A DNA stretch of 50,630 nt from the IMG/VR virus record IMGVR_UViG_3300013119_000330, positions 1-50,630 of that record. One strand, written 5' to 3'. Both the position numbers and the translations under genes were made by a program. Below the pieces are notes generated by a model. The model had not been told where the DNA came from and ran no database searches. It was given only the letters and a program-made list of their open reading frames with translations. Below are positions 1 to 50,630 of this stretch, piece by piece. How positions within the stretch are numbered: position 1 is the first letter of the stretch; every line of letters begins with the position of its first letter. This DNA is from a virus.

Positions 1-8
1 TCATTCAT
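1..8 (-). CDS. Start of a gene running off the left edge
   Basis: An ATG on the minus strand at 8-6 follows an AAAGGG ribosome-binding site and lies about 40 bases downstream of the sigma-70-like promoter at 50-78. Only the first residues (M-N) are inside the window, so nothing can be said of function. Confidence 0.35.
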
Positions 9-46
9 TTACCCTTTCTAGGTAGTTTGTCTCTCGACGTTGTTTT

Positions 47-96
47 AACATTATTGCAAACCATTTTGCAATTGTCAAATCTTTATTAAACTTTCT
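47..96. repeat. 50-bp promoter-bearing repeat, copy 1
   Basis: Bases 47-96 match 525-574 at 46 of 50 positions by eye. The repeat covers the promoter and the upstream tract ending in AAAGTTYAATAAAGAT (minus strand). Confidence 0.8.
50..78 (-). promoter_or_regulatory. Sigma-70-like promoter, copy 1 of a repeated cassette
   Basis: Minus strand: -35 TTGACA (78-73), 17 bp spacer, -10 AATAAT (55-50). It directs transcription off the left edge. A near-identical promoter lies at 528-556. Confidence 0.7.
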
Positions 97-500
97 TATT
101 TCTTCAATGATTCCAACACTTTACGTGGATCGAGGTCTTCGTAAACACCACTAGAGGAGATACGGTCACCGTTCGGACCCTGCGACCAATAAGTAATACC
201 CGAGGCCTCACAAAAGTATTTATCGTAACCTAGCGAGCGGAGCTTATGCTTCGCCTGGTCCCAGTCGATCTTTGCTCGCGCTTCGGCCTCATAATCTCGG
301 GTCGCCCCTATCGAGACGACAAGTGCCATACTAACTTTCGTATCTGTGATGCTCGGGTTCTCATAAGCATGAAACCTCATCTGAGCCGCAATGTTATCAC
401 TAGCAGCACACATTACTTCGCACCACAGTTCCTTTACCGTTCCAAAGTCTTTATTGACATATGCTGTTAACAGTGCATCGCCACGTTCTTTAATATTCAT
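96..500 (-). CDS. Small phage protein with YWSQ/NGDRI motif, paralogue of 584-817
   Basis: 134 residues from the ATG at 500, preceded by an AAAGG site. The same start context and M-N-I-K-E-R beginning occur in the neighbouring gene 584-817. The C-terminal part shares G-I-x-Y-W-S-Q, N-G-D-R-I and D-P-R-K-V-L-E-S-L with that gene. A longer reading to 542 is unlikely because it would run into the promoter. I do not recognise the family. Promoter, start and C-terminal domain are all shared with 584-817, which points to a tandem duplication. The insert between the N-terminus and the motif is unique to this copy. Confidence 0.75.
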   Translation of the reverse strand: MNIKERGDALLTAYVNKDFGTVKELWCEVMCAASDNIAAQMRFHAYENPSITDTKVSMALVVSIGATRDYEAEARAKIDWDQAKHKLRSLGYDKYFCEASGITYWSQGPNGDRISSSGVYEDLDPRKVLESLKK

Positions 501-524
501 GCTGTAACCTTTCTTCATTGTGTA

Positions 525-574
525 AACATTATTGCATATCATTTTGTAATTGTCAAATCTTTATTGAACTTTCT
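525..574. repeat. 50-bp promoter-bearing repeat, copy 2
   Basis: Partner of 47-96, with 4 mismatches in 50. It contains the promoter at 528-556 in the intergenic region upstream of 96-500. Confidence 0.8.
528..556 (-). promoter_or_regulatory. Sigma-70-like promoter for 96-500
   Basis: Minus strand: TTGACA (556-551), 17 bp, AATAAT (533-528). Transcription would begin near 521, just ahead of the ATG at 500. Confidence 0.75.
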
Positions 575-583
575 AGTTAAAAC

Positions 584-817
584 TTAAAAGTCCGTAAACC
601 AGAGCAATGATTCCAACACTTTACGTGGGTCGCCTTCGGTGCAAATGTCACCGTTCTCGTCAGTGATACGGTCACCGTTCTCGGTCTGCGACCAATAACT
701 TATACCCGTGACCTGACAAATGTATTCCCTGTAACCTCGCGAATGTAGTCTTAACAGTGCATCGCTGCGCTCGTTTCGCTCTCGCGCTTCGGCATCAAAA
801 CGTTCTTTAATATTCAT
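584..817 (-). CDS. Small phage protein with YWSQ/NGDRI motif, paralogue of 96-500
   Basis: 77 residues from an ATG with an AAAGG ribosome-binding site. It starts M-N-I-K-E-R, carries G-I-S-Y-W-S-Q, N-G-D-R-I and D-P-R-K-V-L-E-S-L, and is a shortened paralogue of 96-500. It lies 13 bases after 831-1040 and probably shares its transcript from the promoter at 1071-1099. Function unknown. Confidence 0.75.
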   Translation of the reverse strand: MNIKERFDAEARERNERSDALLRLHSRGYREYICQVTGISYWSQTENGDRITDENGDICTEGDPRKVLESLLWFTDF

Positions 818-830
818 ACTATAACCTTTC

Positions 831-1040
831 TTATTTCAACCATGTATTCATTGACTCACGCTTGATACGCTTAATCATATCTTCACCTAAAATCATCTCT
901 ATCTGCTGATACGGGATTGTACCGTTGATATCATCCCATAGGTCCGACACTGGTTGCGGGTTGCCTGAACATCCCGACTCTGTTAGTCTAGCGTTGAACT
1001 CTCTTGCCAACACACCACTTAACTCTTTATACTGACTCAT
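831..1040 (-). CDS. Hypothetical protein
   Basis: 69 residues from the ATG at 1040, preceded by AAGGA. Upstream in-frame ATGs fall at or before the expected transcription start. Mostly charged and helical; no recognised domain. First gene after the promoter at 1071-1099. Confidence 0.65.
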   Translation of the reverse strand: MSQYKELSGVLAREFNARLTESGCSGNPQPVSDLWDDINGTIPYQQIEMILGEDMIKRIKRESMNTWLK

Positions 1041-1070
1041 TACTTTTTTCCTTCGCTTCATTGTGTAAAC

Positions 1071-1099
1071 ATTAAACCACATCAAGATTCAAAAGTCAA
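1071..1099 (-). promoter_or_regulatory. Sigma-70-like promoter for 831-1040 and 584-817
   Basis: Minus strand: TTGACT (1099-1094), 17 bp, TTTAAT (1076-1071), followed by the same GTTTACACAATGAAG leader as the promoter at 528-556. Confidence 0.7.
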
Positions 1100-1116
1100 A
1101 AGTTTTTTGAACTTTC

Positions 1117-1311
1117 TTATTTGTTCATTCGTTTCAAGTAGTTACAATAATCATCCAATCCACTGTGCATCACTTCCTTTAATGCTTCCTTGTCATCAAC
1201 AAGGTCAATCACTGCCAATAGTGCCTGATGTTTATCAACGCCCTGATGCTTTAGTGAATCGGCCACTGCAAATTTAATGTCATTAACTAATGCTTTTGTA
1301 CTTGGTAGCAT
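1117..1311 (-). CDS. Hypothetical helical protein
   Basis: 64 residues from the ATG at 1311, with AGGAG 7 bases upstream. A GTG at 1320 is an alternative start. Predominantly helical composition. It overlaps the end of 1283-1582, consistent with translational coupling. Function unknown. Confidence 0.65.
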   Translation of the reverse strand: MLPSTKALVNDIKFAVADSLKHQGVDKHQALLAVIDLVDDKEALKEVMHSGLDDYCNYLKRMNK

Positions 1312-1582
1312 AGATCTCACTCCTGATTCTTTCTTTATTCATTCTCATCTGGTCGCTATCTGCGAACTTTATCTCATTACGATAACACTGGTGCTCGGGA
1401 TAATAACCGTTCATCCACCTGACGCGATAGACAGAAGCGCCGATTGGATACCCTAAGTGGTTCTTCACAACAAAGTGACCTAGCACTAACCCGATGTCAT
1501 CCCTCGGTATTGCTCGAAGGGCGGGCGATACCTTGCCTCTATAGGATAACCTCACAAGTGTTCCTGCTGTTATTTTACTCAT
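1283..1582 (-). CDS. Small SH3/KOW-like phage protein
   Basis: 99 residues from the ATG at 1582, with GGAAGGAG just upstream. N-terminal I-T-A-G-T-L-V-R-L, then I-G-L-V-L-G and V-Y-R-V-R-W-M: the beta-rich pattern of hydrophobic strands with G-x-(V/L)-(R/K) seen in the K-V-G-D mini-proteins of this window. No catalytic residues are evident. It sits directly after the lipoprotein gene 1584-1853 (1 base apart). Fold assignment is inference. Confidence 0.65.
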   Translation of the reverse strand: MSKITAGTLVRLSYRGKVSPALRAIPRDDIGLVLGHFVVKNHLGYPIGASVYRVRWMNGYYPEHQCYRNEIKFADSDQMRMNKERIRSEIYATKYKSIS

Positions 1583-1583
1583 G

Positions 1584-1853
1584 CTACTCCTTCCAACACT
1601 TGTTAAAGTGCCCACAGTCGGGCGCTAGTTCTTCCATATCATGAAACGGAATACACATATCTCTCTCGTGTGTTCTTGACGGGTCGCAGATAATATCCGC
1701 TGCCACCACTACGGGTTCTTTACCCTCTATGCTCAATCCACAACGAACAACAGTGTGCGAGTAGTTAGAGTCGTAGATGCTGCAATCTTCTTCTGTAACA
1801 TCACCACAAGCGATTAGTGATAGGGCGATTAATGCTAGAGTCAAAATCTTCAT
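1584..1853 (-). CDS. Small cysteine-rich lipoprotein
   Basis: 89 residues from the ATG at 1853 (AAGGG upstream). The N-terminus is a lipoprotein signal: M-K-I-L-T, hydrophobic core, then lipobox L-I-A-C at residues 15-18. The mature part has six further cysteines, suggesting disulfides outside the cytoplasm. It is preceded by its own promoter (1885-1913). Role unknown; surface modification or superinfection exclusion is possible. Confidence 0.75.
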   Translation of the reverse strand: MKILTLALIALSLIACGDVTEEDCSIYDSNYSHTVVRCGLSIEGKEPVVVAADIICDPSRTHERDMCIPFHDMEELAPDCGHFNKCWKE

Positions 1854-1884
1854 TTGTTTTTTCCCTTCAATCAATTACAAATAC

Positions 1885-1913
1885 ATCCTACCACAAGAAA
1901 AATTTTCGCGCAA
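1885..1913 (-). promoter_or_regulatory. Sigma-70-like promoter, second repeated type
   Basis: Minus strand: TTGCGC (1913-1908), 17 bp T-rich spacer, TAGGAT (1890-1885). Closely resembles 2946-2974, including an upstream ATTGACGATT tract and a downstream GTATTT tract. Confidence 0.65.
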
Positions 1914-1946
1914 GAAAAATCGACAATCGTCAATTATTTCAATGGT

Positions 1947-2228
1947 TTAGACCCCAAGACGTAGTACATAATATCCGCTGCCACCACGAGGATCTTTATT
2001 ATATCTCTCCACAACCTTGAATATATCTGAAGGGCACAATTCGCTGCCCTTTTCCCCGTAGAGTTCGTGCCAGTTTGTCACATTGCCCATACCATCACAT
2101 TCAAATAGCATGATCTCGGGTGTATTAAATGCTGTACTATAGGACGCTAACACTTTGTTGTTGGTGTTAACATCCTTGAATACAAACTTGGTGCCACTGG
2201 TGCCTAAAGGGTAATGTACTTTAAGCAT
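1947..2228 (-). CDS. Hypothetical protein
   Basis: 93 residues. The ATG overlaps the stop of 2221-2469 (AATGCTTAA), so translation is probably coupled. Beta-rich, with K-F-V-F-K-D-V and S-D-I-F-K-V-V segments resembling the strand pattern of the local mini-protein family. Not recognised. Confidence 0.65.
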   Translation of the reverse strand: MLKVHYPLGTSGTKFVFKDVNTNNKVLASYSTAFNTPEIMLFECDGMGNVTNWHELYGEKGSELCPSDIFKVVERYNKDPRGGSGYYVLRLGV

Positions 2229-2469
2229 TTAACTCACTCTTTAAATCCTCTAGCAGACATTCACGTTTTTCTTTGTTGTTGTCGAATGCTTCTGGCATGA
2301 ATCCCCTTTGGAACAACCAATCATCCAAGTCTGGCTTGCGCATACGGTTAATCGTAGCCACTGACATAAACCGCTTGGTGCCAAAGATTGTCTCAACCTT
2401 GCCTGCGTTCCGTTGTCGGTTACTGGTACGCTGTAGGTTTGCGTGTAAGTTTTGACTAACTCTCATCAT
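2221..2469 (-). CDS. Hypothetical basic protein
   Basis: 82 residues, basic N-terminal half and acidic C-terminus. The start (ATG at 2469 or 2466) overlaps the end of 2456-2647. No recognised motif. Confidence 0.6.
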   Translation of the reverse strand: MMRVSQNLHANLQRTSNRQRNAGKVETIFGTKRFMSVATINRMRKPDLDDWLFQRGFMPEAFDNNKEKRECLLEDLKSELNA

Positions 2470-2647
2470 TCTTTACCTCTTCAATAAAATCGTATTCAAT
2501 GTAACCAATATCTGATGTTTCTTCCCAATCACTCCAAGATTCGGGTGCTGCTATCTTTGCTTCATCGTAAGCGTCATCCTCACAGTCCGCCTCTATAACA
2601 ATCGTTGATACAAACTCTCCAAACTTCTTTATACGATACCTACGCAT
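2456..2647 (-). CDS. Small acidic protein, DpnD/PcfM-like pattern
   Basis: 63 residues beginning M-R-R-Y-R-I-K-K-F-G-E-F. The pattern of a beta strand followed by I-E-A-D-C-E-D-D-A-Y-D-E-A resembles the small DpnD/PcfM-like family (strand, then 'V-E-A-x-x-x-x-E-A'). Overlaps both neighbours by a few bases. The family guess is weak. Confidence 0.6.
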   Translation of the reverse strand: MRRYRIKKFGEFVSTIVIEADCEDDAYDEAKIAAPESWSDWEETSDIGYIEYDFIEEVKNDES

Positions 2648-2918
2648 TTAACCTCCTGATGTTATCCTTGTGAACGTGGATGATGTTTGGAGTATCACCC
2701 TCGAATAATATAATCTTGAACACATCACCCTCAATAATACTGGTTAGGTGTCTTGTGATGCCCTTTTCATCTAAGAAAGTATCGGTTCGCTTACTCGCTC
2801 CTACGATATACCCAAACTTCCCGTGGTCACTGATCTTTGCAGGGTCTTCAGTTCGCTCTGCGTAGTGATCCCACACTTGAATCAGGTCACCTGCTTTTGC
2901 TGGTCTTACGTTTTGCAT
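2640..2918 (-). CDS. Small SH3/KOW-like phage protein (KAGD type)
   Basis: 92 residues from the ATG at 2918, with AAGGA 7 bases upstream. Begins with K-A-G-D-L-I-Q-V-W, then G-Y-I-V-G and V-F-K-I-I-L, which is the strand order of the K-V-G-D family, with a longer insert. First gene after the promoter at 2946-2974. Confidence 0.7.
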   Translation of the reverse strand: MQNVRPAKAGDLIQVWDHYAERTEDPAKISDHGKFGYIVGASKRTDTFLDEKGITRHLTSIIEGDVFKIILFEGDTPNIIHVHKDNIRRLNA

Positions 2919-2945
2919 TTGATTTCCTTCCATCAACTTGAATAC

Positions 2946-2974
2946 ATCTTAGCAAAGAAAAAAAATTCCCGCAA
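2946..2974 (-). promoter_or_regulatory. Sigma-70-like promoter for 2640-2918 and downstream genes
   Basis: Minus strand: TTGCGG (2974-2969), 17 bp, TAAGAT (2951-2946). Same architecture as 1885-1913. Confidence 0.65.
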
Positions 2975-3009
2975 GAAAAAAACCGCGAAATCGTGAATCG
3001 TCAATAAAA

Positions 3010-3168
3010 TCAACTACTTGCATACTTACCGATAATGGTAGATATGTATTTATTAAACTGTCTTATCTCTCCACTAGGAGTGATACATCGGTAGAACCCA
3101 TCATAGGCGCCTTCCCCTATCACTAACCAAGTCTGCCCTTCGTGCTTAAAGTATGTTCCCCTCTTCAT
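3010..3168 (-). CDS. Small SH3/KOW-like phage protein
   Basis: 52 residues from the ATG at 3168 (AAAGG upstream), overlapping the stop of 3165-3404. Starts M-K-R-G-T-Y-F-K-H and has a G-E-A-Y-D-G-F-Y-R-C-I-T-P-S-G-E core. Compact beta-rich mini-protein; function unknown. Confidence 0.65.
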   Translation of the reverse strand: MKRGTYFKHEGQTWLVIGEGAYDGFYRCITPSGEIRQFNKYISTIIGKYASS

Positions 3169-3404
3169 CGCTTGCCTTTCTTTGCTGGATAGTAATTGAC
3201 AATACCCTTTTCGATACCACCGACAATAGACTGTCTTGTTGCCCACTGGATACTTGTGACTATCTGTCCTGTTTCATCGTGCGGGCTTGTTAGTGAGTAA
3301 TACCACTTGTTGCCCTTACGGTATAGCAAGACGCCAGTGATGTATCCGTTGTGTGGTCCTGATGGTTCAGGTGTTCTCATTATGCTACCTTTGGTTAATC
3401 TCAT
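3165..3404 (-). CDS. Small beta-rich phage protein
   Basis: 79 residues from the ATG at 3404. The start overlaps the stop of 3401-3556 as ATGA, with GAGGG upstream. Contains K-G-S-I-M-R, G-Y-I-T-G-V-L-L-Y and a conserved-looking T-S-I-Q-W-A-T. Not recognised beyond resemblance to neighbouring mini-proteins. Confidence 0.65.
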   Translation of the reverse strand: MRLTKGSIMRTPEPSGPHNGYITGVLLYRKGNKWYYSLTSPHDETGQIVTSIQWATRQSIVGGIEKGIVNYYPAKKGKR

Positions 3405-3556
3405 CCTAATACCCTCAACTGACTTGTTACTGCCCATGCGCTACTACCACACGTTGTCCATATCTTAGTTAATCCTGTATCTTCGCATACATATCTCACC
3501 ATGCCAACAATAGGTTTTAACTTGTGGTCATACCTTACGAGTGTTCCCTGTTTCAT
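3401..3556 (-). CDS. K-x-G mini-protein, short member
   Basis: 51 residues: M-K-Q-G-T-L-V-R-Y at the start, then I-V-G-M-V-R-Y and a C-terminal L-R-V-L-G. The stop overlaps the ATG of 3165-3404 (ATGA). Belongs by pattern to the K-V-G-D family scattered through the window. Confidence 0.65.
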   Translation of the reverse strand: MKQGTLVRYDHKLKPIVGMVRYVCEDTGLTKIWTTCGSSAWAVTSQLRVLG

Positions 3557-3565
3557 ACATACCTC

Positions 3566-4849
3566 TCAATCAACAATCACTACACGTTCTTTAGTCTCGA
3601 AGTATCTCCTGTTAGCATACTGCTCTGTAGTCATCCACAAACGCTGACACTTGCTAGAGATAGGTTTGGGAGCACACATATCTGTTAAGACAATGTGACC
3701 ATCAAAGGCACGCTCATTGACATACTTGGTAGGAGCATCAAAGCATGTACCACCATGTAGGACTCGCTCTACCTTGCGTGATTGACCCTTGCGCCACACA
3801 TAAACTTTATCTTCTTCTACTCTCGTGTCAAAAGGAATAACCGTAAAGGATGCAACCTCTGATAGCTTGTTCAACTCTGCAAAGAACATAGCGAGCATCT
3901 GATCATCTACTGATCCCGATTGGTCAATACTCACCGCAATGTTAGCAACACGGTTAGACTTGCGTCCAGCGTGAATGTAGGGATACCTACGGTTAATTCG
4001 TCTAATAGTGTTAGACCTGTTTGCTTTCTGTGAAGACTTCACAAAGAATCGCAGCACCTTGCGCCAGTCAATCTTAGTCTTGAGACTTTCGATAATATCC
4101 TTCCTGACCGATGCTGATACCGATCCCCAATTACCGTTGGCTGATGCCTCCTCGGACGCCTGTTTAACAATTTCTTTGAGTCTCTCATTGGCAATATCAT
4201 TTAACTCCTTCGCTTGTTCATCACTAGCACCCCAACCGCTATGGTCATCCAGCGTAGAAACGCCGCCAGACCCGTTAGAATCGCCGCCTGTGCCCTTTTC
4301 TCCACCTTGTGGTTGTCCTTGCCCATCCCCTGACTCACCTTCGCCTGAACCGCCGTTCTGCTGCTCTTCCAAAATCTTCTTGACGTGCGGAACATACCAT
4401 TCTGCTGCCTGTCCTGAAGGTAAATCCTTGAAGACACCCTCGCCAGGAATACATCCTTCCTTGGGTAGATTCTTGATATGTGAATTGATAGCAAGGTCTG
4501 CGCTGATGTTCCAAACCTTAGCAGTAATATCACTACCCTCAGTATTCCAAGGAGCACGATCGGTAACGTGCTTGAAGATAATGTGATAGAACTCATGTAT
4601 CAGTACAGCAGTGCGCTCCAATTCACTCAGTCCCCTGAAGAACTCAGGGTTATAAAGCATTTCAAACTGTGCGGTCTCCTTGTTAACCATAACACCAACA
4701 GTAGGAATACCATAGGATGCTCGTTTGTTGATACGTCTTGAGATAGCGGCAAAGAACGGTTCATTCATAAGTAACCGCGCAGTGTGCATATTCAAATCAA
4801 AATCATTGTTATCTCTGGATTGGATATTCATTGCGATCCCCGTAGCCAT
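3566..4849 (-). CDS. VWA domain protein with metallopeptidase-like domain (DUF2201 type)
   Basis: 427 residues. The N-terminal half carries a zinc-metallopeptidase motif H-E-F-Y-H at residues 85-89. A central low-complexity Gly/Ser/Gln linker (about 165-200) follows. The C-terminal part is a VWA-like domain with the metal-site motif D-Q-S-G-S at 309-313. This is the layout of DUF2201/VWA-like proteins that pair with MoxR ATPases, and such an ATPase is encoded immediately upstream (4912-5976). In cellular MoxR-VWA pairs the ATPase remodels a client bound through the VWA domain; which client applies here is unknown. AGGAG precedes the start, and a separate promoter lies at 4876-4904. Confidence 0.85.
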   Translation of the reverse strand: MATGIAMNIQSRDNNDFDLNMHTARLLMNEPFFAAISRRINKRASYGIPTVGVMVNKETAQFEMLYNPEFFRGLSELERTAVLIHEFYHIIFKHVTDRAPWNTEGSDITAKVWNISADLAINSHIKNLPKEGCIPGEGVFKDLPSGQAAEWYVPHVKKILEEQQNGGSGEGESGDGQGQPQGGEKGTGGDSNGSGGVSTLDDHSGWGASDEQAKELNDIANERLKEIVKQASEEASANGNWGSVSASVRKDIIESLKTKIDWRKVLRFFVKSSQKANRSNTIRRINRRYPYIHAGRKSNRVANIAVSIDQSGSVDDQMLAMFFAELNKLSEVASFTVIPFDTRVEEDKVYVWRKGQSRKVERVLHGGTCFDAPTKYVNERAFDGHIVLTDMCAPKPISSKCQRLWMTTEQYANRRYFETKERVVIVD

Positions 4850-4875
4850 AATTCAAACTCCTAACTTACAAAACA

Positions 4876-4904
4876 ATGATACTTAAAAAACTAACAAATG
4901 TCAA
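4876..4904 (-). promoter_or_regulatory. Sigma-70-like promoter for the VWA gene
   Basis: Minus strand: TTGACA (4904-4899), 17 bp, TATCAT (4881-4876). Lies between the MoxR gene and the VWA gene. Confidence 0.7.
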
Positions 4905-4911
4905 ATTTATT

Positions 4912-5976
4912 TTATTCTTTATCTCCTAACATTTCCACTAGGAAGTCAGAGAAGGTCCTACCATCTACTTCTGCCTTATGAATCTTTAGGAGATTCTTTT
5001 GTTCATCACCGCCAATGTCTGCAAGCAATGCCCATACCTTCATCACCACCTCTGAAGGCATACCAGTCATCATATATCGTGCTACGTTGCTGATCTGATC
5101 ATCAGTCAATTCACCTGCAAATACCTTTTCTGCCTCAAACTTACTAACCAATGCAGAATGCTCGTTAATGTCAAAGTCACGCACCTTGGCAAAGTCACCC
5201 TTGTTCAATATGTCATCTACAGTTACCTGTCGGTCCATCGTAGCAACAAAGTCACGGAATGCGACAGCTGCCTCAAAACCAACGAACGCAGTAGCTAGGT
5301 GATACAATGCGTTGTGATCATCAAACAACTTGCTCTGAGACAAACACTCATCCAATCGCTCCCATGATCGTCGTGAGGGATAGACCTTGTTAGGTTCAAA
5401 GTCATCCTTATGCTCAAGGTGATCATGGTTGTGGTTAATGAATCCCCACACCTCATCTGAAATATCTGCTTTCTTTGCCCAGTCCAACCAGTCCTCAACT
5501 GTTGGTTCAATGTCAAAGACAGTCCATCGGTCCAACTCAGCAGGATCCATTTCACCTACCTGATACTGTGACCCATGCTCACCGCCATTGACAGCAGCAA
5601 AGATAATAGTATCATCATGCAGTACATGACCGTTTAACTTACGACTGTCAGTCAACTCGAAGATACCCTGGCGTACCTCAAGCGTGGCACGATCTACCTC
5701 GTCCAGGAACAAGACCACTGGATTGTCACAAGCAGTCTTGAACCAATCGGGGGGGTTGAACGAGGTAGAGTTGCCGTTAATACTAGGGAGACCAACCAAG
5801 TCACCCTCAGTCATTTGAGATGCTCGACGCTCAACAACAGGCATGCCAATGTGATCGGCGCACTGATAAACAACAGTAGATTTGCCGATACCGTGGCGAC
5901 CACGGAGTAATACAGGTTTGTGAACTGCGGTAACATACTTGACCATCTTGCCAAAGGTTTTAAAATCTACTGCCAT
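4912..5976 (-). CDS. MoxR-type AAA+ ATPase
   Basis: 354 residues. Walker A G-R-H-G-I-G-K-S at 26-33 and Walker B L-F-L-D-E at 89-93, followed by a conserved R-x-x-x-x-x-G-x-x-E-L region as in MoxR/CbbQ-like AAA+ proteins. It should hydrolyse ATP to remodel a partner. The next gene downstream (3566-4849) encodes the expected VWA partner, so the two form a MoxR-VWA module. Transcribed from the promoter at 6032-6060. Confidence 0.88.
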   Translation of the reverse strand: MAVDFKTFGKMVKYVTAVHKPVLLRGRHGIGKSTVVYQCADHIGMPVVERRASQMTEGDLVGLPSINGNSTSFNPPDWFKTACDNPVVLFLDEVDRATLEVRQGIFELTDSRKLNGHVLHDDTIIFAAVNGGEHGSQYQVGEMDPAELDRWTVFDIEPTVEDWLDWAKKADISDEVWGFINHNHDHLEHKDDFEPNKVYPSRRSWERLDECLSQSKLFDDHNALYHLATAFVGFEAAVAFRDFVATMDRQVTVDDILNKGDFAKVRDFDINEHSALVSKFEAEKVFAGELTDDQISNVARYMMTGMPSEVVMKVWALLADIGGDEQKNLLKIHKAEVDGRTFSDFLVEMLGDKE

Positions 5977-6031
5977 GATTTATCTCCTGTTGTAATTAGC
6001 AGTTAAAGTTGCGTTCCCAACGAACAAATAC

Positions 6032-6060
6032 ATTAGACCATAATAAAAAACAAAATGCAA
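6032..6060 (-). promoter_or_regulatory. Sigma-70-like promoter, TTGCAT type, for the MoxR gene
   Basis: Minus strand: TTGCAT (6060-6055), 17 bp, TCTAAT (6037-6032). The hexamers and the TTTGTTTT spacer start are shared with 7918-7946. Confidence 0.65.
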
Positions 6061-6084
6061 ATAAAAATGAAAAACTAAATGATT

Positions 6085-6786
6085 TCAAATAGATGCGTGG
6101 TTCATCAAGTCCCAAGGATCGAGGTCGCCGTGTGACACTAACAGTTCTTCAATCGGGTCCAGCCTCTTGATATAATCTTGGCGCAAGTGCGGCGCATAAA
6201 CTTTGTACAGGTTAATTAACTTTTTTTGTTCCTTCTGTGCTGCACTAACTTTCACTTCTAAATTGAACCACTTCCCAAAGTGAGGATTCAAATGCCTAAC
6301 ATTATTTTCACGAACGAATGACGCATAGAACGAGTATCTATCCCAAATCTCTTCTGCAAAAAACTTGTCACAACTCTTTCCCTGCTTCTCAAGTTCTCTG
6401 TTTCTATCAACGATAGAGTATAGTCTATCTGCCTCCCTTTTTAGTTTGTTGCGTAACACAATGAGGTCTGCCCTATAGTCCTGAGAGGTAAGCTGTCCGT
6501 TGTCAAACCGTGATTGATGCTCCTTCAATTCCTTAATGTACTTGCTGTCACTAAATTGAGTAGGCGTCTTATAACAGTCATACCCCACGTTACTTGGCAA
6601 GGGCACACTTCTCCTGGTGGAAATTCTCAAATCCCACTCAGTTGGTACGCCAACTCTCGGGTCTTTAAAGTCAGAGTATTCATTATCATAAAACATAACC
6701 ATTCTGTACTCAATAGCATCGTCTACGAGTTTGTTCAACTCTTTAATTGACTGCTCAATCTCTTCTCTTCTTTGTTTGTTGTTCAC
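6085..6786 (-). CDS. Hypothetical helical phage protein
   Basis: 233 residues from the GTG at 6786, 9 bases after AAAGG. A GTG at 6819 would overlap the previous gene and lacks a comparable site. Strongly charged, with probable coiled-coil stretches near both ends. No catalytic motif recognised. Confidence 0.7.
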   Translation of the reverse strand: MNNKQRREEIEQSIKELNKLVDDAIEYRMVMFYDNEYSDFKDPRVGVPTEWDLRISTRRSVPLPSNVGYDCYKTPTQFSDSKYIKELKEHQSRFDNGQLTSQDYRADLIVLRNKLKREADRLYSIVDRNRELEKQGKSCDKFFAEEIWDRYSFYASFVRENNVRHLNPHFGKWFNLEVKVSAAQKEQKKLINLYKVYAPHLRQDYIKRLDPIEELLVSHGDLDPWDLMNHASI

Positions 6787-6800
6787 AACAAAATACCTTT

Positions 6801-7019
6801 CTAATCTAAGATTTGCCACGGTTCATACTGGAAACTGTTCTCATGAAAGATAAGCACCTCTACACTCTTATCACTGTACAATACCTTGAACACGTCAGTG
6901 TAGAGCGAGTCTTTGTTATTAACCTTATACCCGTCGATAACAACGCCAAGCTTGTCTCCAAACTTATACTTGACTGTTCTACCGATAAAACTACTCTTAA
7001 CTTCTAGTCCCATACTCAC
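6801..7019 (-). CDS. K-V-G-D family mini-protein (divergent)
   Basis: 72 residues from the GTG at 7019, or 70 from the ATG at 7013. Contains R-T-V-K-Y-K-F-G-D, L-G-V-V-I-D-G-Y and V-F-K-V-L-Y-S-D, matching the central G-V-I-V ... F-K-V-L-W pattern of the array at 7337-7893. Ends the run of mini-proteins. Function unknown. Confidence 0.65.
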   Translation of the reverse strand: MSMGLEVKSSFIGRTVKYKFGDKLGVVIDGYKVNNKDSLYTDVFKVLYSDKSVEVLIFHENSFQYEPWQILD

Positions 7020-7337
7020 CTACCATTCAACACTTGTGTTAGTGTACATATCGTAGTCGGATGGGTGTCCTTTGCTTTCGATGTCCCCGTCTTCTTCACC
7101 CAACCTGATAAACCCATAGTCATCATCCTGTAGCATATCCAATAGACTCTCTACTGCTTGAACCTCTGGGTAAGAGTCATACCATTTTGTATGCTCCCAA
7201 TAAAAGTCTGTCTTGTTCCCTTCCTCTTCGGCCTCGGATAACATCTTGTCAAGAGTATCATCTAGCTTGCGGGCAGCGTCCACTACCTCAACCAAAGGCT
7301 CTTTGATTCTAAGATAAACTTCTGATCTATATCCCAT
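7020..7337 (-). CDS. Acidic hypothetical phage protein
   Basis: 105 residues, starting M-G-Y-R-S-E-V-Y-L-R-I and ending in a very acidic tail. A start of this form with an aromatic/acidic tail occurs in a widespread family of small phage proteins of unknown role. The start abuts the stop of 7337-7519. Confidence 0.65.
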   Translation of the reverse strand: MGYRSEVYLRIKEPLVEVVDAARKLDDTLDKMLSEAEEEGNKTDFYWEHTKWYDSYPEVQAVESLLDMLQDDDYGFIRLGEEDGDIESKGHPSDYDMYTNTSVEW

Positions 7338-7519
7338 TATATTTTCTCCAATGCCAATCTAGTTGTTACTTCACGAGCGCCGCACGCATACAATACCCAA
7401 TAACGAGCGCCCAGACAATGACCTGTAGGGAACGTCTCTTCTGGATCGATCCTCACAATAATCCCGATGCCTCTATGCATTAAGTCATGCTTCGGTCTAA
7501 CTGCGTCACCGACTCTCAT
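7337..7519 (-). CDS. K-V-G-D mini-protein, array member 3
   Basis: 60 residues: M-R-V-G-D-A-V-R-P-K, G-I-G-I-I-V-R-I, then Y-W-V-L-Y-A-C-G. Its first codons are read in another frame as the N-E-S-R-stop end of 7506-7694, the same dual-coding junction as between 7681-7893 and 7506-7694. Probably an SH3/KOW-like barrel; role unknown. Confidence 0.7.
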   Translation of the reverse strand: MRVGDAVRPKHDLMHRGIGIIVRIDPEETFPTGHCLGARYWVLYACGAREVTTRLALEKI

Positions 7520-7694
7520 TGTAAACCTTTAAATCATAGTCCCATATATTACTTCCAATGGTTCCGTCGTGCCATAGGACTTTGAACAACTTGTTCGTTG
7601 GGCGGCATGCAGGCATTTCCCCAACAATCAAACCAGTTCTTTCTCGGTTCATCCAACTCGGGTGGTTGGTCTTTATCAAATCACCGACTTTCAT
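7506..7694 (-). CDS. K-V-G-D mini-protein, array member 2
   Basis: 62 residues from the ATG at 7694: M-K-V-G-D-L-I-K-T, R-T-G-L-I-V-G, L-F-K-V-L-W-H-D-G, ending V-Y-N-E-S-R. Overlaps both neighbours by 14 bases, where one frame encodes N-E-S-R-stop and the other M-(K/R)-V-G-D. A longer in-frame reading to 7730 is not needed. Confidence 0.75.
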   Translation of the reverse strand: MKVGDLIKTNHPSWMNRERTGLIVGEMPACRPTNKLFKVLWHDGTIGSNIWDYDLKVYNESR

Positions 7695-7893
7695 TGATAA
7701 CCTCCAACTGATTACACCAGGCAGGACCAATCAAAGTAGGCAATGTTGGACTTAGTTCATTCCATAAAACCTTGAATAGTCTTGTACGGCCGCGAGAAAG
7801 ACGTGCGCCCCATCGTTCAGCGTTTATGTCTGCCACAATAACACCAGTTCGTTCCTGAAGACCTTTCTCTCTTACCAAATCACCGATTTTCAT
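7681..7893 (-). CDS. K-V-G-D mini-protein, array member 1
   Basis: 70 residues: M-K-I-G-D-L-V-R-E-K, R-T-G-V-I-V-A, R-L-F-K-V-L-W-N-E, ending L-E-V-I-N-E-S-R. Clearly paralogous to 7506-7694. First gene downstream of the promoter at 7918-7946. No catalytic residues are apparent; a small beta-barrel that binds nucleic acid or protein is an inference. Confidence 0.75.
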   Translation of the reverse strand: MKIGDLVREKGLQERTGVIVADINAERWGARLSRGRTRLFKVLWNELSPTLPTLIGPAWCNQLEVINESR

Positions 7894-7917
7894 CTTGCCT
7901 CGCTTTGTTATGTTTCT

Positions 7918-7946
7918 ATTAGATCAAAATTGAAAACAAAATGCAA
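7918..7946 (-). promoter_or_regulatory. Sigma-70-like promoter, TTGCAT type, for the K-V-G-D array
   Basis: Minus strand: TTGCAT (7946-7941), 17 bp, TCTAAT (7923-7918). Near-copy of 6032-6060. Confidence 0.65.
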
Positions 7947-7953
7947 ATAAAAA

Positions 7954-8061
7954 TTAAATGTTGAACAATTTCAAGACCTTATTGGATATGTCAACCAAAC
8001 CGTGAACACCGATGGCTGAGCCTAAGATGAAACCTACTGCTACCCATAGAAACTCTTTCAT
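7954..8061 (-). CDS. Single-pass membrane mini-protein
   Basis: 35 residues: M-K-E-F, then a hydrophobic helix V-A-V-G-F-I-L-G-S-A-I-G-V, and a basic tail. The ATG overlaps the stop of 8058-8279 as ATGA, supporting translation. Function unknown. Confidence 0.6.
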   Translation of the reverse strand: MKEFLWVAVGFILGSAIGVHGLVDISNKVLKLFNI

Positions 8062-8279
8062 GGTTCTATGCCCGCATACACTGGGCACAAATGCTGTACT
8101 TCACTTGTGACTTGCTCCTCCAACAAGAGCACGTCGATGCCAGTATCCCAATGCAACTTCTTGACTGCTCTATCAAAACTGATCTCACCGTTCAGAACAT
8201 CCACTGAATACTTGGTGATCAACTCCTTGATTAGTGTTGCTTCCATCTGCAACAACTTAGTGAAAGACGTATTCATCAT
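8058..8279 (-). CDS. Hypothetical helical protein
   Basis: 73 residues (start ATG at 8279 or 8276), overlapping the stop of 8276-8497. Helical N-terminus, then a segment with L-L-L-E-E-Q-V-T. Not recognised. Confidence 0.6.
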   Translation of the reverse strand: MMNTSFTKLLQMEATLIKELITKYSVDVLNGEISFDRAVKKLHWDTGIDVLLLEEQVTSEVQHLCPVYAGIEP

Positions 8280-8497
8280 TTTCTTACCTCCGTTATCATA
8301 AACTCATCAGCAGTGGCGCAACGTCCACTAGGATAAATTACCTCAACTACATTGGGATGCCCTTGAAGATCCTTTACTGAAACTTCAGTTACCATTGCCC
8401 AACCTCCGCTACCCAAATCCGAGTGCGGGTGAACATACACCATTGTGCCTGGCCATGCTTTCTTGACTAAGTGTCGTTTGCCTTTGTTGTCAAACAT
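8276..8497 (-). CDS. SH3/KOW-like mini-protein
   Basis: 73 residues with P-G-T-M-V-Y-V, W-A-M-V-T-E-V and V-V-E-V-I-Y-P-S-G-R, the strand pattern of the local mini-protein family but with a longer N-terminal lead. Overlaps both neighbours by a few bases. Function unknown. Confidence 0.65.
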   Translation of the reverse strand: MFDNKGKRHLVKKAWPGTMVYVHPHSDLGSGGWAMVTEVSVKDLQGHPNVVEVIYPSGRCATADEFMITEVRK

Positions 8498-8651
8498 TAA
8501 TCACCTCCAAATACATTTCAGTCAACCATTCTTTACCGCAGTCGTTCCATATAACCTTGAACATCCCCTCGGATTCGTCTACCTCAACGATGACACCATA
8601 GGGATTGGGGCGAACCCATTCCTTGTCTCTTACTAAATCACCGACTTTCAT
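8490..8651 (-). CDS. K-V-G-D mini-protein
   Basis: 53 residues: M-K-V-G-D-L-V-R-D-K, Y-G-V-I-V-E-V, M-F-K-V-I-W-N-D-C-G, ending L-E-V-I-N-V. The start overlaps the stop of 8648-8803 as ATGA and the end overlaps the start of 8276-8497 by 8 bases. Closest in sequence to 7681-7893 and 7506-7694. Confidence 0.72.
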   Translation of the reverse strand: MKVGDLVRDKEWVRPNPYGVIVEVDESEGMFKVIWNDCGKEWLTEMYLEVINV

Positions 8652-8803
8652 AACGCCTCCAGCCAACGCTTACTAACTCTAGTTTTATTACCATGATGCC
8701 TGGGAGTGTATACCAACCAATCCCCACCGTAACGTGTGATGTCTTTACTCAACAATATGCAGAGTCCATAGATCCTGTGTCTTACCGTGTCACCGACTTT
8801 CAT
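8648..8803 (-). CDS. K-V-G-D mini-protein
   Basis: 51 residues from the ATG at 8803 (or 53 from 8809): M-K-V-G-D-T-V-R-H-R, then L-C-I-L-L-S, W-L-V-Y-T-P and a basic C-terminus. Stop and next start overlap as ATGA. Another member of the family, more divergent in its second half. Confidence 0.68.
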   Translation of the reverse strand: MKVGDTVRHRIYGLCILLSKDITRYGGDWLVYTPRHHGNKTRVSKRWLEAL

Positions 8804-8829
8804 CTGCATGGTTTATAATACTGTACATA

Positions 8830-9546
8830 TTACTTTCTTACCTTCTTTAAGTCTTTCTCACAAGCAAACAATGGCACGCTCTCACCAATAGGCAGAATGC
8901 TGTATACTTTTCCGCCTTGTGTGGTGCGATACATTGGTCGAGCGTTAGATTTAAGTATCAGTGCGAGGACTTGTCCACCGCTTGCTGCTTGTCTGTATAG
9001 TTTGTAGTTTCTCTTTCTCTCATCCATACTATCATAAGGCGATAGATCCAACCTGTTTGATGCCCTTACTGAGACGATTTGTCCTTTTTCAAACTTCGGA
9101 TCTGTACGATGTTCCTGAATCACCTTATCCGCAAACTTATTCATACACATCTTTGTGAACTCTCTCTTAGAAAGAACATGCCCCTGTGGATTTTCTAGAA
9201 CTTTACGTCGAATAAATTTAAAATATCGATTATCTGTTGTTTGATTCTCGTAATATTCTGCACACAAGACGGCGATCTCCCTCAGATCGTCACTGTATTG
9301 TCTGATCCATTCATCGGCCTCTTTGAGTGCTTCCTCATCGCAGACCGCCTCAATATCTCTAAGATACTTGCTCTGTCCAGGCGAAAGCAGTCTTCCGTTC
9401 TTCACCTGACTGTTTATGCTTTTAAGAAATTCATTATATCTATCCCTGGTGGTCTTCGTTACAACCCCAGCTGCGAGTGACATTTCAAGATTTGAAATAC
9501 ATTTTTGAATGCGCTCGATCATTCTGAACTCCTCTTCAAATTTCAT
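8830..9546 (-). CDS. Hypothetical phage protein
   Basis: 238 residues. The N-terminal 100 residues look helical; the C-terminal third is beta-rich, with K-G-Q-I-V-S-V-R-A and Q-V-L-A-L-I-L-K. The N-terminal half contains L-S-P-G-Q-S-K-Y-L-R-D-I-E. The start overlaps the end of 9536-9697 by 11 bases, and a promoter lies just upstream at 9555-9583. No domain recognised. Confidence 0.7.
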   Translation of the reverse strand: MKFEEEFRMIERIQKCISNLEMSLAAGVVTKTTRDRYNEFLKSINSQVKNGRLLSPGQSKYLRDIEAVCDEEALKEADEWIRQYSDDLREIAVLCAEYYENQTTDNRYFKFIRRKVLENPQGHVLSKREFTKMCMNKFADKVIQEHRTDPKFEKGQIVSVRASNRLDLSPYDSMDERKRNYKLYRQAASGGQVLALILKSNARPMYRTTQGGKVYSILPIGESVPLFACEKDLKKVRK

Positions 9547-9697
9547 TACAACTAATAATATAATATATTTTTGGAATATGCAACTTCTTTTTCAAAATAA
9601 AGATTGCTTGTTTTTTTGTTATGGGGATGGCGACCTTAAGGACTTCAGGAACCTTGCTTTGTGGGTTAGTATAGTAACACCATTTTGTAGATCGCAT
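9536..9697 (-). CDS. Small basic hypothetical protein
   Basis: 53 residues from the ATG at 9697, 7 bases after GGAGGG. Basic, with a helical I-T-K-K-Q-A-I-F-I-L-K-K-K-L segment. It spans the promoter at 9555-9583. Confidence 0.5.
   Translation of the reverse strand: MRSTKWCYYTNPQSKVPEVLKVAIPITKKQAIFILKKKLHIPKIYYIISCNEI
9555..9583 (-). promoter_or_regulatory. Sigma-70-like promoter for 8830-9546
   Basis: Minus strand: TTGCAT (9583-9578), 17 bp, TATTAT (9560-9555). It sits inside the small gene 9536-9697 and very close to the next ATG, so a short leader is implied. Confidence 0.55.
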
Positions 9698-9711
9698 GGG
9701 AGCACCCTCCA

Positions 9712-9939
9712 TTATCCATAGTTGCAAAGTCCCTTCTTTGTTGCAATAACTCTACCATCACTAAAGATAACTAGATCTTGTTCCTTGTTTAGTTCCCGAA
9801 AAGCAGAGAATATGTCTTTCAATTCCATACCTTTACCTACAGATTTAAGATCATGGAAAACATTACTTACAGCAACATCTAGATCTCTAGAGGTCTGATC
9901 TCTCGGTAAGTTCTGCATAATTATTCGTAATACTGTCAT
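9712..9939 (-). CDS. Hypothetical protein
   Basis: 75 residues, preceded by GGAG. An amphipathic helical N-terminus is followed by V-I-F-S-D-G-R-V-I-A-T. It follows the tRNA at 9959-10034 and is probably on the same transcript. Not recognised. Confidence 0.6.
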   Translation of the reverse strand: MTVLRIIMQNLPRDQTSRDLDVAVSNVFHDLKSVGKGMELKDIFSAFRELNKEQDLVIFSDGRVIATKKGLCNYG

Positions 9940-9958
9940 GTTTTCTCCGTTATAAAAT

Positions 9959-10034
9959 TGGTGGACCCGCTCGGATTTGAACCGAGGACCGATCGGTTAT
10001 GAGCCGATTGCTCTAACCACTGAGCTACAGGTCC
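9959..10034 (-). tRNA. tRNA with CAT anticodon, probably tRNA-Ile2
   Basis: 76 bases forming a full cloverleaf, 5' end at 10034, 3' CCA encoded at 9961-9959. The anticodon CAT is at 10001-9999 in the loop CTCATAA. Position 1 is G paired with C, so it is not the initiator. The D and anticodon arms resemble bacterial tRNA-Ile(CAT), whose C34 is changed to lysidine to read ATA; elongator Met is the alternative. Confidence 0.92.
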
Positions 10035-10174
10035 TTATCCCTGCCATACAGGGAGTTTAATCTCTCTTTTCTCTCTTCTTCTGGTGAGGTTCGTACTCTC
10101 GAAAGAATCATCCTTACTATTGCAGAGAGAGTATATGCATAGCACGCAATCAGCAAGATATGCTCAAACTTCAT
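10025..10174 (-). CDS. Small membrane protein overlapping a tRNA
   Basis: 49 residues: M-K-F-E, a transmembrane helix (about residues 5-20), then a charged R-T-S-P-E-E-E-R-K-E-R segment. The ATG overlaps the RNA ligase stop as ATGA. Its last codons and TAG stop lie inside the 5' acceptor and D-arm of the tRNA, an unusual 10-base overlap. Confidence 0.6.
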   Translation of the reverse strand: MKFEHILLIACYAYTLSAIVRMILSRVRTSPEEERKERLNSLYGRDKDL

Positions 10175-11313
10175 GCTGTTGTAAACCTGTAAAAGTTCCT
10201 ACAGACAGTTCTGAAATAATTAACGCCACCCTCATTATCGTTGTGTAACTCATACAATACTTTGTGATCTCCAACATCTTGTGATTGCTGCATTGTGTCA
10301 TTAACGACGTCAACCATCTTATATGCTGCTTCGCGAACTTCCTCTGGAAGCATGAACATCATTTTGTCCAAGCGTCCCTTGATCATACAATTCATAATGT
10401 ATTTGTAACTCAATTTACTCTTGACCATTTCCCCGATATAGTTAATATATTTAAACTTAATCAGTTGGCCATCAAAGTTCATGACCCAACCCTCGTGATT
10501 TGACACTGCACGACTACCAACCTCATCGACTAGATCGTTCAGTGTCATCTCACGAGACTCAGGACACACAAAGAGGTGCGGCATTGCTTCGCAGATATGC
10601 TCTAACTCTGCGAGATTCAAGGACTCGCCATCGGCATCATAGGCGTTCAACAGGTACAGCGTTTCCGCATTGTCATAATCAACGAAGACCTTTGTATAGG
10701 GATGGATCAACTCAACCACTAGGGTCATGACCTTTTTACCTAACGTCTCCTCTACCTGTTGAAAGTCCGTAAGAGAAAGCATGTTGCCAGCAATCTCCGC
10801 ACTAACTGTTCCAAATTTACCTCGGGTGGAGGAACACAGTTCACCGTTATGGACAAAGTATTCAATCATATGTCCATCCGCTTTCTCACGAGCGAGGTAT
10901 TTTTGTGTCCCGAACTTACTGGTGAGTGCCTCATAAGTGTTCTCTGGCAACTCACTGTAGTTGAAGAACTTCTCGAACCCGCGACTAACGAGAACTGGTT
11001 CCTCCACACTGAAGTCGTAGATCATGCCACGCATGTCGCGCAGGGGTTGTGACCAACCTCGATCTACCTCATGTAATACATTATGTGCTTGTCCTGTGTA
11101 GTTCAACAGGATAATCTGACGCTCTTCGTCGATGTCAAACCCAAGTAACTCTCCTGGGTTTTTCATGTCTGTGTGCTCAAGGTGCAATAGTTCCTTGAAC
11201 ACATGAGCGTTTTCTCTCTTAAACGATGCCCACTTTGTTTTCTTGTCTTCGATAGTACGAATCTCCGAAGTAATAAGTTTAGCAATCTTCTGAACATTTG
11301 GATGCAATGACAT
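10171..11313 (-). CDS. RNA ligase (nucleotidyltransferase superfamily)
   Basis: 380 residues from the ATG at 11313; an ATG at 11319 is closer to the AAAGG site than ideal. It has the covalent nucleotidyltransferase signatures: motif I K-A-D-G at 144-147 (adenylated lysine), the preceding R-G-F-E-K-F-F-N-Y element, a later motif with V-E-L, E-G-W-V-M-N, and motif V K-F-K. The layout is that of T4 Rnl1-like ligases, which reseal cleaved RNAs such as host tRNAs cut by anticodon nucleases. It has its own consensus promoter (11345-11373) and is followed within 140 bases by a tRNA gene. Confidence 0.88.
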   Translation of the reverse strand: MSLHPNVQKIAKLITSEIRTIEDKKTKWASFKRENAHVFKELLHLEHTDMKNPGELLGFDIDEERQIILLNYTGQAHNVLHEVDRGWSQPLRDMRGMIYDFSVEEPVLVSRGFEKFFNYSELPENTYEALTSKFGTQKYLAREKADGHMIEYFVHNGELCSSTRGKFGTVSAEIAGNMLSLTDFQQVEETLGKKVMTLVVELIHPYTKVFVDYDNAETLYLLNAYDADGESLNLAELEHICEAMPHLFVCPESREMTLNDLVDEVGSRAVSNHEGWVMNFDGQLIKFKYINYIGEMVKSKLSYKYIMNCMIKGRLDKMMFMLPEEVREAAYKMVDVVNDTMQQSQDVGDHKVLYELHNDNEGGVNYFRTVCRNFYRFTTA

Positions 11314-11344
11314 AATCATGTCCTTTCATTTAAGTTGTGAATGT

Positions 11345-11373
11345 ATTATATGAATTATTTATTTAAATGTCAA
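11345..11373 (-). promoter_or_regulatory. Consensus sigma-70 promoter for RNA ligase
   Basis: Minus strand: TTGACA (11373-11368), 17 bp, TATAAT (11350-11345), both perfect. The spacer is almost identical to that at 13028-13056. Confidence 0.85.
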
Positions 11374-11379
11374 GCACTT

Positions 11380-12381
11380 TCAAGAAAAAAGTTTATCAAG
11401 TTTTAGAGTGGTAATTCCATTAAAGTTTGGATTACCTTGCAAATCTAAAACAATGCCCTTTGCAATAGAGTATTGTGACTTGTTGTGGACCGAACCTCCT
11501 GAAGTTTTCCACTTAGACACCTCGTGATCGAGCGCCGATTGAACGAACTTGCTGTGGAACCACAGCCTAAAATCCCCCTGCGGTCCAGCAGTTGACAGGA
11601 TGCTAGGGTATGCACGCATCAGTTGAGTCAAACCACCCACCAGTTCACTCTTCAACTGGTCCTTGGTCTGCTTAAAAGATGGCAAACTACGGTAGACATC
11701 AACAGCGGGTTTGAAAAACATACCACTGTTCGGTGCTTCTGCTAGTGTGGGATCTCCACTCTTCCTCCCTGACGCATATAAGGCGCACTTCCTTGCAGCA
11801 TTCACCTTAATCTTGCATCCTTGAGGGTCACCCACTCGACCCCCACTCTCACCTGATCCATAAACATAGACACCAGCGGCACGCATACAAGCAGCAAGGT
11901 CAACCTGCTCTCGGTAATTCGCGTAGTATCGGTGAACATAGGCTACTTCTGCTGAAATGCCAGTCCGACCCTCAAGGTTGAAGTCTACGAATAACTGATG
12001 GTACTCCTCTATAGTATCAACCTCTCGATAGTCCACAACGATTTCTGTTGCATTTGGCCACATCTGCAACCAAAGGTGCAAAGAGTGATCACCATCATAA
12101 ACAAGAAGTTGCTTTGTAGACCTGACATATACAACTCGCGGTGCTTGCCAGCTATCCCCGTTAATCCCTCTCTTGGTGATCTTCTTTAAATTCCTCACCT
12201 CAGTGTCTCTCTGGATGTGGCGCTTCAGATCAGAGATTTTCATGGTACGAAACCTCTTTTTATACTCCTGAAGTCCTTTGTTTCCTGGTGATGGGAGTGG
12301 TTTGATCACTGGTGGTTGATCGAAATAATCCCACAAAGATGTTTGAATAGGGTTTCCGCCTGAAGTAATTTTACTACTCAT
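11380..12381 (-). CDS. ParB/Srx-fold-like protein in methylation-nuclease island
   Basis: 333 residues from the ATG at 12381 (AAGGAG upstream). A ParB-like catalytic or nucleotide-binding element, V-Y-D-G-D-H-S-L-H-L-W, lies around residues 94-104. It is preceded by a strand of the type that carries the family's basic contacts and followed by a V-D-Y-R-E-V ... F-V-D-F-N block, as in ParB-like nuclease domains. The C-terminal 180 residues are unassigned. It ends the island that starts at 16478 and has its own promoter (12464-12491). Not a plasmid-type ParB: no recognisable helix-turn-helix or ParA partner. Confidence 0.65.
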   Translation of the reverse strand: MSSKITSGGNPIQTSLWDYFDQPPVIKPLPSPGNKGLQEYKKRFRTMKISDLKRHIQRDTEVRNLKKITKRGINGDSWQAPRVVYVRSTKQLLVYDGDHSLHLWLQMWPNATEIVVDYREVDTIEEYHQLFVDFNLEGRTGISAEVAYVHRYYANYREQVDLAACMRAAGVYVYGSGESGGRVGDPQGCKIKVNAARKCALYASGRKSGDPTLAEAPNSGMFFKPAVDVYRSLPSFKQTKDQLKSELVGGLTQLMRAYPSILSTAGPQGDFRLWFHSKFVQSALDHEVSKWKTSGGSVHNKSQYSIAKGIVLDLQGNPNFNGITTLKLDKLFS

Positions 12382-12463
12382 TGTTTTCTCCTTATTGCTC
12401 CTACGAGCTGTTAGTTTTATTTTCATCGTGCCCTAACGTCCAATTGACTAACACGATAAATCT

Positions 12464-12491
12464 ATTATATCATACTTTTTTTGTTTGTCAA
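12464..12491 (-). promoter_or_regulatory. Sigma-70 promoter for 11380-12381
   Basis: Minus strand: TTGACA (12491-12486), 16 bp, TATAAT (12469-12464). Both hexamers are perfect. Confidence 0.8.
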
Positions 12492-12500
12492 GATTTATTT

Positions 12501-12995
12501 TTAAATAATTCTAACACCGTGCTTCTTGATCTGAGTGTTCGTAATGTCTGCTGAAAGACGCGGGTCTTTCTTGGACAGTACAGTGGGGAACTTCTTTTTC
12601 AACTTGGGCAGAAGTAAGTTAAATACCTGCTCTCCTGACAGTTTCCACACCTCTACCAGTTTTCCGCCTTCAAACCTGATGTAAAAGTGTTCGGGATACT
12701 TTGCTAGTTTCTCGTTCTTTAGGTATGAAACCTGATCCTCCCATGTATTCTGCACTGATATGCCAGTGTACGATCCCTTGACTTTTTTGTCAATAGTGGA
12801 CTTATATTCGACGGGTTGCCCTGCCTCATTGTACGCATCGGCACCAGATAGAGTCTCTGATATTGTGTGCCCCAGTTCAATCATTGCGTAAATCTCTTTA
12901 GATCTCGCATAACTAAACGGGTCTCCCCATCCTTGATTGCTAGATAACTCTGCCATACGATTGTATAGTTTCTTATATTCTTCTTCTGGGGTCAT
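12501..12995 (-). CDS. Putative PD-(D/E)XK restriction-type endonuclease
   Basis: 164 residues from the ATG at 12995 (AAAGG upstream). A clear PD-(D/E)XK-like active site: G-A-D-A-Y (D53) followed nine residues later by V-E-Y-K-S-T (E63, K65). Around it are the helix-strand elements expected of type II restriction enzymes. It lies between two ParB-like genes and close to two DNA methyltransferases. Metal-dependent DNA cleavage is inferred; the recognition site is unknown. Confidence 0.7.
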   Translation of the reverse strand: MTPEEEYKKLYNRMAELSSNQGWGDPFSYARSKEIYAMIELGHTISETLSGADAYNEAGQPVEYKSTIDKKVKGSYTGISVQNTWEDQVSYLKNEKLAKYPEHFYIRFEGGKLVEVWKLSGEQVFNLLLPKLKKKFPTVLSKKDPRLSADITNTQIKKHGVRII

Positions 12996-13027
12996 CTTGT
13001 TTCTTCCTTTCTTCAAACTATAGAAAC

Positions 13028-13056
13028 ATTATATGAACTATTTGTTTAAATGTCAA
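13028..13056 (-). promoter_or_regulatory. Consensus sigma-70 promoter for the nuclease 12501-12995
   Basis: Minus strand: TTGACA (13056-13051), 17 bp, TATAAT (13033-13028). Spacer TTTAAAC... nearly matches that of the RNA ligase promoter. Confidence 0.85.
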
Positions 13057-13059
13057 GAA

Positions 13060-14103
13060 TTATTCTACAACTGAAAAATTCTTTGTAGCAGTCACAGAAT
13101 GATGGTTGTTGTATAGTTCTACAACGGCGAACCTATCTCCTGGGAGTTGTCTGAAAATAACAACCGAAACTTCTGGAGTGTTTTTGTATACCTTCAAAGT
13201 CTTCTTAACCGATTCCACGATGTCTTTTCTGGTTTTTTTGACGTCACTATCAGTCATACCGTTAAGGTTTGACAAACTAATTGCTATGGTCTGCTTCACC
13301 CCTGGGTTGTCTCGGAACTGTTGCGTCAATACCCCACTGACATTCGGGTCGAAACGTGACTTTGAGTTAATTACAATCAGGTGCTCGTTATAACTTATCG
13401 CCTTTGAGTCTGCGCCATCCCAACTAGAGTGTTGAGAATCCCTGTAGTATCGCACATTATCAACCACGCTGTAGGTAATTCTACCCAATTTTTGATTGAT
13501 CGGTTTCGACAGTGCTTTCTCTATTCTATTATAGAACCACCGCTCTGTCCTAGCAGATCTCGGATAGATGTCCTCCTTCATATATTTCGCGGCAGCATTA
13601 GCGTACGGTTCCAAGTCCTCTGAGTTTTTCTCAGGGTCAAGGGGAACAGTACGTCCTTTGTTCACGATATTAAATATACGCCCGTTATTGATTCTCCTTA
13701 AAGTTGCACCCTCCATGTCTGCGTCTGTAGCAGGAGTATCCCCTAGATGATCATTAGCAGAGTCCTGGAAGTCCTCCCACTCATCGTCACTAAATTGTAA
13801 AACCTTTTGCTGAAATCTTGAGACTAGGACCTTCTGGTTTTTATCTACCTTTTTCACTGCTTGCTTTGCCTTTAGTCTTGTGGTTCCATCCATACAGGTA
13901 TTAGCACGCAAACTTATTGGCACCTCTTGTTCAGTACCATTTAGAAATTGTGAAGTGTACCTTGCAATGTTGTTCTGCTGGTTTCCGTTAATTCGAGCCT
14001 TCTGGTTAAAGTCTTGAATCTCGTCAGGATCAACCCATTCAAGACTGTTGAGATAGGCGTCTCCATAAGTGGAAATAAAATTTTCGTGTTGCTTTTTATT
14101 CAA
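13060..14103 (-). CDS. Second ParB-like protein of the island
   Basis: 347 residues from a TTG start at 14103, 8 bases after AAAGGAG. A ParB-like motif M-D-G-T-T-R-L-K-A lies at about 71-79, preceded by V-P-I-S-L-R (compare P-I-x-V ... x-D-G-x-H-R in ParB domains). The rest is unassigned, with a beta-rich second half. It lies between the nuclease 12501-12995 and the methyltransferase 14138-15022, under its own promoter (14132-14160). A role as regulator, specificity factor or nuclease cannot be chosen from sequence. Confidence 0.6.
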   Translation of the reverse strand: MNKKQHENFISTYGDAYLNSLEWVDPDEIQDFNQKARINGNQQNNIARYTSQFLNGTEQEVPISLRANTCMDGTTRLKAKQAVKKVDKNQKVLVSRFQQKVLQFSDDEWEDFQDSANDHLGDTPATDADMEGATLRRINNGRIFNIVNKGRTVPLDPEKNSEDLEPYANAAAKYMKEDIYPRSARTERWFYNRIEKALSKPINQKLGRITYSVVDNVRYYRDSQHSSWDGADSKAISYNEHLIVINSKSRFDPNVSGVLTQQFRDNPGVKQTIAISLSNLNGMTDSDVKKTRKDIVESVKKTLKVYKNTPEVSVVIFRQLPGDRFAVVELYNNHHSVTATKNFSVVE

Positions 14104-14131
14104 CTAAATTCTCCTTTCATTTTCTTTGTAC

Positions 14132-14160
14132 ATACTATCATGAGTTTTCTAATCTTGCAA
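14132..14160 (-). promoter_or_regulatory. Sigma-70-like promoter for 13060-14103
   Basis: Minus strand: TTGCAA (14160-14155), 17 bp, TAGTAT (14137-14132). Lies in the end of the methyltransferase gene, beside an 18-base perfect palindrome at 14162-14179. Confidence 0.6.
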
Positions 14161-15022
14161 GACTTTTTTCGAAAAAAGTTTCATCTACCTCGCACCCTAG
14201 AAAGTTCCTCTCTGTTATCTTAGATGCAACAGCAGTAGTACCTGATCCACTGAAAGGGTCAATGACTAAATCTCCAGGGTTGGAGTGTTTTGCGATCAAG
14301 TCCTGAAACAGTAGAAGACTTTTCTGCGTAGGATGAAATCTGTCCTTACCACCTTGTAGTGGATAACTGTAGATTGCGTTATCATACTTGCTATTAAACG
14401 TAGGGCTGCCTACCTTAACACCCAACAGTGCTATCTCTCTACAGTTCGTTAGATAGTTTCTAGAACTATTCAATGGCTGAGGGTTTGTCTTGATCCACTC
14501 TACAAATCTCAACTGCTTGAACTTGTTTTGCTCCAGTATGTTCTTCAAGTCAGTGATCTTCCACAGATCAAAGAACACAATAGCAGTGCCGCCCTTACGC
14601 AATACTCTGTAGAACTGATGGACAAACTCGTTCAGAGACTCTAACGTAAATTTAGAGTCCCACTCCCCATAGTCTGTCTTTACTGCATATTTTTTGCCGT
14701 ATATACTACCGTACTTTAGATAGTTTCTCTTGTGCTTCTCTAATTCGTCTCGCCATAACTCTTTGTTGTCCTTGAATTTACTGTTCTCGAAAAACTGTTG
14801 CCACTGTTCTGCGGTCTTGTAACTGTTCCATTGCTCAGTAGTCTTTACGTCTTGAGATCCCGCCTTATCCTGTTCGTTAACATGATCAACCCATTTATCC
14901 ATACCAGTCTCTCTTGACGTGATATAGGGAGGATCTGTCAGCACAAGATCAACAGAATTGTTATCTAGTCCTTTGAGAAATTCTACCCCTTCCTTTAGTT
15001 CAATTGACTGTTCGATTTTCAT
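14138..15022 (-). CDS. DNA methyltransferase, beta-class order (N6-adenine or N4-cytosine)
   Basis: 294 residues. Catalytic motif IV D-P-P-Y at 30-33 comes near the N-terminus, and the SAM-binding motif D-P-F-S-G-S-G-T-T at about 255-263 near the C-terminus. That order defines beta-class amino-methyltransferases such as those of type II systems. F-H-P-T-Q-K precedes the SAM motif as usual. The ATG follows directly on the stop of the nuclease-like gene 15023-15592. Target could be DNA adenine or cytosine amino groups. It probably protects phage DNA against its own island nucleases or host enzymes. Confidence 0.9.
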   Translation of the reverse strand: MKIEQSIELKEGVEFLKGLDNNSVDLVLTDPPYITSRETGMDKWVDHVNEQDKAGSQDVKTTEQWNSYKTAEQWQQFFENSKFKDNKELWRDELEKHKRNYLKYGSIYGKKYAVKTDYGEWDSKFTLESLNEFVHQFYRVLRKGGTAIVFFDLWKITDLKNILEQNKFKQLRFVEWIKTNPQPLNSSRNYLTNCREIALLGVKVGSPTFNSKYDNAIYSYPLQGGKDRFHPTQKSLLLFQDLIAKHSNPGDLVIDPFSGSGTTAVASKITERNFLGCEVDETFFEKSLARLENS

Positions 15023-15592
15023 TTAAAATGATCCTATAATTCTTTTTTGTAATTCGCGCTTCATGCTTTTATAATCAATATCCCCAATCAGTGTTGGCGT
15101 TACTGACCTATGCACAAACTCCAGTTCAACAAGGGGAATCTTGGCGATTATCGCATCAGAAGATCTAACAAGATACTTAGACAGTGACTCTCTGGTGATG
15201 ATTGCTAGACTATTTTCTTGCCCAATCATATAGTAATCAGATTTGAGTGAGTCTATTAGCGGTTCGTTATCTTGGTTGTTCCCGATTTTATTTACAACTC
15301 TGACATTGACATTCTTTCTAAGGTTTCCCTTCTTTGTTATCAACCCGTGAGAAATAAATTTGAATTCCACATGATGATTGTGCTTGGTATCAAGATGATC
15401 GCGTCCAGTTTCATCAATCCACTTGAGGCGTCCTTCACTAAAGGCTTCAACACCCCCCTCTGCGAAGTCTGCTTTGTCGAACCTAAGTTTTCTCTCATTC
15501 AGAGATGGACCAATGGATGTCATCAGATTAGTATAACGTCGTCCATCGATCACTGTCGACAACTCTTTTGCGTATTGTTTCAAGGTGAGCAT
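15023..15592 (-). CDS. Putative restriction endonuclease between two methyltransferases
   Basis: 189 residues, ATG preceded by AAGGA. A candidate PD-(D/E)XK site: D65/D68 (G-R-D-H-L-D) followed by V-E-F-K-F with E76 and K78. Wedged with 0 and 1 base spacing between a D12-class methyltransferase upstream and a beta-class methyltransferase downstream, the same gene set as DpnII-type systems (two different methyltransferases plus one nuclease). I cannot verify homology to a known enzyme. Confidence 0.62.
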   Translation of the reverse strand: MLTLKQYAKELSTVIDGRRYTNLMTSIGPSLNERKLRFDKADFAEGGVEAFSEGRLKWIDETGRDHLDTKHNHHVEFKFISHGLITKKGNLRKNVNVRVVNKIGNNQDNEPLIDSLKSDYYMIGQENSLAIITRESLSKYLVRSSDAIIAKIPLVELEFVHRSVTPTLIGDIDYKSMKRELQKRIIGSF

Positions 15593-15593
15593 A

Positions 15594-16478
15594 TCAGTTC
15601 CTTTTGTAACTGGTTATTAGCAACTCTTTGCGATCTTTTTGTGCTTCTGTGTATACCTTACTAGATTGCATTGTATATGTCAAGTCCCAATCATTAAAAT
15701 AATAATCTGAAAATCGTTTTCTTAAAACTTCGTTAGAATTATATGTAATCATCCATTCATGCTTACACTTTACAACGTCGTCATAAAATCTCATGTGGTC
15801 AAAACCTGAGTGCATGTTGCCGTTCTTACCATAGAGGTCATCTTTAATGTCATATGGTGGATCGAGGAATACAAAGCAATCTTGCCCCTTTGCGTTCAAC
15901 ACGCGATCATAGTCAAAATTAGTGATTTTCCAATCCTGTATTATCTTAGAATATGCTGGCAGCTTGTTGATGCCAGTCATACTAAAGTTCGATTCTGATG
16001 CTTGCTCTGAAAAAGAACTGCTCTCACCAAGTCCAGAGAAACTACACTTATTTAGTATGAAAAAATATACCGCCTTAGTAAAATCATCGACACTTGCGAT
16101 GTCTGCCCTTGCTTTATTGAACAGTGCTCTGTGCTTTTCGATGTTATCCAAAATAGACCTGTCCCATTGCGACTTGTCTACTTTATCCTTTCTCAGGGGT
16201 TTGGTGACATACTCAATGGGTTTCTTGATGCGTGCCAACTCTTGATGCAGTGCTGGTCCTTTATCCCTTAGTTGCACCCAGAAGTTATACAAACTGTAGT
16301 ACGCATCGTTAACCCAGACCTTTGTACCTGGTCGTGTTTGTGTGACGTGTAGTGCCATTGAACCACCTCCGAGGAATGGTTCTCTAAATTCCTTAAACTG
16401 CTTAGGCAGATCAGGATCCAGTTTCTTGATGGCCCTGGACTTGCCGCCAGGGTAACGTAATGGTGTTTTCAATGCCAT
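15594..16478 (-). CDS. D12-class (Dam-like) adenine-N6 DNA methyltransferase
   Basis: 294 residues. SAM-binding start L-R-Y-P-G-G-K-S at 7-14, F-R-E-P-F-L-G-G-G-S at 31-40 and catalytic D-P-P-Y at 206-209 are the D12/Dam alpha-class signatures. It transfers a methyl group to adenine N6, often at GATC in this class; the target here is unverified. AGGAG precedes the ATG. It follows the lipoprotein 16503-17051 by 24 bases and heads the methyltransferase-nuclease block. Confidence 0.92.
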   Translation of the reverse strand: MALKTPLRYPGGKSRAIKKLDPDLPKQFKEFREPFLGGGSMALHVTQTRPGTKVWVNDAYYSLYNFWVQLRDKGPALHQELARIKKPIEYVTKPLRKDKVDKSQWDRSILDNIEKHRALFNKARADIASVDDFTKAVYFFILNKCSFSGLGESSSFSEQASESNFSMTGINKLPAYSKIIQDWKITNFDYDRVLNAKGQDCFVFLDPPYDIKDDLYGKNGNMHSGFDHMRFYDDVVKCKHEWMITYNSNEVLRKRFSDYYFNDWDLTYTMQSSKVYTEAQKDRKELLITSYKRN

Positions 16479-16502
16479 TTGTTTGTGCTCCTATTTTTAT
16501 AA

Positions 16503-17051
16503 TTACCAGTTAACGCCAGTTGTAATTGCAGTTGCCCAATAGTTGTTGACATCAGGTATGAAACTGAAGTGTACTGGTACGCTGAACATGCCAGCATCCA
16601 GAGTGTATCCAACTGCGCCGATCAGGTGAACAAACTTATCCTCTCCTGATGGATCGTGGAACGATAGGTTTGGACCTACGGCGATCTGAAATGACTTATC
16701 AATCTCAAATCCAATCAGTGCTCGAACTGATGGAGAGATAACACTCTGATCTAATCCTGAAAGACTTACGTTCTGAATGAACAACACGTCCAACCAATCT
16801 CCACCTGGCATGCATTGCTGTAACTCGTACCCCATAGTGGTCATGTGTGGGCTCTTGAGTTTTGACTCCTCACCATTAGAGTCTGGTTTGTGTGAGTCGT
16901 TAGCATACGCATAACCGAATCGGACACCTGACCGCTTGGTCCACTTGCCTTGTCCCTTGGCGTCTGTTGGGTGTGCCGATGCCTGGGGACATCCTGCTAG
17001 TGGTGCAACGATTAACATCGCGAGTGCACAGATTAAAATTTTCTTCAACAT
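16503..17051 (-). CDS. Beta-barrel-like outer-membrane lipoprotein
   Basis: 182 residues. N-terminal lipoprotein signal M-L-K-K-I-L-I-C..., lipobox L-A-G-C at about 18-21. The mature part shows alternating hydrophobic strands with glycines and aromatics and ends in N-W, typical of small outer-membrane barrels. The combination of lipobox and barrel is unusual, so a plain signal peptide is an alternative. It is co-directional with the methyltransferase block and may alter the infected cell surface. Confidence 0.68.
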   Translation of the reverse strand: MLKKILICALAMLIVAPLAGCPQASAHPTDAKGQGKWTKRSGVRFGYAYANDSHKPDSNGEESKLKSPHMTTMGYELQQCMPGGDWLDVLFIQNVSLSGLDQSVISPSVRALIGFEIDKSFQIAVGPNLSFHDPSGEDKFVHLIGAVGYTLDAGMFSVPVHFSFIPDVNNYWATAITTGVNW

Positions 17052-17083
17052 AGTTTCTCCTTTTTTTGTTGATTAAATAAAAG

Positions 17084-17157
17084 CGCCCTGGGTAGGATTC
17101 GAACCTACGACCTGCGGATTAGAAGTCCGATGCTCTATCCAGCTGAGCTACCAGGGC
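17084..17157 (-). tRNA. tRNA-Arg (TCT)
   Basis: 74 bases, full cloverleaf, 5' end at 17157, acceptor GCCCTGG paired with CCAGGGC, discriminator G73. Anticodon TCT at 17123-17121 in loop CTTCTAA reads AGA. No CCA is encoded. G73 also occurs in bacterial tRNA-Arg(UCU). It would support AGA/AGG codons in phage genes. Confidence 0.95.
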
Positions 17158-17164
17158 ATATATA

Positions 17165-17257
17165 TTAGTGACTTCTTCTACGCCACCAATCAAATACTAC
17201 ACTGCCGAGGAAAATCCCAGCAGAGAGAGCGACAATATCAATTATAAATCCGAACAT
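17165..17257 (-). CDS. Single-pass membrane mini-protein
   Basis: 30 residues: hydrophobic helix F-I-I-D-I-V-A-L-S-A-G-I-F-L-G-S-V-V-F, then D-W-W-R-R-R-S-H. First ORF after the promoter at 17285-17313 and just upstream of tRNA-Arg. Function unknown. Confidence 0.55.
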   Translation of the reverse strand: MFGFIIDIVALSAGIFLGSVVFDWWRRRSH

Positions 17258-17284
17258 GTTTTATCCCTTCATTGTTGTGTAACT

Positions 17285-17313
17285 ATTGTATCAACACTTA
17301 AATTGAAAGTCAA
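17285..17313 (-). promoter_or_regulatory. Sigma-70-like promoter for tRNA-Arg and the island
   Basis: Minus strand: TTGACT (17313-17308), 17 bp, TACAAT (17290-17285). Probably transcribes the membrane mini-protein, tRNA-Arg, the barrel lipoprotein and the methyltransferase block. Confidence 0.75.
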
Positions 17314-17546
17314 GCGTTTTTTGCTCTTGAAATGATTTTTAAAAATTTAGCACGAATCCACTCACACTCACCTGTAGACATTCTTATTTGGCATCTATAC
17401 TCATCCCTGTGCCAAAAGTAATCGTCCGTAACGCTCGGCAAGTCGTGTATTCGCTTCTTCTGAGTTACTAAACCAATCTCTCCGCAATCCTTTGTAGGTT
17501 CCGTAACTCTAACGATGTCTCCAATGTCAAACTCTTGTCTGTGCAT
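17310..17546 (-). CDS. K-V-G-D family mini-protein (I-G-D variant)
   Basis: 78 residues: F-D-I-G-D-I-V-R-V, I-G-L-V-T-Q, C-Q-I-R-M-S-T-G-E-C, then K-F-L-K-I-I. Same strand order as the array at 7337-7893, with a longer central loop. Function unknown. Confidence 0.68.
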   Translation of the reverse strand: MHRQEFDIGDIVRVTEPTKDCGEIGLVTQKKRIHDLPSVTDDYFWHRDEYRCQIRMSTGECEWIRAKFLKIISRAKNA

Positions 17547-17558
17547 AAACCTAACTAC

Positions 17559-18065
17559 TTAAAACCAATCGTCGTCGTCCCAGTTGAACGGGTTGTCATA
17601 TTCATCCGTATCACTAGGATCCTTCTTGTTGCCACTAGATACCTTAGTTGATGGTACGTAAGGTGGTACAATTGGCGGTTTCTTGGTTGTTTTTGCTGAA
17701 GATCTTTTAGTGTATTGCTTTTGCTTCAGCACCTTCTTTTTCTTTTCAAACTTTCTTCTCAATATCTCAACCTTATCGTGCCTTTCGATAATACCCTGGG
17801 ACATTGCTGGCAAATAAGACGGGTCTCCCCCGTCAAACACTCTTACTTTTTCTCCCGACTTGAGAGTGAGTACAGGGTCTCCACCGATGATAGAAGGATG
17901 TGCAATAAGTTCCGATGCTGTCAGGTTCTTATAGAGAGTCTTCACTCGCCCCTCAATTACACTCGTTACGGGTACCCTAAAAGTACCCTTACTATCAGCC
18001 TCCACGACTGTTCTCTCCCCATCATAGAGGAAAGAGACATGTTTTATAATCCTGGTTGACTTCAA
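17559..18065 (-). CDS. Hypothetical protein with basic linker and acidic tail
   Basis: 168 residues from the TTG at 18065, 7 bases after a strong GGAGGT; a TTG at 18080 is an alternative. The N-terminal 90 residues are beta-rich with a V-L-T-L-K-S-G-E-K-V-R-V-F segment. Then come a Lys-rich stretch, a Pro/Ser linker and a tail rich in Asp ending D-D-D-D-W-F. An acidic-aromatic tail of this kind occurs in phage proteins that interact with SSB partners; that link is speculative. Confidence 0.6.
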   Translation of the reverse strand: MKSTRIIKHVSFLYDGERTVVEADSKGTFRVPVTSVIEGRVKTLYKNLTASELIAHPSIIGGDPVLTLKSGEKVRVFDGGDPSYLPAMSQGIIERHDKVEILRRKFEKKKKVLKQKQYTKRSSAKTTKKPPIVPPYVPSTKVSSGNKKDPSDTDEYDNPFNWDDDDWF

Positions 18066-18070
18066 GTCAC

Positions 18071-18298
18071 TCACCTCCAACGCCTCTTCTCGTAGCAGAT
18101 ATGGTACTCATCGCAGATCTGAACTTCTCTGGTTTCTTCCCAGCAATAATTCCTGTTACAGACCTCAACCCTCTCCTGTCCATAATAACAGTCGTATTCC
18201 GTGTGAGAATATTCTGGGTGATATGGGTCGCAATCATCGTCTAGCAAAATTAGACATCCTTGCAACATACAAAACAAAACCAATAATACTACTCTCAT
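18071..18298 (-). CDS. Small cysteine-rich lipoprotein
   Basis: 75 residues. Signal M-R-V-V-L-L-V-L-F-C-M with lipobox L-Q-G-C at 12-15. The mature part has seven more cysteines and many Tyr/Glu residues, so is probably disulfide-bonded in the periplasm. The ATG overlaps the stop of 18295-18438 as ATGA. Comparable in layout to 1584-1853 and 30988-31245. Confidence 0.72.
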   Translation of the reverse strand: MRVVLLVLFCMLQGCLILLDDDCDPYHPEYSHTEYDCYYGQERVEVCNRNYCWEETREVQICDEYHICYEKRRWR

Positions 18299-18438
18299 GT
18301 TCTACCCCAAATCAAAGTTCTCAACGACTTCACTCCAACTTCGGCCGCAATCAACGTACCATAGACAGCTGCACCAAGAATTAAAGGTGCTGCGAGAATG
18401 GCAACATCAAGACAGAGTGTTATGTCATCCCGTTTCAA
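18295..18438 (-). CDS. Small membrane protein, TTG start
   Basis: 47 residues from a TTG at 18438 with GAGG 8 bases upstream. K-R-D-D-I-T then a long hydrophobic stretch L-D-V-A-I-L-A-A-P-L-I-L-G-A-A-V-Y-G-T-L and a basic tail. The stop overlaps the next ATG as ATGA. Function unknown. Confidence 0.55.
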   Translation of the reverse strand: MKRDDITLCLDVAILAAPLILGAAVYGTLIAAEVGVKSLRTLIWGRT

Positions 18439-18685
18439 AAGTAATCCTCAATTCTTTAATACGAGCACAAAGTTTGGCGTACTTCTCTGGGACGTGGCCC
18501 TCTTTCTTCCTCTCCAAGATCGACACCAGTGGTTCTGCCCACTCATCGACGGATGGCACATAGACCAAGTACTTGTCGCCAAACACTTCCTTGTAAAACA
18601 TCCCCTCAAGTCCATTACAATTAGTGCCAAAGAGATCATAATCTCCAATAAAAATTAACGCTTCGCCCTGTTTAACTTCACTCAT
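18425..18685 (-). CDS. Small SH3-like protein
   Basis: 86 residues: V-K-Q-G-E-A-L-I-F-I-G-D-Y, then Y-L-V-Y-V-P-S-V-D-E-W and a basic helical C-terminus. The first 55 residues follow the K-x-G-D mini-protein pattern. Function unknown. Confidence 0.6.
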   Translation of the reverse strand: MSEVKQGEALIFIGDYDLFGTNCNGLEGMFYKEVFGDKYLVYVPSVDEWAEPLVSILERKKEGHVPEKYAKLCARIKELRITFETG

Positions 18686-18689
18686 CTAC

Positions 18690-18782
18690 CTAGTCCCTGT
18701 AATCATAATTAATGATAGCAAAACAAAAAAATAATAGCAACACAAAAAAGAACTTAAAAATAAAACCATCCGTAAGCAGCAT
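18690..18782 (-). CDS. Single-pass membrane mini-protein
   Basis: 30 residues: M-L-L-T-D-G, then an extreme Phe/Leu helix F-K-F-F-F-V-L-L-L-F-F-C-F-A-I-I and a short charged tail. It fills the gap between 18797-19000 and 18425-18685. The ribosome-binding site is weak. Confidence 0.45.
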   Translation of the reverse strand: MLLTDGFIFKFFFVLLLFFCFAIINYDYRD

Positions 18783-18796
18783 GTTGCCAAGAGCGC

Positions 18797-19000
18797 TTAA
18801 CGCTTTGTGAGTTGCCAAATCCATACTTCCTCCACAATGCCCGTGGTCCAAGCTACGCGATACCTCTTCGCACTAACTGGTTTGATAACAATACCCACGC
18901 AAGCAGAAATATCCTCCCCCAAGAACTTTGAATATTCTCTGGCATCCAACCCAATTAGCATGCCTGGGTATATCTCGTTTGGTTTTAATCTCTTAGACAT
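18797..19000 (-). CDS. K-V-G-D-like mini-protein
   Basis: 67 residues: I-Y-P-G-M-L-I-G-L-D, V-G-I-V-I-K-P, R-Y-R-V-A-W-T-T-G, then W-I-W-Q-L. Member of the same small beta family. Overlaps the end of 18985-19245. Confidence 0.65.
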   Translation of the reverse strand: MSKRLKPNEIYPGMLIGLDAREYSKFLGEDISACVGIVIKPVSAKRYRVAWTTGIVEEVWIWQLTKR

Positions 19001-19245
19001 TTTTTATTTTGTGATATGTATCGACTGATGTGATGACAGATGTCAAGACTGTCACCTTCGAATCCTCGATCAAGTTCTTTATAAGACTCTAGTGCCTCTC
19101 TGGTTAATATAAACAATCTCGCAAATAAATCTGCTCTTGGCCCAAGATCTGATAATTGTTTCGTGTCCAAGTCATCCACTGAATACCCACTGTCTTCGTC
19201 AGACTTCCAATGGTAACCACTCCCCACTCTCCATTCTTTTGACAT
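18985..19245 (-). CDS. Hypothetical helical protein
   Basis: 86 residues, mostly helical with an acidic centre. Overlaps 19199-19432 by 47 bases at its start and 18797-19000 at its end. Not recognised. Confidence 0.55.
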   Translation of the reverse strand: MSKEWRVGSGYHWKSDEDSGYSVDDLDTKQLSDLGPRADLFARLFILTREALESYKELDRGFEGDSLDICHHISRYISQNKKCLRD

Positions 19246-19432
19246 CTTTCTTTCTAATTAAACTCCACGACTTAAATTTGGTAATCCTACCCTCGTTTAA
19301 CCCGTTTAACAATAAAACATTGTAATAATCATTGGGAAGAAACCCAACTACTTTTCCAAAAACATTAATTGGTTTACCTAGAGGAAAGTCCCTTAAGTAA
19401 ACCTCATCGCCTCTGTTAAACTCCCTGTCCAT
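19199..19432 (-). CDS. Mini-protein whose start codon lies in a hairpin
   Basis: 77 residues: F-N-R-G-D-E-V-Y-L-R, V-F-G-K-V-V-G-F, Y-Y-N-V-L-L-L-N-G: the local SH3/KOW-like pattern. Its AUG falls within the hairpin at 19423-19456 and has no obvious ribosome-binding site upstream, suggesting controlled or coupled translation. Confidence 0.65.
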   Translation of the reverse strand: MDREFNRGDEVYLRDFPLGKPINVFGKVVGFLPNDYYNVLLLNGLNEGRITKFKSWSLIRKKDVKRMESGEWLPLEV

Positions 19433-19456
19433 ACTAAGTAATTAGTACAGACAGGG
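19423..19456 (-). promoter_or_regulatory. Hairpin enclosing a start codon
   Basis: Inverted repeat: 19423-19429 pairs with 19450-19456 (7 bp, CCCTGTC/GACAGGG), then a 2x2 mismatch, then 19432-19437 pairs with 19442-19447 (6 bp), loop of 4. The AUG of 19199-19432 (19432-19430) sits across the mismatch. No T-tract follows, so it is not a typical terminator. A translational switch or processing site is inferred. Confidence 0.6.
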
Positions 19457-19470
19457 GTTCAAAAGGTGAT

Positions 19471-19908
19471 CTAATTTACCTCTACTAATTCGATATCAAA
19501 GTTGAGATTCTTGCCTGCCATAGGATGATTAAAATCAATCACAACAAACTCCTCCTCAACCTGATTAATCACTCCACGAACTGGCTGATTCTGTACGTTT
19601 CCTTCAATAACCACTCCCGCTTCAAACTCAAAGTTCTCTGGAAATGATTGTTTTGGCACAGATTGGATGCCTTCAGGATTATGTTCACCATAAGCCTGTT
19701 CAGGTTCAAGTGTAACAGTCTTCGTTTCGCCAACCTTCATCCCATTAACAGCTGCGTCAAATCCAGGGATCATCTGCCCTGCACCCACAGTAAACTCAAT
19801 GGCCTCGCCACGGTCATACGAACTATCAAAAACAGTTCCGTCCTCGAAGGTTCCCTTGTAGTGAACATGCACTGCACGACCTTCCTTTGCTATTGTCTTC
19901 TTACCCAT
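19471..19908 (-). CDS. FKBP-type peptidyl-prolyl isomerase, SlyD-like
   Basis: 145 residues. The FKBP start V-H-V-H-Y-K-G-T-F-E-D-G-T-V-F-D-S-S and G-A-G-Q-M-I-P-G-F-D-A-A are followed by G-M-K-V-G-E and then a SlyD-type insert domain with P-E-Q-A-Y-G-E-H-N-P and V-I-D-F-N-H-P-M-A-G-K. The histidine-rich metal-binding tail of SlyD is absent. It should catalyse cis-trans isomerisation of prolyl bonds and act as a holdase in the cytoplasm. One of five folding or quality-control genes in the window. Confidence 0.93.
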   Translation of the reverse strand: MGKKTIAKEGRAVHVHYKGTFEDGTVFDSSYDRGEAIEFTVGAGQMIPGFDAAVNGMKVGETKTVTLEPEQAYGEHNPEGIQSVPKQSFPENFEFEAGVVIEGNVQNQPVRGVINQVEEEFVVIDFNHPMAGKNLNFDIELVEVN

Positions 19909-19922
19909 TTTATGTACTCCTT

Positions 19923-20177
19923 TTAATTGTTTTGGTTAAGATCTTTTTTTCTCTTCATTTTTTTCTTGAGGTATTTTCCAACCTCTGATTCTAGTTCAAC
20001 CTCCTCCAATCCCTCCTCTTCTGGAGGTTCCCATATGTCCCACTCTACATTATCCATATTATCCTTTCCGTAGATGTAAGTCAAGTGATTTTCGAAATCT
20101 TTTGCCTTACAGTCAAAAGTCGAAGTCCTATCTTCGATATGATTATTCTTGAGAATATATACTGTCGCTTCAATCAT
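19923..20177 (-). CDS. Hypothetical acidic protein
   Basis: 84 residues; beta-rich N-terminus (A-T-V-Y-I-L), Glu-rich middle, Lys-rich end. The start overlaps the stop of 20174-20611. Not recognised. Confidence 0.6.
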   Translation of the reverse strand: MIEATVYILKNNHIEDRTSTFDCKAKDFENHLTYIYGKDNMDNVEWDIWEPPEEEGLEEVELESEVGKYLKKKMKRKKDLNQNN

Positions 20178-20611
20178 CCAACAATCCTTATAACTGGTCT
20201 TAATTCGGAAGAGAACCCCTTCTCTTCATAGTATTCTAAATCCATCTCATTCAACTTCTTAAAGACCGCGCTCAACTTATCAGAAGAATTGGGTCCAAAA
20301 ACTACACTCGACGGGAATGAAACAAAGTTTAAAAACTCATCCAGTTCCCTCTCAATGTTGGTTGTGGATATACCTCGCATGTCCAGGGTTCTGTATCTTT
20401 TCTGTGTTCTTCTATATTTCTTGTTCTCAGCATATTTGATTCTCATATTACCACAGTCAATCATTTGCCAAAACTGCGCCTTCTTGATTCTATTTACTCT
20501 GTCCCTAAACAAGTAAAACCAATACGCCCTAGTCTCTTTGATCAACAGCCCTGTACCAATATCTGTCATGATCATGTCGCCTGGTTTTACATTGTACCTC
20601 TCTTCTATCAA
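20174..20611 (-). CDS. K-x-G-D family protein with helical extension, TTG start
   Basis: 145 residues from a TTG at 20611 that overlaps the stop of 20608-20724 as TTGA. Starts with V-K-P-G-D-M-I-M, then T-G-L-L-I-K-E and F-Y-L-F-R-D-R like the mini-protein family, followed by about 85 charged residues. Longer readings (TTG 20710, ATG 20677) would overlap the membrane peptide gene. Confidence 0.6.
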   Translation of the reverse strand: MIEERYNVKPGDMIMTDIGTGLLIKETRAYWFYLFRDRVNRIKKAQFWQMIDCGNMRIKYAENKKYRRTQKRYRTLDMRGISTTNIERELDEFLNFVSFPSSVVFGPNSSDKLSAVFKKLNEMDLEYYEEKGFSSELRPVIRIVG

Positions 20612-20724
20612 TCTCTCGTTCTCCAGAACAGATAAACCTGAAGGACAAACAAGGCCACTATCGCGAGAATATACCATTGCCTGTTCTCCATCGTTATGAC
20701 ACCATACCAATCGTTTACTTCCAT
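20608..20724 (-). CDS. Small membrane protein
   Basis: 38 residues: M-E-V-N-D-W-Y-G-V-I-T-M-E-N-R-Q, then helix W-Y-I-L-A-I-V-A-L-F-V-L-Q-V-Y-L-F-W and R-T-R-D. Internal ATG gives a 27-residue alternative. The stop overlaps the TTG start of the next gene (TTGA). Confidence 0.55.
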   Translation of the reverse strand: MEVNDWYGVITMENRQWYILAIVALFVLQVYLFWRTRD

Positions 20725-20729
20725 AACAT

Positions 20730-20906
20730 TCATTCTCTCACCAAACTTAAATCCCCAGACCACACCCAAAGTCTCTGCTCACCGAAGAGCACTAGAAGTT
20801 TGCCCACCTCATTTGGCTCCTTGAGTATTATACCATGCTTCACCTTGGGGGATAACAAGGGATCATGGTGCCAGTGAGTATATTTTACCAAATCTCCGAC
20901 TCTCAA
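20730..20906 (-). CDS. K-V-G-D mini-protein, TTG start
   Basis: 58 residues. The TTG directly follows the TAA of 20907-21110. R-V-G-D-L-V-K-Y-T, then H-G-I-I-L-K-E, L-L-V-L-F-G-E and a C-terminal D-L-S-L-V-R. A strong match to the family start motif supports the TTG. Confidence 0.62.
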   Translation of the reverse strand: MRVGDLVKYTHWHHDPLLSPKVKHGIILKEPNEVGKLLVLFGEQRLWVWSGDLSLVRE

Positions 20907-21110
20907 TTATTTGTCAACACCAAACCTTGTCTTGTACCACAACCTCTCATGAGTATAGTATAGGACCGTCTTGGTCAAAATCTCTATGCCACTAAACATT
21001 GCTGCATAGTCAATGCTACCAGTCATTATCCACGATAATATGAACGTGTCCAGTGTTCCTACAATTCTCCACGTTAGCGCCTTAGCGACGTGTCTCTTCT
21101 TTTGTACCAC
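20907..21110 (-). CDS. DUF2061 small membrane protein
   Basis: 67 residues. A-K-A-L-T-W-R-I-V-G-T-L-D-T-F and T-K-T-V-L-Y-Y-T-H-E-R-L-W are the hallmark of DUF2061 proteins, which have two transmembrane helices and unknown function. First gene after the promoter at 21144-21172. Such proteins also occur in marine bacteria and phages. Confidence 0.9.
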   Translation of the reverse strand: MVQKKRHVAKALTWRIVGTLDTFILSWIMTGSIDYAAMFSGIEILTKTVLYYTHERLWYKTRFGVDK

Positions 21111-21143
21111 TATTACCTCTCCTTTGTTTGTTATTGTTTATAT

Positions 21144-21172
21144 ACTATACCAGATATGTTTTATGAAGTCAA
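21144..21172 (-). promoter_or_regulatory. Sigma-70-like promoter for the DUF2061 operon
   Basis: Minus strand: TTGACT (21172-21167), 17 bp, TATAGT (21149-21144). Confidence 0.75.
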
Positions 21173-21185
21173 TCTTTTTTTTATG

Positions 21186-21557
21186 TTATGGTAGGGGGCG
21201 TCCAATATAATTATTCCAGGCATATCTCTTTCTCTTTTCGAGATAATCTTCCTCGTCTTCGCAGTCATATGATTCTCTTTCGAATGGAATGTCATAATAC
21301 GCCTTCCTGCCGTTGCCGTGTCTCAAGTATCCCTTCATCCAGTACCATCCGTAAAGAATTAGAAATCCGACAAAAAAGCACTCGATTTGCTGCTGAAAAT
21401 GGATACACTCGTGGCGCCTGGTTGTTTCGCCTACTTCTCCGCGACACCAGACAAAAATACCAAGATTAATCGCTCCGATCTCAATTGGAGCAATCTTGCT
21501 CAACCAAACTGGGACTCTACTATTCTCTATGAAAATAGGCGTTAATGATTTCAGCAT
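21186..21557 (-). CDS. Membrane protein with HEXXH metalloprotease-like motif
   Basis: 123 residues. H-E-C-I-H at 49-53, then F-Q-Q-Q-I-E and a hydrophobic segment (about 58-72), with A-Y-Y-D-I-P-F-E-R-E-S-Y downstream providing a possible third ligand (Glu). The H-E-x-x-H-x-x-Q pattern with a following membrane segment recurs in small phage proteins of unknown role. Catalysis is unproven. Confidence 0.65.
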   Translation of the reverse strand: MLKSLTPIFIENSRVPVWLSKIAPIEIGAINLGIFVWCRGEVGETTRRHECIHFQQQIECFFVGFLILYGWYWMKGYLRHGNGRKAYYDIPFERESYDCEDEEDYLEKRKRYAWNNYIGRPLP

Positions 21558-21807
21558 CAGTCTTACCTCCGTCGTAAACCCACAACCATTTTTTGTAGAG
21601 CCAACCTTGACCGTTTTCAGACCTCCTTAGATTAGTAAAATATGATTCATACTTAACTCCTGGGACCATCCGTACAAGGGCCTTATCGCTATAACCGTCT
21701 CCTCTTTGCTCTATCCTAAGAAGTAAACCGATCCACTCGTGTCTTGGAAAAATATAGTGATGAACAAGGTCCCCCACTTTCGGTTCTTTTCTACTGGTTC
21801 GTACCAC
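21520..21807 (-). CDS. K-V-G-D mini-protein, extended
   Basis: 95 residues from a GTG: E-P-K-V-G-D-L-V-H-H, W-I-G-L-L-L-R-I, A-L-V-R-M-V-P-G, then an additional W-L-Y-K-K-W-L-W-V region. Same family start motif. Overlaps the start of 21186-21557. Confidence 0.65.
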   Translation of the reverse strand: MVRTSRKEPKVGDLVHHYIFPRHEWIGLLLRIEQRGDGYSDKALVRMVPGVKYESYFTNLRRSENGQGWLYKKWLWVYDGGKTDAEIINAYFHRE

Positions 21808-21815
21808 ATAAGTAA

Positions 21816-21896
21816 CTAGTATTTACAAGAACATTCTGTCTGCTGATATTCAATTTGCCTATCGTAATCCCTATACCAAAACACTACCGCAGTCAA
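21816..21896 (-). CDS. Possible membrane mini-protein
   Basis: The open frame encodes a hydrophobic helix (I-L-W-S-L-I-L-T-A-V-V-F-W) followed by a charged, Cys-containing tail. The frame is open further upstream but has no ATG or GTG before the helix; the given start is a TTG inside the helix. It resembles the other small membrane genes but the start is unresolved. Confidence 0.3.
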   Translation of the reverse strand: MTAVVFWYRDYDRQIEYQQTECSCKY

Positions 21897-21936
21897 TATT
21901 AGAGACCAAAGTATTAAGGAAGTTTGTTCAAGAACT

Positions 21937-22494
21937 TTAGGCGATAGTTTGATAGTTAGTCACCTCCACGACTTTCGAAAGGTCATACTTATACTTAGCA
22001 GCAACGTTTGGTCTGCTCCTACTTTCCGCTTCTTGGATTAGGAACTTGAGCCTCTTAAACAACAACTCACAGTTTATATAAAACTGAAAGGCTTTGACCA
22101 ACACACTAACACCCGTGAAACTCATGGAGGTAGTATTTTCACTGAAACAAGTTCTGTCCTTCATATCGTTTCTGAACTCAATCTTCATCATTGTCTTAGA
22201 CTTTAATGAGAGTTCCCTTCCAGCTGAATGATCTACTTGAAAATATAAATCACTCAACCCTATTGTGTCCAAAGACTTATAAGTTTCACCAAAGTGATTG
22301 ACCAATGCATTAAATCCAGCGTCGACGAGACCAACTCCGTTACCAGAAAATTCTCTCTCTTCCGAATTGTACTGCATCTTCAATGTAATGTCTGTTTGGT
22401 TCCTTTCTTCATATAAATTAAGTGATAGTAGTTTTAACTCTACCCTCTCTTTAAGATATTCCACGAAATACTTCAAGATAAGATCTCTGTTCAT
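21937..22494 (-). CDS. LeuA dimerisation/allosteric-domain-like protein
   Basis: 185 residues. The segment S-G-N-G-V-G-L-V-D-A-G-F-N-A-L resembles the G-x-G-P-V-D-A-x-x-x-A-I hallmark of the C-terminal regulatory domain of 2-isopropylmalate synthase. It is followed by L-S-D-L-Y-F-Q-V and V-S-V-L-V-K-A-F-Q-F-Y-I-N (compare S-x-D-I-I-x-A-S-x-x-A-Y). No catalytic TIM barrel is present. A ligand-sensing or decoy role is inference. Overlaps 22491-22874 as ATGA. Confidence 0.5.
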   Translation of the reverse strand: MNRDLILKYFVEYLKERVELKLLSLNLYEERNQTDITLKMQYNSEEREFSGNGVGLVDAGFNALVNHFGETYKSLDTIGLSDLYFQVDHSAGRELSLKSKTMMKIEFRNDMKDRTCFSENTTSMSFTGVSVLVKAFQFYINCELLFKRLKFLIQEAESRSRPNVAAKYKYDLSKVVEVTNYQTIA

Positions 22495-22874
22495 ACTGTT
22501 GTCTTTTCAAATCCCTGTGAAACTTTAAAAATTTTGCGAACGCCTTTTGTTTGTTTGATCATTCTGAGGATCTTTAATTTTGCATCCTCTGGTGATCTGA
22601 TCATTCCTGGTAGACTAGGTATGAACTTTACCTTCAACCCTGCTATGTAATCTGTTTCTGATATTTTCTGATTCTTTACCATGATGGTTACAACGGTGAT
22701 ACTAGGGATTGCTCGAATATCGGCAACGATGTCCTCCAACCCTCTATATCCTCTCTCACCGCCAGATTCGGACTTGTATCCTAACATCATATAGAACTGG
22801 TAAACGCCCGTCTGTCGGGAGCGATCCTGCCTTTCTTGGATGAGCGAGTCAAAATAATCTTGAACTTCTTTCAT
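22491..22874 (-). CDS. Hypothetical phage protein, ferredoxin-like pattern
   Basis: 127 residues. Strand-helix alternation with G-L-E-D-I-V-A-D-I-R-A-I-P-S-I-T-V-V and later D-A-K-L-K-I-L-R-M-I-K-Q-T-K-G-V-R-K-I: two beta-alpha-beta halves. First gene after the Hsp20 terminator. Function unknown. Confidence 0.65.
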   Translation of the reverse strand: MKEVQDYFDSLIQERQDRSRQTGVYQFYMMLGYKSESGGERGYRGLEDIVADIRAIPSITVVTIMVKNQKISETDYIAGLKVKFIPSLPGMIRSPEDAKLKILRMIKQTKGVRKIFKVSQGFEKTTV

Positions 22875-22913
22875 AAATAATACCTTACATTAAATAGTCA
22901 AAGGTGGAAGTAA

Positions 22914-22935
22914 AAGAGGGGCAAAAGCCCCTCTT
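22914..22935 (-). terminator. Intrinsic terminator after hsp20
   Basis: Perfect 9-bp stem (22914-22922 with 22927-22935, AAGAGGGGC) with a 4-base loop, followed on the minus strand by a short T-rich run. It ends the Hsp20 transcript 7 bases after the stop codon. Confidence 0.8.
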
Positions 22936-22941
22936 ATGTAT

Positions 22942-23376
22942 TTAGTCAATCTTGATTGACAGTGGTTGTACCTCTGGGCGCTGCGGAACTCTAACTGAAA
23001 GCAAACCGTTCTCAAACTGCGCTTGTGCTGCAGCAAGATCAAGGTTGTCGTCATAGTTAACGTACGTTTTCGTGAAGTTCCTACGGGCAATGCGTTGGCG
23101 CTTCTCGTTGTTCTCGTCTACCTGACCAGTTATAGTGATTGACCGCTTATCAGTCTGAATGTCAATAGTGAGTTCTTTCTTCTTGAACCCTGCTAGGGCA
23201 AACTCCAGAATTGTAGAACCATCGTCGTCTCGATAAATGTCGGCAACGGGATAGCCCTTTGTTGTGTGCTTAATCGCACCATCCATAAAGTGTTGATCAC
23301 TAAACAGATTATCTAAAACTTCACTTAAGTACTTGTGACCCAGAAGTCCTGGTCTATGTATTGCTATGTTGTTCAT
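22942..23376 (-). CDS. Small heat-shock protein Hsp20 (alpha-crystallin family)
   Basis: 144 residues with the complete alpha-crystallin domain: Y-P-V-A-D-I-Y-R, L-E-F-A-L-A-G-F-K-K-K-E-L-T-I, R-R-N-F-T-K-T-Y, and A-x-F-E-N-G-L-L-S-V-R-V-P near the end, then a C-terminal extension L-S-I-K-I-D resembling the I-x-I anchor. Holds unfolding proteins in the cytoplasm. Monocistronic: consensus promoter at 23445-23473 and terminator at 22914-22935. Confidence 0.95.
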   Translation of the reverse strand: MNNIAIHRPGLLGHKYLSEVLDNLFSDQHFMDGAIKHTTKGYPVADIYRDDDGSTILEFALAGFKKKELTIDIQTDKRSITITGQVDENNEKRQRIARRNFTKTYVNYDDNLDLAAAQAQFENGLLSVRVPQRPEVQPLSIKID

Positions 23377-23444
23377 GTTATTTCCTCCTTATTAAGCAAG
23401 TTACATTTTATGATCAAGTCCCGAAGCAACTCAATCATACCTAT

Positions 23445-23473
23445 ATTATAAGCACTGCCCAATAGAATGTCAA
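23445..23473 (-). promoter_or_regulatory. Consensus sigma-70 promoter for hsp20
   Basis: Minus strand: TTGACA (23473-23468), 17 bp, TATAAT (23450-23445). No heat-shock (sigma-32-like) sequence is evident. Confidence 0.85.
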
Positions 23474-23808
23474 TAGTAAAGTTGAATAAAAATTATTAAA
23501 ACCGCTAGTCCGAAACAGACCATAGTCTTGGGCGTGAGCATCGACTCTCCCAATAGAAACCAAGTCAGTATAGGAAATATGATCAGTCCTGCCGAAGACC
23601 CTATAAATCTTGCTGTCCATGCTGAACCAGTCTCATCGACAATAAACTTCCAAGAATACCAAAAAGCAAGTGAACACGGCACACCCAACACAAATGCTGC
23701 AGTGATTGGTTTGTCTTTCCACCAGTCAGAGATATATTGAGAATTTAATTGAAACCACCCTACGATCTGGCCAACGAAAACCAGTACGATACCTAACGAC
23801 ATCTTCAT
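23470..23808 (-). CDS. Small DMT/EamA-like membrane transporter
   Basis: 112 residues with four predicted transmembrane helices. F-Q-L-N-S-Q-Y, S-A-W-T-A-R-F-I-G and L-T-W-F-L-L-G-E-S are reminiscent of four-helix drug/metabolite transporter proteins. Substrate unknown. The start overlaps the previous stop (TGATGA). Confidence 0.65.
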   Translation of the reverse strand: MKMSLGIVLVFVGQIVGWFQLNSQYISDWWKDKPITAAFVLGVPCSLAFWYSWKFIVDETGSAWTARFIGSSAGLIIFPILTWFLLGESMLTPKTMVCFGLAVLIIFIQLYY

Positions 23809-24158
23809 CAGTGTACTTCCAGACTCAGCGATGCATCTTTTAAAAGTTTCTTAGACTCAGATAATGCCAACAAACATTTCCAAATGTTTGCTATCTCTTC
23901 TTCTAGAAGTTCAAGTTCTCCATTTTCGTTCAACTCAACAACCTCTATCAGTTCATCCAGGAAATTTCTAAATATAAAAGCGTTGACGCAGATCTTGTTT
24001 AACTCCTGATAAACAGTCTCTGAGACGTTCATGTCCTCACAATGTGCTGCTCTCAAAAGTTCCTTACTGAAGCTCAAACACTCAACAGTCCATTTGCGCC
24101 ATTCTTCCAGAGAATCAGGTTTGAACTTCAGTTTGATATCACTATCTCCCGCTGACAA
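23808..24158 (-). CDS. Hypothetical helical protein
   Basis: 116 residues from a TTG, almost entirely helical and acidic, with W-R-K-W and many Glu/Leu heptads. Overlaps 24142-24543 by 17 bases. Not recognised. Confidence 0.55.
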   Translation of the reverse strand: MSAGDSDIKLKFKPDSLEEWRKWTVECLSFSKELLRAAHCEDMNVSETVYQELNKICVNAFIFRNFLDELIEVVELNENGELELLEEEIANIWKCLLALSESKKLLKDASLSLEVH

Positions 24159-24543
24159 AACCCTTACCCCAAAAATGTTTGCTGTTTCTTTCTTCTGTTA
24201 TAAGCAATACACTGATAAACATATCTTCTTGCTTTCTAATCACCTTAGCACTGTGAAGTTCTAGACTTCCATACTTTGGTTTCCTAATTCTTCTCTGAAA
24301 CTTTCTTCTTGGGGGAGGGGCATTTAGAAATTCTATACACCCGTCTATTAAATCTTCATCGGTAACCGAAGGCGGGATGGAGTCCTCGACCCTAATCCTC
24401 GCAGCAATTACCCACTTCTTCGATGCGAACCCTGGTACATTCCAAAACATACTTCCATGGTATCTACCGAATTTAGTCTTGCCTTTTGCAAACTTCCTAA
24501 TACCTTCATGTTCATAAATCGGTTCTAAATCACAACTAATCAC
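24142..24543 (-). CDS. Hypothetical beta-rich basic protein
   Basis: 133 residues from a GTG at 24543 (AAAGG 8 bases upstream), overlapping the glutaredoxin stop. Contains P-P-P-R-R-K-F-Q-R-R-I-R-K, a basic nucleic-acid-binding-like patch. Not recognised. Confidence 0.6.
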   Translation of the reverse strand: MISCDLEPIYEHEGIRKFAKGKTKFGRYHGSMFWNVPGFASKKWVIAARIRVEDSIPPSVTDEDLIDGCIEFLNAPPPRRKFQRRIRKPKYGSLELHSAKVIRKQEDMFISVLLITEERNSKHFWGKGFVSGR

Positions 24544-24790
24544 TTAATTCGCCTTTCAGGTCATCACAACCACCAACTAATTTAACTATACCAGTTTCTC
24601 CGTCGATGCGCAAGACAATTGGTACCGTGCGGTGGTCATAAAACTTCTTCGCTTCTTCTAGGAACTCTCGATCGTCCTCTAGGTCAAAAAAATCATATTC
24701 TATACCAGCAAAATCCAGGAGATGCACAGCCTCTATACAGTACGGACAAGAGGATCGCCCATAAACTAAATAACTTGTCCCCCTAGCCAT
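24536..24790 (-). CDS. Glutaredoxin
   Basis: 84 residues with the thioredoxin-fold signatures: active site C-P-Y-C at 15-18, T-V-P-I-V with the conserved cis-proline, and G-G-C-D-D-L for glutathione binding. It reduces disulfides; phage glutaredoxins commonly regenerate ribonucleotide reductase, and a class II reductase is encoded at 44358-46220. Overlaps the preceding stop. Confidence 0.93.
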   Translation of the reverse strand: MARGTSYLVYGRSSCPYCIEAVHLLDFAGIEYDFFDLEDDREFLEEAKKFYDHRTVPIVLRIDGETGIVKLVGGCDDLKGELSD

Positions 24791-25067
24791 TGAGAAGTCT
24801 CCTGGTGTCCTTCATAGACTTCAATACCTGTGCGTATTCTCCCAGGACTGTAATTCTTGCTACAGATGATCCCATAGAATATACAACTTCTGTAAACTTA
24901 AGGTCGTCTGCGGTGTTACCATTAACTTCCTGGATGTTCTGATGAGAAGGACTCACCGAGATAATAGAGTTTGTATTAATCGACATTGGTGTTGTGCTGA
25001 ACACGTCCCTAACCAATCCATTATTAAATGCAGAATCTCTCGACAGTACATCAAGCGTTATCATCAT
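24783..25067 (-). CDS. Hypothetical protein
   Basis: 94 residues from one of two adjacent ATGs (25067/25064) about 9 bases after GGGAGG. The start overlaps the end of 25051-25338. Beta-rich middle; no known motif. Confidence 0.6.
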   Translation of the reverse strand: MMITLDVLSRDSAFNNGLVRDVFSTTPMSINTNSIISVSPSHQNIQEVNGNTADDLKFTEVVYSMGSSVARITVLGEYAQVLKSMKDTRRLLNG

Positions 25068-25338
25068 CGCTAGGTGCCTCCCTTTTTGGTTCCACAAACA
25101 TGGCTTTCATGAACCCACTCAAGATAGACTCACAATCAGCGTACGATTCGGAAAGGTCCGCAGATAACTGCCTCATTCTACCCAGGTCGTTCAGGGACTT
25201 AACTCCCAGATCACCTGCGTGGATTTCCTGCGTTATCTCTTTGATTTGTGATATCAAATCTTCGTTCTTTTTCACAATTTCTTTAATCTTATTTGGTATT
25301 TCTTCCAAATCGATCGTATAAGATACTTTTACCTTCAT
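25051..25338 (-). CDS. Hypothetical coiled-coil protein
   Basis: 95 residues: a strand (V-K-V-S-Y-T-I-D-L), then long coiled-coil-like helices and an acidic D-D-D-N-A end. The first half resembles small structural or scaffold-associated phage proteins, but no family can be named. Confidence 0.6.
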   Translation of the reverse strand: MKVKVSYTIDLEEIPNKIKEIVKKNEDLISQIKEITQEIHAGDLGVKSLNDLGRMRQLSADLSESYADCESILSGFMKAMFVEPKREAPSDDDNA

Positions 25339-25353
25339 TATTTCTCCGTGTTA

Positions 25354-25623
25354 TTACAAAACTTTAATAAGCAATGCACTTGCAAGACCCACGACGGCCG
25401 TAAACAAAGTCCAGATAACCTTGGAAGATGTATCTCTCCAGGACTCAAGCGCCCTGATGCGTGCGTAGAGTCCCTCATCTGGGTTGTATACGGCTTCTTT
25501 GATCTTGCCGACATTCTCCATCATCTCATCCTGTCGATCCTTAACTGTCTCAATTGCTAAACATAACTTATCTAGTTTTCTAGTCAACTCTAACACCAAG
25601 TTCCTATCAAGATCTTCTGACAT
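25354..25623 (-). CDS. XhlA-like coiled-coil/transmembrane protein
   Basis: 89 residues: about 60 residues of coiled coil, then a single C-terminal membrane helix V-I-W-T-L-F-T-A-V-V-G-L-A-S-A-L-L-I. This is the topology of XhlA/haemolysin-type phage lysis accessory proteins. It is far from the lytic transglycosylase, so lysis function is only a suggestion. Confidence 0.55.
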   Translation of the reverse strand: MSEDLDRNLVLELTRKLDKLCLAIETVKDRQDEMMENVGKIKEAVYNPDEGLYARIRALESWRDTSSKVIWTLFTAVVGLASALLIKVL

Positions 25624-25676
25624 TTATTAACCCTCCTGGACTTCATCCACACAATAACTAGTTGCGACAAGGGCAA

Positions 25677-27260
<1,584 letters not shown>

Positions 27261-27277
27261 TCACTTTGTATGGTTAT

Positions 27278-27306
27278 ATTATAATCAAGTATACACTAGA
27301 TGTCAA
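27278..27306 (-). promoter_or_regulatory. Consensus sigma-70 promoter for groEL
   Basis: Minus strand: TTGACA (27306-27301), 17 bp, TATAAT (27283-27278). No CIRCE-like inverted repeat is visible. Confidence 0.87.
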
Positions 27307-27314
27307 GTGGTTTG

Positions 27315-28259
27315 TTAGATTTTTTCGGCAGCGGCCTTTGTTTTGACAGTCTTCTTTATTGTCTTGGATTTTTGAGCGGACGTCTCTTTCTTTCCTTGGA
27401 TCGATGCGTCAGTCTTAAACCTCTCCGCAGCAGTAACGAGTTCCTGCAGCGTTGAAAAGAGATTCTTAAATTTTGAATCAAGTGCTTGAAAGAGTTTTTC
27501 TGTATAATCAACAGCATTCGATAAGTCCAATGTTCCTATGTCCTTAAATTCATATATTGAATCCTTTAGTTCGTCGGGTTTTAACACAAACGTGCCGCCC
27601 TTGACCAACCGATTCTTCTTGTTTCGGGACAATGAAGATTCCATCTTGTTATATGCATCTATATTTATGACAAATCTATAGAACCTAATCTTCTGGTCTT
27701 CTGGGAACTTTTCGCCAACAATGTAGGTCAAATATCCATCCGACTGGAGATGTGTACGCAAGTTCTTGTAAGATCCTTGTACATTCGATCCTGGTTTGAT
27801 AAATTTAAGTGACACGGGCATTCCTGGGAAGTCCACATCGGCCAAGTTAGTCGCAGTGCTCTGGATTACCTTACCACCGAAGATCTCAGCCAGAAGGTGC
27901 TCAAACTGATACCCTTTGGCTGATTGATTTGGTGCGGACAACAGATTGTGCAAAGTGCGTAAGACATCAACCTTAGCGATAGATGCTACATGATCGTTGA
28001 TATCTATCTCTTCAGTTAAGAACTGGTTCATTCGCTGAATAAAACTACTCAACTCTGCAATGCTTCCAGGAACAACGTTTGCGACAGCTGTCTGAAGTCT
28101 TTTTAAACTTTCTGGTTTGGTTGCGTCTGATGCATCATTCATCCAGTTGAAGTCCATAACAATTGGTTGATACTCTATTGTTGCTGGTTCTTCCTTGTTC
28201 TCCGAAATAGGTTTTCCAACTTTGGCGAACAACTCAACTAAAAGATCTAAATCACTCAT
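27315..28259 (-). CDS. PD-(D/E)XK-like nuclease candidate
   Basis: 314 residues. The central segment F-E-H-L-L-A-E-I-F-G-G, then L-A-D-V-D-F-P and V-S-L-K-F-I-K fits the E ... D ... (S/E)-x-K active-site order of restriction-like nucleases. The N-terminus is acidic; the C-terminal 45 residues are Lys/Thr-rich, as in virion-packaged or DNA-binding proteins. The ATG overlaps the stop of the ClpP-like gene (ATGA). Could instead be an inactive structural protein. Confidence 0.5.
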   Translation of the reverse strand: MSDLDLLVELFAKVGKPISENKEEPATIEYQPIVMDFNWMNDASDATKPESLKRLQTAVANVVPGSIAELSSFIQRMNQFLTEEIDINDHVASIAKVDVLRTLHNLLSAPNQSAKGYQFEHLLAEIFGGKVIQSTATNLADVDFPGMPVSLKFIKPGSNVQGSYKNLRTHLQSDGYLTYIVGEKFPEDQKIRFYRFVINIDAYNKMESSLSRNKKNRLVKGGTFVLKPDELKDSIYEFKDIGTLDLSNAVDYTEKLFQALDSKFKNLFSTLQELVTAAERFKTDASIQGKKETSAQKSKTIKKTVKTKAAAEKI

Positions 28260-29023
28260 AGATAATCATCTGCGATCCCGTATTTGATCGCTTCCTCTGC
28301 AGATAAATAGGCATCAACGTTGTTTAAAAGTAACTTTTTAATCTTGTTCCTGGTTAGTTTCGTACATGAACAGAGGTAATCAAAATACATGTTTTGTAAC
28401 TCTTTGGTTTCCTTCATCTCATTCTCAATATTGGGAAACGAACCGTGATGTCCACTAATGACACTATGAAGCATCACTCTGCAGTTCTTGCCGATCTTTC
28501 TTCGCCCCTTTGTACCGCTGGCAAGGATCAATACCCCTGCTGACATTACTTTACCGATACCAATCGTTTCGATGTCACAATCTTGCTTGATTGTACTCAT
28601 AATATCAATGATAGAAAACATATCAGATACAATACCTCCATGAGTGGAGATGTACAACTTGAAAGGCTTCTTCACCTCAACCATACTACCATCTTCAATC
28701 TCCACAACCGATGTCTTGGTGTGATCAAAGTAAAGCATTGCCTGGACAACCTCGGCCGCCATTCGTTCTGAGATGTCCCCATAACAATTGATTGCTCGTA
28801 TATCGTCCTTATCGTCCTTACCTGCAATGTTATTGACGATGTATATCGGTTGCTTTCCAGAATCAATGATTTCATCGGCAAAATCATTTGCCAATTCTTC
28901 AAGGGTCTCTTCTTTCTTCTTTTTCTTCTTTTTGGAAGATTTTCTCGGCACTACGAATTCTCCAAAACTATTGTTTATCAATCCCTCTGGTGCTTCGACC
29001 TTCTTAGATAACTTTCTTGGCAT
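28256..29023 (-). CDS. ClpP-like serine protease
   Basis: 255 residues from the ATG at 29023 (AAGGAG upstream); a TTG at 29062 would overlap the previous gene more. The N-terminal 50 residues are a Lys-rich extension. The ClpP fold follows, with catalytic Ser in V-M-S-A-G (about 160), His in V-M-L-H-S (about 184) and Asp in N-V-D-A-Y-L-S-A-E-E-A (about 236). In phages such proteins often mature the prohead; general ATP-dependent proteolysis with a host Clp ATPase is the alternative. No ClpX is seen in the window. Confidence 0.9.
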   Translation of the reverse strand: MPRKLSKKVEAPEGLINNSFGEFVVPRKSSKKKKKKKEETLEELANDFADEIIDSGKQPIYIVNNIAGKDDKDDIRAINCYGDISERMAAEVVQAMLYFDHTKTSVVEIEDGSMVEVKKPFKLYISTHGGIVSDMFSIIDIMSTIKQDCDIETIGIGKVMSAGVLILASGTKGRRKIGKNCRVMLHSVISGHHGSFPNIENEMKETKELQNMYFDYLCSCTKLTRNKIKKLLLNNVDAYLSAEEAIKYGIADDYL

Positions 29024-29297
29024 TGTAAACTCTCTCCTTGTTTGTTGGCGTTTTTTCGACAATTCTGAACGGGAAAGTTCTTAAGAACGACTTCCACTTA
29101 TTATCATTCTGAAACTCTCTTTGCAAAATAAGGATCGATTCCTTTCGCTTTGGACTAAATCCCGTAGAACATTCATTCCACTCACCCAACTCCCTTAACA
29201 AAGTCTTGACCTTTCGACCATCCTTATATCTTAATTGTATTCTACATACGACGGTCTTGTCGTCGTTCCTAACTTCTCTCCAAGCAACGATATCCAT
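29004..29297 (-). CDS. Hypothetical basic protein
   Basis: 97 residues from the ATG at 29297 with AGGAG upstream. Beta-rich N-terminus (V-C-R-I-Q-L-R-Y-K-D-G-R), basic throughout. Not recognised. Confidence 0.6.
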   Translation of the reverse strand: MDIVAWREVRNDDKTVVCRIQLRYKDGRKVKTLLRELGEWNECSTGFSPKRKESILILQREFQNDNKWKSFLRTFPFRIVEKTPTNKERVYNAKKVI

Positions 29298-29305
29298 GCT
29301 CACTC

Positions 29306-29656
29306 CTACTGTTTAAAATCTTTAAAATCTGTTTCCTGAAAGTACTTTATATAACTCTTTGGTGCACCTCTCAATATAATCGCTGTGCATACAAGATCCC
29401 ACTTCCGTACGACCTCTTCTTCATTCGCACAAAGTTTTGAGATCTCTTCTTTTGAAAGTCCCGATTCTTCAAGATGTCCTTTCTTCATCTCGAATGCAAT
29501 CCTAAGTTGTTCTTTGAAATCTTGTGAAATCAACAGGAACTGTGCCATGATCTTCACAATCATGTCTCGCTGTTCCTTTGCGTGCATAAACCTGGAGAGT
29601 GCTCTTGTGAGCACTGCTCCAGTTACGAACCAAAATAATGAATAGGTTATTTCCAT
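29306..29656 (-). CDS. Membrane-anchored helical protein
   Basis: 116 residues. An N-terminal membrane helix (Y-S-L-F-W-F-V-T-G-A-V-L) precedes a long charged helical domain with two or three amphipathic helices. First gene after the promoter at 29663-29691. Unknown role. Confidence 0.62.
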   Translation of the reverse strand: MEITYSLFWFVTGAVLTRALSRFMHAKEQRDMIVKIMAQFLLISQDFKEQLRIAFEMKKGHLEESGLSKEEISKLCANEEEVVRKWDLVCTAIILRGAPKSYIKYFQETDFKDFKQ

Positions 29657-29662
29657 GGTCTT

Positions 29663-29691
29663 ATAGTACCAAGTCCTTATGGTGGGGTCAA
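29663..29691 (-). promoter_or_regulatory. Sigma-70-like promoter for 29306-29656 and downstream genes
   Basis: Minus strand: TTGACC (29691-29686), 17 bp, TACTAT (29668-29663). Confidence 0.6.
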
Positions 29692-29704
29692 GTCAAAAAT
29701 CAGA

Positions 29705-30304
29705 TTACTTGCTTTTTTTAACAAGTGATTCAGAGATTCGCTTTGCAACTCTGCTTGCGATGCGCTCTGCGATCTCTTCGAGTTCTTCCTGATCTACTTC
29801 CTGAAGTGGTGCCTCTTCGTCGTCGAGTGGTTCCTCTTCAGCTGCTGGTTCATCAAGAGCAGGCTCTTCTTCATCGCCCAATCCCTCTTCAGCGCCACCT
29901 ACTGCAGACAAAATCTGGTCGAGAATATCGCGAGCAGTCTGTAAAGAAGCAACATCACCTTCTGGGATATCAACCTCAACATCCTGTCCTTCTTCTGGAC
30001 CTTCTTCAGCACCTAAATCGTCTTCGAGTCCTGGATCTTCTGGTGCTGGTTCTTCAGCAGCCATATCATCCTCAGCTGCATAGTCTAGTCCACCCTCTTC
30101 AACGGTCTCTTCCTCTAGTTCTTCCGTTGCCTCTTCGATCTCTTCTTCAACGGTCTCTTCCTCTAGTTCTTCCGTTGCCTCTTCGATCTCTTCTTCCTCA
30201 CCAAAGACAAATGCCTTTTCGTGAATTGGTTTAAGTCCTGCTAGTTTCCAGAACCTCTTGGTTGTTGCCTCGTTTAAGAGTGCTTTCTTGTTTTCATTTG
30301 ACAT
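29705..30304 (-). CDS. Highly acidic repeat protein
   Basis: 199 residues. The N-terminal T-K-R-F-W-K-L-A-G-L-K-P-I-H-E motif resembles the start of acidic head-associated proteins of T4-like marine phages. The middle is extremely Glu/Asp-rich and includes two identical 16-residue units encoded by the exact 48-bp repeat at 30100-30195. The C-terminus is an amphipathic helix with A-E-R-I-A-S-R-V-A-K-R-I-S-E-S-L. A scaffold or prohead-core role is inference. Confidence 0.72.
   Translation of the reverse strand: MSNENKKALLNEATTKRFWKLAGLKPIHEKAFVFGEEEEIEEATEELEEETVEEEIEEATEELEEETVEEGGLDYAAEDDMAAEEPAPEDPGLEDDLGAEEGPEEGQDVEVDIPEGDVASLQTARDILDQILSAVGGAEEGLGDEEEPALDEPAAEEEPLDDEEAPLQEVDQEELEEIAERIASRVAKRISESLVKKSK
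30100..30195. repeat. Exact 48-bp tandem duplication
   Basis: Bases 30100-30147 and 30148-30195 are identical. They lie in frame inside 29705-30304, adding 16 residues per copy. The lack of any mismatch suggests a recent duplication. Confidence 0.9.
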
Positions 30305-30375
30305 GTCATTCTCCTTATGAAAATAGTGTTTTTTGTTAACATTAATAAATAGAGTCGAAACTTACAAAAAGGAGA

Positions 30376-30666
30376 TTAAAATTCATCCTTCAAATCCTCC
30401 AGTAAATCCTGCGTCTCTTTCTTGTTAGATAGTTTCCTTAGTGCATTAATTTCTATCTGCCTCACCTTTAAATAGTTTATCTGCAGTCGTTCTGCACACT
30501 CATGCAGAGTCAAACCCTTGTCGGATCCGTCCTTGCCCTTTTCTTCTATCGAAATCAAACAACAGTTGTTCTCCTGTTCGTAGTCTATCCATTGTCTGCA
30601 GTCGGTGTTGGGGCATCCAATCTCCGATAGCTTGCATTTCTTGGCGCATTCTGGTAAACAACTCAT
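30376..30666 (-). CDS. Small Cys-rich protein with sigma-region-4-like helix-turn-helix
   Basis: 96 residues. The N-terminal half has about seven cysteines (C-x-x-x-C-x-x-x-C, C-P-x-x-x-C and C-C), suggesting metal binding. The C-terminal half (51-80) matches sigma-70 region 4.2: L-T-L-H-E-C-A-E-R-L, then V-R-Q-I-E-I-N-A-L-R-K-L at 68-79. No regions 1-3 are present. It may bind -35 elements or the RNA polymerase beta flap and redirect transcription. The ATG overlaps the stop of 30663-31028. Confidence 0.75.
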   Translation of the reverse strand: MSCLPECAKKCKLSEIGCPNTDCRQWIDYEQENNCCLISIEEKGKDGSDKGLTLHECAERLQINYLKVRQIEINALRKLSNKKETQDLLEDLKDEF

Positions 30667-31028
30667 TCGGCGTCATCTTCTCCTCTTTCAATCAAATCAA
30701 AGACAAAGTCAATATCCTGATCGGTGATTCCCAGATCTCGCAGGGTTTGATTGCCTTGTTCAATGTCTTTGTTTTGTCTCTCAATTTTCTTTTTTCCAAT
30801 TTTGTTCTTCTCCTGTTTTACTTTTGTAATGTACATCAAAATGTTTGGATCATTGTTGATGTACCCTGTAACCATAGACTTAAAGAAGTCGACCTGACTT
30901 ATGCCATCCCTCCTTAACTTAAGTCTCAACTCCGCATGCCTCTTGTCTGTGTCTGCGAAAGTTATCTTTTTTTCTTCCTGTCCGTACCTATAATAACCCA
31001 CGATATAACCCACACGCTCTCCTGACAT
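30663..31028 (-). CDS. Hypothetical protein, possible ribbon-helix-helix
   Basis: 121 residues. K-K-I-T-F-A-D-T-D-K-R-H-A-E-L-R-L-K-L-R-R-D-G-I has the strand-helix-turn of ribbon-helix-helix proteins; a Lys-rich stretch and an acidic C-terminal helix follow. Directly coupled to the sigma-4-like gene, so a regulatory pair is plausible. Not proven. Confidence 0.55.
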   Translation of the reverse strand: MSGERVGYIVGYYRYGQEEKKITFADTDKRHAELRLKLRRDGISQVDFFKSMVTGYINNDPNILMYITKVKQEKNKIGKKKIERQNKDIEQGNQTLRDLGITDQDIDFVFDLIERGEDDAE

Positions 31029-31245
31029 GCTCCTGGTCAGGGTTTTGACAGATTGTTTCGCTTATCGCAAAGCACATAGCCGTTCCCGTATAGTCCCTCA
31101 AAGTACAATTCGCGTTGCACTCCGATAGATGCCATACGGAAGACGGGTTGTAACAAACCTGTATACCGAGAGATCTAGTAACTGGTTCCTCTACTGTGGA
31201 ATTGTCACCACAACCAAGTACCACTATCAACAACAAATATCTCAA
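30988..31245 (-). CDS. Small cysteine-rich lipoprotein, TTG start
   Basis: 85 residues. The TTG overlaps the stop of 31242-31385 as TTGA. Short signal L-L-L-I-V-V-L-G-C with C at 12; the mature part has six further cysteines. Third small Cys-rich lipoprotein of the window (with 1584-1853 and 18071-18298). Confidence 0.65.
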   Translation of the reverse strand: MRYLLLIVVLGCGDNSTVEEPVTRSLGIQVCYNPSSVWHLSECNANCTLRDYTGTAMCFAISETICQNPDQEHVRRACGLYRGLL

Positions 31246-31385
31246 TCGAAATACCTCTCCCTAATGTATCGAATAAAGTCTTGCAAACAAAAGAGCGTAG
31301 CAACTATTGCCGCGAAGATCAGCGAAGTACCTATTGCGGTAGCTACCAGATCCCAATTATGTTCGATCGTACAAACTTCGTCCAC
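31242..31385 (-). CDS. Small membrane protein, GTG start
   Basis: 47 residues from a GTG that follows the IMPDH stop by one base, with AGGAGG 8 bases upstream (inside the IMPDH end). One membrane helix (A-I-G-T-S-L-I-F-A-A-I-V-A-T-L-F) and a charged tail. Stop overlaps the next start as TTGA. Confidence 0.6.
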   Translation of the reverse strand: MDEVCTIEHNWDLVATAIGTSLIFAAIVATLFCLQDFIRYIRERYFD

Positions 31386-31386
31386 A

Positions 31387-32382
31387 CTAGTTCCTCCTAA
31401 GTATATGTGTACTGCTCTCTATCTGAGAAGCATTCGACTGAATAATAAACTCTGCCTTGGCCTGAAGTTGGGTTATGTTCCTTGCTCCAGAGTACGAAAG
31501 ACCTGATCTTACATTCTGCGTTAAACTTTCAACTATCCCCACAACCGACCCCTTATATGGAATCGTAGTGGAAATACCCTCAAGAGACCTGGCAGATCCG
31601 CGCCAATCCTGCTGTGCTTCCACTGATGCCATTCCCCTATAGACCTTATATTTACTACCATCAGTACTCTGAAAGGTCTCTCCAGGACTTTCGTCTGTGC
31701 CAGCTAACATTGACCCCAGCATCACAAAGTCTGCTCCTGCAGCAAGAGCCTTGACTATATCGCCTGCAGTCTTTATGCCGCCGTCAGCAATAATCACTGC
31801 GCCGTCCTCATAACTACAAGTCAACACCGATTCAAAAGTTGGGACACCATGACCAGTCTGGACCCTGGTTGAGCAGATTGATCCACCACCAATTCCAATC
31901 CTTACTGCATCTGCGCCCCACTCCGAGAGGGCAACGTATGCCTTCGGTGTGGCGACGTTACCAGCGATGACATTAACTTCCTCACCATACTTATCTTTAA
32001 TTGTTTTCAGGGCCCTCTCAACCAAAACGTGATGTCCGTGGGCGACGTCTAAACAGAAAGTCGAAACACCCACATCATTAAGAGACTTGACCCTATCCAT
32101 GAAATCACCAGAAACACCAATGGCGGCGGCCGCGTTAGAAGGGGTCATCTGAATTTGCTCTTCTTTAGTGCAATATCTGTGTGTTATTGCAAGGGCGCCC
32201 AACTCTCCAAAGGTGCTTGCCATTCGCAACCCAGTTACCGTATCCATCGGACTTGATATGATTGGCAAGTAATACGTCCTATTCCCCAGCTGGCGGGTGA
32301 GGTCAATTTCCGATCTCGACTCCACGTCGCTAAATTGAGGCACTAATAAAACGTCATCAAAACTATGTGTTTGTCTTTTCAT
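31387..32382 (-). CDS. IMP dehydrogenase / GMP reductase family enzyme
   Basis: 331 residues. [16 protein letters not shown], the phosphate and active-site loop G-G-G-S-I-C-S-T-R with catalytic Cys, I-A-D-G-G-I, Y-R-G-M-A-S, and P-Y-K-G-S-V are all present. CBS domains are absent, as in GMP reductase and minimal IMPDHs. It converts IMP to XMP or GMP to IMP; sequence by eye does not settle which. Purine balancing fits the neighbouring dUTPase and the RNR/ThyX genes. Confidence 0.92.
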
Positions 32383-32635
32383 TTAATTCTTTTCCTATCT
32401 CATCAAGGAGATTCGTTGCCTTGGACCAGCAATCTGGACAATAAAGGTTTACTCGACCCTCTTTCTCCCTGACCACAACATTCCACGTTCTTACTTGTTC
32501 TTTATTCATCCTATCATAGGGAGCGAGACAAGTCAAGCAATGATCTGGTAATTTGTCAAATAATCCAACTTTCACTTGCATATCTTTTTCTGCTTGCTTC
32601 TTTCTCGCTCTCTTTAGTTTTCTTGTAGCACTCAT
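32363..32635 (-). CDS. Zinc-ribbon-like small protein
   Basis: 90 residues. C-L-T-C and C-P-D-C pairs spaced about 30 residues apart look like a zinc ribbon; the N-terminus is Lys/Arg-rich. Lies between dUTPase and IMPDH with short overlaps. Unknown role, possibly RNA or DNA binding. Confidence 0.7.
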   Translation of the reverse strand: MSATRKLKRARKKQAEKDMQVKVGLFDKLPDHCLTCLAPYDRMNKEQVRTWNVVVREKEGRVNLYCPDCWSKATNLLDEIGKELNEKTNT

Positions 32636-33084
32636 ACGCCCGTAGACCCGAAACCGCCACCACCTCTTGATGTCTTACTTCCATAGACACTATCCTCCTC
32701 GATCTCCCATAGTTCTGGTTTTTCAATTCTCACAAAAACTCCCTGGGCGATTTTTTGACCAGGTTCGATATATTGAATGTCCTTACCTATGTTCTGGAGG
32801 TTTACGAAGATCTCTCCATCATACCCTTCGTCCACGACGCAAGCACCCGTGATCAACTGTGTCTTTGTAGCGATGCCCGACTTGTTCATGATCTGAAGCA
32901 TACACCCTGGTGGTACCTCCACCTTCACGCCAGTCTCCAACAGACAACTCTTACCTGGTTTCAATCGTTGTATTGCATTGTCCATTGGACAGAAGAAGAA
33001 GTCCATTCCTGCGTCAGTCTTGTGTGCGCGCACTGGAACCTGTGCCGTTGGTCTTGTCTTGTAAACTCTAACAAATTCTTTCAT
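32632..33084 (-). CDS. dut: dUTPase
   Basis: 150 residues with the five trimeric-dUTPase motifs recognisable: D-A-G-M-D-F (1), N-K-S-G-I-A (2), V-V-D-E-G-Y-D-G-E-I (3), G-Q-K-I-A-Q (4) and the flexible R-G-G-G-G-F-G-S-T-G (5). Hydrolyses dUTP to dUMP and pyrophosphate, which feeds ThyX (41887-42594). Overlaps its neighbours by 4 bases. Confidence 0.96.
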   Translation of the reverse strand: MKEFVRVYKTRPTAQVPVRAHKTDAGMDFFFCPMDNAIQRLKPGKSCLLETGVKVEVPPGCMLQIMNKSGIATKTQLITGACVVDEGYDGEIFVNLQNIGKDIQYIEPGQKIAQGVFVRIEKPELWEIEEDSVYGSKTSRGGGGFGSTGV

Positions 33085-33464
33085 CTCAAAATCTCCTCAG
33101 ATGGTCCTACCACCACTCTCTTCAACCCCTCATCCCTTCTGATGCTGAACGCTATGGATCTAGCATAACGAGGTTTACTGGGGTCCATATCATTTATCAA
33201 ATATCTTGCGCCGCGTTCAATGCCCATGATCAACTTATCCCACGGGACATCATTCAACAACAACTCCTTTACTGTATGGTTTCTGTATTCTTCAGGTCTT
33301 GCAGTAGTGAAGATAATCATGCACCCTTCCCTCTTCCAAGTCTTTAATTTTTCCAACGCGCCAGGTGTAAGTTCTGGTTTTGTCGTCTTCAGTTCTTCAA
33401 ACTTACGATATTTAAAGATGGTGCCATCAATATCACAAAATATAGTTCTCTTCTTTTCTGTCAT
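33081..33464 (-). CDS. HAD-superfamily phosphatase
   Basis: 127 residues. HAD motif I F-C-D-I-D-G-T at 9-15 with both aspartates, motif II T-T-A-R, and motif III/IV around I-N-D-M-D-P. A small capless HAD of the type found in phages as nucleotide or polynucleotide 3' phosphatases. Substrate unknown. Confidence 0.85.
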   Translation of the reverse strand: MTEKKRTIFCDIDGTIFKYRKFEELKTTKPELTPGALEKLKTWKREGCMIIFTTARPEEYRNHTVKELLLNDVPWDKLIMGIERGARYLINDMDPSKPRYARSIAFSIRRDEGLKRVVVGPSEEILR

Positions 33465-34111
33465 GCTTCGCAGGTGCCTCCACTCAAGTCCCTCTCCTCT
33501 AAGAGTGTATAAGTAAATTTGTTTCCATACTTATCAGATGCGTCCTCGCATGTCTCCATAAACTCTGCAAAGTCCACACTACTTTGGAACACTTGACAAC
33601 CTGCTGATACACCGCCAGTGTTAACTCGTGCATCCGAACCACGGTGCTTATGAATGTTAATACCGTACCAACCCTCGTCTTCTGGTCCGTGATAGTCTGG
33701 AGTTGTATCTCTGTTGTTGTCTCTCCATACGCTCACCTTACCGCCTCTTTGACATAGTGCGGTATGCCCCTTTTGACTATTACCATGCCAGTCGATCTTG
33801 TAAGTGCTCCTGTATTGCCCAGGAACCAAAATTGCAGTACCCTTGTGCGCTACTGCCTTTAATGGCCATCTCAAAATAGAAGTACCTGGTTCGGTAGTTA
33901 CTGGGTATACATCCGCCACCCACTCTCCGTCCACTTTATAGATAACGTTAATTGAGTCATCAAACTTTGATGCGTCACCAGAGTCGTTACGAACTCCAAT
34001 GATGTTCAAGTTGAGGTCTCCGTTCTCAAAAAATGCATAACCTTTACTGGTTAATGCCTGTTTGTATTGGTCTGCCATCATCTTGGCAGCGAATCCTGTT
34101 AATTTAGCCAT
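33461..34111 (-). CDS. L,D-transpeptidase (YkuD)-like protein, candidate peptidoglycan enzyme
   Basis: 216 residues. The C-terminal half has G-I-N-I-H-K-H and, about 20 residues on, V-S-A-G-C-Q-V-F. This H ... S-x-G-C pattern is the catalytic signature of YkuD domains, with Cys near 170. No signal peptide. In phages such a domain would act on peptidoglycan as endolysin or wall remodeller after holin release. Overlaps HAD gene by 4 bases. Confidence 0.7.
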   Translation of the reverse strand: MAKLTGFAAKMMADQYKQALTSKGYAFFENGDLNLNIIGVRNDSGDASKFDDSINVIYKVDGEWVADVYPVTTEPGTSILRWPLKAVAHKGTAILVPGQYRSTYKIDWHGNSQKGHTALCQRGGKVSVWRDNNRDTTPDYHGPEDEGWYGINIHKHRGSDARVNTGGVSAGCQVFQSSVDFAEFMETCEDASDKYGNKFTYTLLEERDLSGGTCEA

Positions 34112-34122
34112 TGTGTTTCCTC

Positions 34123-37100
34123 CTATGCTAACATTCTAAAAGTTTTTCTAACTGATCTAGTGCTGAAACCCCACTGTGCATCCCAGTGAAGGCGTGCCAT
34201 GTAGGGTCTGTTCACATAAACCTTATCCTTGTTTGGGTCGACACCCCAACACTTGATTGTATTCTCCTCAGAGTTGGAATCGATCACCTTAACTACATAA
34301 AACAATTTACCATTTTTTGTTTTCTTTTGCAAGACTTCTCTTGGAATAAACCAACAAACCTGGAGTTCCGCATCGAACTCTGAAATGGGTGGTATCATCA
34401 ACTCGTCTATCTTGCTCTGCAGCTGCTCATTCATGACCGTGCTCATGGGAAAGATCCCAACTAGATCCACTAGATACTGTAACTTCTCCTCATCTGTGAA
34501 GTCCCCCTCTGGTTCAAACTTCTCAATGTTGTCTTCTAGGTTTTTCTCTTTGCGTGGGCGCTCAACTGCAACTGCAGACCAGAAGTGTTTCATTCCCGAA
34601 AACCTCTCATCCATCAAACAGTTCAGTGCCTGACTCAAACAGAGTGCAGAGACCGCCTTCTTGTTTAATTTTGAATAGATAATATTATCATTGAACAGGA
34701 ACTCCTCAATCTTATTGAAGGGTCTGTTGTCTATTATCTGCTGAATAGCGGTCATACCCAATCCCTTTATGGAAGAGAGTGGTTGAATCAATGTCTTGCC
34801 ATCTTCACTGATCTCCCACCTGACACCAGAAGTATTCACATTAAGTGGTTCAATCTTATACCCATAAGATTTTGCAACGTTGATTGCGCGCTCCTTGCGC
34901 TTATCAGGTTCCTTGTCCAAGAAGGCAGCTAACCAGCACTCTGGATAATAATTAAGAAGATAAGCACATTGAAAAGAAAGCACGCAATAGGAGACAGCAT
35001 GAGATTTATTAAAACCGTAACCAGAAAAATACTTGAACTTGTCCCACAACTCCTTCGCTTCATGTTGTTTCATTCCTTTCTCTAGGCAACCTCGCCTAAA
35101 CTTATCGTAGATCTTATCCATCTCTACCTGTGGGGCGCCTGTACCTTTCTTTGTGAGCAACTTGCGCAACTTATTACCCTCATCGAGTGACAAGTTCTTG
35201 CCCAATTTGTGAGCAAGCATAGCAATCTGCTCCTGAAAAATCAGGAACCCATAGGTCTCTTCGGTGACATCTCTTACATATTGATTGAGATACTCTACCT
35301 CTTCAGGATTTTCTTTAGCGCCGATGTACATCTTATCCACACCCGCAGACAGCGGTCCAGGGCGATAAATAGAAGTAATGGCGGCAAGGTCCGTAATATT
35401 ATTCGGGCGACCATTCTTGCAGAAGTCCTGTGCCCCATTCTCTGTAAATTGGAATATTCCTGCCCATTTTCCCTCATGAAAGACATTCTTCCAAACCTCC
35501 TCGTCATCCAAATTAATCTTCTCTGGATGTAACTTAGTTTCATAGAAAGTCTTAATGTCCTCAAACGTAGGATCACTAACACCCTCATACCTAACTAGTA
35601 TATGCCTGATTGCATCTTCAATCATACGCAACGAGGCGAGACCCAAGATATCAAACTTGATAAACCCCATCGTCTCTAGGTGTCGAACGTTTTGACCTTC
35701 TGACCATGGTGTTTGTCGAACACCTCCAGAGTTAATGAGTGGCATCCATTCATTTAAATTCTCTCCAATCACCACACCTCCAGCATGACGAGATGCTGAT
35801 CGAGTCTGACCATACAATGCATTAACATGTGTCTCAACTTCTGGATATTTATTTAAAAACTTTTGTAGCGACTCTGAGTATTGCATAAGTTCTTCAAAGG
35901 TTGGACTGTAAACACCCGCAGTGATACCATGTGCCTTCTTCGCAAGAGGAGTTGCCTCGTAAACCATCTTGTTGGTTACCGCATTCACTTCAGCAAATGG
36001 AATCTTATAAAACTTCGAGATATCTTTTACAAGTGATCGCAGCTGCAATGTGTTCCAGTTTGTGATAGGAACAACAACATCGTCACCCCATTCATCAATT
36101 AGGTGTTCTTTGAGTACCATAGGGTCAGAAACATCATAGTCGATATCAGGATATCCAGACCCACCTTTTGTTAAAAAACGCTCGAATTGTAGTCCGTAAC
36201 GGATCGGATCTATCTGTGTGATACCCAAGGCATAAGCGACCAGAGAACCCGCAGCAGAACCTCTTCCTGCGCCTGTAAGTTGCATCCTCGTCGCTTCTTC
36301 TGCTATCTTCTTCATCGTCAAGAAGTATTTGCTAAAACCCCTGTCTTCAATTACGTTGACCTCATACTTGAGGCGTTCAATATACTCTGTCTTGTCAGCA
36401 AATCCCTTCTCCTTTGCTCCTGCGATACACAGTACTGCGAGCGCCTGGCCAGCTGACTTTCCATCGGGAACAACAAAGTCTGGGAGTCTTACTGTGTTAT
36501 CTGGTAAGAAGGATTCAATCATGTTGTAAGCAATATCGTGTGTCTTGGTGATGGAGTTCAGAACCAAGTTGTCGTTATACTCCACCCCACACTCTTCGGA
36601 ATACTTCTTATAACTCTCCCACATTTGGTCGCCATTCTTAGGATACAACTCGTACCCTATCTCCTCAACATCGATTGGTAATTCTTCACTCAACCACTCT
36701 ACCTTACGACCTAGAAATCCCAACCTCTTATATAACTCTCTGTCTTTCCACGCTTCTGGGGAATAGTAATGAGAGTCTGCTGTGGAGATCAGATCAATGC
36801 CAAACTCATAATGCATCTGGATGATGAATTGATTTAACTTATGTTGTTCTGGGATATTATTCCACTGCAATTCTCCATACCACCTGTCACCAAAGATAGA
36901 CTGCATCTTTTGCGTTGTCTTGCGCATAGCATCCAGTACTGCGTCTTCCCCCTCATCTCTGTTTTGCCAGAAGTCCCCAGCATAAATCCCACCAAGACAG
37001 GCAGATGCTGCAATGACACCCTCGCTATGCTTCTTTAGCATGGCATAGTCAATTCTAGGAAATCGATAAAAATAATCCCCCGAATAAGATTTGGAAATCA

Positions 37101-37545
37101 TCTTATAAATATTCTGAAGTCCTGTCTGATTTTGTGCCAACAAGATCATATGACTCCTCCTATTAAGGATGGACTTCATCTTCTTCTTGGATGCTTCATT
37201 CTCGACAGTGGCGCCTGACTGCGTGGACTCAAGAGACTTTTTATTCTTTGCCTCTTGTCTTGCTTTTTCGTAATCCTCTTTCCAATTTGCAACACTTGGC
37301 ACGAAATATGCTTCACAACCGAATATTGGTTTGAACTCCTTTCCTTCGGACATCATCTTCTTCGCGTGAATGACCTGGTAAGCAAGACCGTTTGCATTAC
37401 CGTGATCCGTAAGAGCAAGGGCATCCATGCCGTTATCGTAGGCATAATCCATGTGCTGCTGGGGGTATCCGAGTGCGTCGAATATTGACCCAGCTACTGA
37501 GTGGGCATGTAGTCCCACAAATGGTATCTCTGGTTGCTTTCTCAT
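34123..37545 (-). CDS. dnaE: DNA polymerase III alpha subunit (DnaE type)
   Basis: 1140 residues, full-length family C polymerase. PHP domain at the N-terminus (L-H-A-H-S-V, T-D-H-G-N). Palm motif G-R-G-S-A-A-G-S (about 424-431), catalytic acids in P-D-I-D-Y-D (about 460-465) and in K-F-D-I-L-G-L (about 627), then the finger and helix-hairpin-helix parts. It replaces the family B polymerase expected beside a T4-like replisome. The ATG overlaps the stop of 37542-38357; a likely promoter is at 37693-37720. Confidence 0.96.
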   Translation of the reverse strand: MRKQPEIPFVGLHAHSVAGSIFDALGYPQQHMDYAYDNGMDALALTDHGNANGLAYQVIHAKKMMSEGKEFKPIFGCEAYFVPSVANWKEDYEKARQEAKNKKSLESTQSGATVENEASKKKMKSILNRRSHMILLAQNQTGLQNIYKMISKSYSGDYFYRFPRIDYAMLKKHSEGVIAASACLGGIYAGDFWQNRDEGEDAVLDAMRKTTQKMQSIFGDRWYGELQWNNIPEQHKLNQFIIQMHYEFGIDLISTADSHYYSPEAWKDRELYKRLGFLGRKVEWLSEELPIDVEEIGYELYPKNGDQMWESYKKYSEECGVEYNDNLVLNSITKTHDIAYNMIESFLPDNTVRLPDFVVPDGKSAGQALAVLCIAGAKEKGFADKTEYIERLKYEVNVIEDRGFSKYFLTMKKIAEEATRMQLTGAGRGSAAGSLVAYALGITQIDPIRYGLQFERFLTKGGSGYPDIDYDVSDPMVLKEHLIDEWGDDVVVPITNWNTLQLRSLVKDISKFYKIPFAEVNAVTNKMVYEATPLAKKAHGITAGVYSPTFEELMQYSESLQKFLNKYPEVETHVNALYGQTRSASRHAGGVVIGENLNEWMPLINSGGVRQTPWSEGQNVRHLETMGFIKFDILGLASLRMIEDAIRHILVRYEGVSDPTFEDIKTFYETKLHPEKINLDDEEVWKNVFHEGKWAGIFQFTENGAQDFCKNGRPNNITDLAAITSIYRPGPLSAGVDKMYIGAKENPEEVEYLNQYVRDVTEETYGFLIFQEQIAMLAHKLGKNLSLDEGNKLRKLLTKKGTGAPQVEMDKIYDKFRRGCLEKGMKQHEAKELWDKFKYFSGYGFNKSHAVSYCVLSFQCAYLLNYYPECWLAAFLDKEPDKRKERAINVAKSYGYKIEPLNVNTSGVRWEISEDGKTLIQPLSSIKGLGMTAIQQIIDNRPFNKIEEFLFNDNIIYSKLNKKAVSALCLSQALNCLMDERFSGMKHFWSAVAVERPRKEKNLEDNIEKFEPEGDFTDEEKLQYLVDLVGIFPMSTVMNEQLQSKIDELMIPPISEFDAELQVCWFIPREVLQKKTKNGKLFYVVKVIDSNSEENTIKCWGVDPNKDKVYVNRPYMARLHWDAQWGFSTRSVRKTFRMLA

Positions 37546-38357
37546 CTGTTTCCTTTCATTTTAATTGCCGCGCTGAAACAGTATCTCCAATCTGTTCCAA
37601 TTTTGAGGGGATCTCTCATCATATCCTGATATCCCTCCCACGACGAAATATCTTTATATGTATCTAGTTCAATTGAGCAACTGTTGTCACTCATTATATC
37701 ATCACCAAAAACTAAGTCAAGTGTATAATCACTTTTTACATCGATTCTTTTAAATAAGTAAGAGCAGTGCTTAAATTGTCTTACACTAAAACTAAACCCC
37801 ATATGATGTCCAGTTAAGGCGCTTTCCCCATTGTGTGTATAAAAGAAAGATTCATTTTGCTTGATCAACCCCCTAGCCTCTATGTTCCTTGGGTCATACA
37901 CTCCGTAGGGCATGGACACGTAGTATCTATATGGCACTATCCATTTAGATATCTTGTCACTGATCGTGAAACTTGCATTAACACCTTCCATAACTGAAAC
38001 ACCAATCCCATCTTTGTTCATGTTCTTGTATGATATCGGTACATAAAATATTGGTACCGATGTCCTGTTCTCCTGGGGGAAGTTAGCAAACTTTGCTCTC
38101 TCATGTTGAGCAAGATTGAGAACAAAATCCCCGCAAACACTTTTAAGGAGTGGTGCAATAGACTCATCACAAACTACCCATATGGTCTTGCACCCAACAT
38201 ACGAACACTCTACAATACTTCTCTGTATAGCATAAAAGTTATTTGCAATCGGCAACATGCCTGGGTGGAGTACTAAATCTATATCAGAATCAACCTTCGA
38301 TACTGGAATGATGCCTGCTATATGCTTCGATAATGTTGCTTCGTTTCTTTCTGTCAT
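37542..38357 (-). CDS. Hypothetical protein, possibly GT-A nucleotidyltransferase-like
   Basis: 271 residues. The N-terminal pattern I-I-P-V-S-K-V-D-S-D-I-D-L-V-L-H-P ... C-K-T-I-W-V-V-C-D resembles sugar-nucleotidyltransferase Rossmann-like starts, but the classic G-G-x-G-x-R loop is not seen. Starts 68 bases inside the previous gene, so a later start is possible. Confidence 0.55.
   Translation of the reverse strand: MTERNEATLSKHIAGIIPVSKVDSDIDLVLHPGMLPIANNFYAIQRSIVECSYVGCKTIWVVCDESIAPLLKSVCGDFVLNLAQHERAKFANFPQENRTSVPIFYVPISYKNMNKDGIGVSVMEGVNASFTISDKISKWIVPYRYYVSMPYGVYDPRNIEARGLIKQNESFFYTHNGESALTGHHMGFSFSVRQFKHCSYLFKRIDVKSDYTLDLVFGDDIMSDNSCSIELDTYKDISSWEGYQDMMRDPLKIGTDWRYCFSAAIKMKGNR
37693..37720 (-). 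promoter_or_regulatory. Likely sigma-70 promoter for dnaE
   Basis: Minus strand: TTGACT (37720-37715), 16 bp, TATAAT (37698-37693), within the end of 37542-38357, about 150 bases before the polymerase ATG. Confidence 0.55.
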
Positions 38358-39063
38358 AAAACTTTATCTTCTTGGTACTCTTATACACTGTCTCCTCCAT
38401 TGAGACAACCATTCTTTCCATTACTTCCAATTTGGGCTTCCTTCTTACTGTGCCACCCTTGTGGATTAAAGGTCTGTGTACTCCTCCCTGTTCCATTAAC
38501 AACTTCTGAGTAATGAACCTAACCATTGTATCAGAATAATCAAAGTCTGTCAACTGTTCTTTCGTTAAGAAAGATACAGAGAAAATCTCTTTCTTTCCCG
38601 TGGACTCGATCCTCGAAATAAAACTGCCATTTGGAAAAACGGGAACTAAATTAGATGCATCACAAAATTTCAACCTCATAAAATCGATAATTTTATAAGA
38701 ATCTCGACCCTCTGTTGCCAATACTTCCAGATCTACTTTGATTGCACTGTCTGGAAAGATGTGACACTTTTGAAACTGAATGTCAGTTCCTCTAATTTTA
38801 AGTATGTTTTCCTCTATTCTCACATATTCCAAATCAAATGGATTAACAATCAATCCCTTCATCCCACACAAGAATTTAAGCATAGACCATGCCTCTGAAT
38901 GTCTTGTAGTGGTCAGCTGCCCCACCTTTATCTGTTTGGCAAATTTGAGATCGACGGTGGGTAGTTGATGTCGGGGCAGGATTATCGGCACCTCTTCAGT
39001 ATAAGACTTCATGAGAGCGCAGACATCCTGTCCGACTATAACCTCATCGAGTATCAATAGCAC
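38290..39063 (-). CDS. Hypothetical protein
   Basis: 257 residues from a GTG overlapping the stop of the MopE-VWA gene. N-terminus L-L-I-L-D-E-V-I-V-G, mixed alpha/beta, basic C-terminal 50 residues. Overlaps the next gene by 68 bases. Not recognised. Confidence 0.6.
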   Translation of the reverse strand: MLLILDEVIVGQDVCALMKSYTEEVPIILPRHQLPTVDLKFAKQIKVGQLTTTRHSEAWSMLKFLCGMKGLIVNPFDLEYVRIEENILKIRGTDIQFQKCHIFPDSAIKVDLEVLATEGRDSYKIIDFMRLKFCDASNLVPVFPNGSFISRIESTGKKEIFSVSFLTKEQLTDFDYSDTMVRFITQKLLMEQGGVHRPLIHKGGTVRRKPKLEVMERMVVSMEETVYKSTKKIKFYDRKKRSNIIEAYSRHHSSIEG

Positions 39064-41120
39064 ATACCCATGGCAAAATCATACCTGGAACCATATGATT
39101 CATCTATTACAATCCCAGAGACGTTCATGAACCCTGAAGGTGTTACATACGTTGCCTCCTGCTCAGATGATCCCAAACAAATGTCATCCAAGATAGACAT
39201 TAAGTCATCATACATTTGCTGTTGGTTGCGAGATAGTTCAAAAATAGTTCCATTGCCACTTGTCACATAGTCGTTCCAAACACGAGAGCGCCTTTCTGCG
39301 AAAGCATAAAACTTTAAGTTCGGAGTAGATTCAAGTGCTTCCAAGACTTGAGTTGCAGTGACAGTTGGAACCAAGTAGGACTGTGCATATTCATCACTAA
39401 ATAAGACAATAATCCTATCTGCGTTTGGTCTCCAGTTCACCTTGAAGAATTTTAATTCTGGGATTGAACCCATTCTATTGGCCCAAGTTGCTTGAGCAAA
39501 GTTATAGTTAACATTGCCAGAGATGTTTTGCAGAGCGAGTAAAATGGCATCCTTAAATTGCTCGTTGCCTGTCGAGTTGTCGAACTGCCCTACATTGGAA
39601 AATGCTGTTAGGAACTGATCGAACTCAGTGATATTCGACTCCATAATAAGCATCTCTTGCGTGCCAGTAGGAGTAGGGGCTCCTTTAGGTCCAACGATTA
39701 GTCCCCACTTCAATTTATCCTCTGCTGCAAAATTCTGAGCAAATCTATTCATTGCCATCCTCACTGCATTGATATAGTTCTCCATGGAACCAGACCAGTC
39801 TACTAAAAATAAAATATCTGTCTCTGGAATTTCCTCTCCGTAGTCTACGATACCGTCACAGTCATCGTCAGCACCATTGCAGATTTCCTCCTGTGGTAAA
39901 GTTTCACCTCCACAAAAGTCAACGACTTGACCTTGTGTTGGGTGGTCTCCATACCACTGCCCTCTGTTACAAGACTGCTCTCCCATTTCGCAGATTCCCA
40001 CATTCAAGGTACCTTCAGGCCCAGTGTAGCAATCTCTAACAAGCTGTTCATCTATCAAACTATCACAGTCTTCATCGAAGTCGTTGCACATCTCAGGGTT
40101 TATGGCAACTCCTGCAAACTGATCGCACTCCTCACCAGGTTCTAACTCAGGAACCCAATGGCAAAGAGCAAAGCACTCGGTCATCTGAGTGATTTGGCAC
40201 TCCTCATTAATACACTCGCAAGTCTTAAACCCCATACCACAAGTTAAGGGAGGTTCCATGCAGGGCACGAGCGCGCCCACTGACTCTGGTGGGCATTGGC
40301 AGTTCAAACCTTCGTCAACTAGATTATCACAGTCATTATCCTCGCCATCGCAGGCTTCAGGTGCAGGTCTTTGAGCAGTGCAACCTATCCAGTTGCCGTT
40401 TGCACATATCTCTAAACCTGAGTTACAAGTAGTTGAACACTCTCTAATAAGTTGTTCGTCAGCTGAACCGTCGCAATCATTATCAAGTCCGTCGCAAATG
40501 TCTTCTGGAACCTGTCCACAACCACCGCAGGCATTTAACTGGTTTTCATCAACATTGCCATCGCAGTCGTTATCCTGGTTGTCACAAACCTCTTCCTCTT
40601 CAAAACAAGTAATACACTCTCCGTAGTAAAGTCTGCCCTTGTCACATTTAACTTCCTGTCTACCTGTGGTGCCATCTATTTCACAATCATAATACATCGT
40701 GAAGTCTTCGTTTATCCCAGGAGGACAGTCGAATGCGTGTACACATTCAGATTCCTCTAAAATCTCTGCTGGTGGACAGTTTGGATCTCTGTTTCTATCA
40801 CAGGGAATCAAATCTTCTCCACAAATGTCTAGGATTGCATATTTTGCCCGAATCTCTGTTCCCGTAGGTGGACAGTACCAAGTTTGGCGTTGGCAACAAG
40901 TCGGATTGCAGGTGCAATATAAATCATCAGTGTTCGCAAGATTAGCACAGGGGTCCACCCAAGCATCTACAGTGATATCTGGGATTTCAACAATCTGAGT
41001 GTCAACAGAGGAATCAACAATCACCATTCTTTGTACATCTGGTGCTGGTGCAGTGCCGATGGGCGTCGAGTCTGTACAAGCAACAACAAATAGCATACAG
41101 AACAAAATTCTACTTTTCAT
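39054..41120 (-). CDS. Surface lipoprotein with MopE-type repeats and VWA domain
   Basis: 688 residues. Signal peptide with lipobox V-V-A-C at 12-15, a Cys-rich region (about 55-180), then five repeats of the form (E/D)-x-C-(D/N)-x-x-D-x-D-C-D-x-x-(V/I/A)-D between about 180 and 430, as in MopE and the putative metal-binding repeats common in myxobacteria-like bacteria. A VWA domain follows from about 434, with the MIDAS motif D-W-S-G-S-M. Expected outside the cell, with Ca2+ or Cu bound by the repeats. A 67-residue segment follows the VWA core. It sits beside the spanin-like and transglycosylase genes. A phage origin of such a protein is unusual; adhesin, exclusion or virion protein are possible. 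Confidence 0.85.
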   Translation of the reverse strand: MKSRILFCMLFVVACTDSTPIGTAPAPDVQRMVIVDSSVDTQIVEIPDITVDAWVDPCANLANTDDLYCTCNPTCCQRQTWYCPPTGTEIRAKYAILDICGEDLIPCDRNRDPNCPPAEILEESECVHAFDCPPGINEDFTMYYDCEIDGTTGRQEVKCDKGRLYYGECITCFEEEEVCDNQDNDCDGNVDENQLNACGGCGQVPEDICDGLDNDCDGSADEQLIRECSTTCNSGLEICANGNWIGCTAQRPAPEACDGEDNDCDNLVDEGLNCQCPPESVGALVPCMEPPLTCGMGFKTCECINEECQITQMTECFALCHWVPELEPGEECDQFAGVAINPEMCNDFDEDCDSLIDEQLVRDCYTGPEGTLNVGICEMGEQSCNRGQWYGDHPTQGQVVDFCGGETLPQEEICNGADDDCDGIVDYGEEIPETDILFLVDWSGSMENYINAVRMAMNRFAQNFAAEDKLKWGLIVGPKGAPTPTGTQEMLIMESNITEFDQFLTAFSNVGQFDNSTGNEQFKDAILLALQNISGNVNYNFAQATWANRMGSIPELKFFKVNWRPNADRIIVLFSDEYAQSYLVPTVTATQVLEALESTPNLKFYAFAERRSRVWNDYVTSGNGTIFELSRNQQQMYDDLMSILDDICLGSSEQEATYVTPSGFMNVSGIVIDESYGSRYDFAMGMCY

Positions 41121-41379
41121 TTTTGTTTCTCAACTTAAGGATTCCCTTTACTTCATTTAGATCTTTTGAAGTTTCTTCGAGATCTGCTTGCGTCGATTCC
41201 AGAATCCTCAGTACAGTATCTGATTTTTCAATTATACGATCTATACTTTCATTGAGTGCTTGAGATTGAATCTTTGCTTCTCTCGCGCTCTCTTGACGCT
41301 CTGCCCCTTTATACTGATAAACCCCAAACAAACCCAAGGCAAAAACGCCATAGAATATAAAAATACTTCTTGTCTTCAT
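41110..41379 (-). CDS. Spanin-like inner-membrane coiled-coil protein
   Basis: 89 residues from the ATG at 41379 with GAGGAGG upstream. N-terminal membrane anchor I-F-I-F-Y-G-V-F-A-L-G-L-F-G-V-Y, then a long coiled coil to the end: the layout of phage i-spanins. It lies immediately after the transglycosylase gene and overlaps the lipoprotein gene 39054-41120 by 11 bases, where an o-spanin lipoprotein would be expected. Confidence 0.65.
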   Translation of the reverse strand: MKTRSIFIFYGVFALGLFGVYQYKGAERQESAREAKIQSQALNESIDRIIEKSDTVLRILESTQADLEETSKDLNEVKGILKLRNKNEK

Positions 41380-41404
41380 GGTACCTCCTCGTACGCTCCC
41401 TATC

Positions 41405-41887
41405 TCAACATCCATCTTCATCTAAGATAGATTTATATTTCTTCACAATCTTAATATAATGCATTCTATCATAAGAATTCTTCCAGCGCAAGCAGATCGT
41501 GCCAGTACTATAAAAGCACAACCCCTTGTTTACATTACCCTTGGCATAAACCCTTATATTGTAAGATAAGATTTGGGCGCCTACTTTTATTGACACTTTC
41601 GGGTTCTTCAACTGTTCGCAAGTGTATTTCCTATTTTTGGTTTCTGGTCCACCTGTCCATCTAGGTATTACCTGAGTGAGTCCGCATGCTCCCGCTGGCG
41701 AAGTGACCCACGGTACAAACGAACTCTCGGCCATAATTACGGCCGCCAAGAGAGATGGTTCAATGTCATTCTTTTCTGCTTCTGCAATTATTGTTGGAAC
41801 ATAAGAGCACGCTCTGCGTGATGAAGAATCTGTAAGTCCAAAACTGCTGCCGATAATTGCACAGAGTGCTAGCATTGAGACTGGCAT
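41405..41887 (-). CDS. Secreted lytic transglycosylase (SLT family)
   Basis: 160 residues. Signal peptide (about 1-18), then the goose-lysozyme-like SLT core: catalytic Glu in I-M-A-E-S-S-F (about 53), G-A-C-G-L-T-Q-V, and I-K-V-G-A-Q-I-L. It cleaves peptidoglycan between MurNAc and GlcNAc in the periplasm. Overlaps the ThyX stop (TAATG). Likely lysis or wall-remodelling enzyme. Confidence 0.9.
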   Translation of the reverse strand: MPVSMLALCAIIGSSFGLTDSSSRRACSYVPTIIAEAEKNDIEPSLLAAVIMAESSFVPWVTSPAGACGLTQVIPRWTGGPETKNRKYTCEQLKNPKVSIKVGAQILSYNIRVYAKGNVNKGLCFYSTGTICLRWKNSYDRMHYIKIVKKYKSILDEDGC

Positions 41888-42594
41888 TATCTCTCCTCCA
41901 TCTTATTCAATATAAATGATTGTACTGAGTGTGGGAACAGACCCTCTACAATCTCCAGGCATGCCTCGGCAACCTGTTGGATCTCCCACTGGGCGCCCTC
42001 ATGTGAGCGCAGCTGCACAAACTTAAGAAGGTTGTGTAAATTAACAGTTCCATAATATTTGGTGTATAAATTCTGAGGGAGGATACCTCTGGCCTGTTCC
42101 CTGCAGACACCCGCATCAAGCAGACTTTCAAACAACTTCAGACTCTCTGAGTGATGAGATTTTACCAAGTCTGCCGCTAGAGCGGAAACTGGAAATCCTG
42201 ACCTGTTGTATTCCAGTATTGGATTTGTTAATTTATCCTTACTCGCCTGTCTATTACTTTCGTGCTGGGTTCTAAATTCTCTAGGTTCATAGAACTCCAT
42301 ATCTACAGCAGTATACCTTCTAGATATCTCATTGTATGCCCAAGTGCGGTGTCGATGATGCTGACTACGAATAAACAAAGGTACCGTGAACCTAAAAGTA
42401 ACAGTGCAGTGCTCAAAAGGAGAAGAATGATTATGGGACATAAGATAATTGATGAGTTTGATGTCCTTCTCATCTACTTCTTCCTTTTCCGACCCAAAAG
42501 AGACCCGCGCTGCATTAACAACCGACAAATCTGAACCCATATGTGAAATGTATTCAACCGCACCTATATCGTCTCCATATAGTTCAATTCTCAT
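41887..42594 (-). CDS. thyX: Flavin-dependent thymidylate synthase ThyX
   Basis: 235 residues from the ATG at 42594, 4 bases after AGGAGG; an upstream in-frame start at 42615 lies inside groES. The ThyX motif R-H-R-x(7)-S is exact (R-H-R-T-W-A-Y-N-E-I-S, about 79-89), followed by R-R-Y. Converts dUMP to dTMP with FAD, NADPH and methylene-THF. Overlaps groES by 11 bases. Confidence 0.97.
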   Translation of the reverse strand: MRIELYGDDIGAVEYISHMGSDLSVVNAARVSFGSEKEEVDEKDIKLINYLMSHNHSSPFEHCTVTFRFTVPLFIRSQHHRHRTWAYNEISRRYTAVDMEFYEPREFRTQHESNRQASKDKLTNPILEYNRSGFPVSALAADLVKSHHSESLKLFESLLDAGVCREQARGILPQNLYTKYYGTVNLHNLLKFVQLRSHEGAQWEIQQVAEACLEIVEGLFPHSVQSFILNKMEER

Positions 42595-42904
42595 TCGGCC
42601 TCCTGTAGATCCCAACTACATAGTTTTCTAAAATCATGTAGTGTGTTCTACCACCTGCTTCAACTTCCTCAATCATAGACTTGTCAACAACAATCTCTTT
42701 CGGTCCGATTCTGTTAAACTTCAACTCATGAAAGTCCTTCTTACAATCAGAAGCAACATCCACTACGGTTGCCTTGATGAACCTGGACTCTTCTTGCTTG
42801 AAATCATCTGGTAAAATTACACCAGTGTCCGTCTTCTCTTCCTTGTAGTGTGGCACAATTGCAATGTGTCTGTTGACAGGTTTCAGCATCATCAAATCAG
42901 TCAT
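42584..42904 (-). CDS. groES: GroES-type co-chaperonin
   Basis: 106 residues. Starts with L-K-P-V-N-R-H-I-A-I-V-P, has the mobile loop E-K-T-D-T-G-V-I-L-P (cf. G-I-V-L that docks into GroEL), and V-V-D-V and E-V-E-A-G-G-R-T-H-Y-M-I-L-E-N-Y-V-V-G-I at the end. A 15-residue-longer middle than typical GroES recalls phage co-chaperonins. It should cap the phage GroEL (25677-27254) or the host one. Confidence 0.9.
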   Translation of the reverse strand: MTDLMMLKPVNRHIAIVPHYKEEKTDTGVILPDDFKQEESRFIKATVVDVASDCKKDFHELKFNRIGPKEIVVDKSMIEEVEAGGRTHYMILENYVVGIYRRPNEN

Positions 42905-43169
42905 CGGCGCCTCCGAAGTTTTGCTTTAGGTGGTTAAAGTAATCGGTAATCATCTCAAGGTCATCACCTTGCTTTAACATTCGATATACCTTGACCGCCA
43001 TACGCATGTCTTCTTTGGTCAACCAATCGTTCTCAGCATAACTGGATCTTAGGTCTTTCAGATGCTCCTTGAGAGGTTGCATCTCCTCTTCAATGGCAAC
43101 AAATGCCTTAATAAATTTGACGATGTGCTCGTCCTTTGTCATATGATCTTCTTCTTTATCACCAAACAT
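42897..43169 (-). CDS. Small helical protein, faintly GapR/DUF2312-like
   Basis: 90 residues, helical: I-V-K-F-I-K-A-F-V-A-I-E-E-E, then K-E-H-L-K-D-L-R-S-S-Y-A-E-N-D-W and M-A-V-K-V-Y-R-M-L. The helix-turn order is similar to the GapR (DUF2312) DNA-binding domain, but lengths differ and the call is weak. AAAGGAG precedes the ATG. First gene after the promoter at 43196-43224. Confidence 0.55.
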   Translation of the reverse strand: MFGDKEEDHMTKDEHIVKFIKAFVAIEEEMQPLKEHLKDLRSSYAENDWLTKEDMRMAVKVYRMLKQGDDLEMITDYFNHLKQNFGGADD

Positions 43170-43195
43170 AGTAACTCCTTTCCATTGGTAGAATA

Positions 43196-43224
43196 ATAAT
43201 ACTAAATTATATCAATTAATGCAA
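43196..43224 (-). promoter_or_regulatory. Sigma-70-like promoter for groES-thyX operon
   Basis: Minus strand: TTGCAT (43224-43219), 17 bp, TATTAT (43201-43196). Confidence 0.65.
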
Positions 43225-43256
43225 GTGTTTTTTCAAACAAAATGAAATAAAATTAT

Positions 43257-43328
43257 TTAAGATTGAAGGGGCGGAAACATGTACCATACGTAGATGATGG
43301 CCGCTTGCAACAACAGTAACCTTGCCAT
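43257..43328 (-). CDS. Membrane micro-protein after the phosphate permease
   Basis: 23 residues: M-A-R, helix L-L-L-L-Q-A-A-I-I-Y-V-W-Y-M-F, P-P-L-Q-S. Starts 3 bases after the permease stop. Very short, ribosome-binding site weak. Confidence 0.4.
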   Translation of the reverse strand: MARLLLLQAAIIYVWYMFPPLQS

Positions 43329-43331
43329 CGT

Positions 43332-44267
43332 TCACGACACCTCCTGAACCAGTAACACAATAATGATCGAAACGGACAGTCCCAACATCATCTTCATGAA
43401 GTCCTTGGCGACAAGAGGAAAGACCTTTTTCACCTTTCTATCCATTCTCGTTGCAATGGCGAGTTCACGACCACAAAGCAACCCTACAAACACCCACGTT
43501 GTGCTCATGGGAATGTTGTTCATCTGCTTTAGGTACAGTAAGATAAAAGCATAAACCGCATCGATGATTGTGGCCGAGCGCACATAAGACGTAGAGGATT
43601 TCTCAATTACTATCTGCTGTATCTTGCCACCCTTGGTATAAAAGACATACCCCAACACAGACACCAATAACACAAGCACGCCTGACAAGAACTCTACGCT
43701 CATCTGTCTTGGTGCGAACACTGCTATGTTCGCGAGGTCATGACTTAGCCAAGTGAACCATAAGAATCCCGTTGTACCCCACTGGGCGATGCGCCAGGCA
43801 CGTTCATGGTCTGGTTTAACCTTCTTCTTTTCGTCTAAGTATTTGGACAGAATCATCCAAAACCCGTAAGCTACAGTTGCTGCTATGGCATATCCAAGGA
43901 CACTCTTAACCAACATCTTCTCAAAAACAACAGTACTAGCAAAGGCGGATAACACCAAGAATGTCGTAGAGACTGGAATGCCATATCTTGTCAGCAACAG
44001 TAAAACACCTGGTGCTAATGCATGGTACCACTCAACTGTTACGAAAGGTATCTTCTCTAGGCGTCCGAAGGATATGTCTCCTCCATATGCAAACCAACTG
44101 TACAAAACAGTCGCAACAAGCACTGATGAGGCAGCTGCCCACAGTTTCCACCATGGCGTCTTCTTATTCGACACCATAAACGTTCCCAAGGTTTGAACGG
44201 CATCGTTACTCATAACCGCTGTGCCAGCAAGGGTGATCCCAACAAGGGGCAAAATCATCTCTAACAT
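43332..44267 (-). CDS. PiT-family inorganic phosphate permease
   Basis: 311 residues, about nine membrane helices. Both PiT signature regions are visible: M-S-N-D-A-V-Q-T-L-G-T near the N-terminus (G-A-N-D-x-A-N-equivalent) with G-I-P-V-S-T-T, and L-S-H-D-L-A-N-I-A with I-P-M-S-T-T-W-V-F-V-G near the C-terminus. Predicted inner-membrane ion-coupled phosphate importer, supplying phosphate for DNA synthesis during infection. Shorter than most bacterial PiT (about 400-500). AAGGAG precedes the ATG. Confidence 0.9.
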   Translation of the reverse strand: MLEMILPLVGITLAGTAVMSNDAVQTLGTFMVSNKKTPWWKLWAAASSVLVATVLYSWFAYGGDISFGRLEKIPFVTVEWYHALAPGVLLLLTRYGIPVSTTFLVLSAFASTVVFEKMLVKSVLGYAIAATVAYGFWMILSKYLDEKKKVKPDHERAWRIAQWGTTGFLWFTWLSHDLANIAVFAPRQMSVEFLSGVLVLLVSVLGYVFYTKGGKIQQIVIEKSSTSYVRSATIIDAVYAFILLYLKQMNNIPMSTTWVFVGLLCGRELAIATRMDRKVKKVFPLVAKDFMKMMLGLSVSIIIVLLVQEVS

Positions 44268-44357
44268 TTCTATAAACTCCTTTTAACTTGGATAAGTATA
44301 CTCTATGTTAGAGATGTTGTTGTGCCATTTGTGTGAAGTGTTTGAGACAAGCAGGAG

Positions 44358-46220
44358 TCAAACAAACTTAATTTCACAAGCTCCGCCAGCGCAGGCAATT
44401 TCGCCCTGCAGATCTGTATTGTCTTCCTCTTCAACAACCTTTGAGAGGTCAACCTTAGTGAGGGATGCCATCATCGCTTCATAGGTCTCCTCTGCGCAGT
44501 CTTCGAAGGGTGCCTGGGTGTACGTTCCACCATCGTATGGCAGCACTGACAGTCCATTATAACTGTTCCTATTTTCCCACATCCATTCACCGACGTCGAC
44601 CCACTCAGCGTCCTTGATCGACACAGTTGCAGAAATATTGTGAGTATTCTGACCCTTTCGGAAACCTGGCTTTACCCATTCGTCCGTCACCTGCTTTACT
44701 CTCTTAAGCAACTGAAGAGCAGACTCTGTTCTCATTATAGCACCTTCTGGGGCTCGCTGAGGGATGGAGATAACTGCCGTACTGTGTGGGCTAAAGTACT
44801 CGTCTTCAACCAACTCAGGATGATTCTTCGCCAAGTAAGAATAAATCGGTTCATTCTTGCCAACACGAATACGACGAACATAAAAATCATTGTGCCAAGC
44901 ATGAATACCAGAGGAAGTACCAAGCGCAAGACTTGTGGTACCAGCTGGTTTAACACATGTTGTTCTAGCTGCTGGTTTTACACCAATCAACTCTGCGACT
45001 CTAGCATTCTCCTTCTTGACAGTAGCGGCAGCTGCCTTCATATCCAAAAGAAGAACCTTGCCAGATGCAATACCCGTCATCGATACGCCAATGAGTGCAT
45101 CTTTCTCTGTTGTTCTTCTCCATACGTCTCTAAGATAATGAAAATCAGTGTAACTCGCCTGAAGTGTTCCGATAAAACTAGCAGCGCGGACTCTGCTCTC
45201 CAAGTCCTCCTGCCCTTCCAAATCAGATACATTTACCTCAGTCAAATTACAAAACTGATACGGTCGGAGACCTATTTCACAGCAAGGGTTAGTGCCCCAG
45301 TCCTTATCATTGGAGAAGTAAAACCCAGGTTCTCCTGCCCCTGATGCTTTGACTCGGTCCCACAAATTCATAAAATATTCTTTATCAATCTTGTGTCTCA
45401 ATAATACAACTGAGTTGTTTGCACGTCCTCTCTGTGGGTTTGTCTCCCACCAGTTGCCAGTCTTAGCAGAGATCATCTCCTCGTCGTCTGCTGAGAATAG
45501 CGATATAAGCGCTGCCCTGCGGATACCTCCCGCAAGTACAGCGTCTGCGATATGGCAAACCATATCGTGAACTTCAATAGAAGAAAGTTTGTCACCGCTC
45601 TCCTTTTCAGATAACATACCTTCCAACTTCACAAGACACTCTCTTAGTGGTTGTGGTCCAGGTGCTTTGCCTCCCGATGTTACGAGTGCCGCGCCTTTTG
45701 GACGGATGTCTGTATAATCAAATCTAAGTCTAGAACCTCCATTGAAATAGGAACGAACCAATGCCTTTACAGCATCTGCCCAACCTTCAATAGAGTCGTT
45801 GACCAAAAACCTTCGTGTTCTTTTCATGTTTGGTCTAGTAATTTCTGGTAGTTTTTCGACGTGATGCTTTTGAACACTATATCCAACACCCGTACCACCA
45901 AGCAGCAAGAACATCGCCTCGCCGAATGATCGCCAATCATCGATTGGCATGAAAGCGCAGTTAAAAATCCTGTTAGGAGCAACCTCAATTGGTTTGCCGC
46001 CAAACTGCAGGGACCTCATAGAAGGCAAAACCTTCTTGTCAAACACCAACTTATAATTTTTTCTAATCTGCAACTCTAGTTCTGGAAACTTCTTTAAGTG
46101 CATCTCCATATTTCTTGTAACCAGTTCATGCCACGTCTCTCTCCTGTTCTTTTCTGGCACATACTTGGCATATTTCATGTGCACAGTTATTTCTGACAAA
46201 ATGTCATTTGATAAACTCAC
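44358..46220 (-). CDS. nrdJ: Adenosylcobalamin-dependent (class II) ribonucleotide reductase, monomeric type
   Basis: 620 residues from a GTG with GGAGG upstream. N-terminal F-N-C-A-F (active-site Cys), the G-G-T-G-V-G-Y-S loop, N-P-C-C-E-I near 308 with the radical-bearing Cys, and a C-terminal C-x4-C (C-A-G-G-A-C) as in monomeric RTPR. No class I small subunit is present. It needs coenzyme B12 from the host and makes dNTPs (or dNDPs); the glutaredoxin at 24536-24790 could help. Overlaps the helicase stop by 4 bases. Confidence 0.95.
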   Translation of the reverse strand: MSLSNDILSEITVHMKYAKYVPEKNRRETWHELVTRNMEMHLKKFPELELQIRKNYKLVFDKKVLPSMRSLQFGGKPIEVAPNRIFNCAFMPIDDWRSFGEAMFLLLGGTGVGYSVQKHHVEKLPEITRPNMKRTRRFLVNDSIEGWADAVKALVRSYFNGGSRLRFDYTDIRPKGAALVTSGGKAPGPQPLRECLVKLEGMLSEKESGDKLSSIEVHDMVCHIADAVLAGGIRRAALISLFSADDEEMISAKTGNWWETNPQRGRANNSVVLLRHKIDKEYFMNLWDRVKASGAGEPGFYFSNDKDWGTNPCCEIGLRPYQFCNLTEVNVSDLEGQEDLESRVRAASFIGTLQASYTDFHYLRDVWRRTTEKDALIGVSMTGIASGKVLLLDMKAAAATVKKENARVAELIGVKPAARTTCVKPAGTTSLALGTSSGIHAWHNDFYVRRIRVGKNEPIYSYLAKNHPELVEDEYFSPHSTAVISIPQRAPEGAIMRTESALQLLKRVKQVTDEWVKPGFRKGQNTHNISATVSIKDAEWVDVGEWMWENRNSYNGLSVLPYDGGTYTQAPFEDCAEETYEAMMASLTKVDLSKVVEEEDNTDLQGEIACAGGACEIKFV

Positions 46221-47599
46221 TTCTTCGACCCTCCTTTAAACTCTTTATACTTTTCATTCAATAATTTCTTTTGTTTCTTTGCTGCATCTTTAACAATATC
46301 TTCCATCTCCTCTTGCGTCATCGCCTTCGGCAAGACCTTGATTTTGACATTAGCAGTATCCATAAATATGGGGTATATCATACCATCGGGACCATTTCTG
46401 TTCTTTGCGATGTAAATTCTTCCACTATTGGTATTTTTGTCCTCAACAGTTCTTGAGACAGAGAAAATAAAATCCGCGACGAAGCACTTATTGAATGCTT
46501 CAGATATTGACTCCATAGTAATAACCTCTGCATTGAGACCAGACCGATTAGTCTGGGAGGCGGTCCAAATTGGGCAACCGACCTCCTGTGAAATGCCACG
46601 CAATTCTTCATAAATAGCCTCAAGTTGGTGTCTTTTCTCTTCTTTTGAGGATCCCTCTGGTTTTATCAAGTCAGCATAATCTACAATAATTAGATCTGGA
46701 ACAAACTCCTGGTTTTTCATCTTCTCGATGTGGTTCTTTATCGTCTGGATAGTAGCTGACCTAGTAGGATACTCTTTTACGATGAGTTTACCTTTTAAAT
46801 CCTTCAAGTCATCGTAAATCTGTTCCTTGAATGCTGTTATGTCATTGAGATGATACCCAGTAATGCAACTATCATATCTATTGGCGACAACAGTGTCAGC
46901 CAACTCTAGAGTGTAGTGCACCACATTCTTTCCTTCCTGCAGCGCTTTAGATCCAAGATGAACTAGCACCATGGACTTGCCAGCACCTGTTGGTGCAATC
47001 ACAACACCAAGTTCACCCTTTCCAAGCCCACCTTTAGAGATATCGTCAAGTGGATCCCACCCAGTAGTAACTGGATTTCTTGCCTTCTTTTCAAATCGCT
47101 GTTCAAAATCCTCCATATAATCATACCCGAGGTCATTTGAGGTTCCTAGTTTGATTGCATCGTTGATTACTTTTGCAACCTGGTCAAACGATGACTTCTT
47201 TAACAGCGGAACACACCTGATCATCGCTTCTTGTAACTTCTGCTTCTTACAGAAGTCAAGGGCAGTATCCTTTATATATCCAGACTCTGAATGGTTGATT
47301 TCTTGAGACAATACCCTAGCATAATAATCCCTCAACATCTTCTGCACAGAGTCTTGCTCCTCAGTGATGCCAGTTCGCAATATGCTGGTCATTATCTTTC
47401 TAGTGGGGTGTACGCCATACTTTTTCTTATACCCCTTGATCTTGTTAACAAAGACTCTGAGATAAGTTAATTCAAGGAAATTTATGTCCAAGACCTCAAA
47501 GATCTGATCCGCAAAGGGACGATCATCCAAGATTAAGTGGCACAGGTTTTCTTGAAAGTTCTTTCCGAACTTAGAGAAGTCTTGATTCATTTTATCCAT
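46217..47599 (-). CDS. Replicative DNA helicase (DnaB/gp41-like)
   Basis: 460 residues. N-terminal helical domain, then a RecA-like core: Walker A A-P-T-G-A-G-K-S (about 200-208), Walker B L-I-I-V-D-Y-A-D-L, and T-A-S-Q-T-N-R. Unwinds DNA 5' to 3' at the fork. Overlaps the nuclease gene stop by 1 base. No primase is recognisable in the window. Confidence 0.92.
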   Translation of the reverse strand: MDKMNQDFSKFGKNFQENLCHLILDDRPFADQIFEVLDINFLELTYLRVFVNKIKGYKKKYGVHPTRKIMTSILRTGITEEQDSVQKMLRDYYARVLSQEINHSESGYIKDTALDFCKKQKLQEAMIRCVPLLKKSSFDQVAKVINDAIKLGTSNDLGYDYMEDFEQRFEKKARNPVTTGWDPLDDISKGGLGKGELGVVIAPTGAGKSMVLVHLGSKALQEGKNVVHYTLELADTVVANRYDSCITGYHLNDITAFKEQIYDDLKDLKGKLIVKEYPTRSATIQTIKNHIEKMKNQEFVPDLIIVDYADLIKPEGSSKEEKRHQLEAIYEELRGISQEVGCPIWTASQTNRSGLNAEVITMESISEAFNKCFVADFIFSVSRTVEDKNTNSGRIYIAKNRNGPDGMIYPIFMDTANVKIKVLPKAMTQEEMEDIVKDAAKKQKKLLNEKYKEFKGGSKK

Positions 47600-48567
47600 T
47601 AGTTATAACTTACTCCTGATTCGATCATCGCATTGAATGTAGTCTTCAAGCAATCGATATTCAGGGAAGTCGCACCATCAACAGACATCATCTTGTTTAT
47701 CTCGGTCTTGTTGAACATGGGTTTATATTCCTCAAAGGTTGAATTAATAAAGTTGGCACATTGAATGGAGATGAGCGGTGTACTCAGCTGCATTATAGAG
47801 TAATTATCGCACACCTTCTTGTAATCGTCAATTACTTTATGATAAATTGCAAGTTTAGATTCTTCCCGCTCAGAATGCTCCTTGAGATCACTCAAATAGT
47901 AATCCCTCTCTTCGGAAAGAAACGGAAATGCCTTAGCAACAGTCTTAAGTCCAACACCCTGGAGTCCATCGATGTTGTCACTCTTGTCTCCAACCATCGC
48001 CCTGGCAAGGGCAAAGTTACAGGGATGGATAGAATGTTCTTCCAGCACTCTGCTAGTATTTAGAATCTGATCCTGTGTTGGTCTCAACAGGAGCGTCCTA
48101 TCGTCCAACAGCTGTATAAAATCCTTATCACTAGACACAACAACCTTTCGCCATTCCTGAAAGAGTGGCATTGATTTGACGTAAGCAATTACATCGTCCG
48201 CTTCGACATTTGGTTGCCTAAACTGGATGATGGGAGTTTGGTTAACGTACTCAATACACCTAACCTGCTGCCAAATCTTATTTGTGTGAATCTCTGCAGG
48301 ATTCATAGACTGGGACCATCGATTTAATTTCGGCGGCTTTCTACCTACCTTATAGTTCTTGTTCTGTTGTCGTCTTTTATTAGATCCATTGTCACCATCC
48401 CACACAACAACCAAAAGGTCGGGTTTGATCTGTCGGCACAACTTATTCATCGTTTGCAGAAAACCAACCACACCTCCGATGGGGTCGCCATTGGGTGACA
48501 TAGTGGGATTAACAATGTAGGATCTCATAAACTGGTTTTGCGCATCTACCAGCATTAACCTCTTCAT
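47599..48567 (-). CDS. FEN/T4 RNase H-like 5'-3' exonuclease
   Basis: 322 residues. The acid clusters E-A-D-D-V-I-A-Y, S-S-D-K-D-F-I-Q-L-L and G-D-K-S-D-N-I-D-G-L-Q-G-V-G are those of flap endonucleases, the last with the helix-hairpin-helix. Removes RNA primers or flaps in lagging-strand synthesis. Starts 14 bases downstream of the terminator at 48581-48608, with AAGGAG. Confidence 0.92.
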   Translation of the reverse strand: MKRLMLVDAQNQFMRSYIVNPTMSPNGDPIGGVVGFLQTMNKLCRQIKPDLLVVVWDGDNGSNKRRQQNKNYKVGRKPPKLNRWSQSMNPAEIHTNKIWQQVRCIEYVNQTPIIQFRQPNVEADDVIAYVKSMPLFQEWRKVVVSSDKDFIQLLDDRTLLLRPTQDQILNTSRVLEEHSIHPCNFALARAMVGDKSDNIDGLQGVGLKTVAKAFPFLSEERDYYLSDLKEHSEREESKLAIYHKVIDDYKKVCDNYSIMQLSTPLISIQCANFINSTFEEYKPMFNKTEINKMMSVDGATSLNIDCLKTTFNAMIESGVSYN

Positions 48568-48580
48568 ATAACTCCTTAGT

Positions 48581-48608
48581 AAAAAAAACCCCCTGCTTTC
48601 ACAGGGGG
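48581..48608 (-). terminator. Intrinsic terminator between uvsX and the 5' nuclease gene
   Basis: A perfect 7-bp stem (48589-48595 with 48602-48608, CCCCCTG/CAGGGGG), 6-base loop, followed on the minus strand by eight Ts (48588-48581). It lies 17 bases after the uvsX stop. No promoter is visible between it and the next gene, so partial read-through is likely. Confidence 0.9.
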
Positions 48609-48624
48609 TCGACCGAACACTATG

Positions 48625-49764
48625 TCAGTCTTTGGTGGGGGGATCCTCCTGATCATAAAAATCAGAAGCGTTTCCTGTTTTGTTGCTGAATTTCATTATA
48701 ACATCATCATCCATGATTTGCAAAACTCTTTTCTTAAATCTCTCATCTTGCAATTTCGAAACCCAATGTGCTCTCTGAAATTTCTCTTCCGTTCCGTCAC
48801 TATGAACAAGAGCGTACCAAGCACCTGACTGCTTCAGGTTTTCAGAAATTTGAATTGCATCGAACCAACTTTCCTTATCTTGTACACCGACAGTATCGGA
48901 ATCACCCCAAAGGATCTTAAAGTTGCAAGTTCTACCAGTTGACCCAAATCGAGACTTTTCAATCTTACACTTCACTTCGGAACCAATCCTAAAACCATTG
49001 TCATCCGTGACAAATGATGCCTTTGCCTTCCTTCCAGTTAACCACACTCTTAGAGAGTAGGAATATGGCAAAGTCTTACCACCTGGTGTCATGTAAGGCG
49101 TTGTCAATGCCTCAGATGGGGACCTAGTGATATTTGTTTTAAGTTGGTTTAATACCAACAGTGTAGCGCCAGCATTCGCAATAGGTTGTACCAACTTGGG
49201 CATACCCTTAGATAACACTCGCGCCTTCATTGCCATCGACGATTGGGGATTGTAGTCCGATTCCAAATCATGCTCTGATGGAGTGAGTGCCAGGGAGTCC
49301 CAGATAAACAACCACTTTTGAGGCATCTTCAAGAGATCCTCAATTGTGGCCATCACCATCTCCACAGAGTGTGCCTGTACATAAATTAACCCATTGTCTT
49401 CATCTTCAAGATCACATCCCGCTCTCGAAAGAAACTCTGGATCAATCGCCGACTCTGAATCAAAATATGCTACACGGTATCCCATCTGCTGTGCATTAGC
49501 TGCTACCTGAGCTGCCATAAAAGACTTGCCCGTCGCTTCGAGACCTGCTATCTCGGAGATCTTCCCTACGGGAATTCCAGCGAGTCGACCCTTACAAATA
49601 ATAGAGTCTAACCATCTGGATCCCGTAGGAATCCACTCCTTGACCTTGGTTGGGTTCTCCTCCTTGAGATTATAAGCAACAACACCACCAGCAGACTTGT
49701 TGAGTGACTTTATAATGTCCTTCGTGGACAAACCTCCTGGTTTCATTTTTGTTACTTTTGCCAT
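48625..49764 (-). CDS. uvsX: UvsX/RecA-like recombinase
   Basis: 379 residues. Walker A G-L-E-A-T-G-K-S (about 71-79), Walker B W-L-F-I-W-D-S-L, and L-V-L-N-Q-L-K of RecA loop L1/L2 area, with an M-A-T-I-E-D-L region. Longer than T4 UvsX by few residues in the acidic C-terminus. Forms filaments on ssDNA coated with the SSB (49776-50531) and promotes strand exchange and recombination-dependent replication. Confidence 0.93.
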   Translation of the reverse strand: MAKVTKMKPGGLSTKDIIKSLNKSAGGVVAYNLKEENPTKVKEWIPTGSRWLDSIICKGRLAGIPVGKISEIAGLEATGKSFMAAQVAANAQQMGYRVAYFDSESAIDPEFLSRAGCDLEDEDNGLIYVQAHSVEMVMATIEDLLKMPQKWLFIWDSLALTPSEHDLESDYNPQSSMAMKARVLSKGMPKLVQPIANAGATLLVLNQLKTNITRSPSEALTTPYMTPGGKTLPYSYSLRVWLTGRKAKASFVTDDNGFRIGSEVKCKIEKSRFGSTGRTCNFKILWGDSDTVGVQDKESWFDAIQISENLKQSGAWYALVHSDGTEEKFQRAHWVSKLQDERFKKRVLQIMDDDVIMKFSNKTGNASDFYDQEDPPTKD

Positions 49765-49775
49765 CCTACGTCACC

Positions 49776-50531
49776 TCAACCAAGAAGCTCATTAAATGCT
49801 GATGAGACAGCATCTGTTTCAGACTTGACCTCCGTGTTGCCACCTCCACGAGTGATCTCGGACTTGTCCGTATCGCCACTAAGATGTGCATCTAGGATTC
49901 CTCTCACTTCTTCGGTCGTCTTTCTTTCAAAGACACTGTCAATGTTCGGAACCTTTTCCAACAACTCTGCACATCGCTCGTCGCCGCCCACAGCGTCGTC
50001 ACAAAGAACCGACTTGCGAGGGCGTGGTCGAATGTCTGTTGTAGGATAAGAAGCACCAGGCTGCTTACCGTACATCAACTTGAGGTCATTACCGTCCTCT
50101 GGATCAGTAATATCCCCATAATCAGGATCAAGGACGATGCCGAGAAGTTTCTGGTATGCTAACTTACCATAACCCCAGACCTTGACGCCTTCTGCCTCTT
50201 CCCCTCTCACCAAGACGGGTGAAAAGAATCTCTGCTTCGCAAACATACCCTTGGCGAGTTGCTTGCTCTCTTCGGTGCCTTCGTTCCATAGTTGATTTGC
50301 GAAATCACAGACTGGACACTTATCTCCGAAGTTTCGTTTTGGACACAAGAAGGATTGATCACCCACTCCATAGTGGAAAAACTTCTCCTTGAATGGGTCG
50401 CCATCCGCTGTCGGAACAATACGAATATTGTTCTCACCATCTTGTGGACGCCAGAAGTTGTTCTTCTTACCGTCACCCTTTCCTGATAATGAAGCCATCT
50501 TTTGCTTCATAAGATCTAAATTCAGTGCCAT
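49776..50531 (-). CDS. Single-stranded DNA-binding protein (T4 gp32-like)
   Basis: 251 residues. Zinc site H-Y-G-V-G-D then C-P-K-R, C-P-V-C in a H-x10-C-x8-C-x2-C spacing, as in gp32. N-terminal basic region, and a C-terminal acidic tail ending S-A-F-N-E-L-L-G for protein contacts. Coats ssDNA and coordinates helicase, polymerase and recombinase. GGAGG precedes the ATG; start of an operon with uvsX (11 bases apart). Confidence 0.93.
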   Translation of the reverse strand: MALNLDLMKQKMASLSGKGDGKKNNFWRPQDGENNIRIVPTADGDPFKEKFFHYGVGDQSFLCPKRNFGDKCPVCDFANQLWNEGTEESKQLAKGMFAKQRFFSPVLVRGEEAEGVKVWGYGKLAYQKLLGIVLDPDYGDITDPEDGNDLKLMYGKQPGASYPTTDIRPRPRKSVLCDDAVGGDERCAELLEKVPNIDSVFERKTTEEVRGILDAHLSGDTDKSEITRGGGNTEVKSETDAVSSAFNELLG

Positions 50532-50583
50532 TTTTATTACCTCCTATGGTATGTTATTTTTTTGCACACTTTCGGCTATAGCG

Positions 50584-50603
50584 GGTCAGCAAATCTTCTG
50601 ACC
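50584..50603 (-). promoter_or_regulatory. Small hairpin in the SSB leader
   Basis: 6-bp inverted repeat (GGTCAG/CTGACC, loop 8) 53 bases upstream of the SSB ATG, in a leader with TATAGT-like hexamers at its edge. T4 gene 32 is autoregulated through a leader structure; whether this hairpin does the same is a guess. Confidence 0.3.
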
Positions 50604-50630
50604 AACTTTCTATACTATACTAAACGTTTT

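Follow-up and report, generated by a model that had tools for sequence, protein, structure and literature searches.

A phage locus predicted to encode a restriction-modification weapon with a PvuII-like nuclease and a ParB-like partner

Restriction-modification (R-M) is usually seen as a bacterial defence, and its type II systems are recognised by neighbouring, co-inherited methylase and endonuclease genes. The locus described here lies in a 50,630-nucleotide stretch of viral DNA (IMG/VR record IMGVR_UViG_3300013119_000330, hereafter the window), which comes from a virus of bacteria, probably a marine one. As in type II R-M systems with a PvuII-family endonuclease, genes for a methylase (bMT) and a small (164 aa) PD-(D/E)XK-type nuclease (Nuc2) lie close together; unlike in those systems, the genes are phage-borne, a third ParB-like or GHKL gene often accompanies them, and the promoter sequence stands on the nuclease instead of the methylase. 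The motif of bMT is of the DPPY and not the SPPY type.

Several other described systems share single features with this locus. Chloroviruses and marseilleviruses also carry a methylase gene adjacent to a nuclease gene, for which an attack on host DNA or rival viruses has been proposed, but their hosts are eukaryotes, and the available text of these reports speaks of no ParB-like third gene (PMC7019647, PMC7253447). Jumbo phages, according to the accessible part of one report, likewise encode modification together with endonucleases whose predicted targets are the DNA of the host or superinfecting DNA; these are restriction systems and Mom-endonuclease fusions, as opposed to a methylase with a PvuII-like nuclease, and the term ParB is absent from that text (PMC7824862). 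ParB/Srx domains occur in phage conflict proteins (DdrB-like), and Bce_0392 is a ParB fused to a DNA methylase (PMC5512222, in part), whereas ParB1 of the window is a stand-alone gene with a PvuII-like nuclease as partner. The ParB/Srx-type N-terminal domain is also shared with GmrSD/DUF262 type IV restriction, where some systems have a partner protein consisting of ParB_n only (PMC12373910, in part); the ParB-like genes here instead accompany genes for a methylase and a type II-like nuclease. MORC/GHKL proteins have been described in R-M systems as well (PMC2292703, in part), and a GHKL ATPase is found between Nuc2 and bMT in one relative, but the third gene of the window is ParB/Srx-like and no helicase gene was seen within its six-gene run. 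The original prediction had called the layout of the ParB-like plus nuclease part unfamiliar, and we recognised no description of the bMT-Nuc2-ParB trio in the open PubMed Central literature, among the matches listed.

Layout of the locus and its modules

All six predicted consecutive genes were recovered as open reading frames on the minus strand (Table 1), with the expected tight spacing of the first three (1 base between D12 and Nuc1, 0 bases between Nuc1 and bMT, by ORF coordinates), and Pfam matches confirmed the two methyltransferases. The T4 RnlA-type RNA ligase is a border of the variable slot and lies outside the system. Comparison with IMG/VR relatives suggests that the run consists of two modules, D12 with Nuc1 and bMT with Nuc2 and ParB1.

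Table 1. Features of the locus, with positions in the window
Feature	Position	Strand	Evidence or remark
D12-class (Dam-type) methyltransferase	15594-16478	minus	Pfam D12, E 3.1e-30; left border of variable slot
Nuc1, candidate PD-(D/E)XK endonuclease	15023-15592	minus	motif D65/D68-E76-K78
bMT, beta-class DNA methyltransferase, DPPY motif	14138-15022	minus	Pfam N6_N4_Mtase, E 1.2e-31
ParB1, ParB/sulfiredoxin-like	13060-14103	minus	N-terminal DGTTRLKA motif and family profile; C-terminal part unassigned
Perfect sigma-70 consensus match before Nuc2	13028-13056	minus	12/12 matches
Nuc2, predicted PvuII-like PD-(D/E)XK endonuclease	12501-12995 (ATG start); 12501-13016 (TTG-start reading)	minus	phrog_35715 and family profile
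Perfect sigma-70 consensus match before ParB2	12464-12491	minus	12/12 matches
ParB2, ParB/Srx-like on its DGDHS motif only	11380-12426	minus	motif
T4 RnlA-type RNA ligase	10171-11319	minus	Pfam RNA_lig_T4_1, E 1.3e-14; right border of variable slot

We sampled the neighbourhood of bMT at 61 loci of IMG/VR relatives, which fell into 44 clusters. Nuc2 adjoins bMT or stands one gene off in 23 of them, and the trio with a ParB-like gene is found in 13, with shuffled gene order; another 10 clusters have only Nuc2, 6 only a ParB-like gene and 15 neither. In 13 of the 23 Nuc2-bearing clusters, the ParB-like gene is placed next to bMT and Nuc2 or between them, no more than 92 bp away by ORF bounds. 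In contig G015, a bMT homologue with 82% identity is directly upstream of a Nuc2 homologue. Because of this order and the 23 clusters, we assign bMT to Nuc2 and not to D12 or Nuc1, and bMT is likely the modification partner of Nuc2. Their distances also correlate (r 0.40, p 0.005, 14 loci), so that the neighbourhood and co-inheritance typical of type II R-M genes are both found for this pair.

The third member is less constant. Distances of the ParB-like protein did not significantly track those of Nuc2 or bMT (r 0.14, p 0.09; r 0.12, p 0.11), and it is the fastest-diverging part of the cassette, missing in some contigs. In L165 its place is taken by the GHKL ATPase (HATPase_c_3, E 4.7e-23), and in some contigs by another large protein. 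A whole-contig profile search in one record for each of the 10 ParB-less Nuc2-bMT clusters gave 0/10 hits to a ParB-like member, in contigs that are possibly fragments; G015, which comes from a cluster with no ParB-like neighbour, carries a ParB-like gene elsewhere.

The expectation that all parts occur together in related phages was only partly borne out. Nuc2 has its bMT neighbour in about half of the clusters, but stands alone in the examined stretch of P-SSM2 and beside other methylases in P-TIM68; no close bMT relative accompanies it in the examined stretches of these phages and of other contigs, including T4-like cyanophages. The trio, likewise, is incomplete in the remaining Nuc2-bearing clusters. 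D12 occurs independently: in P-SSM7, S-SCSM1 and S-SKS1 it lies close to clamp-loader genes and has no annotated nuclease gene as a neighbour. The D12 protein matched 436 phage records, of which 424 are cyanobacterial phages by name, and by these comparisons it is best described as a cyanophage Dam-type gene, common to the phage group and predicted to form a separate module. In sister phages, the D12-class gene is followed by NucX, a gene with a D..E.K motif, in 11 of 12 contigs, and all 10 gene pairs that were measured overlap, by 4-26 bp. NucX and Nuc1 are different candidate nucleases with a similar motif in the same slot position; their sequences showed no significant similarity (hhalign P 0.023, probability 2%; single-profile matches at E 4-9 only). 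D12 with Nuc1, or with NucX in the sisters, would be another pair of methylase and nuclease in the slot, independent of the first.

Perfect sigma-70 matches (TTGACA-N16/17-TATAAT), which are consensus matches with promoter activity predicted only, occur five times in the window, three of them directly before Nuc2, ParB2 and the RNA ligase. The separate promoters of the original prediction are therefore present as consensus sequences. G015 has a perfect match before Nuc2 as well (L078:14979-14951). Near-consensus sequences precede Nuc2 in 11 of 23 clusters, compared with 3 of 44 for bMT and 23 of 350 control ORFs, an excess for Nuc2 over both the controls (p 4e-7) and bMT (p 2e-4).

Candidate nucleases and ParB-like proteins

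The residues named for both nucleases were present, while family evidence stands behind the labels of Nuc2 and ParB1 and motif evidence only behind those of Nuc1 and ParB2. Nuc2 matches phrog_35715 (E 1.8e-63), and a profile of 26 Nuc2 relatives matched the PvuII tandem chain in the PDB at E 1.5e-4 and the single chain at 0.06. The D/E/K stretch of this profile aligns with PvuII, a modest similarity mainly in the catalytic half, and D53, E63 and K65 are invariant in all 26 aligned relatives. These correspond to the catalytic residues of PvuII; its base-contacting histidines do not seem to be conserved in Nuc2. Nuc2 scored 13.3 bits (E 0.08) against the PvuII family PF09225, under the Pfam gathering cut-off of 25, and 2 of 8 members of the Nuc2 family matched it with E values no higher than 1, the lowest being 0.002. 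Given the sub-cut-off score, we name Nuc2 PvuII-like only, a predicted PD-(D/E)XK-type nuclease. The ATG at 12995 gives a protein of 164 aa that fits the residue numbering, and in the G015 relative a stop codon just ahead of the same ATG favours this start.

The only copies of Nuc1 seen in IMG/VR were near-identical sequences in two contigs, and searches of phages and plasmids, as well as a pattern-limited scan over genome contigs, gave no significant homologue. Its phmmer matches in the PDB were alphaRep proteins, which are synthetic repeats (lowest E 1.4e-4), discarded as a sum of many single matches with i-Evalue >100 in the alignments shown. NucX gave no notable match in Pfam, PHROG, PADLOC or PDB and is a nuclease by motif only.

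ParB1 searched as a single protein gave no convincing match, and we recruited a family of 20 distinct members by iterated profile searches. The best ten PDB matches of the family profile were chains of ParB, KorB, Noc or sulfiredoxin, each weak (E 0.0055-0.19), and all ten fall within profile positions 25-124 of 353. Eight of the 20 members matched phrog_1033 ('ParB-like') and one matched ParB_N (E 0.0083). These weak but consistent matches suggest that the family belongs with ParB/sulfiredoxin proteins. AlphaFold2 gave a mean pLDDT of 36 for ParB1 (one-sequence input) and 46 for the relative L021 (four sequences), and the best Foldseek match of the low-confidence ParB-like model was at E 0.19. 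GmrSD_N was matched by 1 of the 20 members (L021, E 7.1e-05, under the curated cut-off) and an HNH domain was found in none, which argues against membership in GmrSD (DUF262 with HNH/DUF1524). One or two members each matched a 'ParB-like partition nuclease' and a 'nuclease' family, and single members showed weak similarity to the restriction-enzyme families RE_MjaI (E 0.011) and RE_Eco47II (E 0.088). ParB2 was not recruited by the iterated profile and has no Pfam match; it showed only weak matches to other families (ZorC, E 0.0013, 15.9 bits; phrog_31575, E 0.0039) and no significant relative outside this phage lineage in the searches made. Judged by its motif, it may be a further ParB-like partner.

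Sequence composition and candidate target sites

Motif counts in the window, in relatives and in pooled loci gave no consistent target site for Nuc2 and bMT. The PvuII site CAGCTG is the most over-represented palindromic hexamer in the window lineage, where other AGCT sites are depleted (observed versus expected 22 vs 6.0 in the window, 71 vs 18.2 in G001 and 12 vs 2.4 in G002; 64 vs 30.3 in a codon-shuffle control of G001). We did not accept it as the target, as it ranks first as well in G016, a control contig (66 vs 32.1), and is avoided in G015 (1 vs 12.9), which has the same Nuc2-bMT pair. Thirteen sister contigs contain 0 copies (11 contigs), 2 (G023) or 3 (G021). Pooled counts from 33 of the 61 loci were 19/18.4 for Nuc2-ParB-bMT, 3/8.3 for Nuc2-bMT-ParB, 12/16.2 for Nuc2 and bMT only, 1/2.0 for bMT-ParB and 5/16.3 for bMT with neither.

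CCGG is almost missing (observed/expected 0/48 in the window, 9/168 in G001), and AGCT, AGCC, CTCGAG and GAGCTC are also depleted in the phage group. Self-avoidance of RGCY driven by NucX was considered and dropped: AGCT is depleted in all NucX contigs counted, but also in T4-like cyanophages, in whose searched stretches NucX was not seen. Host restriction pressure may explain the AGCT depletion equally well. A psbA/D family match was present in none of 8 contigs tested, so a cyanobacterial host is unsupported by that route.

Competing explanations and a proposed role

The abutting first three genes had been matched to a DpnII-type set, which has one D12 and one beta-class methylase, resembling D12 and bMT. 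Under such a DpnII/MboI-type arrangement, both enzymes would methylate GATC, Nuc1 would cut it, and Nuc2 with ParB would be a separate unit. The same D12-Nuc1-bMT run is present in contig L006, which hardly differs from the window, and GATC is near expectation in the window (239/266), which does not discriminate. In relatives, however, bMT goes recurrently with Nuc2 and not with D12 or Nuc1, the D12-class gene has NucX or no adjoining nuclease, and Nuc1 is confined to near-identical contigs in the searches made; we consider this arrangement very improbable. It is somewhat less improbable, yet still unlikely, that the methyltransferases alone matter and shield phage DNA from host restriction, with Nuc2 and Nuc1 decayed or serving replication, recombination or packaging. 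The site depletion points to heavy restriction pressure on the phage group, and Nuc2 of T4-like cyanophages has no close bMT relative beside it; but the invariant D/E/K residues argue that Nuc2 is not decayed, Nuc2 and bMT are recurrent neighbours that diverge in step, and two different candidate nucleases follow the D12-class gene in the same slot.

An improbable third alternative makes the ParB-like protein itself the effector, an NTP-regulated nuclease, with Nuc2 and bMT a separate restriction pair sharing the neighbourhood. The scattered GmrSD_N, nuclease-family, RE_MjaI and RE_Eco47II matches, the six bMT-ParB clusters lacking Nuc2 and the lack of significant co-divergence fit this possibility, as do the DNase and NTPase activities reported for ParB/Srx domains (PMC5512222, in part). 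Against it stand the position of the ParB-like gene beside or between bMT and Nuc2 in over half of the Nuc2-bearing clusters and the HNH result.

Most likely, the locus encodes a phage-borne R-M weapon with an NTPase-type accessory, its activity being predicted from sequence. In the full explanation, an R-M-like cassette of bMT, Nuc2 and the ParB/Srx-like protein, which we consider on balance probable, bMT would methylate the phage DNA at the target of Nuc2, so that the genome would enter the host already protected; the host polymerase would transcribe Nuc2 early, and Nuc2 would cleave unmethylated DNA of the host, of rival phages or of both. As an NTP-binding accessory, the ParB/Srx-like protein would license, target or restrain Nuc2. 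Destruction of host or competitor DNA, as in the original prediction, is plausible. More tentatively, the cassette could represent an undescribed three-component restriction class that phages use offensively. A hypervariable ParB/Srx NTPase, swappable for a GHKL ATPase, could gate or load the PvuII-type nuclease, and the nuclease could be expressed first, contrary to the usual order, since the incoming phage genome would already be methylated.

If true, bacteriophages would have, in this recurring pair of methylase and nuclease with its exchangeable ParB-like partner and a promoter sequence on the nuclease gene, a counterpart to the weapons of chloroviruses. Three questions would become open to direct tests: by what means such phages attack the DNA of hosts or rivals, why restriction enzymes have ParB/Srx NTPases as neighbours, and whether target choice or timing is set by the accessory gene.

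The phage and its six genes

The six open reading frames of the original prediction are real, and all are encoded on the minus strand. The window is phage DNA that encodes a DNA polymerase, a replicative helicase, a ribonucleotide reductase, an RNA ligase, and a GroEL-like chaperonin (phrog_5725, E 3.5e-144), and it matches the public contig G001 (146,626 bp) at 99.97–100% across the loci compared. We infer that the phage is marine because its closest named relatives are marine cyanophages. Phage genes for tRNA-Met and tRNA-Arg lie on either side of the slot region.

Both D12 (Dam-type) and bMT (beta-class) are firm methyltransferases, and Nuc2 belongs to phrog_35715, a family without known function. 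Searched singly, Nuc1, ParB1, and ParB2 had no convincing match in Pfam, NCBIfam, PHROGs, or PADLOC; the best matches of ParB2 are weak (E 0.0013 and 15.9 bits over residues 98–188 for ZorC, a component of Zorya defence; E 0.0039 for phrog_31575), and the ParB-like family profile did not recruit it.

Coordinates of genes in the window and in related loci (L-numbers)
Feature	Record	Position	Remark
D12 methyltransferase	window	15594-16478	minus strand
Nuc1	window	15023-15592	minus strand
bMT methyltransferase	window	14138-15022	minus strand
ParB1	window	13060-14103	minus strand
Nuc2	window	12501-12995	minus strand, ATG start
ParB2	window	11380-12426	minus strand
RNA ligase	window	10171-11319	right border of slot
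tRNA-Met and tRNA-Arg	window	9959-10034 and 17083-17157	
GroEL-like chaperonin	window	25677-27254	
PDDEXK_11/Mrr-type protein	L021	9494-9943	inside slot
Small protein	L020	6645-7184	between two D12 methylases
Small protein	L022	6345-6869	between two D12 methylases
GHKL ATPase	L165	1222-2700	between Nuc2 and bMT

Two methylase–nuclease pairs in a variable slot

D12, Nuc1, and bMT had been grouped as a DpnII-type set; we read them instead as parts of two methylase–nuclease pairs in a variable slot. Sister phages were obtained by scanning IMG/VR with the RNA ligase, the right-hand neighbour, and with D12. The nine contigs with both border genes, G001 included, carry D12, then a variable stretch, then RNA ligase; in five slots (L023, L024, L025, L026, and L031, with L023 and L031 alike) no ParB-like gene was visible. 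In the L021 slot, a bMT relative (64%) and a ParB-like gene are accompanied by a PDDEXK_11 protein (E 2.4e-08). The L020 and L022 slots contain a second D12 methylase together with a further small protein and a ParB-like gene, assigned in L022 by eye only, where the family profile did not recruit the protein. The small proteins are EcoRI-like by eye only (PDGG...EGKKQ...GNAYER) and had no convincing Pfam match; that of L020 matches phrog_2400 (E 5.4e-28).

In the eight sisters, a D12-class gene (the second D12 in L020 and L022) precedes the gene for NucX, a 175-aa protein that carries a D..E.K motif. By profile scan, NucX is present in 12 contigs, after a D12-class gene in 11 and before one in L057, and the two genes overlap by 4–26 bp in the 10 cases measured. 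Nuc1 takes the position after D12 in the window, in place of NucX. By this shared arrangement, D12 and a candidate nuclease form one module.

A recurrent cassette of bMT, Nuc2, and a ParB-like gene

The other pair belongs to a phage cassette of three genes that recurs and whose third member, the ParB/Srx-like partner, is hypervariable; we consider this finding real. The bMT profile scan returned 61 loci, which formed 44 clusters at 95% bMT identity, and the surroundings were searched with a Nuc2 profile and a ParB-like family profile seeded by ParB1 and three relatives. Nuc2, a ParB-like gene, or both were repeatedly found near bMT: both in 13 clusters, Nuc2 only in 10, a ParB-like gene only in 6 (two of them cut at the contig end), and neither in 15 (several of them distant methylases). 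Gene orders include Nuc2-ParB-bMT, Nuc2-bMT-ParB, bMT-Nuc2, Nuc2-bMT, and bMT-ParB; among the 13 clusters with both genes (orders from 14 loci), the window lineage alone has bMT-ParB-Nuc2. On contig G015 (locus L027), a bMT relative (82%) is immediately followed downstream by a Nuc2 relative (74%), with a gap of about 20 nt. Genome contigs of bacteria and archaea, scanned within the limits of a sequence pattern, gave a single Nuc2 relative, located on a 3.3-kb fragment of a Flavobacteriales MAG, and the cassette is therefore, as far as seen, a phage system.

The residues D53, E63, and K65 are invariant throughout the Nuc2 family (n=26). Against the PDB, its profile matched a PvuII tandem construct at E 1.5e-4 and the best ordinary chain at 0.06; since Nuc2 falls below the Pfam PvuII cut-off, we describe it as PvuII-like. 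Of the 20 distinct proteins in the ParB-like family, 8 match phrog_1033, and the ten best PDB matches of the family profile are all chains of ParB, KorB, Noc, or sulfiredoxin (E 0.0055 at best). Single members matched GmrSD_N (6.6e-5), ParB_N (0.0083), RE_MjaI (0.011), and RE_Eco47II (0.088). Given the weak matches to the last two, restriction-enzyme families, the C-terminal part, which has no assigned family, is possibly itself a nuclease. AlphaFold2 pLDDT was low for ParB1 (36) and for the L021 relative (46).

Over 14 loci, Nuc2 and bMT distances correlate (r 0.40, p 0.005), and ParB-like distances track neither significantly (p 0.09 and 0.11). The ParB-like proteins are far more diverged, with a median identity of 17% as compared to 57% for Nuc2 and 63% for bMT. 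In two of the ten Nuc2-only clusters, a different large gene separates Nuc2 from bMT: a GHKL ATPase in L165 (HATPase_c_3, E 4.7e-23), and in L145 a protein of 466 aa that weakly matches DUF72 (E 0.0063) and HNH (E 0.1). L149 and L175, with Nuc2-bMT and no family ParB, carry proteins without an assigned family that show ParB-like motifs by eye, and no third gene of such kinds was seen in L143, L147, L161, or L186. Run over whole contigs, the family profile found nothing in the ten Nuc2-only clusters (one record each), and among 22 records overall it hit only G008, already known. G015, a member of one Nuc2-only cluster, has a ParB-like gene elsewhere, adjoining RNA ligase. These replacements, absences, and displacements indicate that the third gene is optional or movable, and exchangeable.

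Promoters, target sites, and function

Between 11300 and 16650, the window has 25 promoter-like matches, as compared to 11.0 ± 3.1 in shuffles, and three of the five perfect sigma-70 consensus matches in the window precede Nuc2, ParB2, and RNA ligase. Counting consensus matches of at least 11/12 no more than 150 nt from the first ATG of the ORF, by cluster, we found one for Nuc2 in 11/23, ParB-like genes in 4/17, and bMT in 3/44, against 23/350 for other ORFs (p 4e-7, 0.03, and 0.57, respectively; Nuc2 versus bMT, p 2e-4). Bacterial restriction-modification systems usually express the methylase first. Expression of the nuclease first would suit a phage with a genome that is methylated before it enters the cell.

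Word counts suggest that the phage group is under strong restriction pressure; CCGG occurs 0 times in the window versus 48 expected, and 9 times in G001 versus 168. Of the 49 AGCT sites in the window, 22 are CAGCTG, as are 71 of the 177 in G001; the remaining AGCT sites are depleted, and CAGCTG is absent from 11 of 13 sister contigs. In the window lineage, CAGCTG is strikingly exempt from AGCT avoidance, which would fit protection by a lineage-specific methylase. CAGCTG is neutral to low in pooled locus groups, G015 shows the opposite of the window lineage, and no self-consistent Nuc2 target site emerged from the window, its relatives, or the pooled loci.

Other words were also depleted. GATC is wholly absent from G009 (L021; 0 of 65) and G020 (L054; 0 of 231), both with a D12 Dam-type gene, and G020 also lacks GGCC, CCGG, and CGCG. 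The RGCY words AGCT, AGCC/GGCT, and GGCC tend to be jointly depleted in NucX-bearing contigs, P-SSM2, and P-TIM68, with CGGCCG an exempt context in G001, G002, G008, and G014. CTCGAG and GAGCTC are near-absent from G001, G002, G008, G012, G014, G015, G020, G023, and the pooled bMT contigs, but not from the control contigs G016 and G017.

Virus-borne restriction-modification is described for chloroviruses, with host DNA degradation, and for marseilleviruses, with exclusion of rivals (PMC7019647, PMC7253447), and jumbo phages reportedly carry such systems and Mom-endonuclease fusions, with predicted attack on host or superinfecting DNA (PMC7824862). ParB/Srx domains occur in GmrSD, some cases of which are paired with a ParB_n-only protein (PMC12373910), and in phage conflict proteins, with a ParB-methylase fusion reported (PMC5512222); restriction-modification systems with GHKL ATPases are also known (PMC2292703). 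Among the open-access papers listed by literature searches, we recognised no description of a trio of methylase, PvuII-like nuclease, and ParB-like protein. The cassette probably functions in restriction-modification, and two methylase–nuclease pairs, one in a three-gene cassette, are a more interesting finding than a DpnII-type set.
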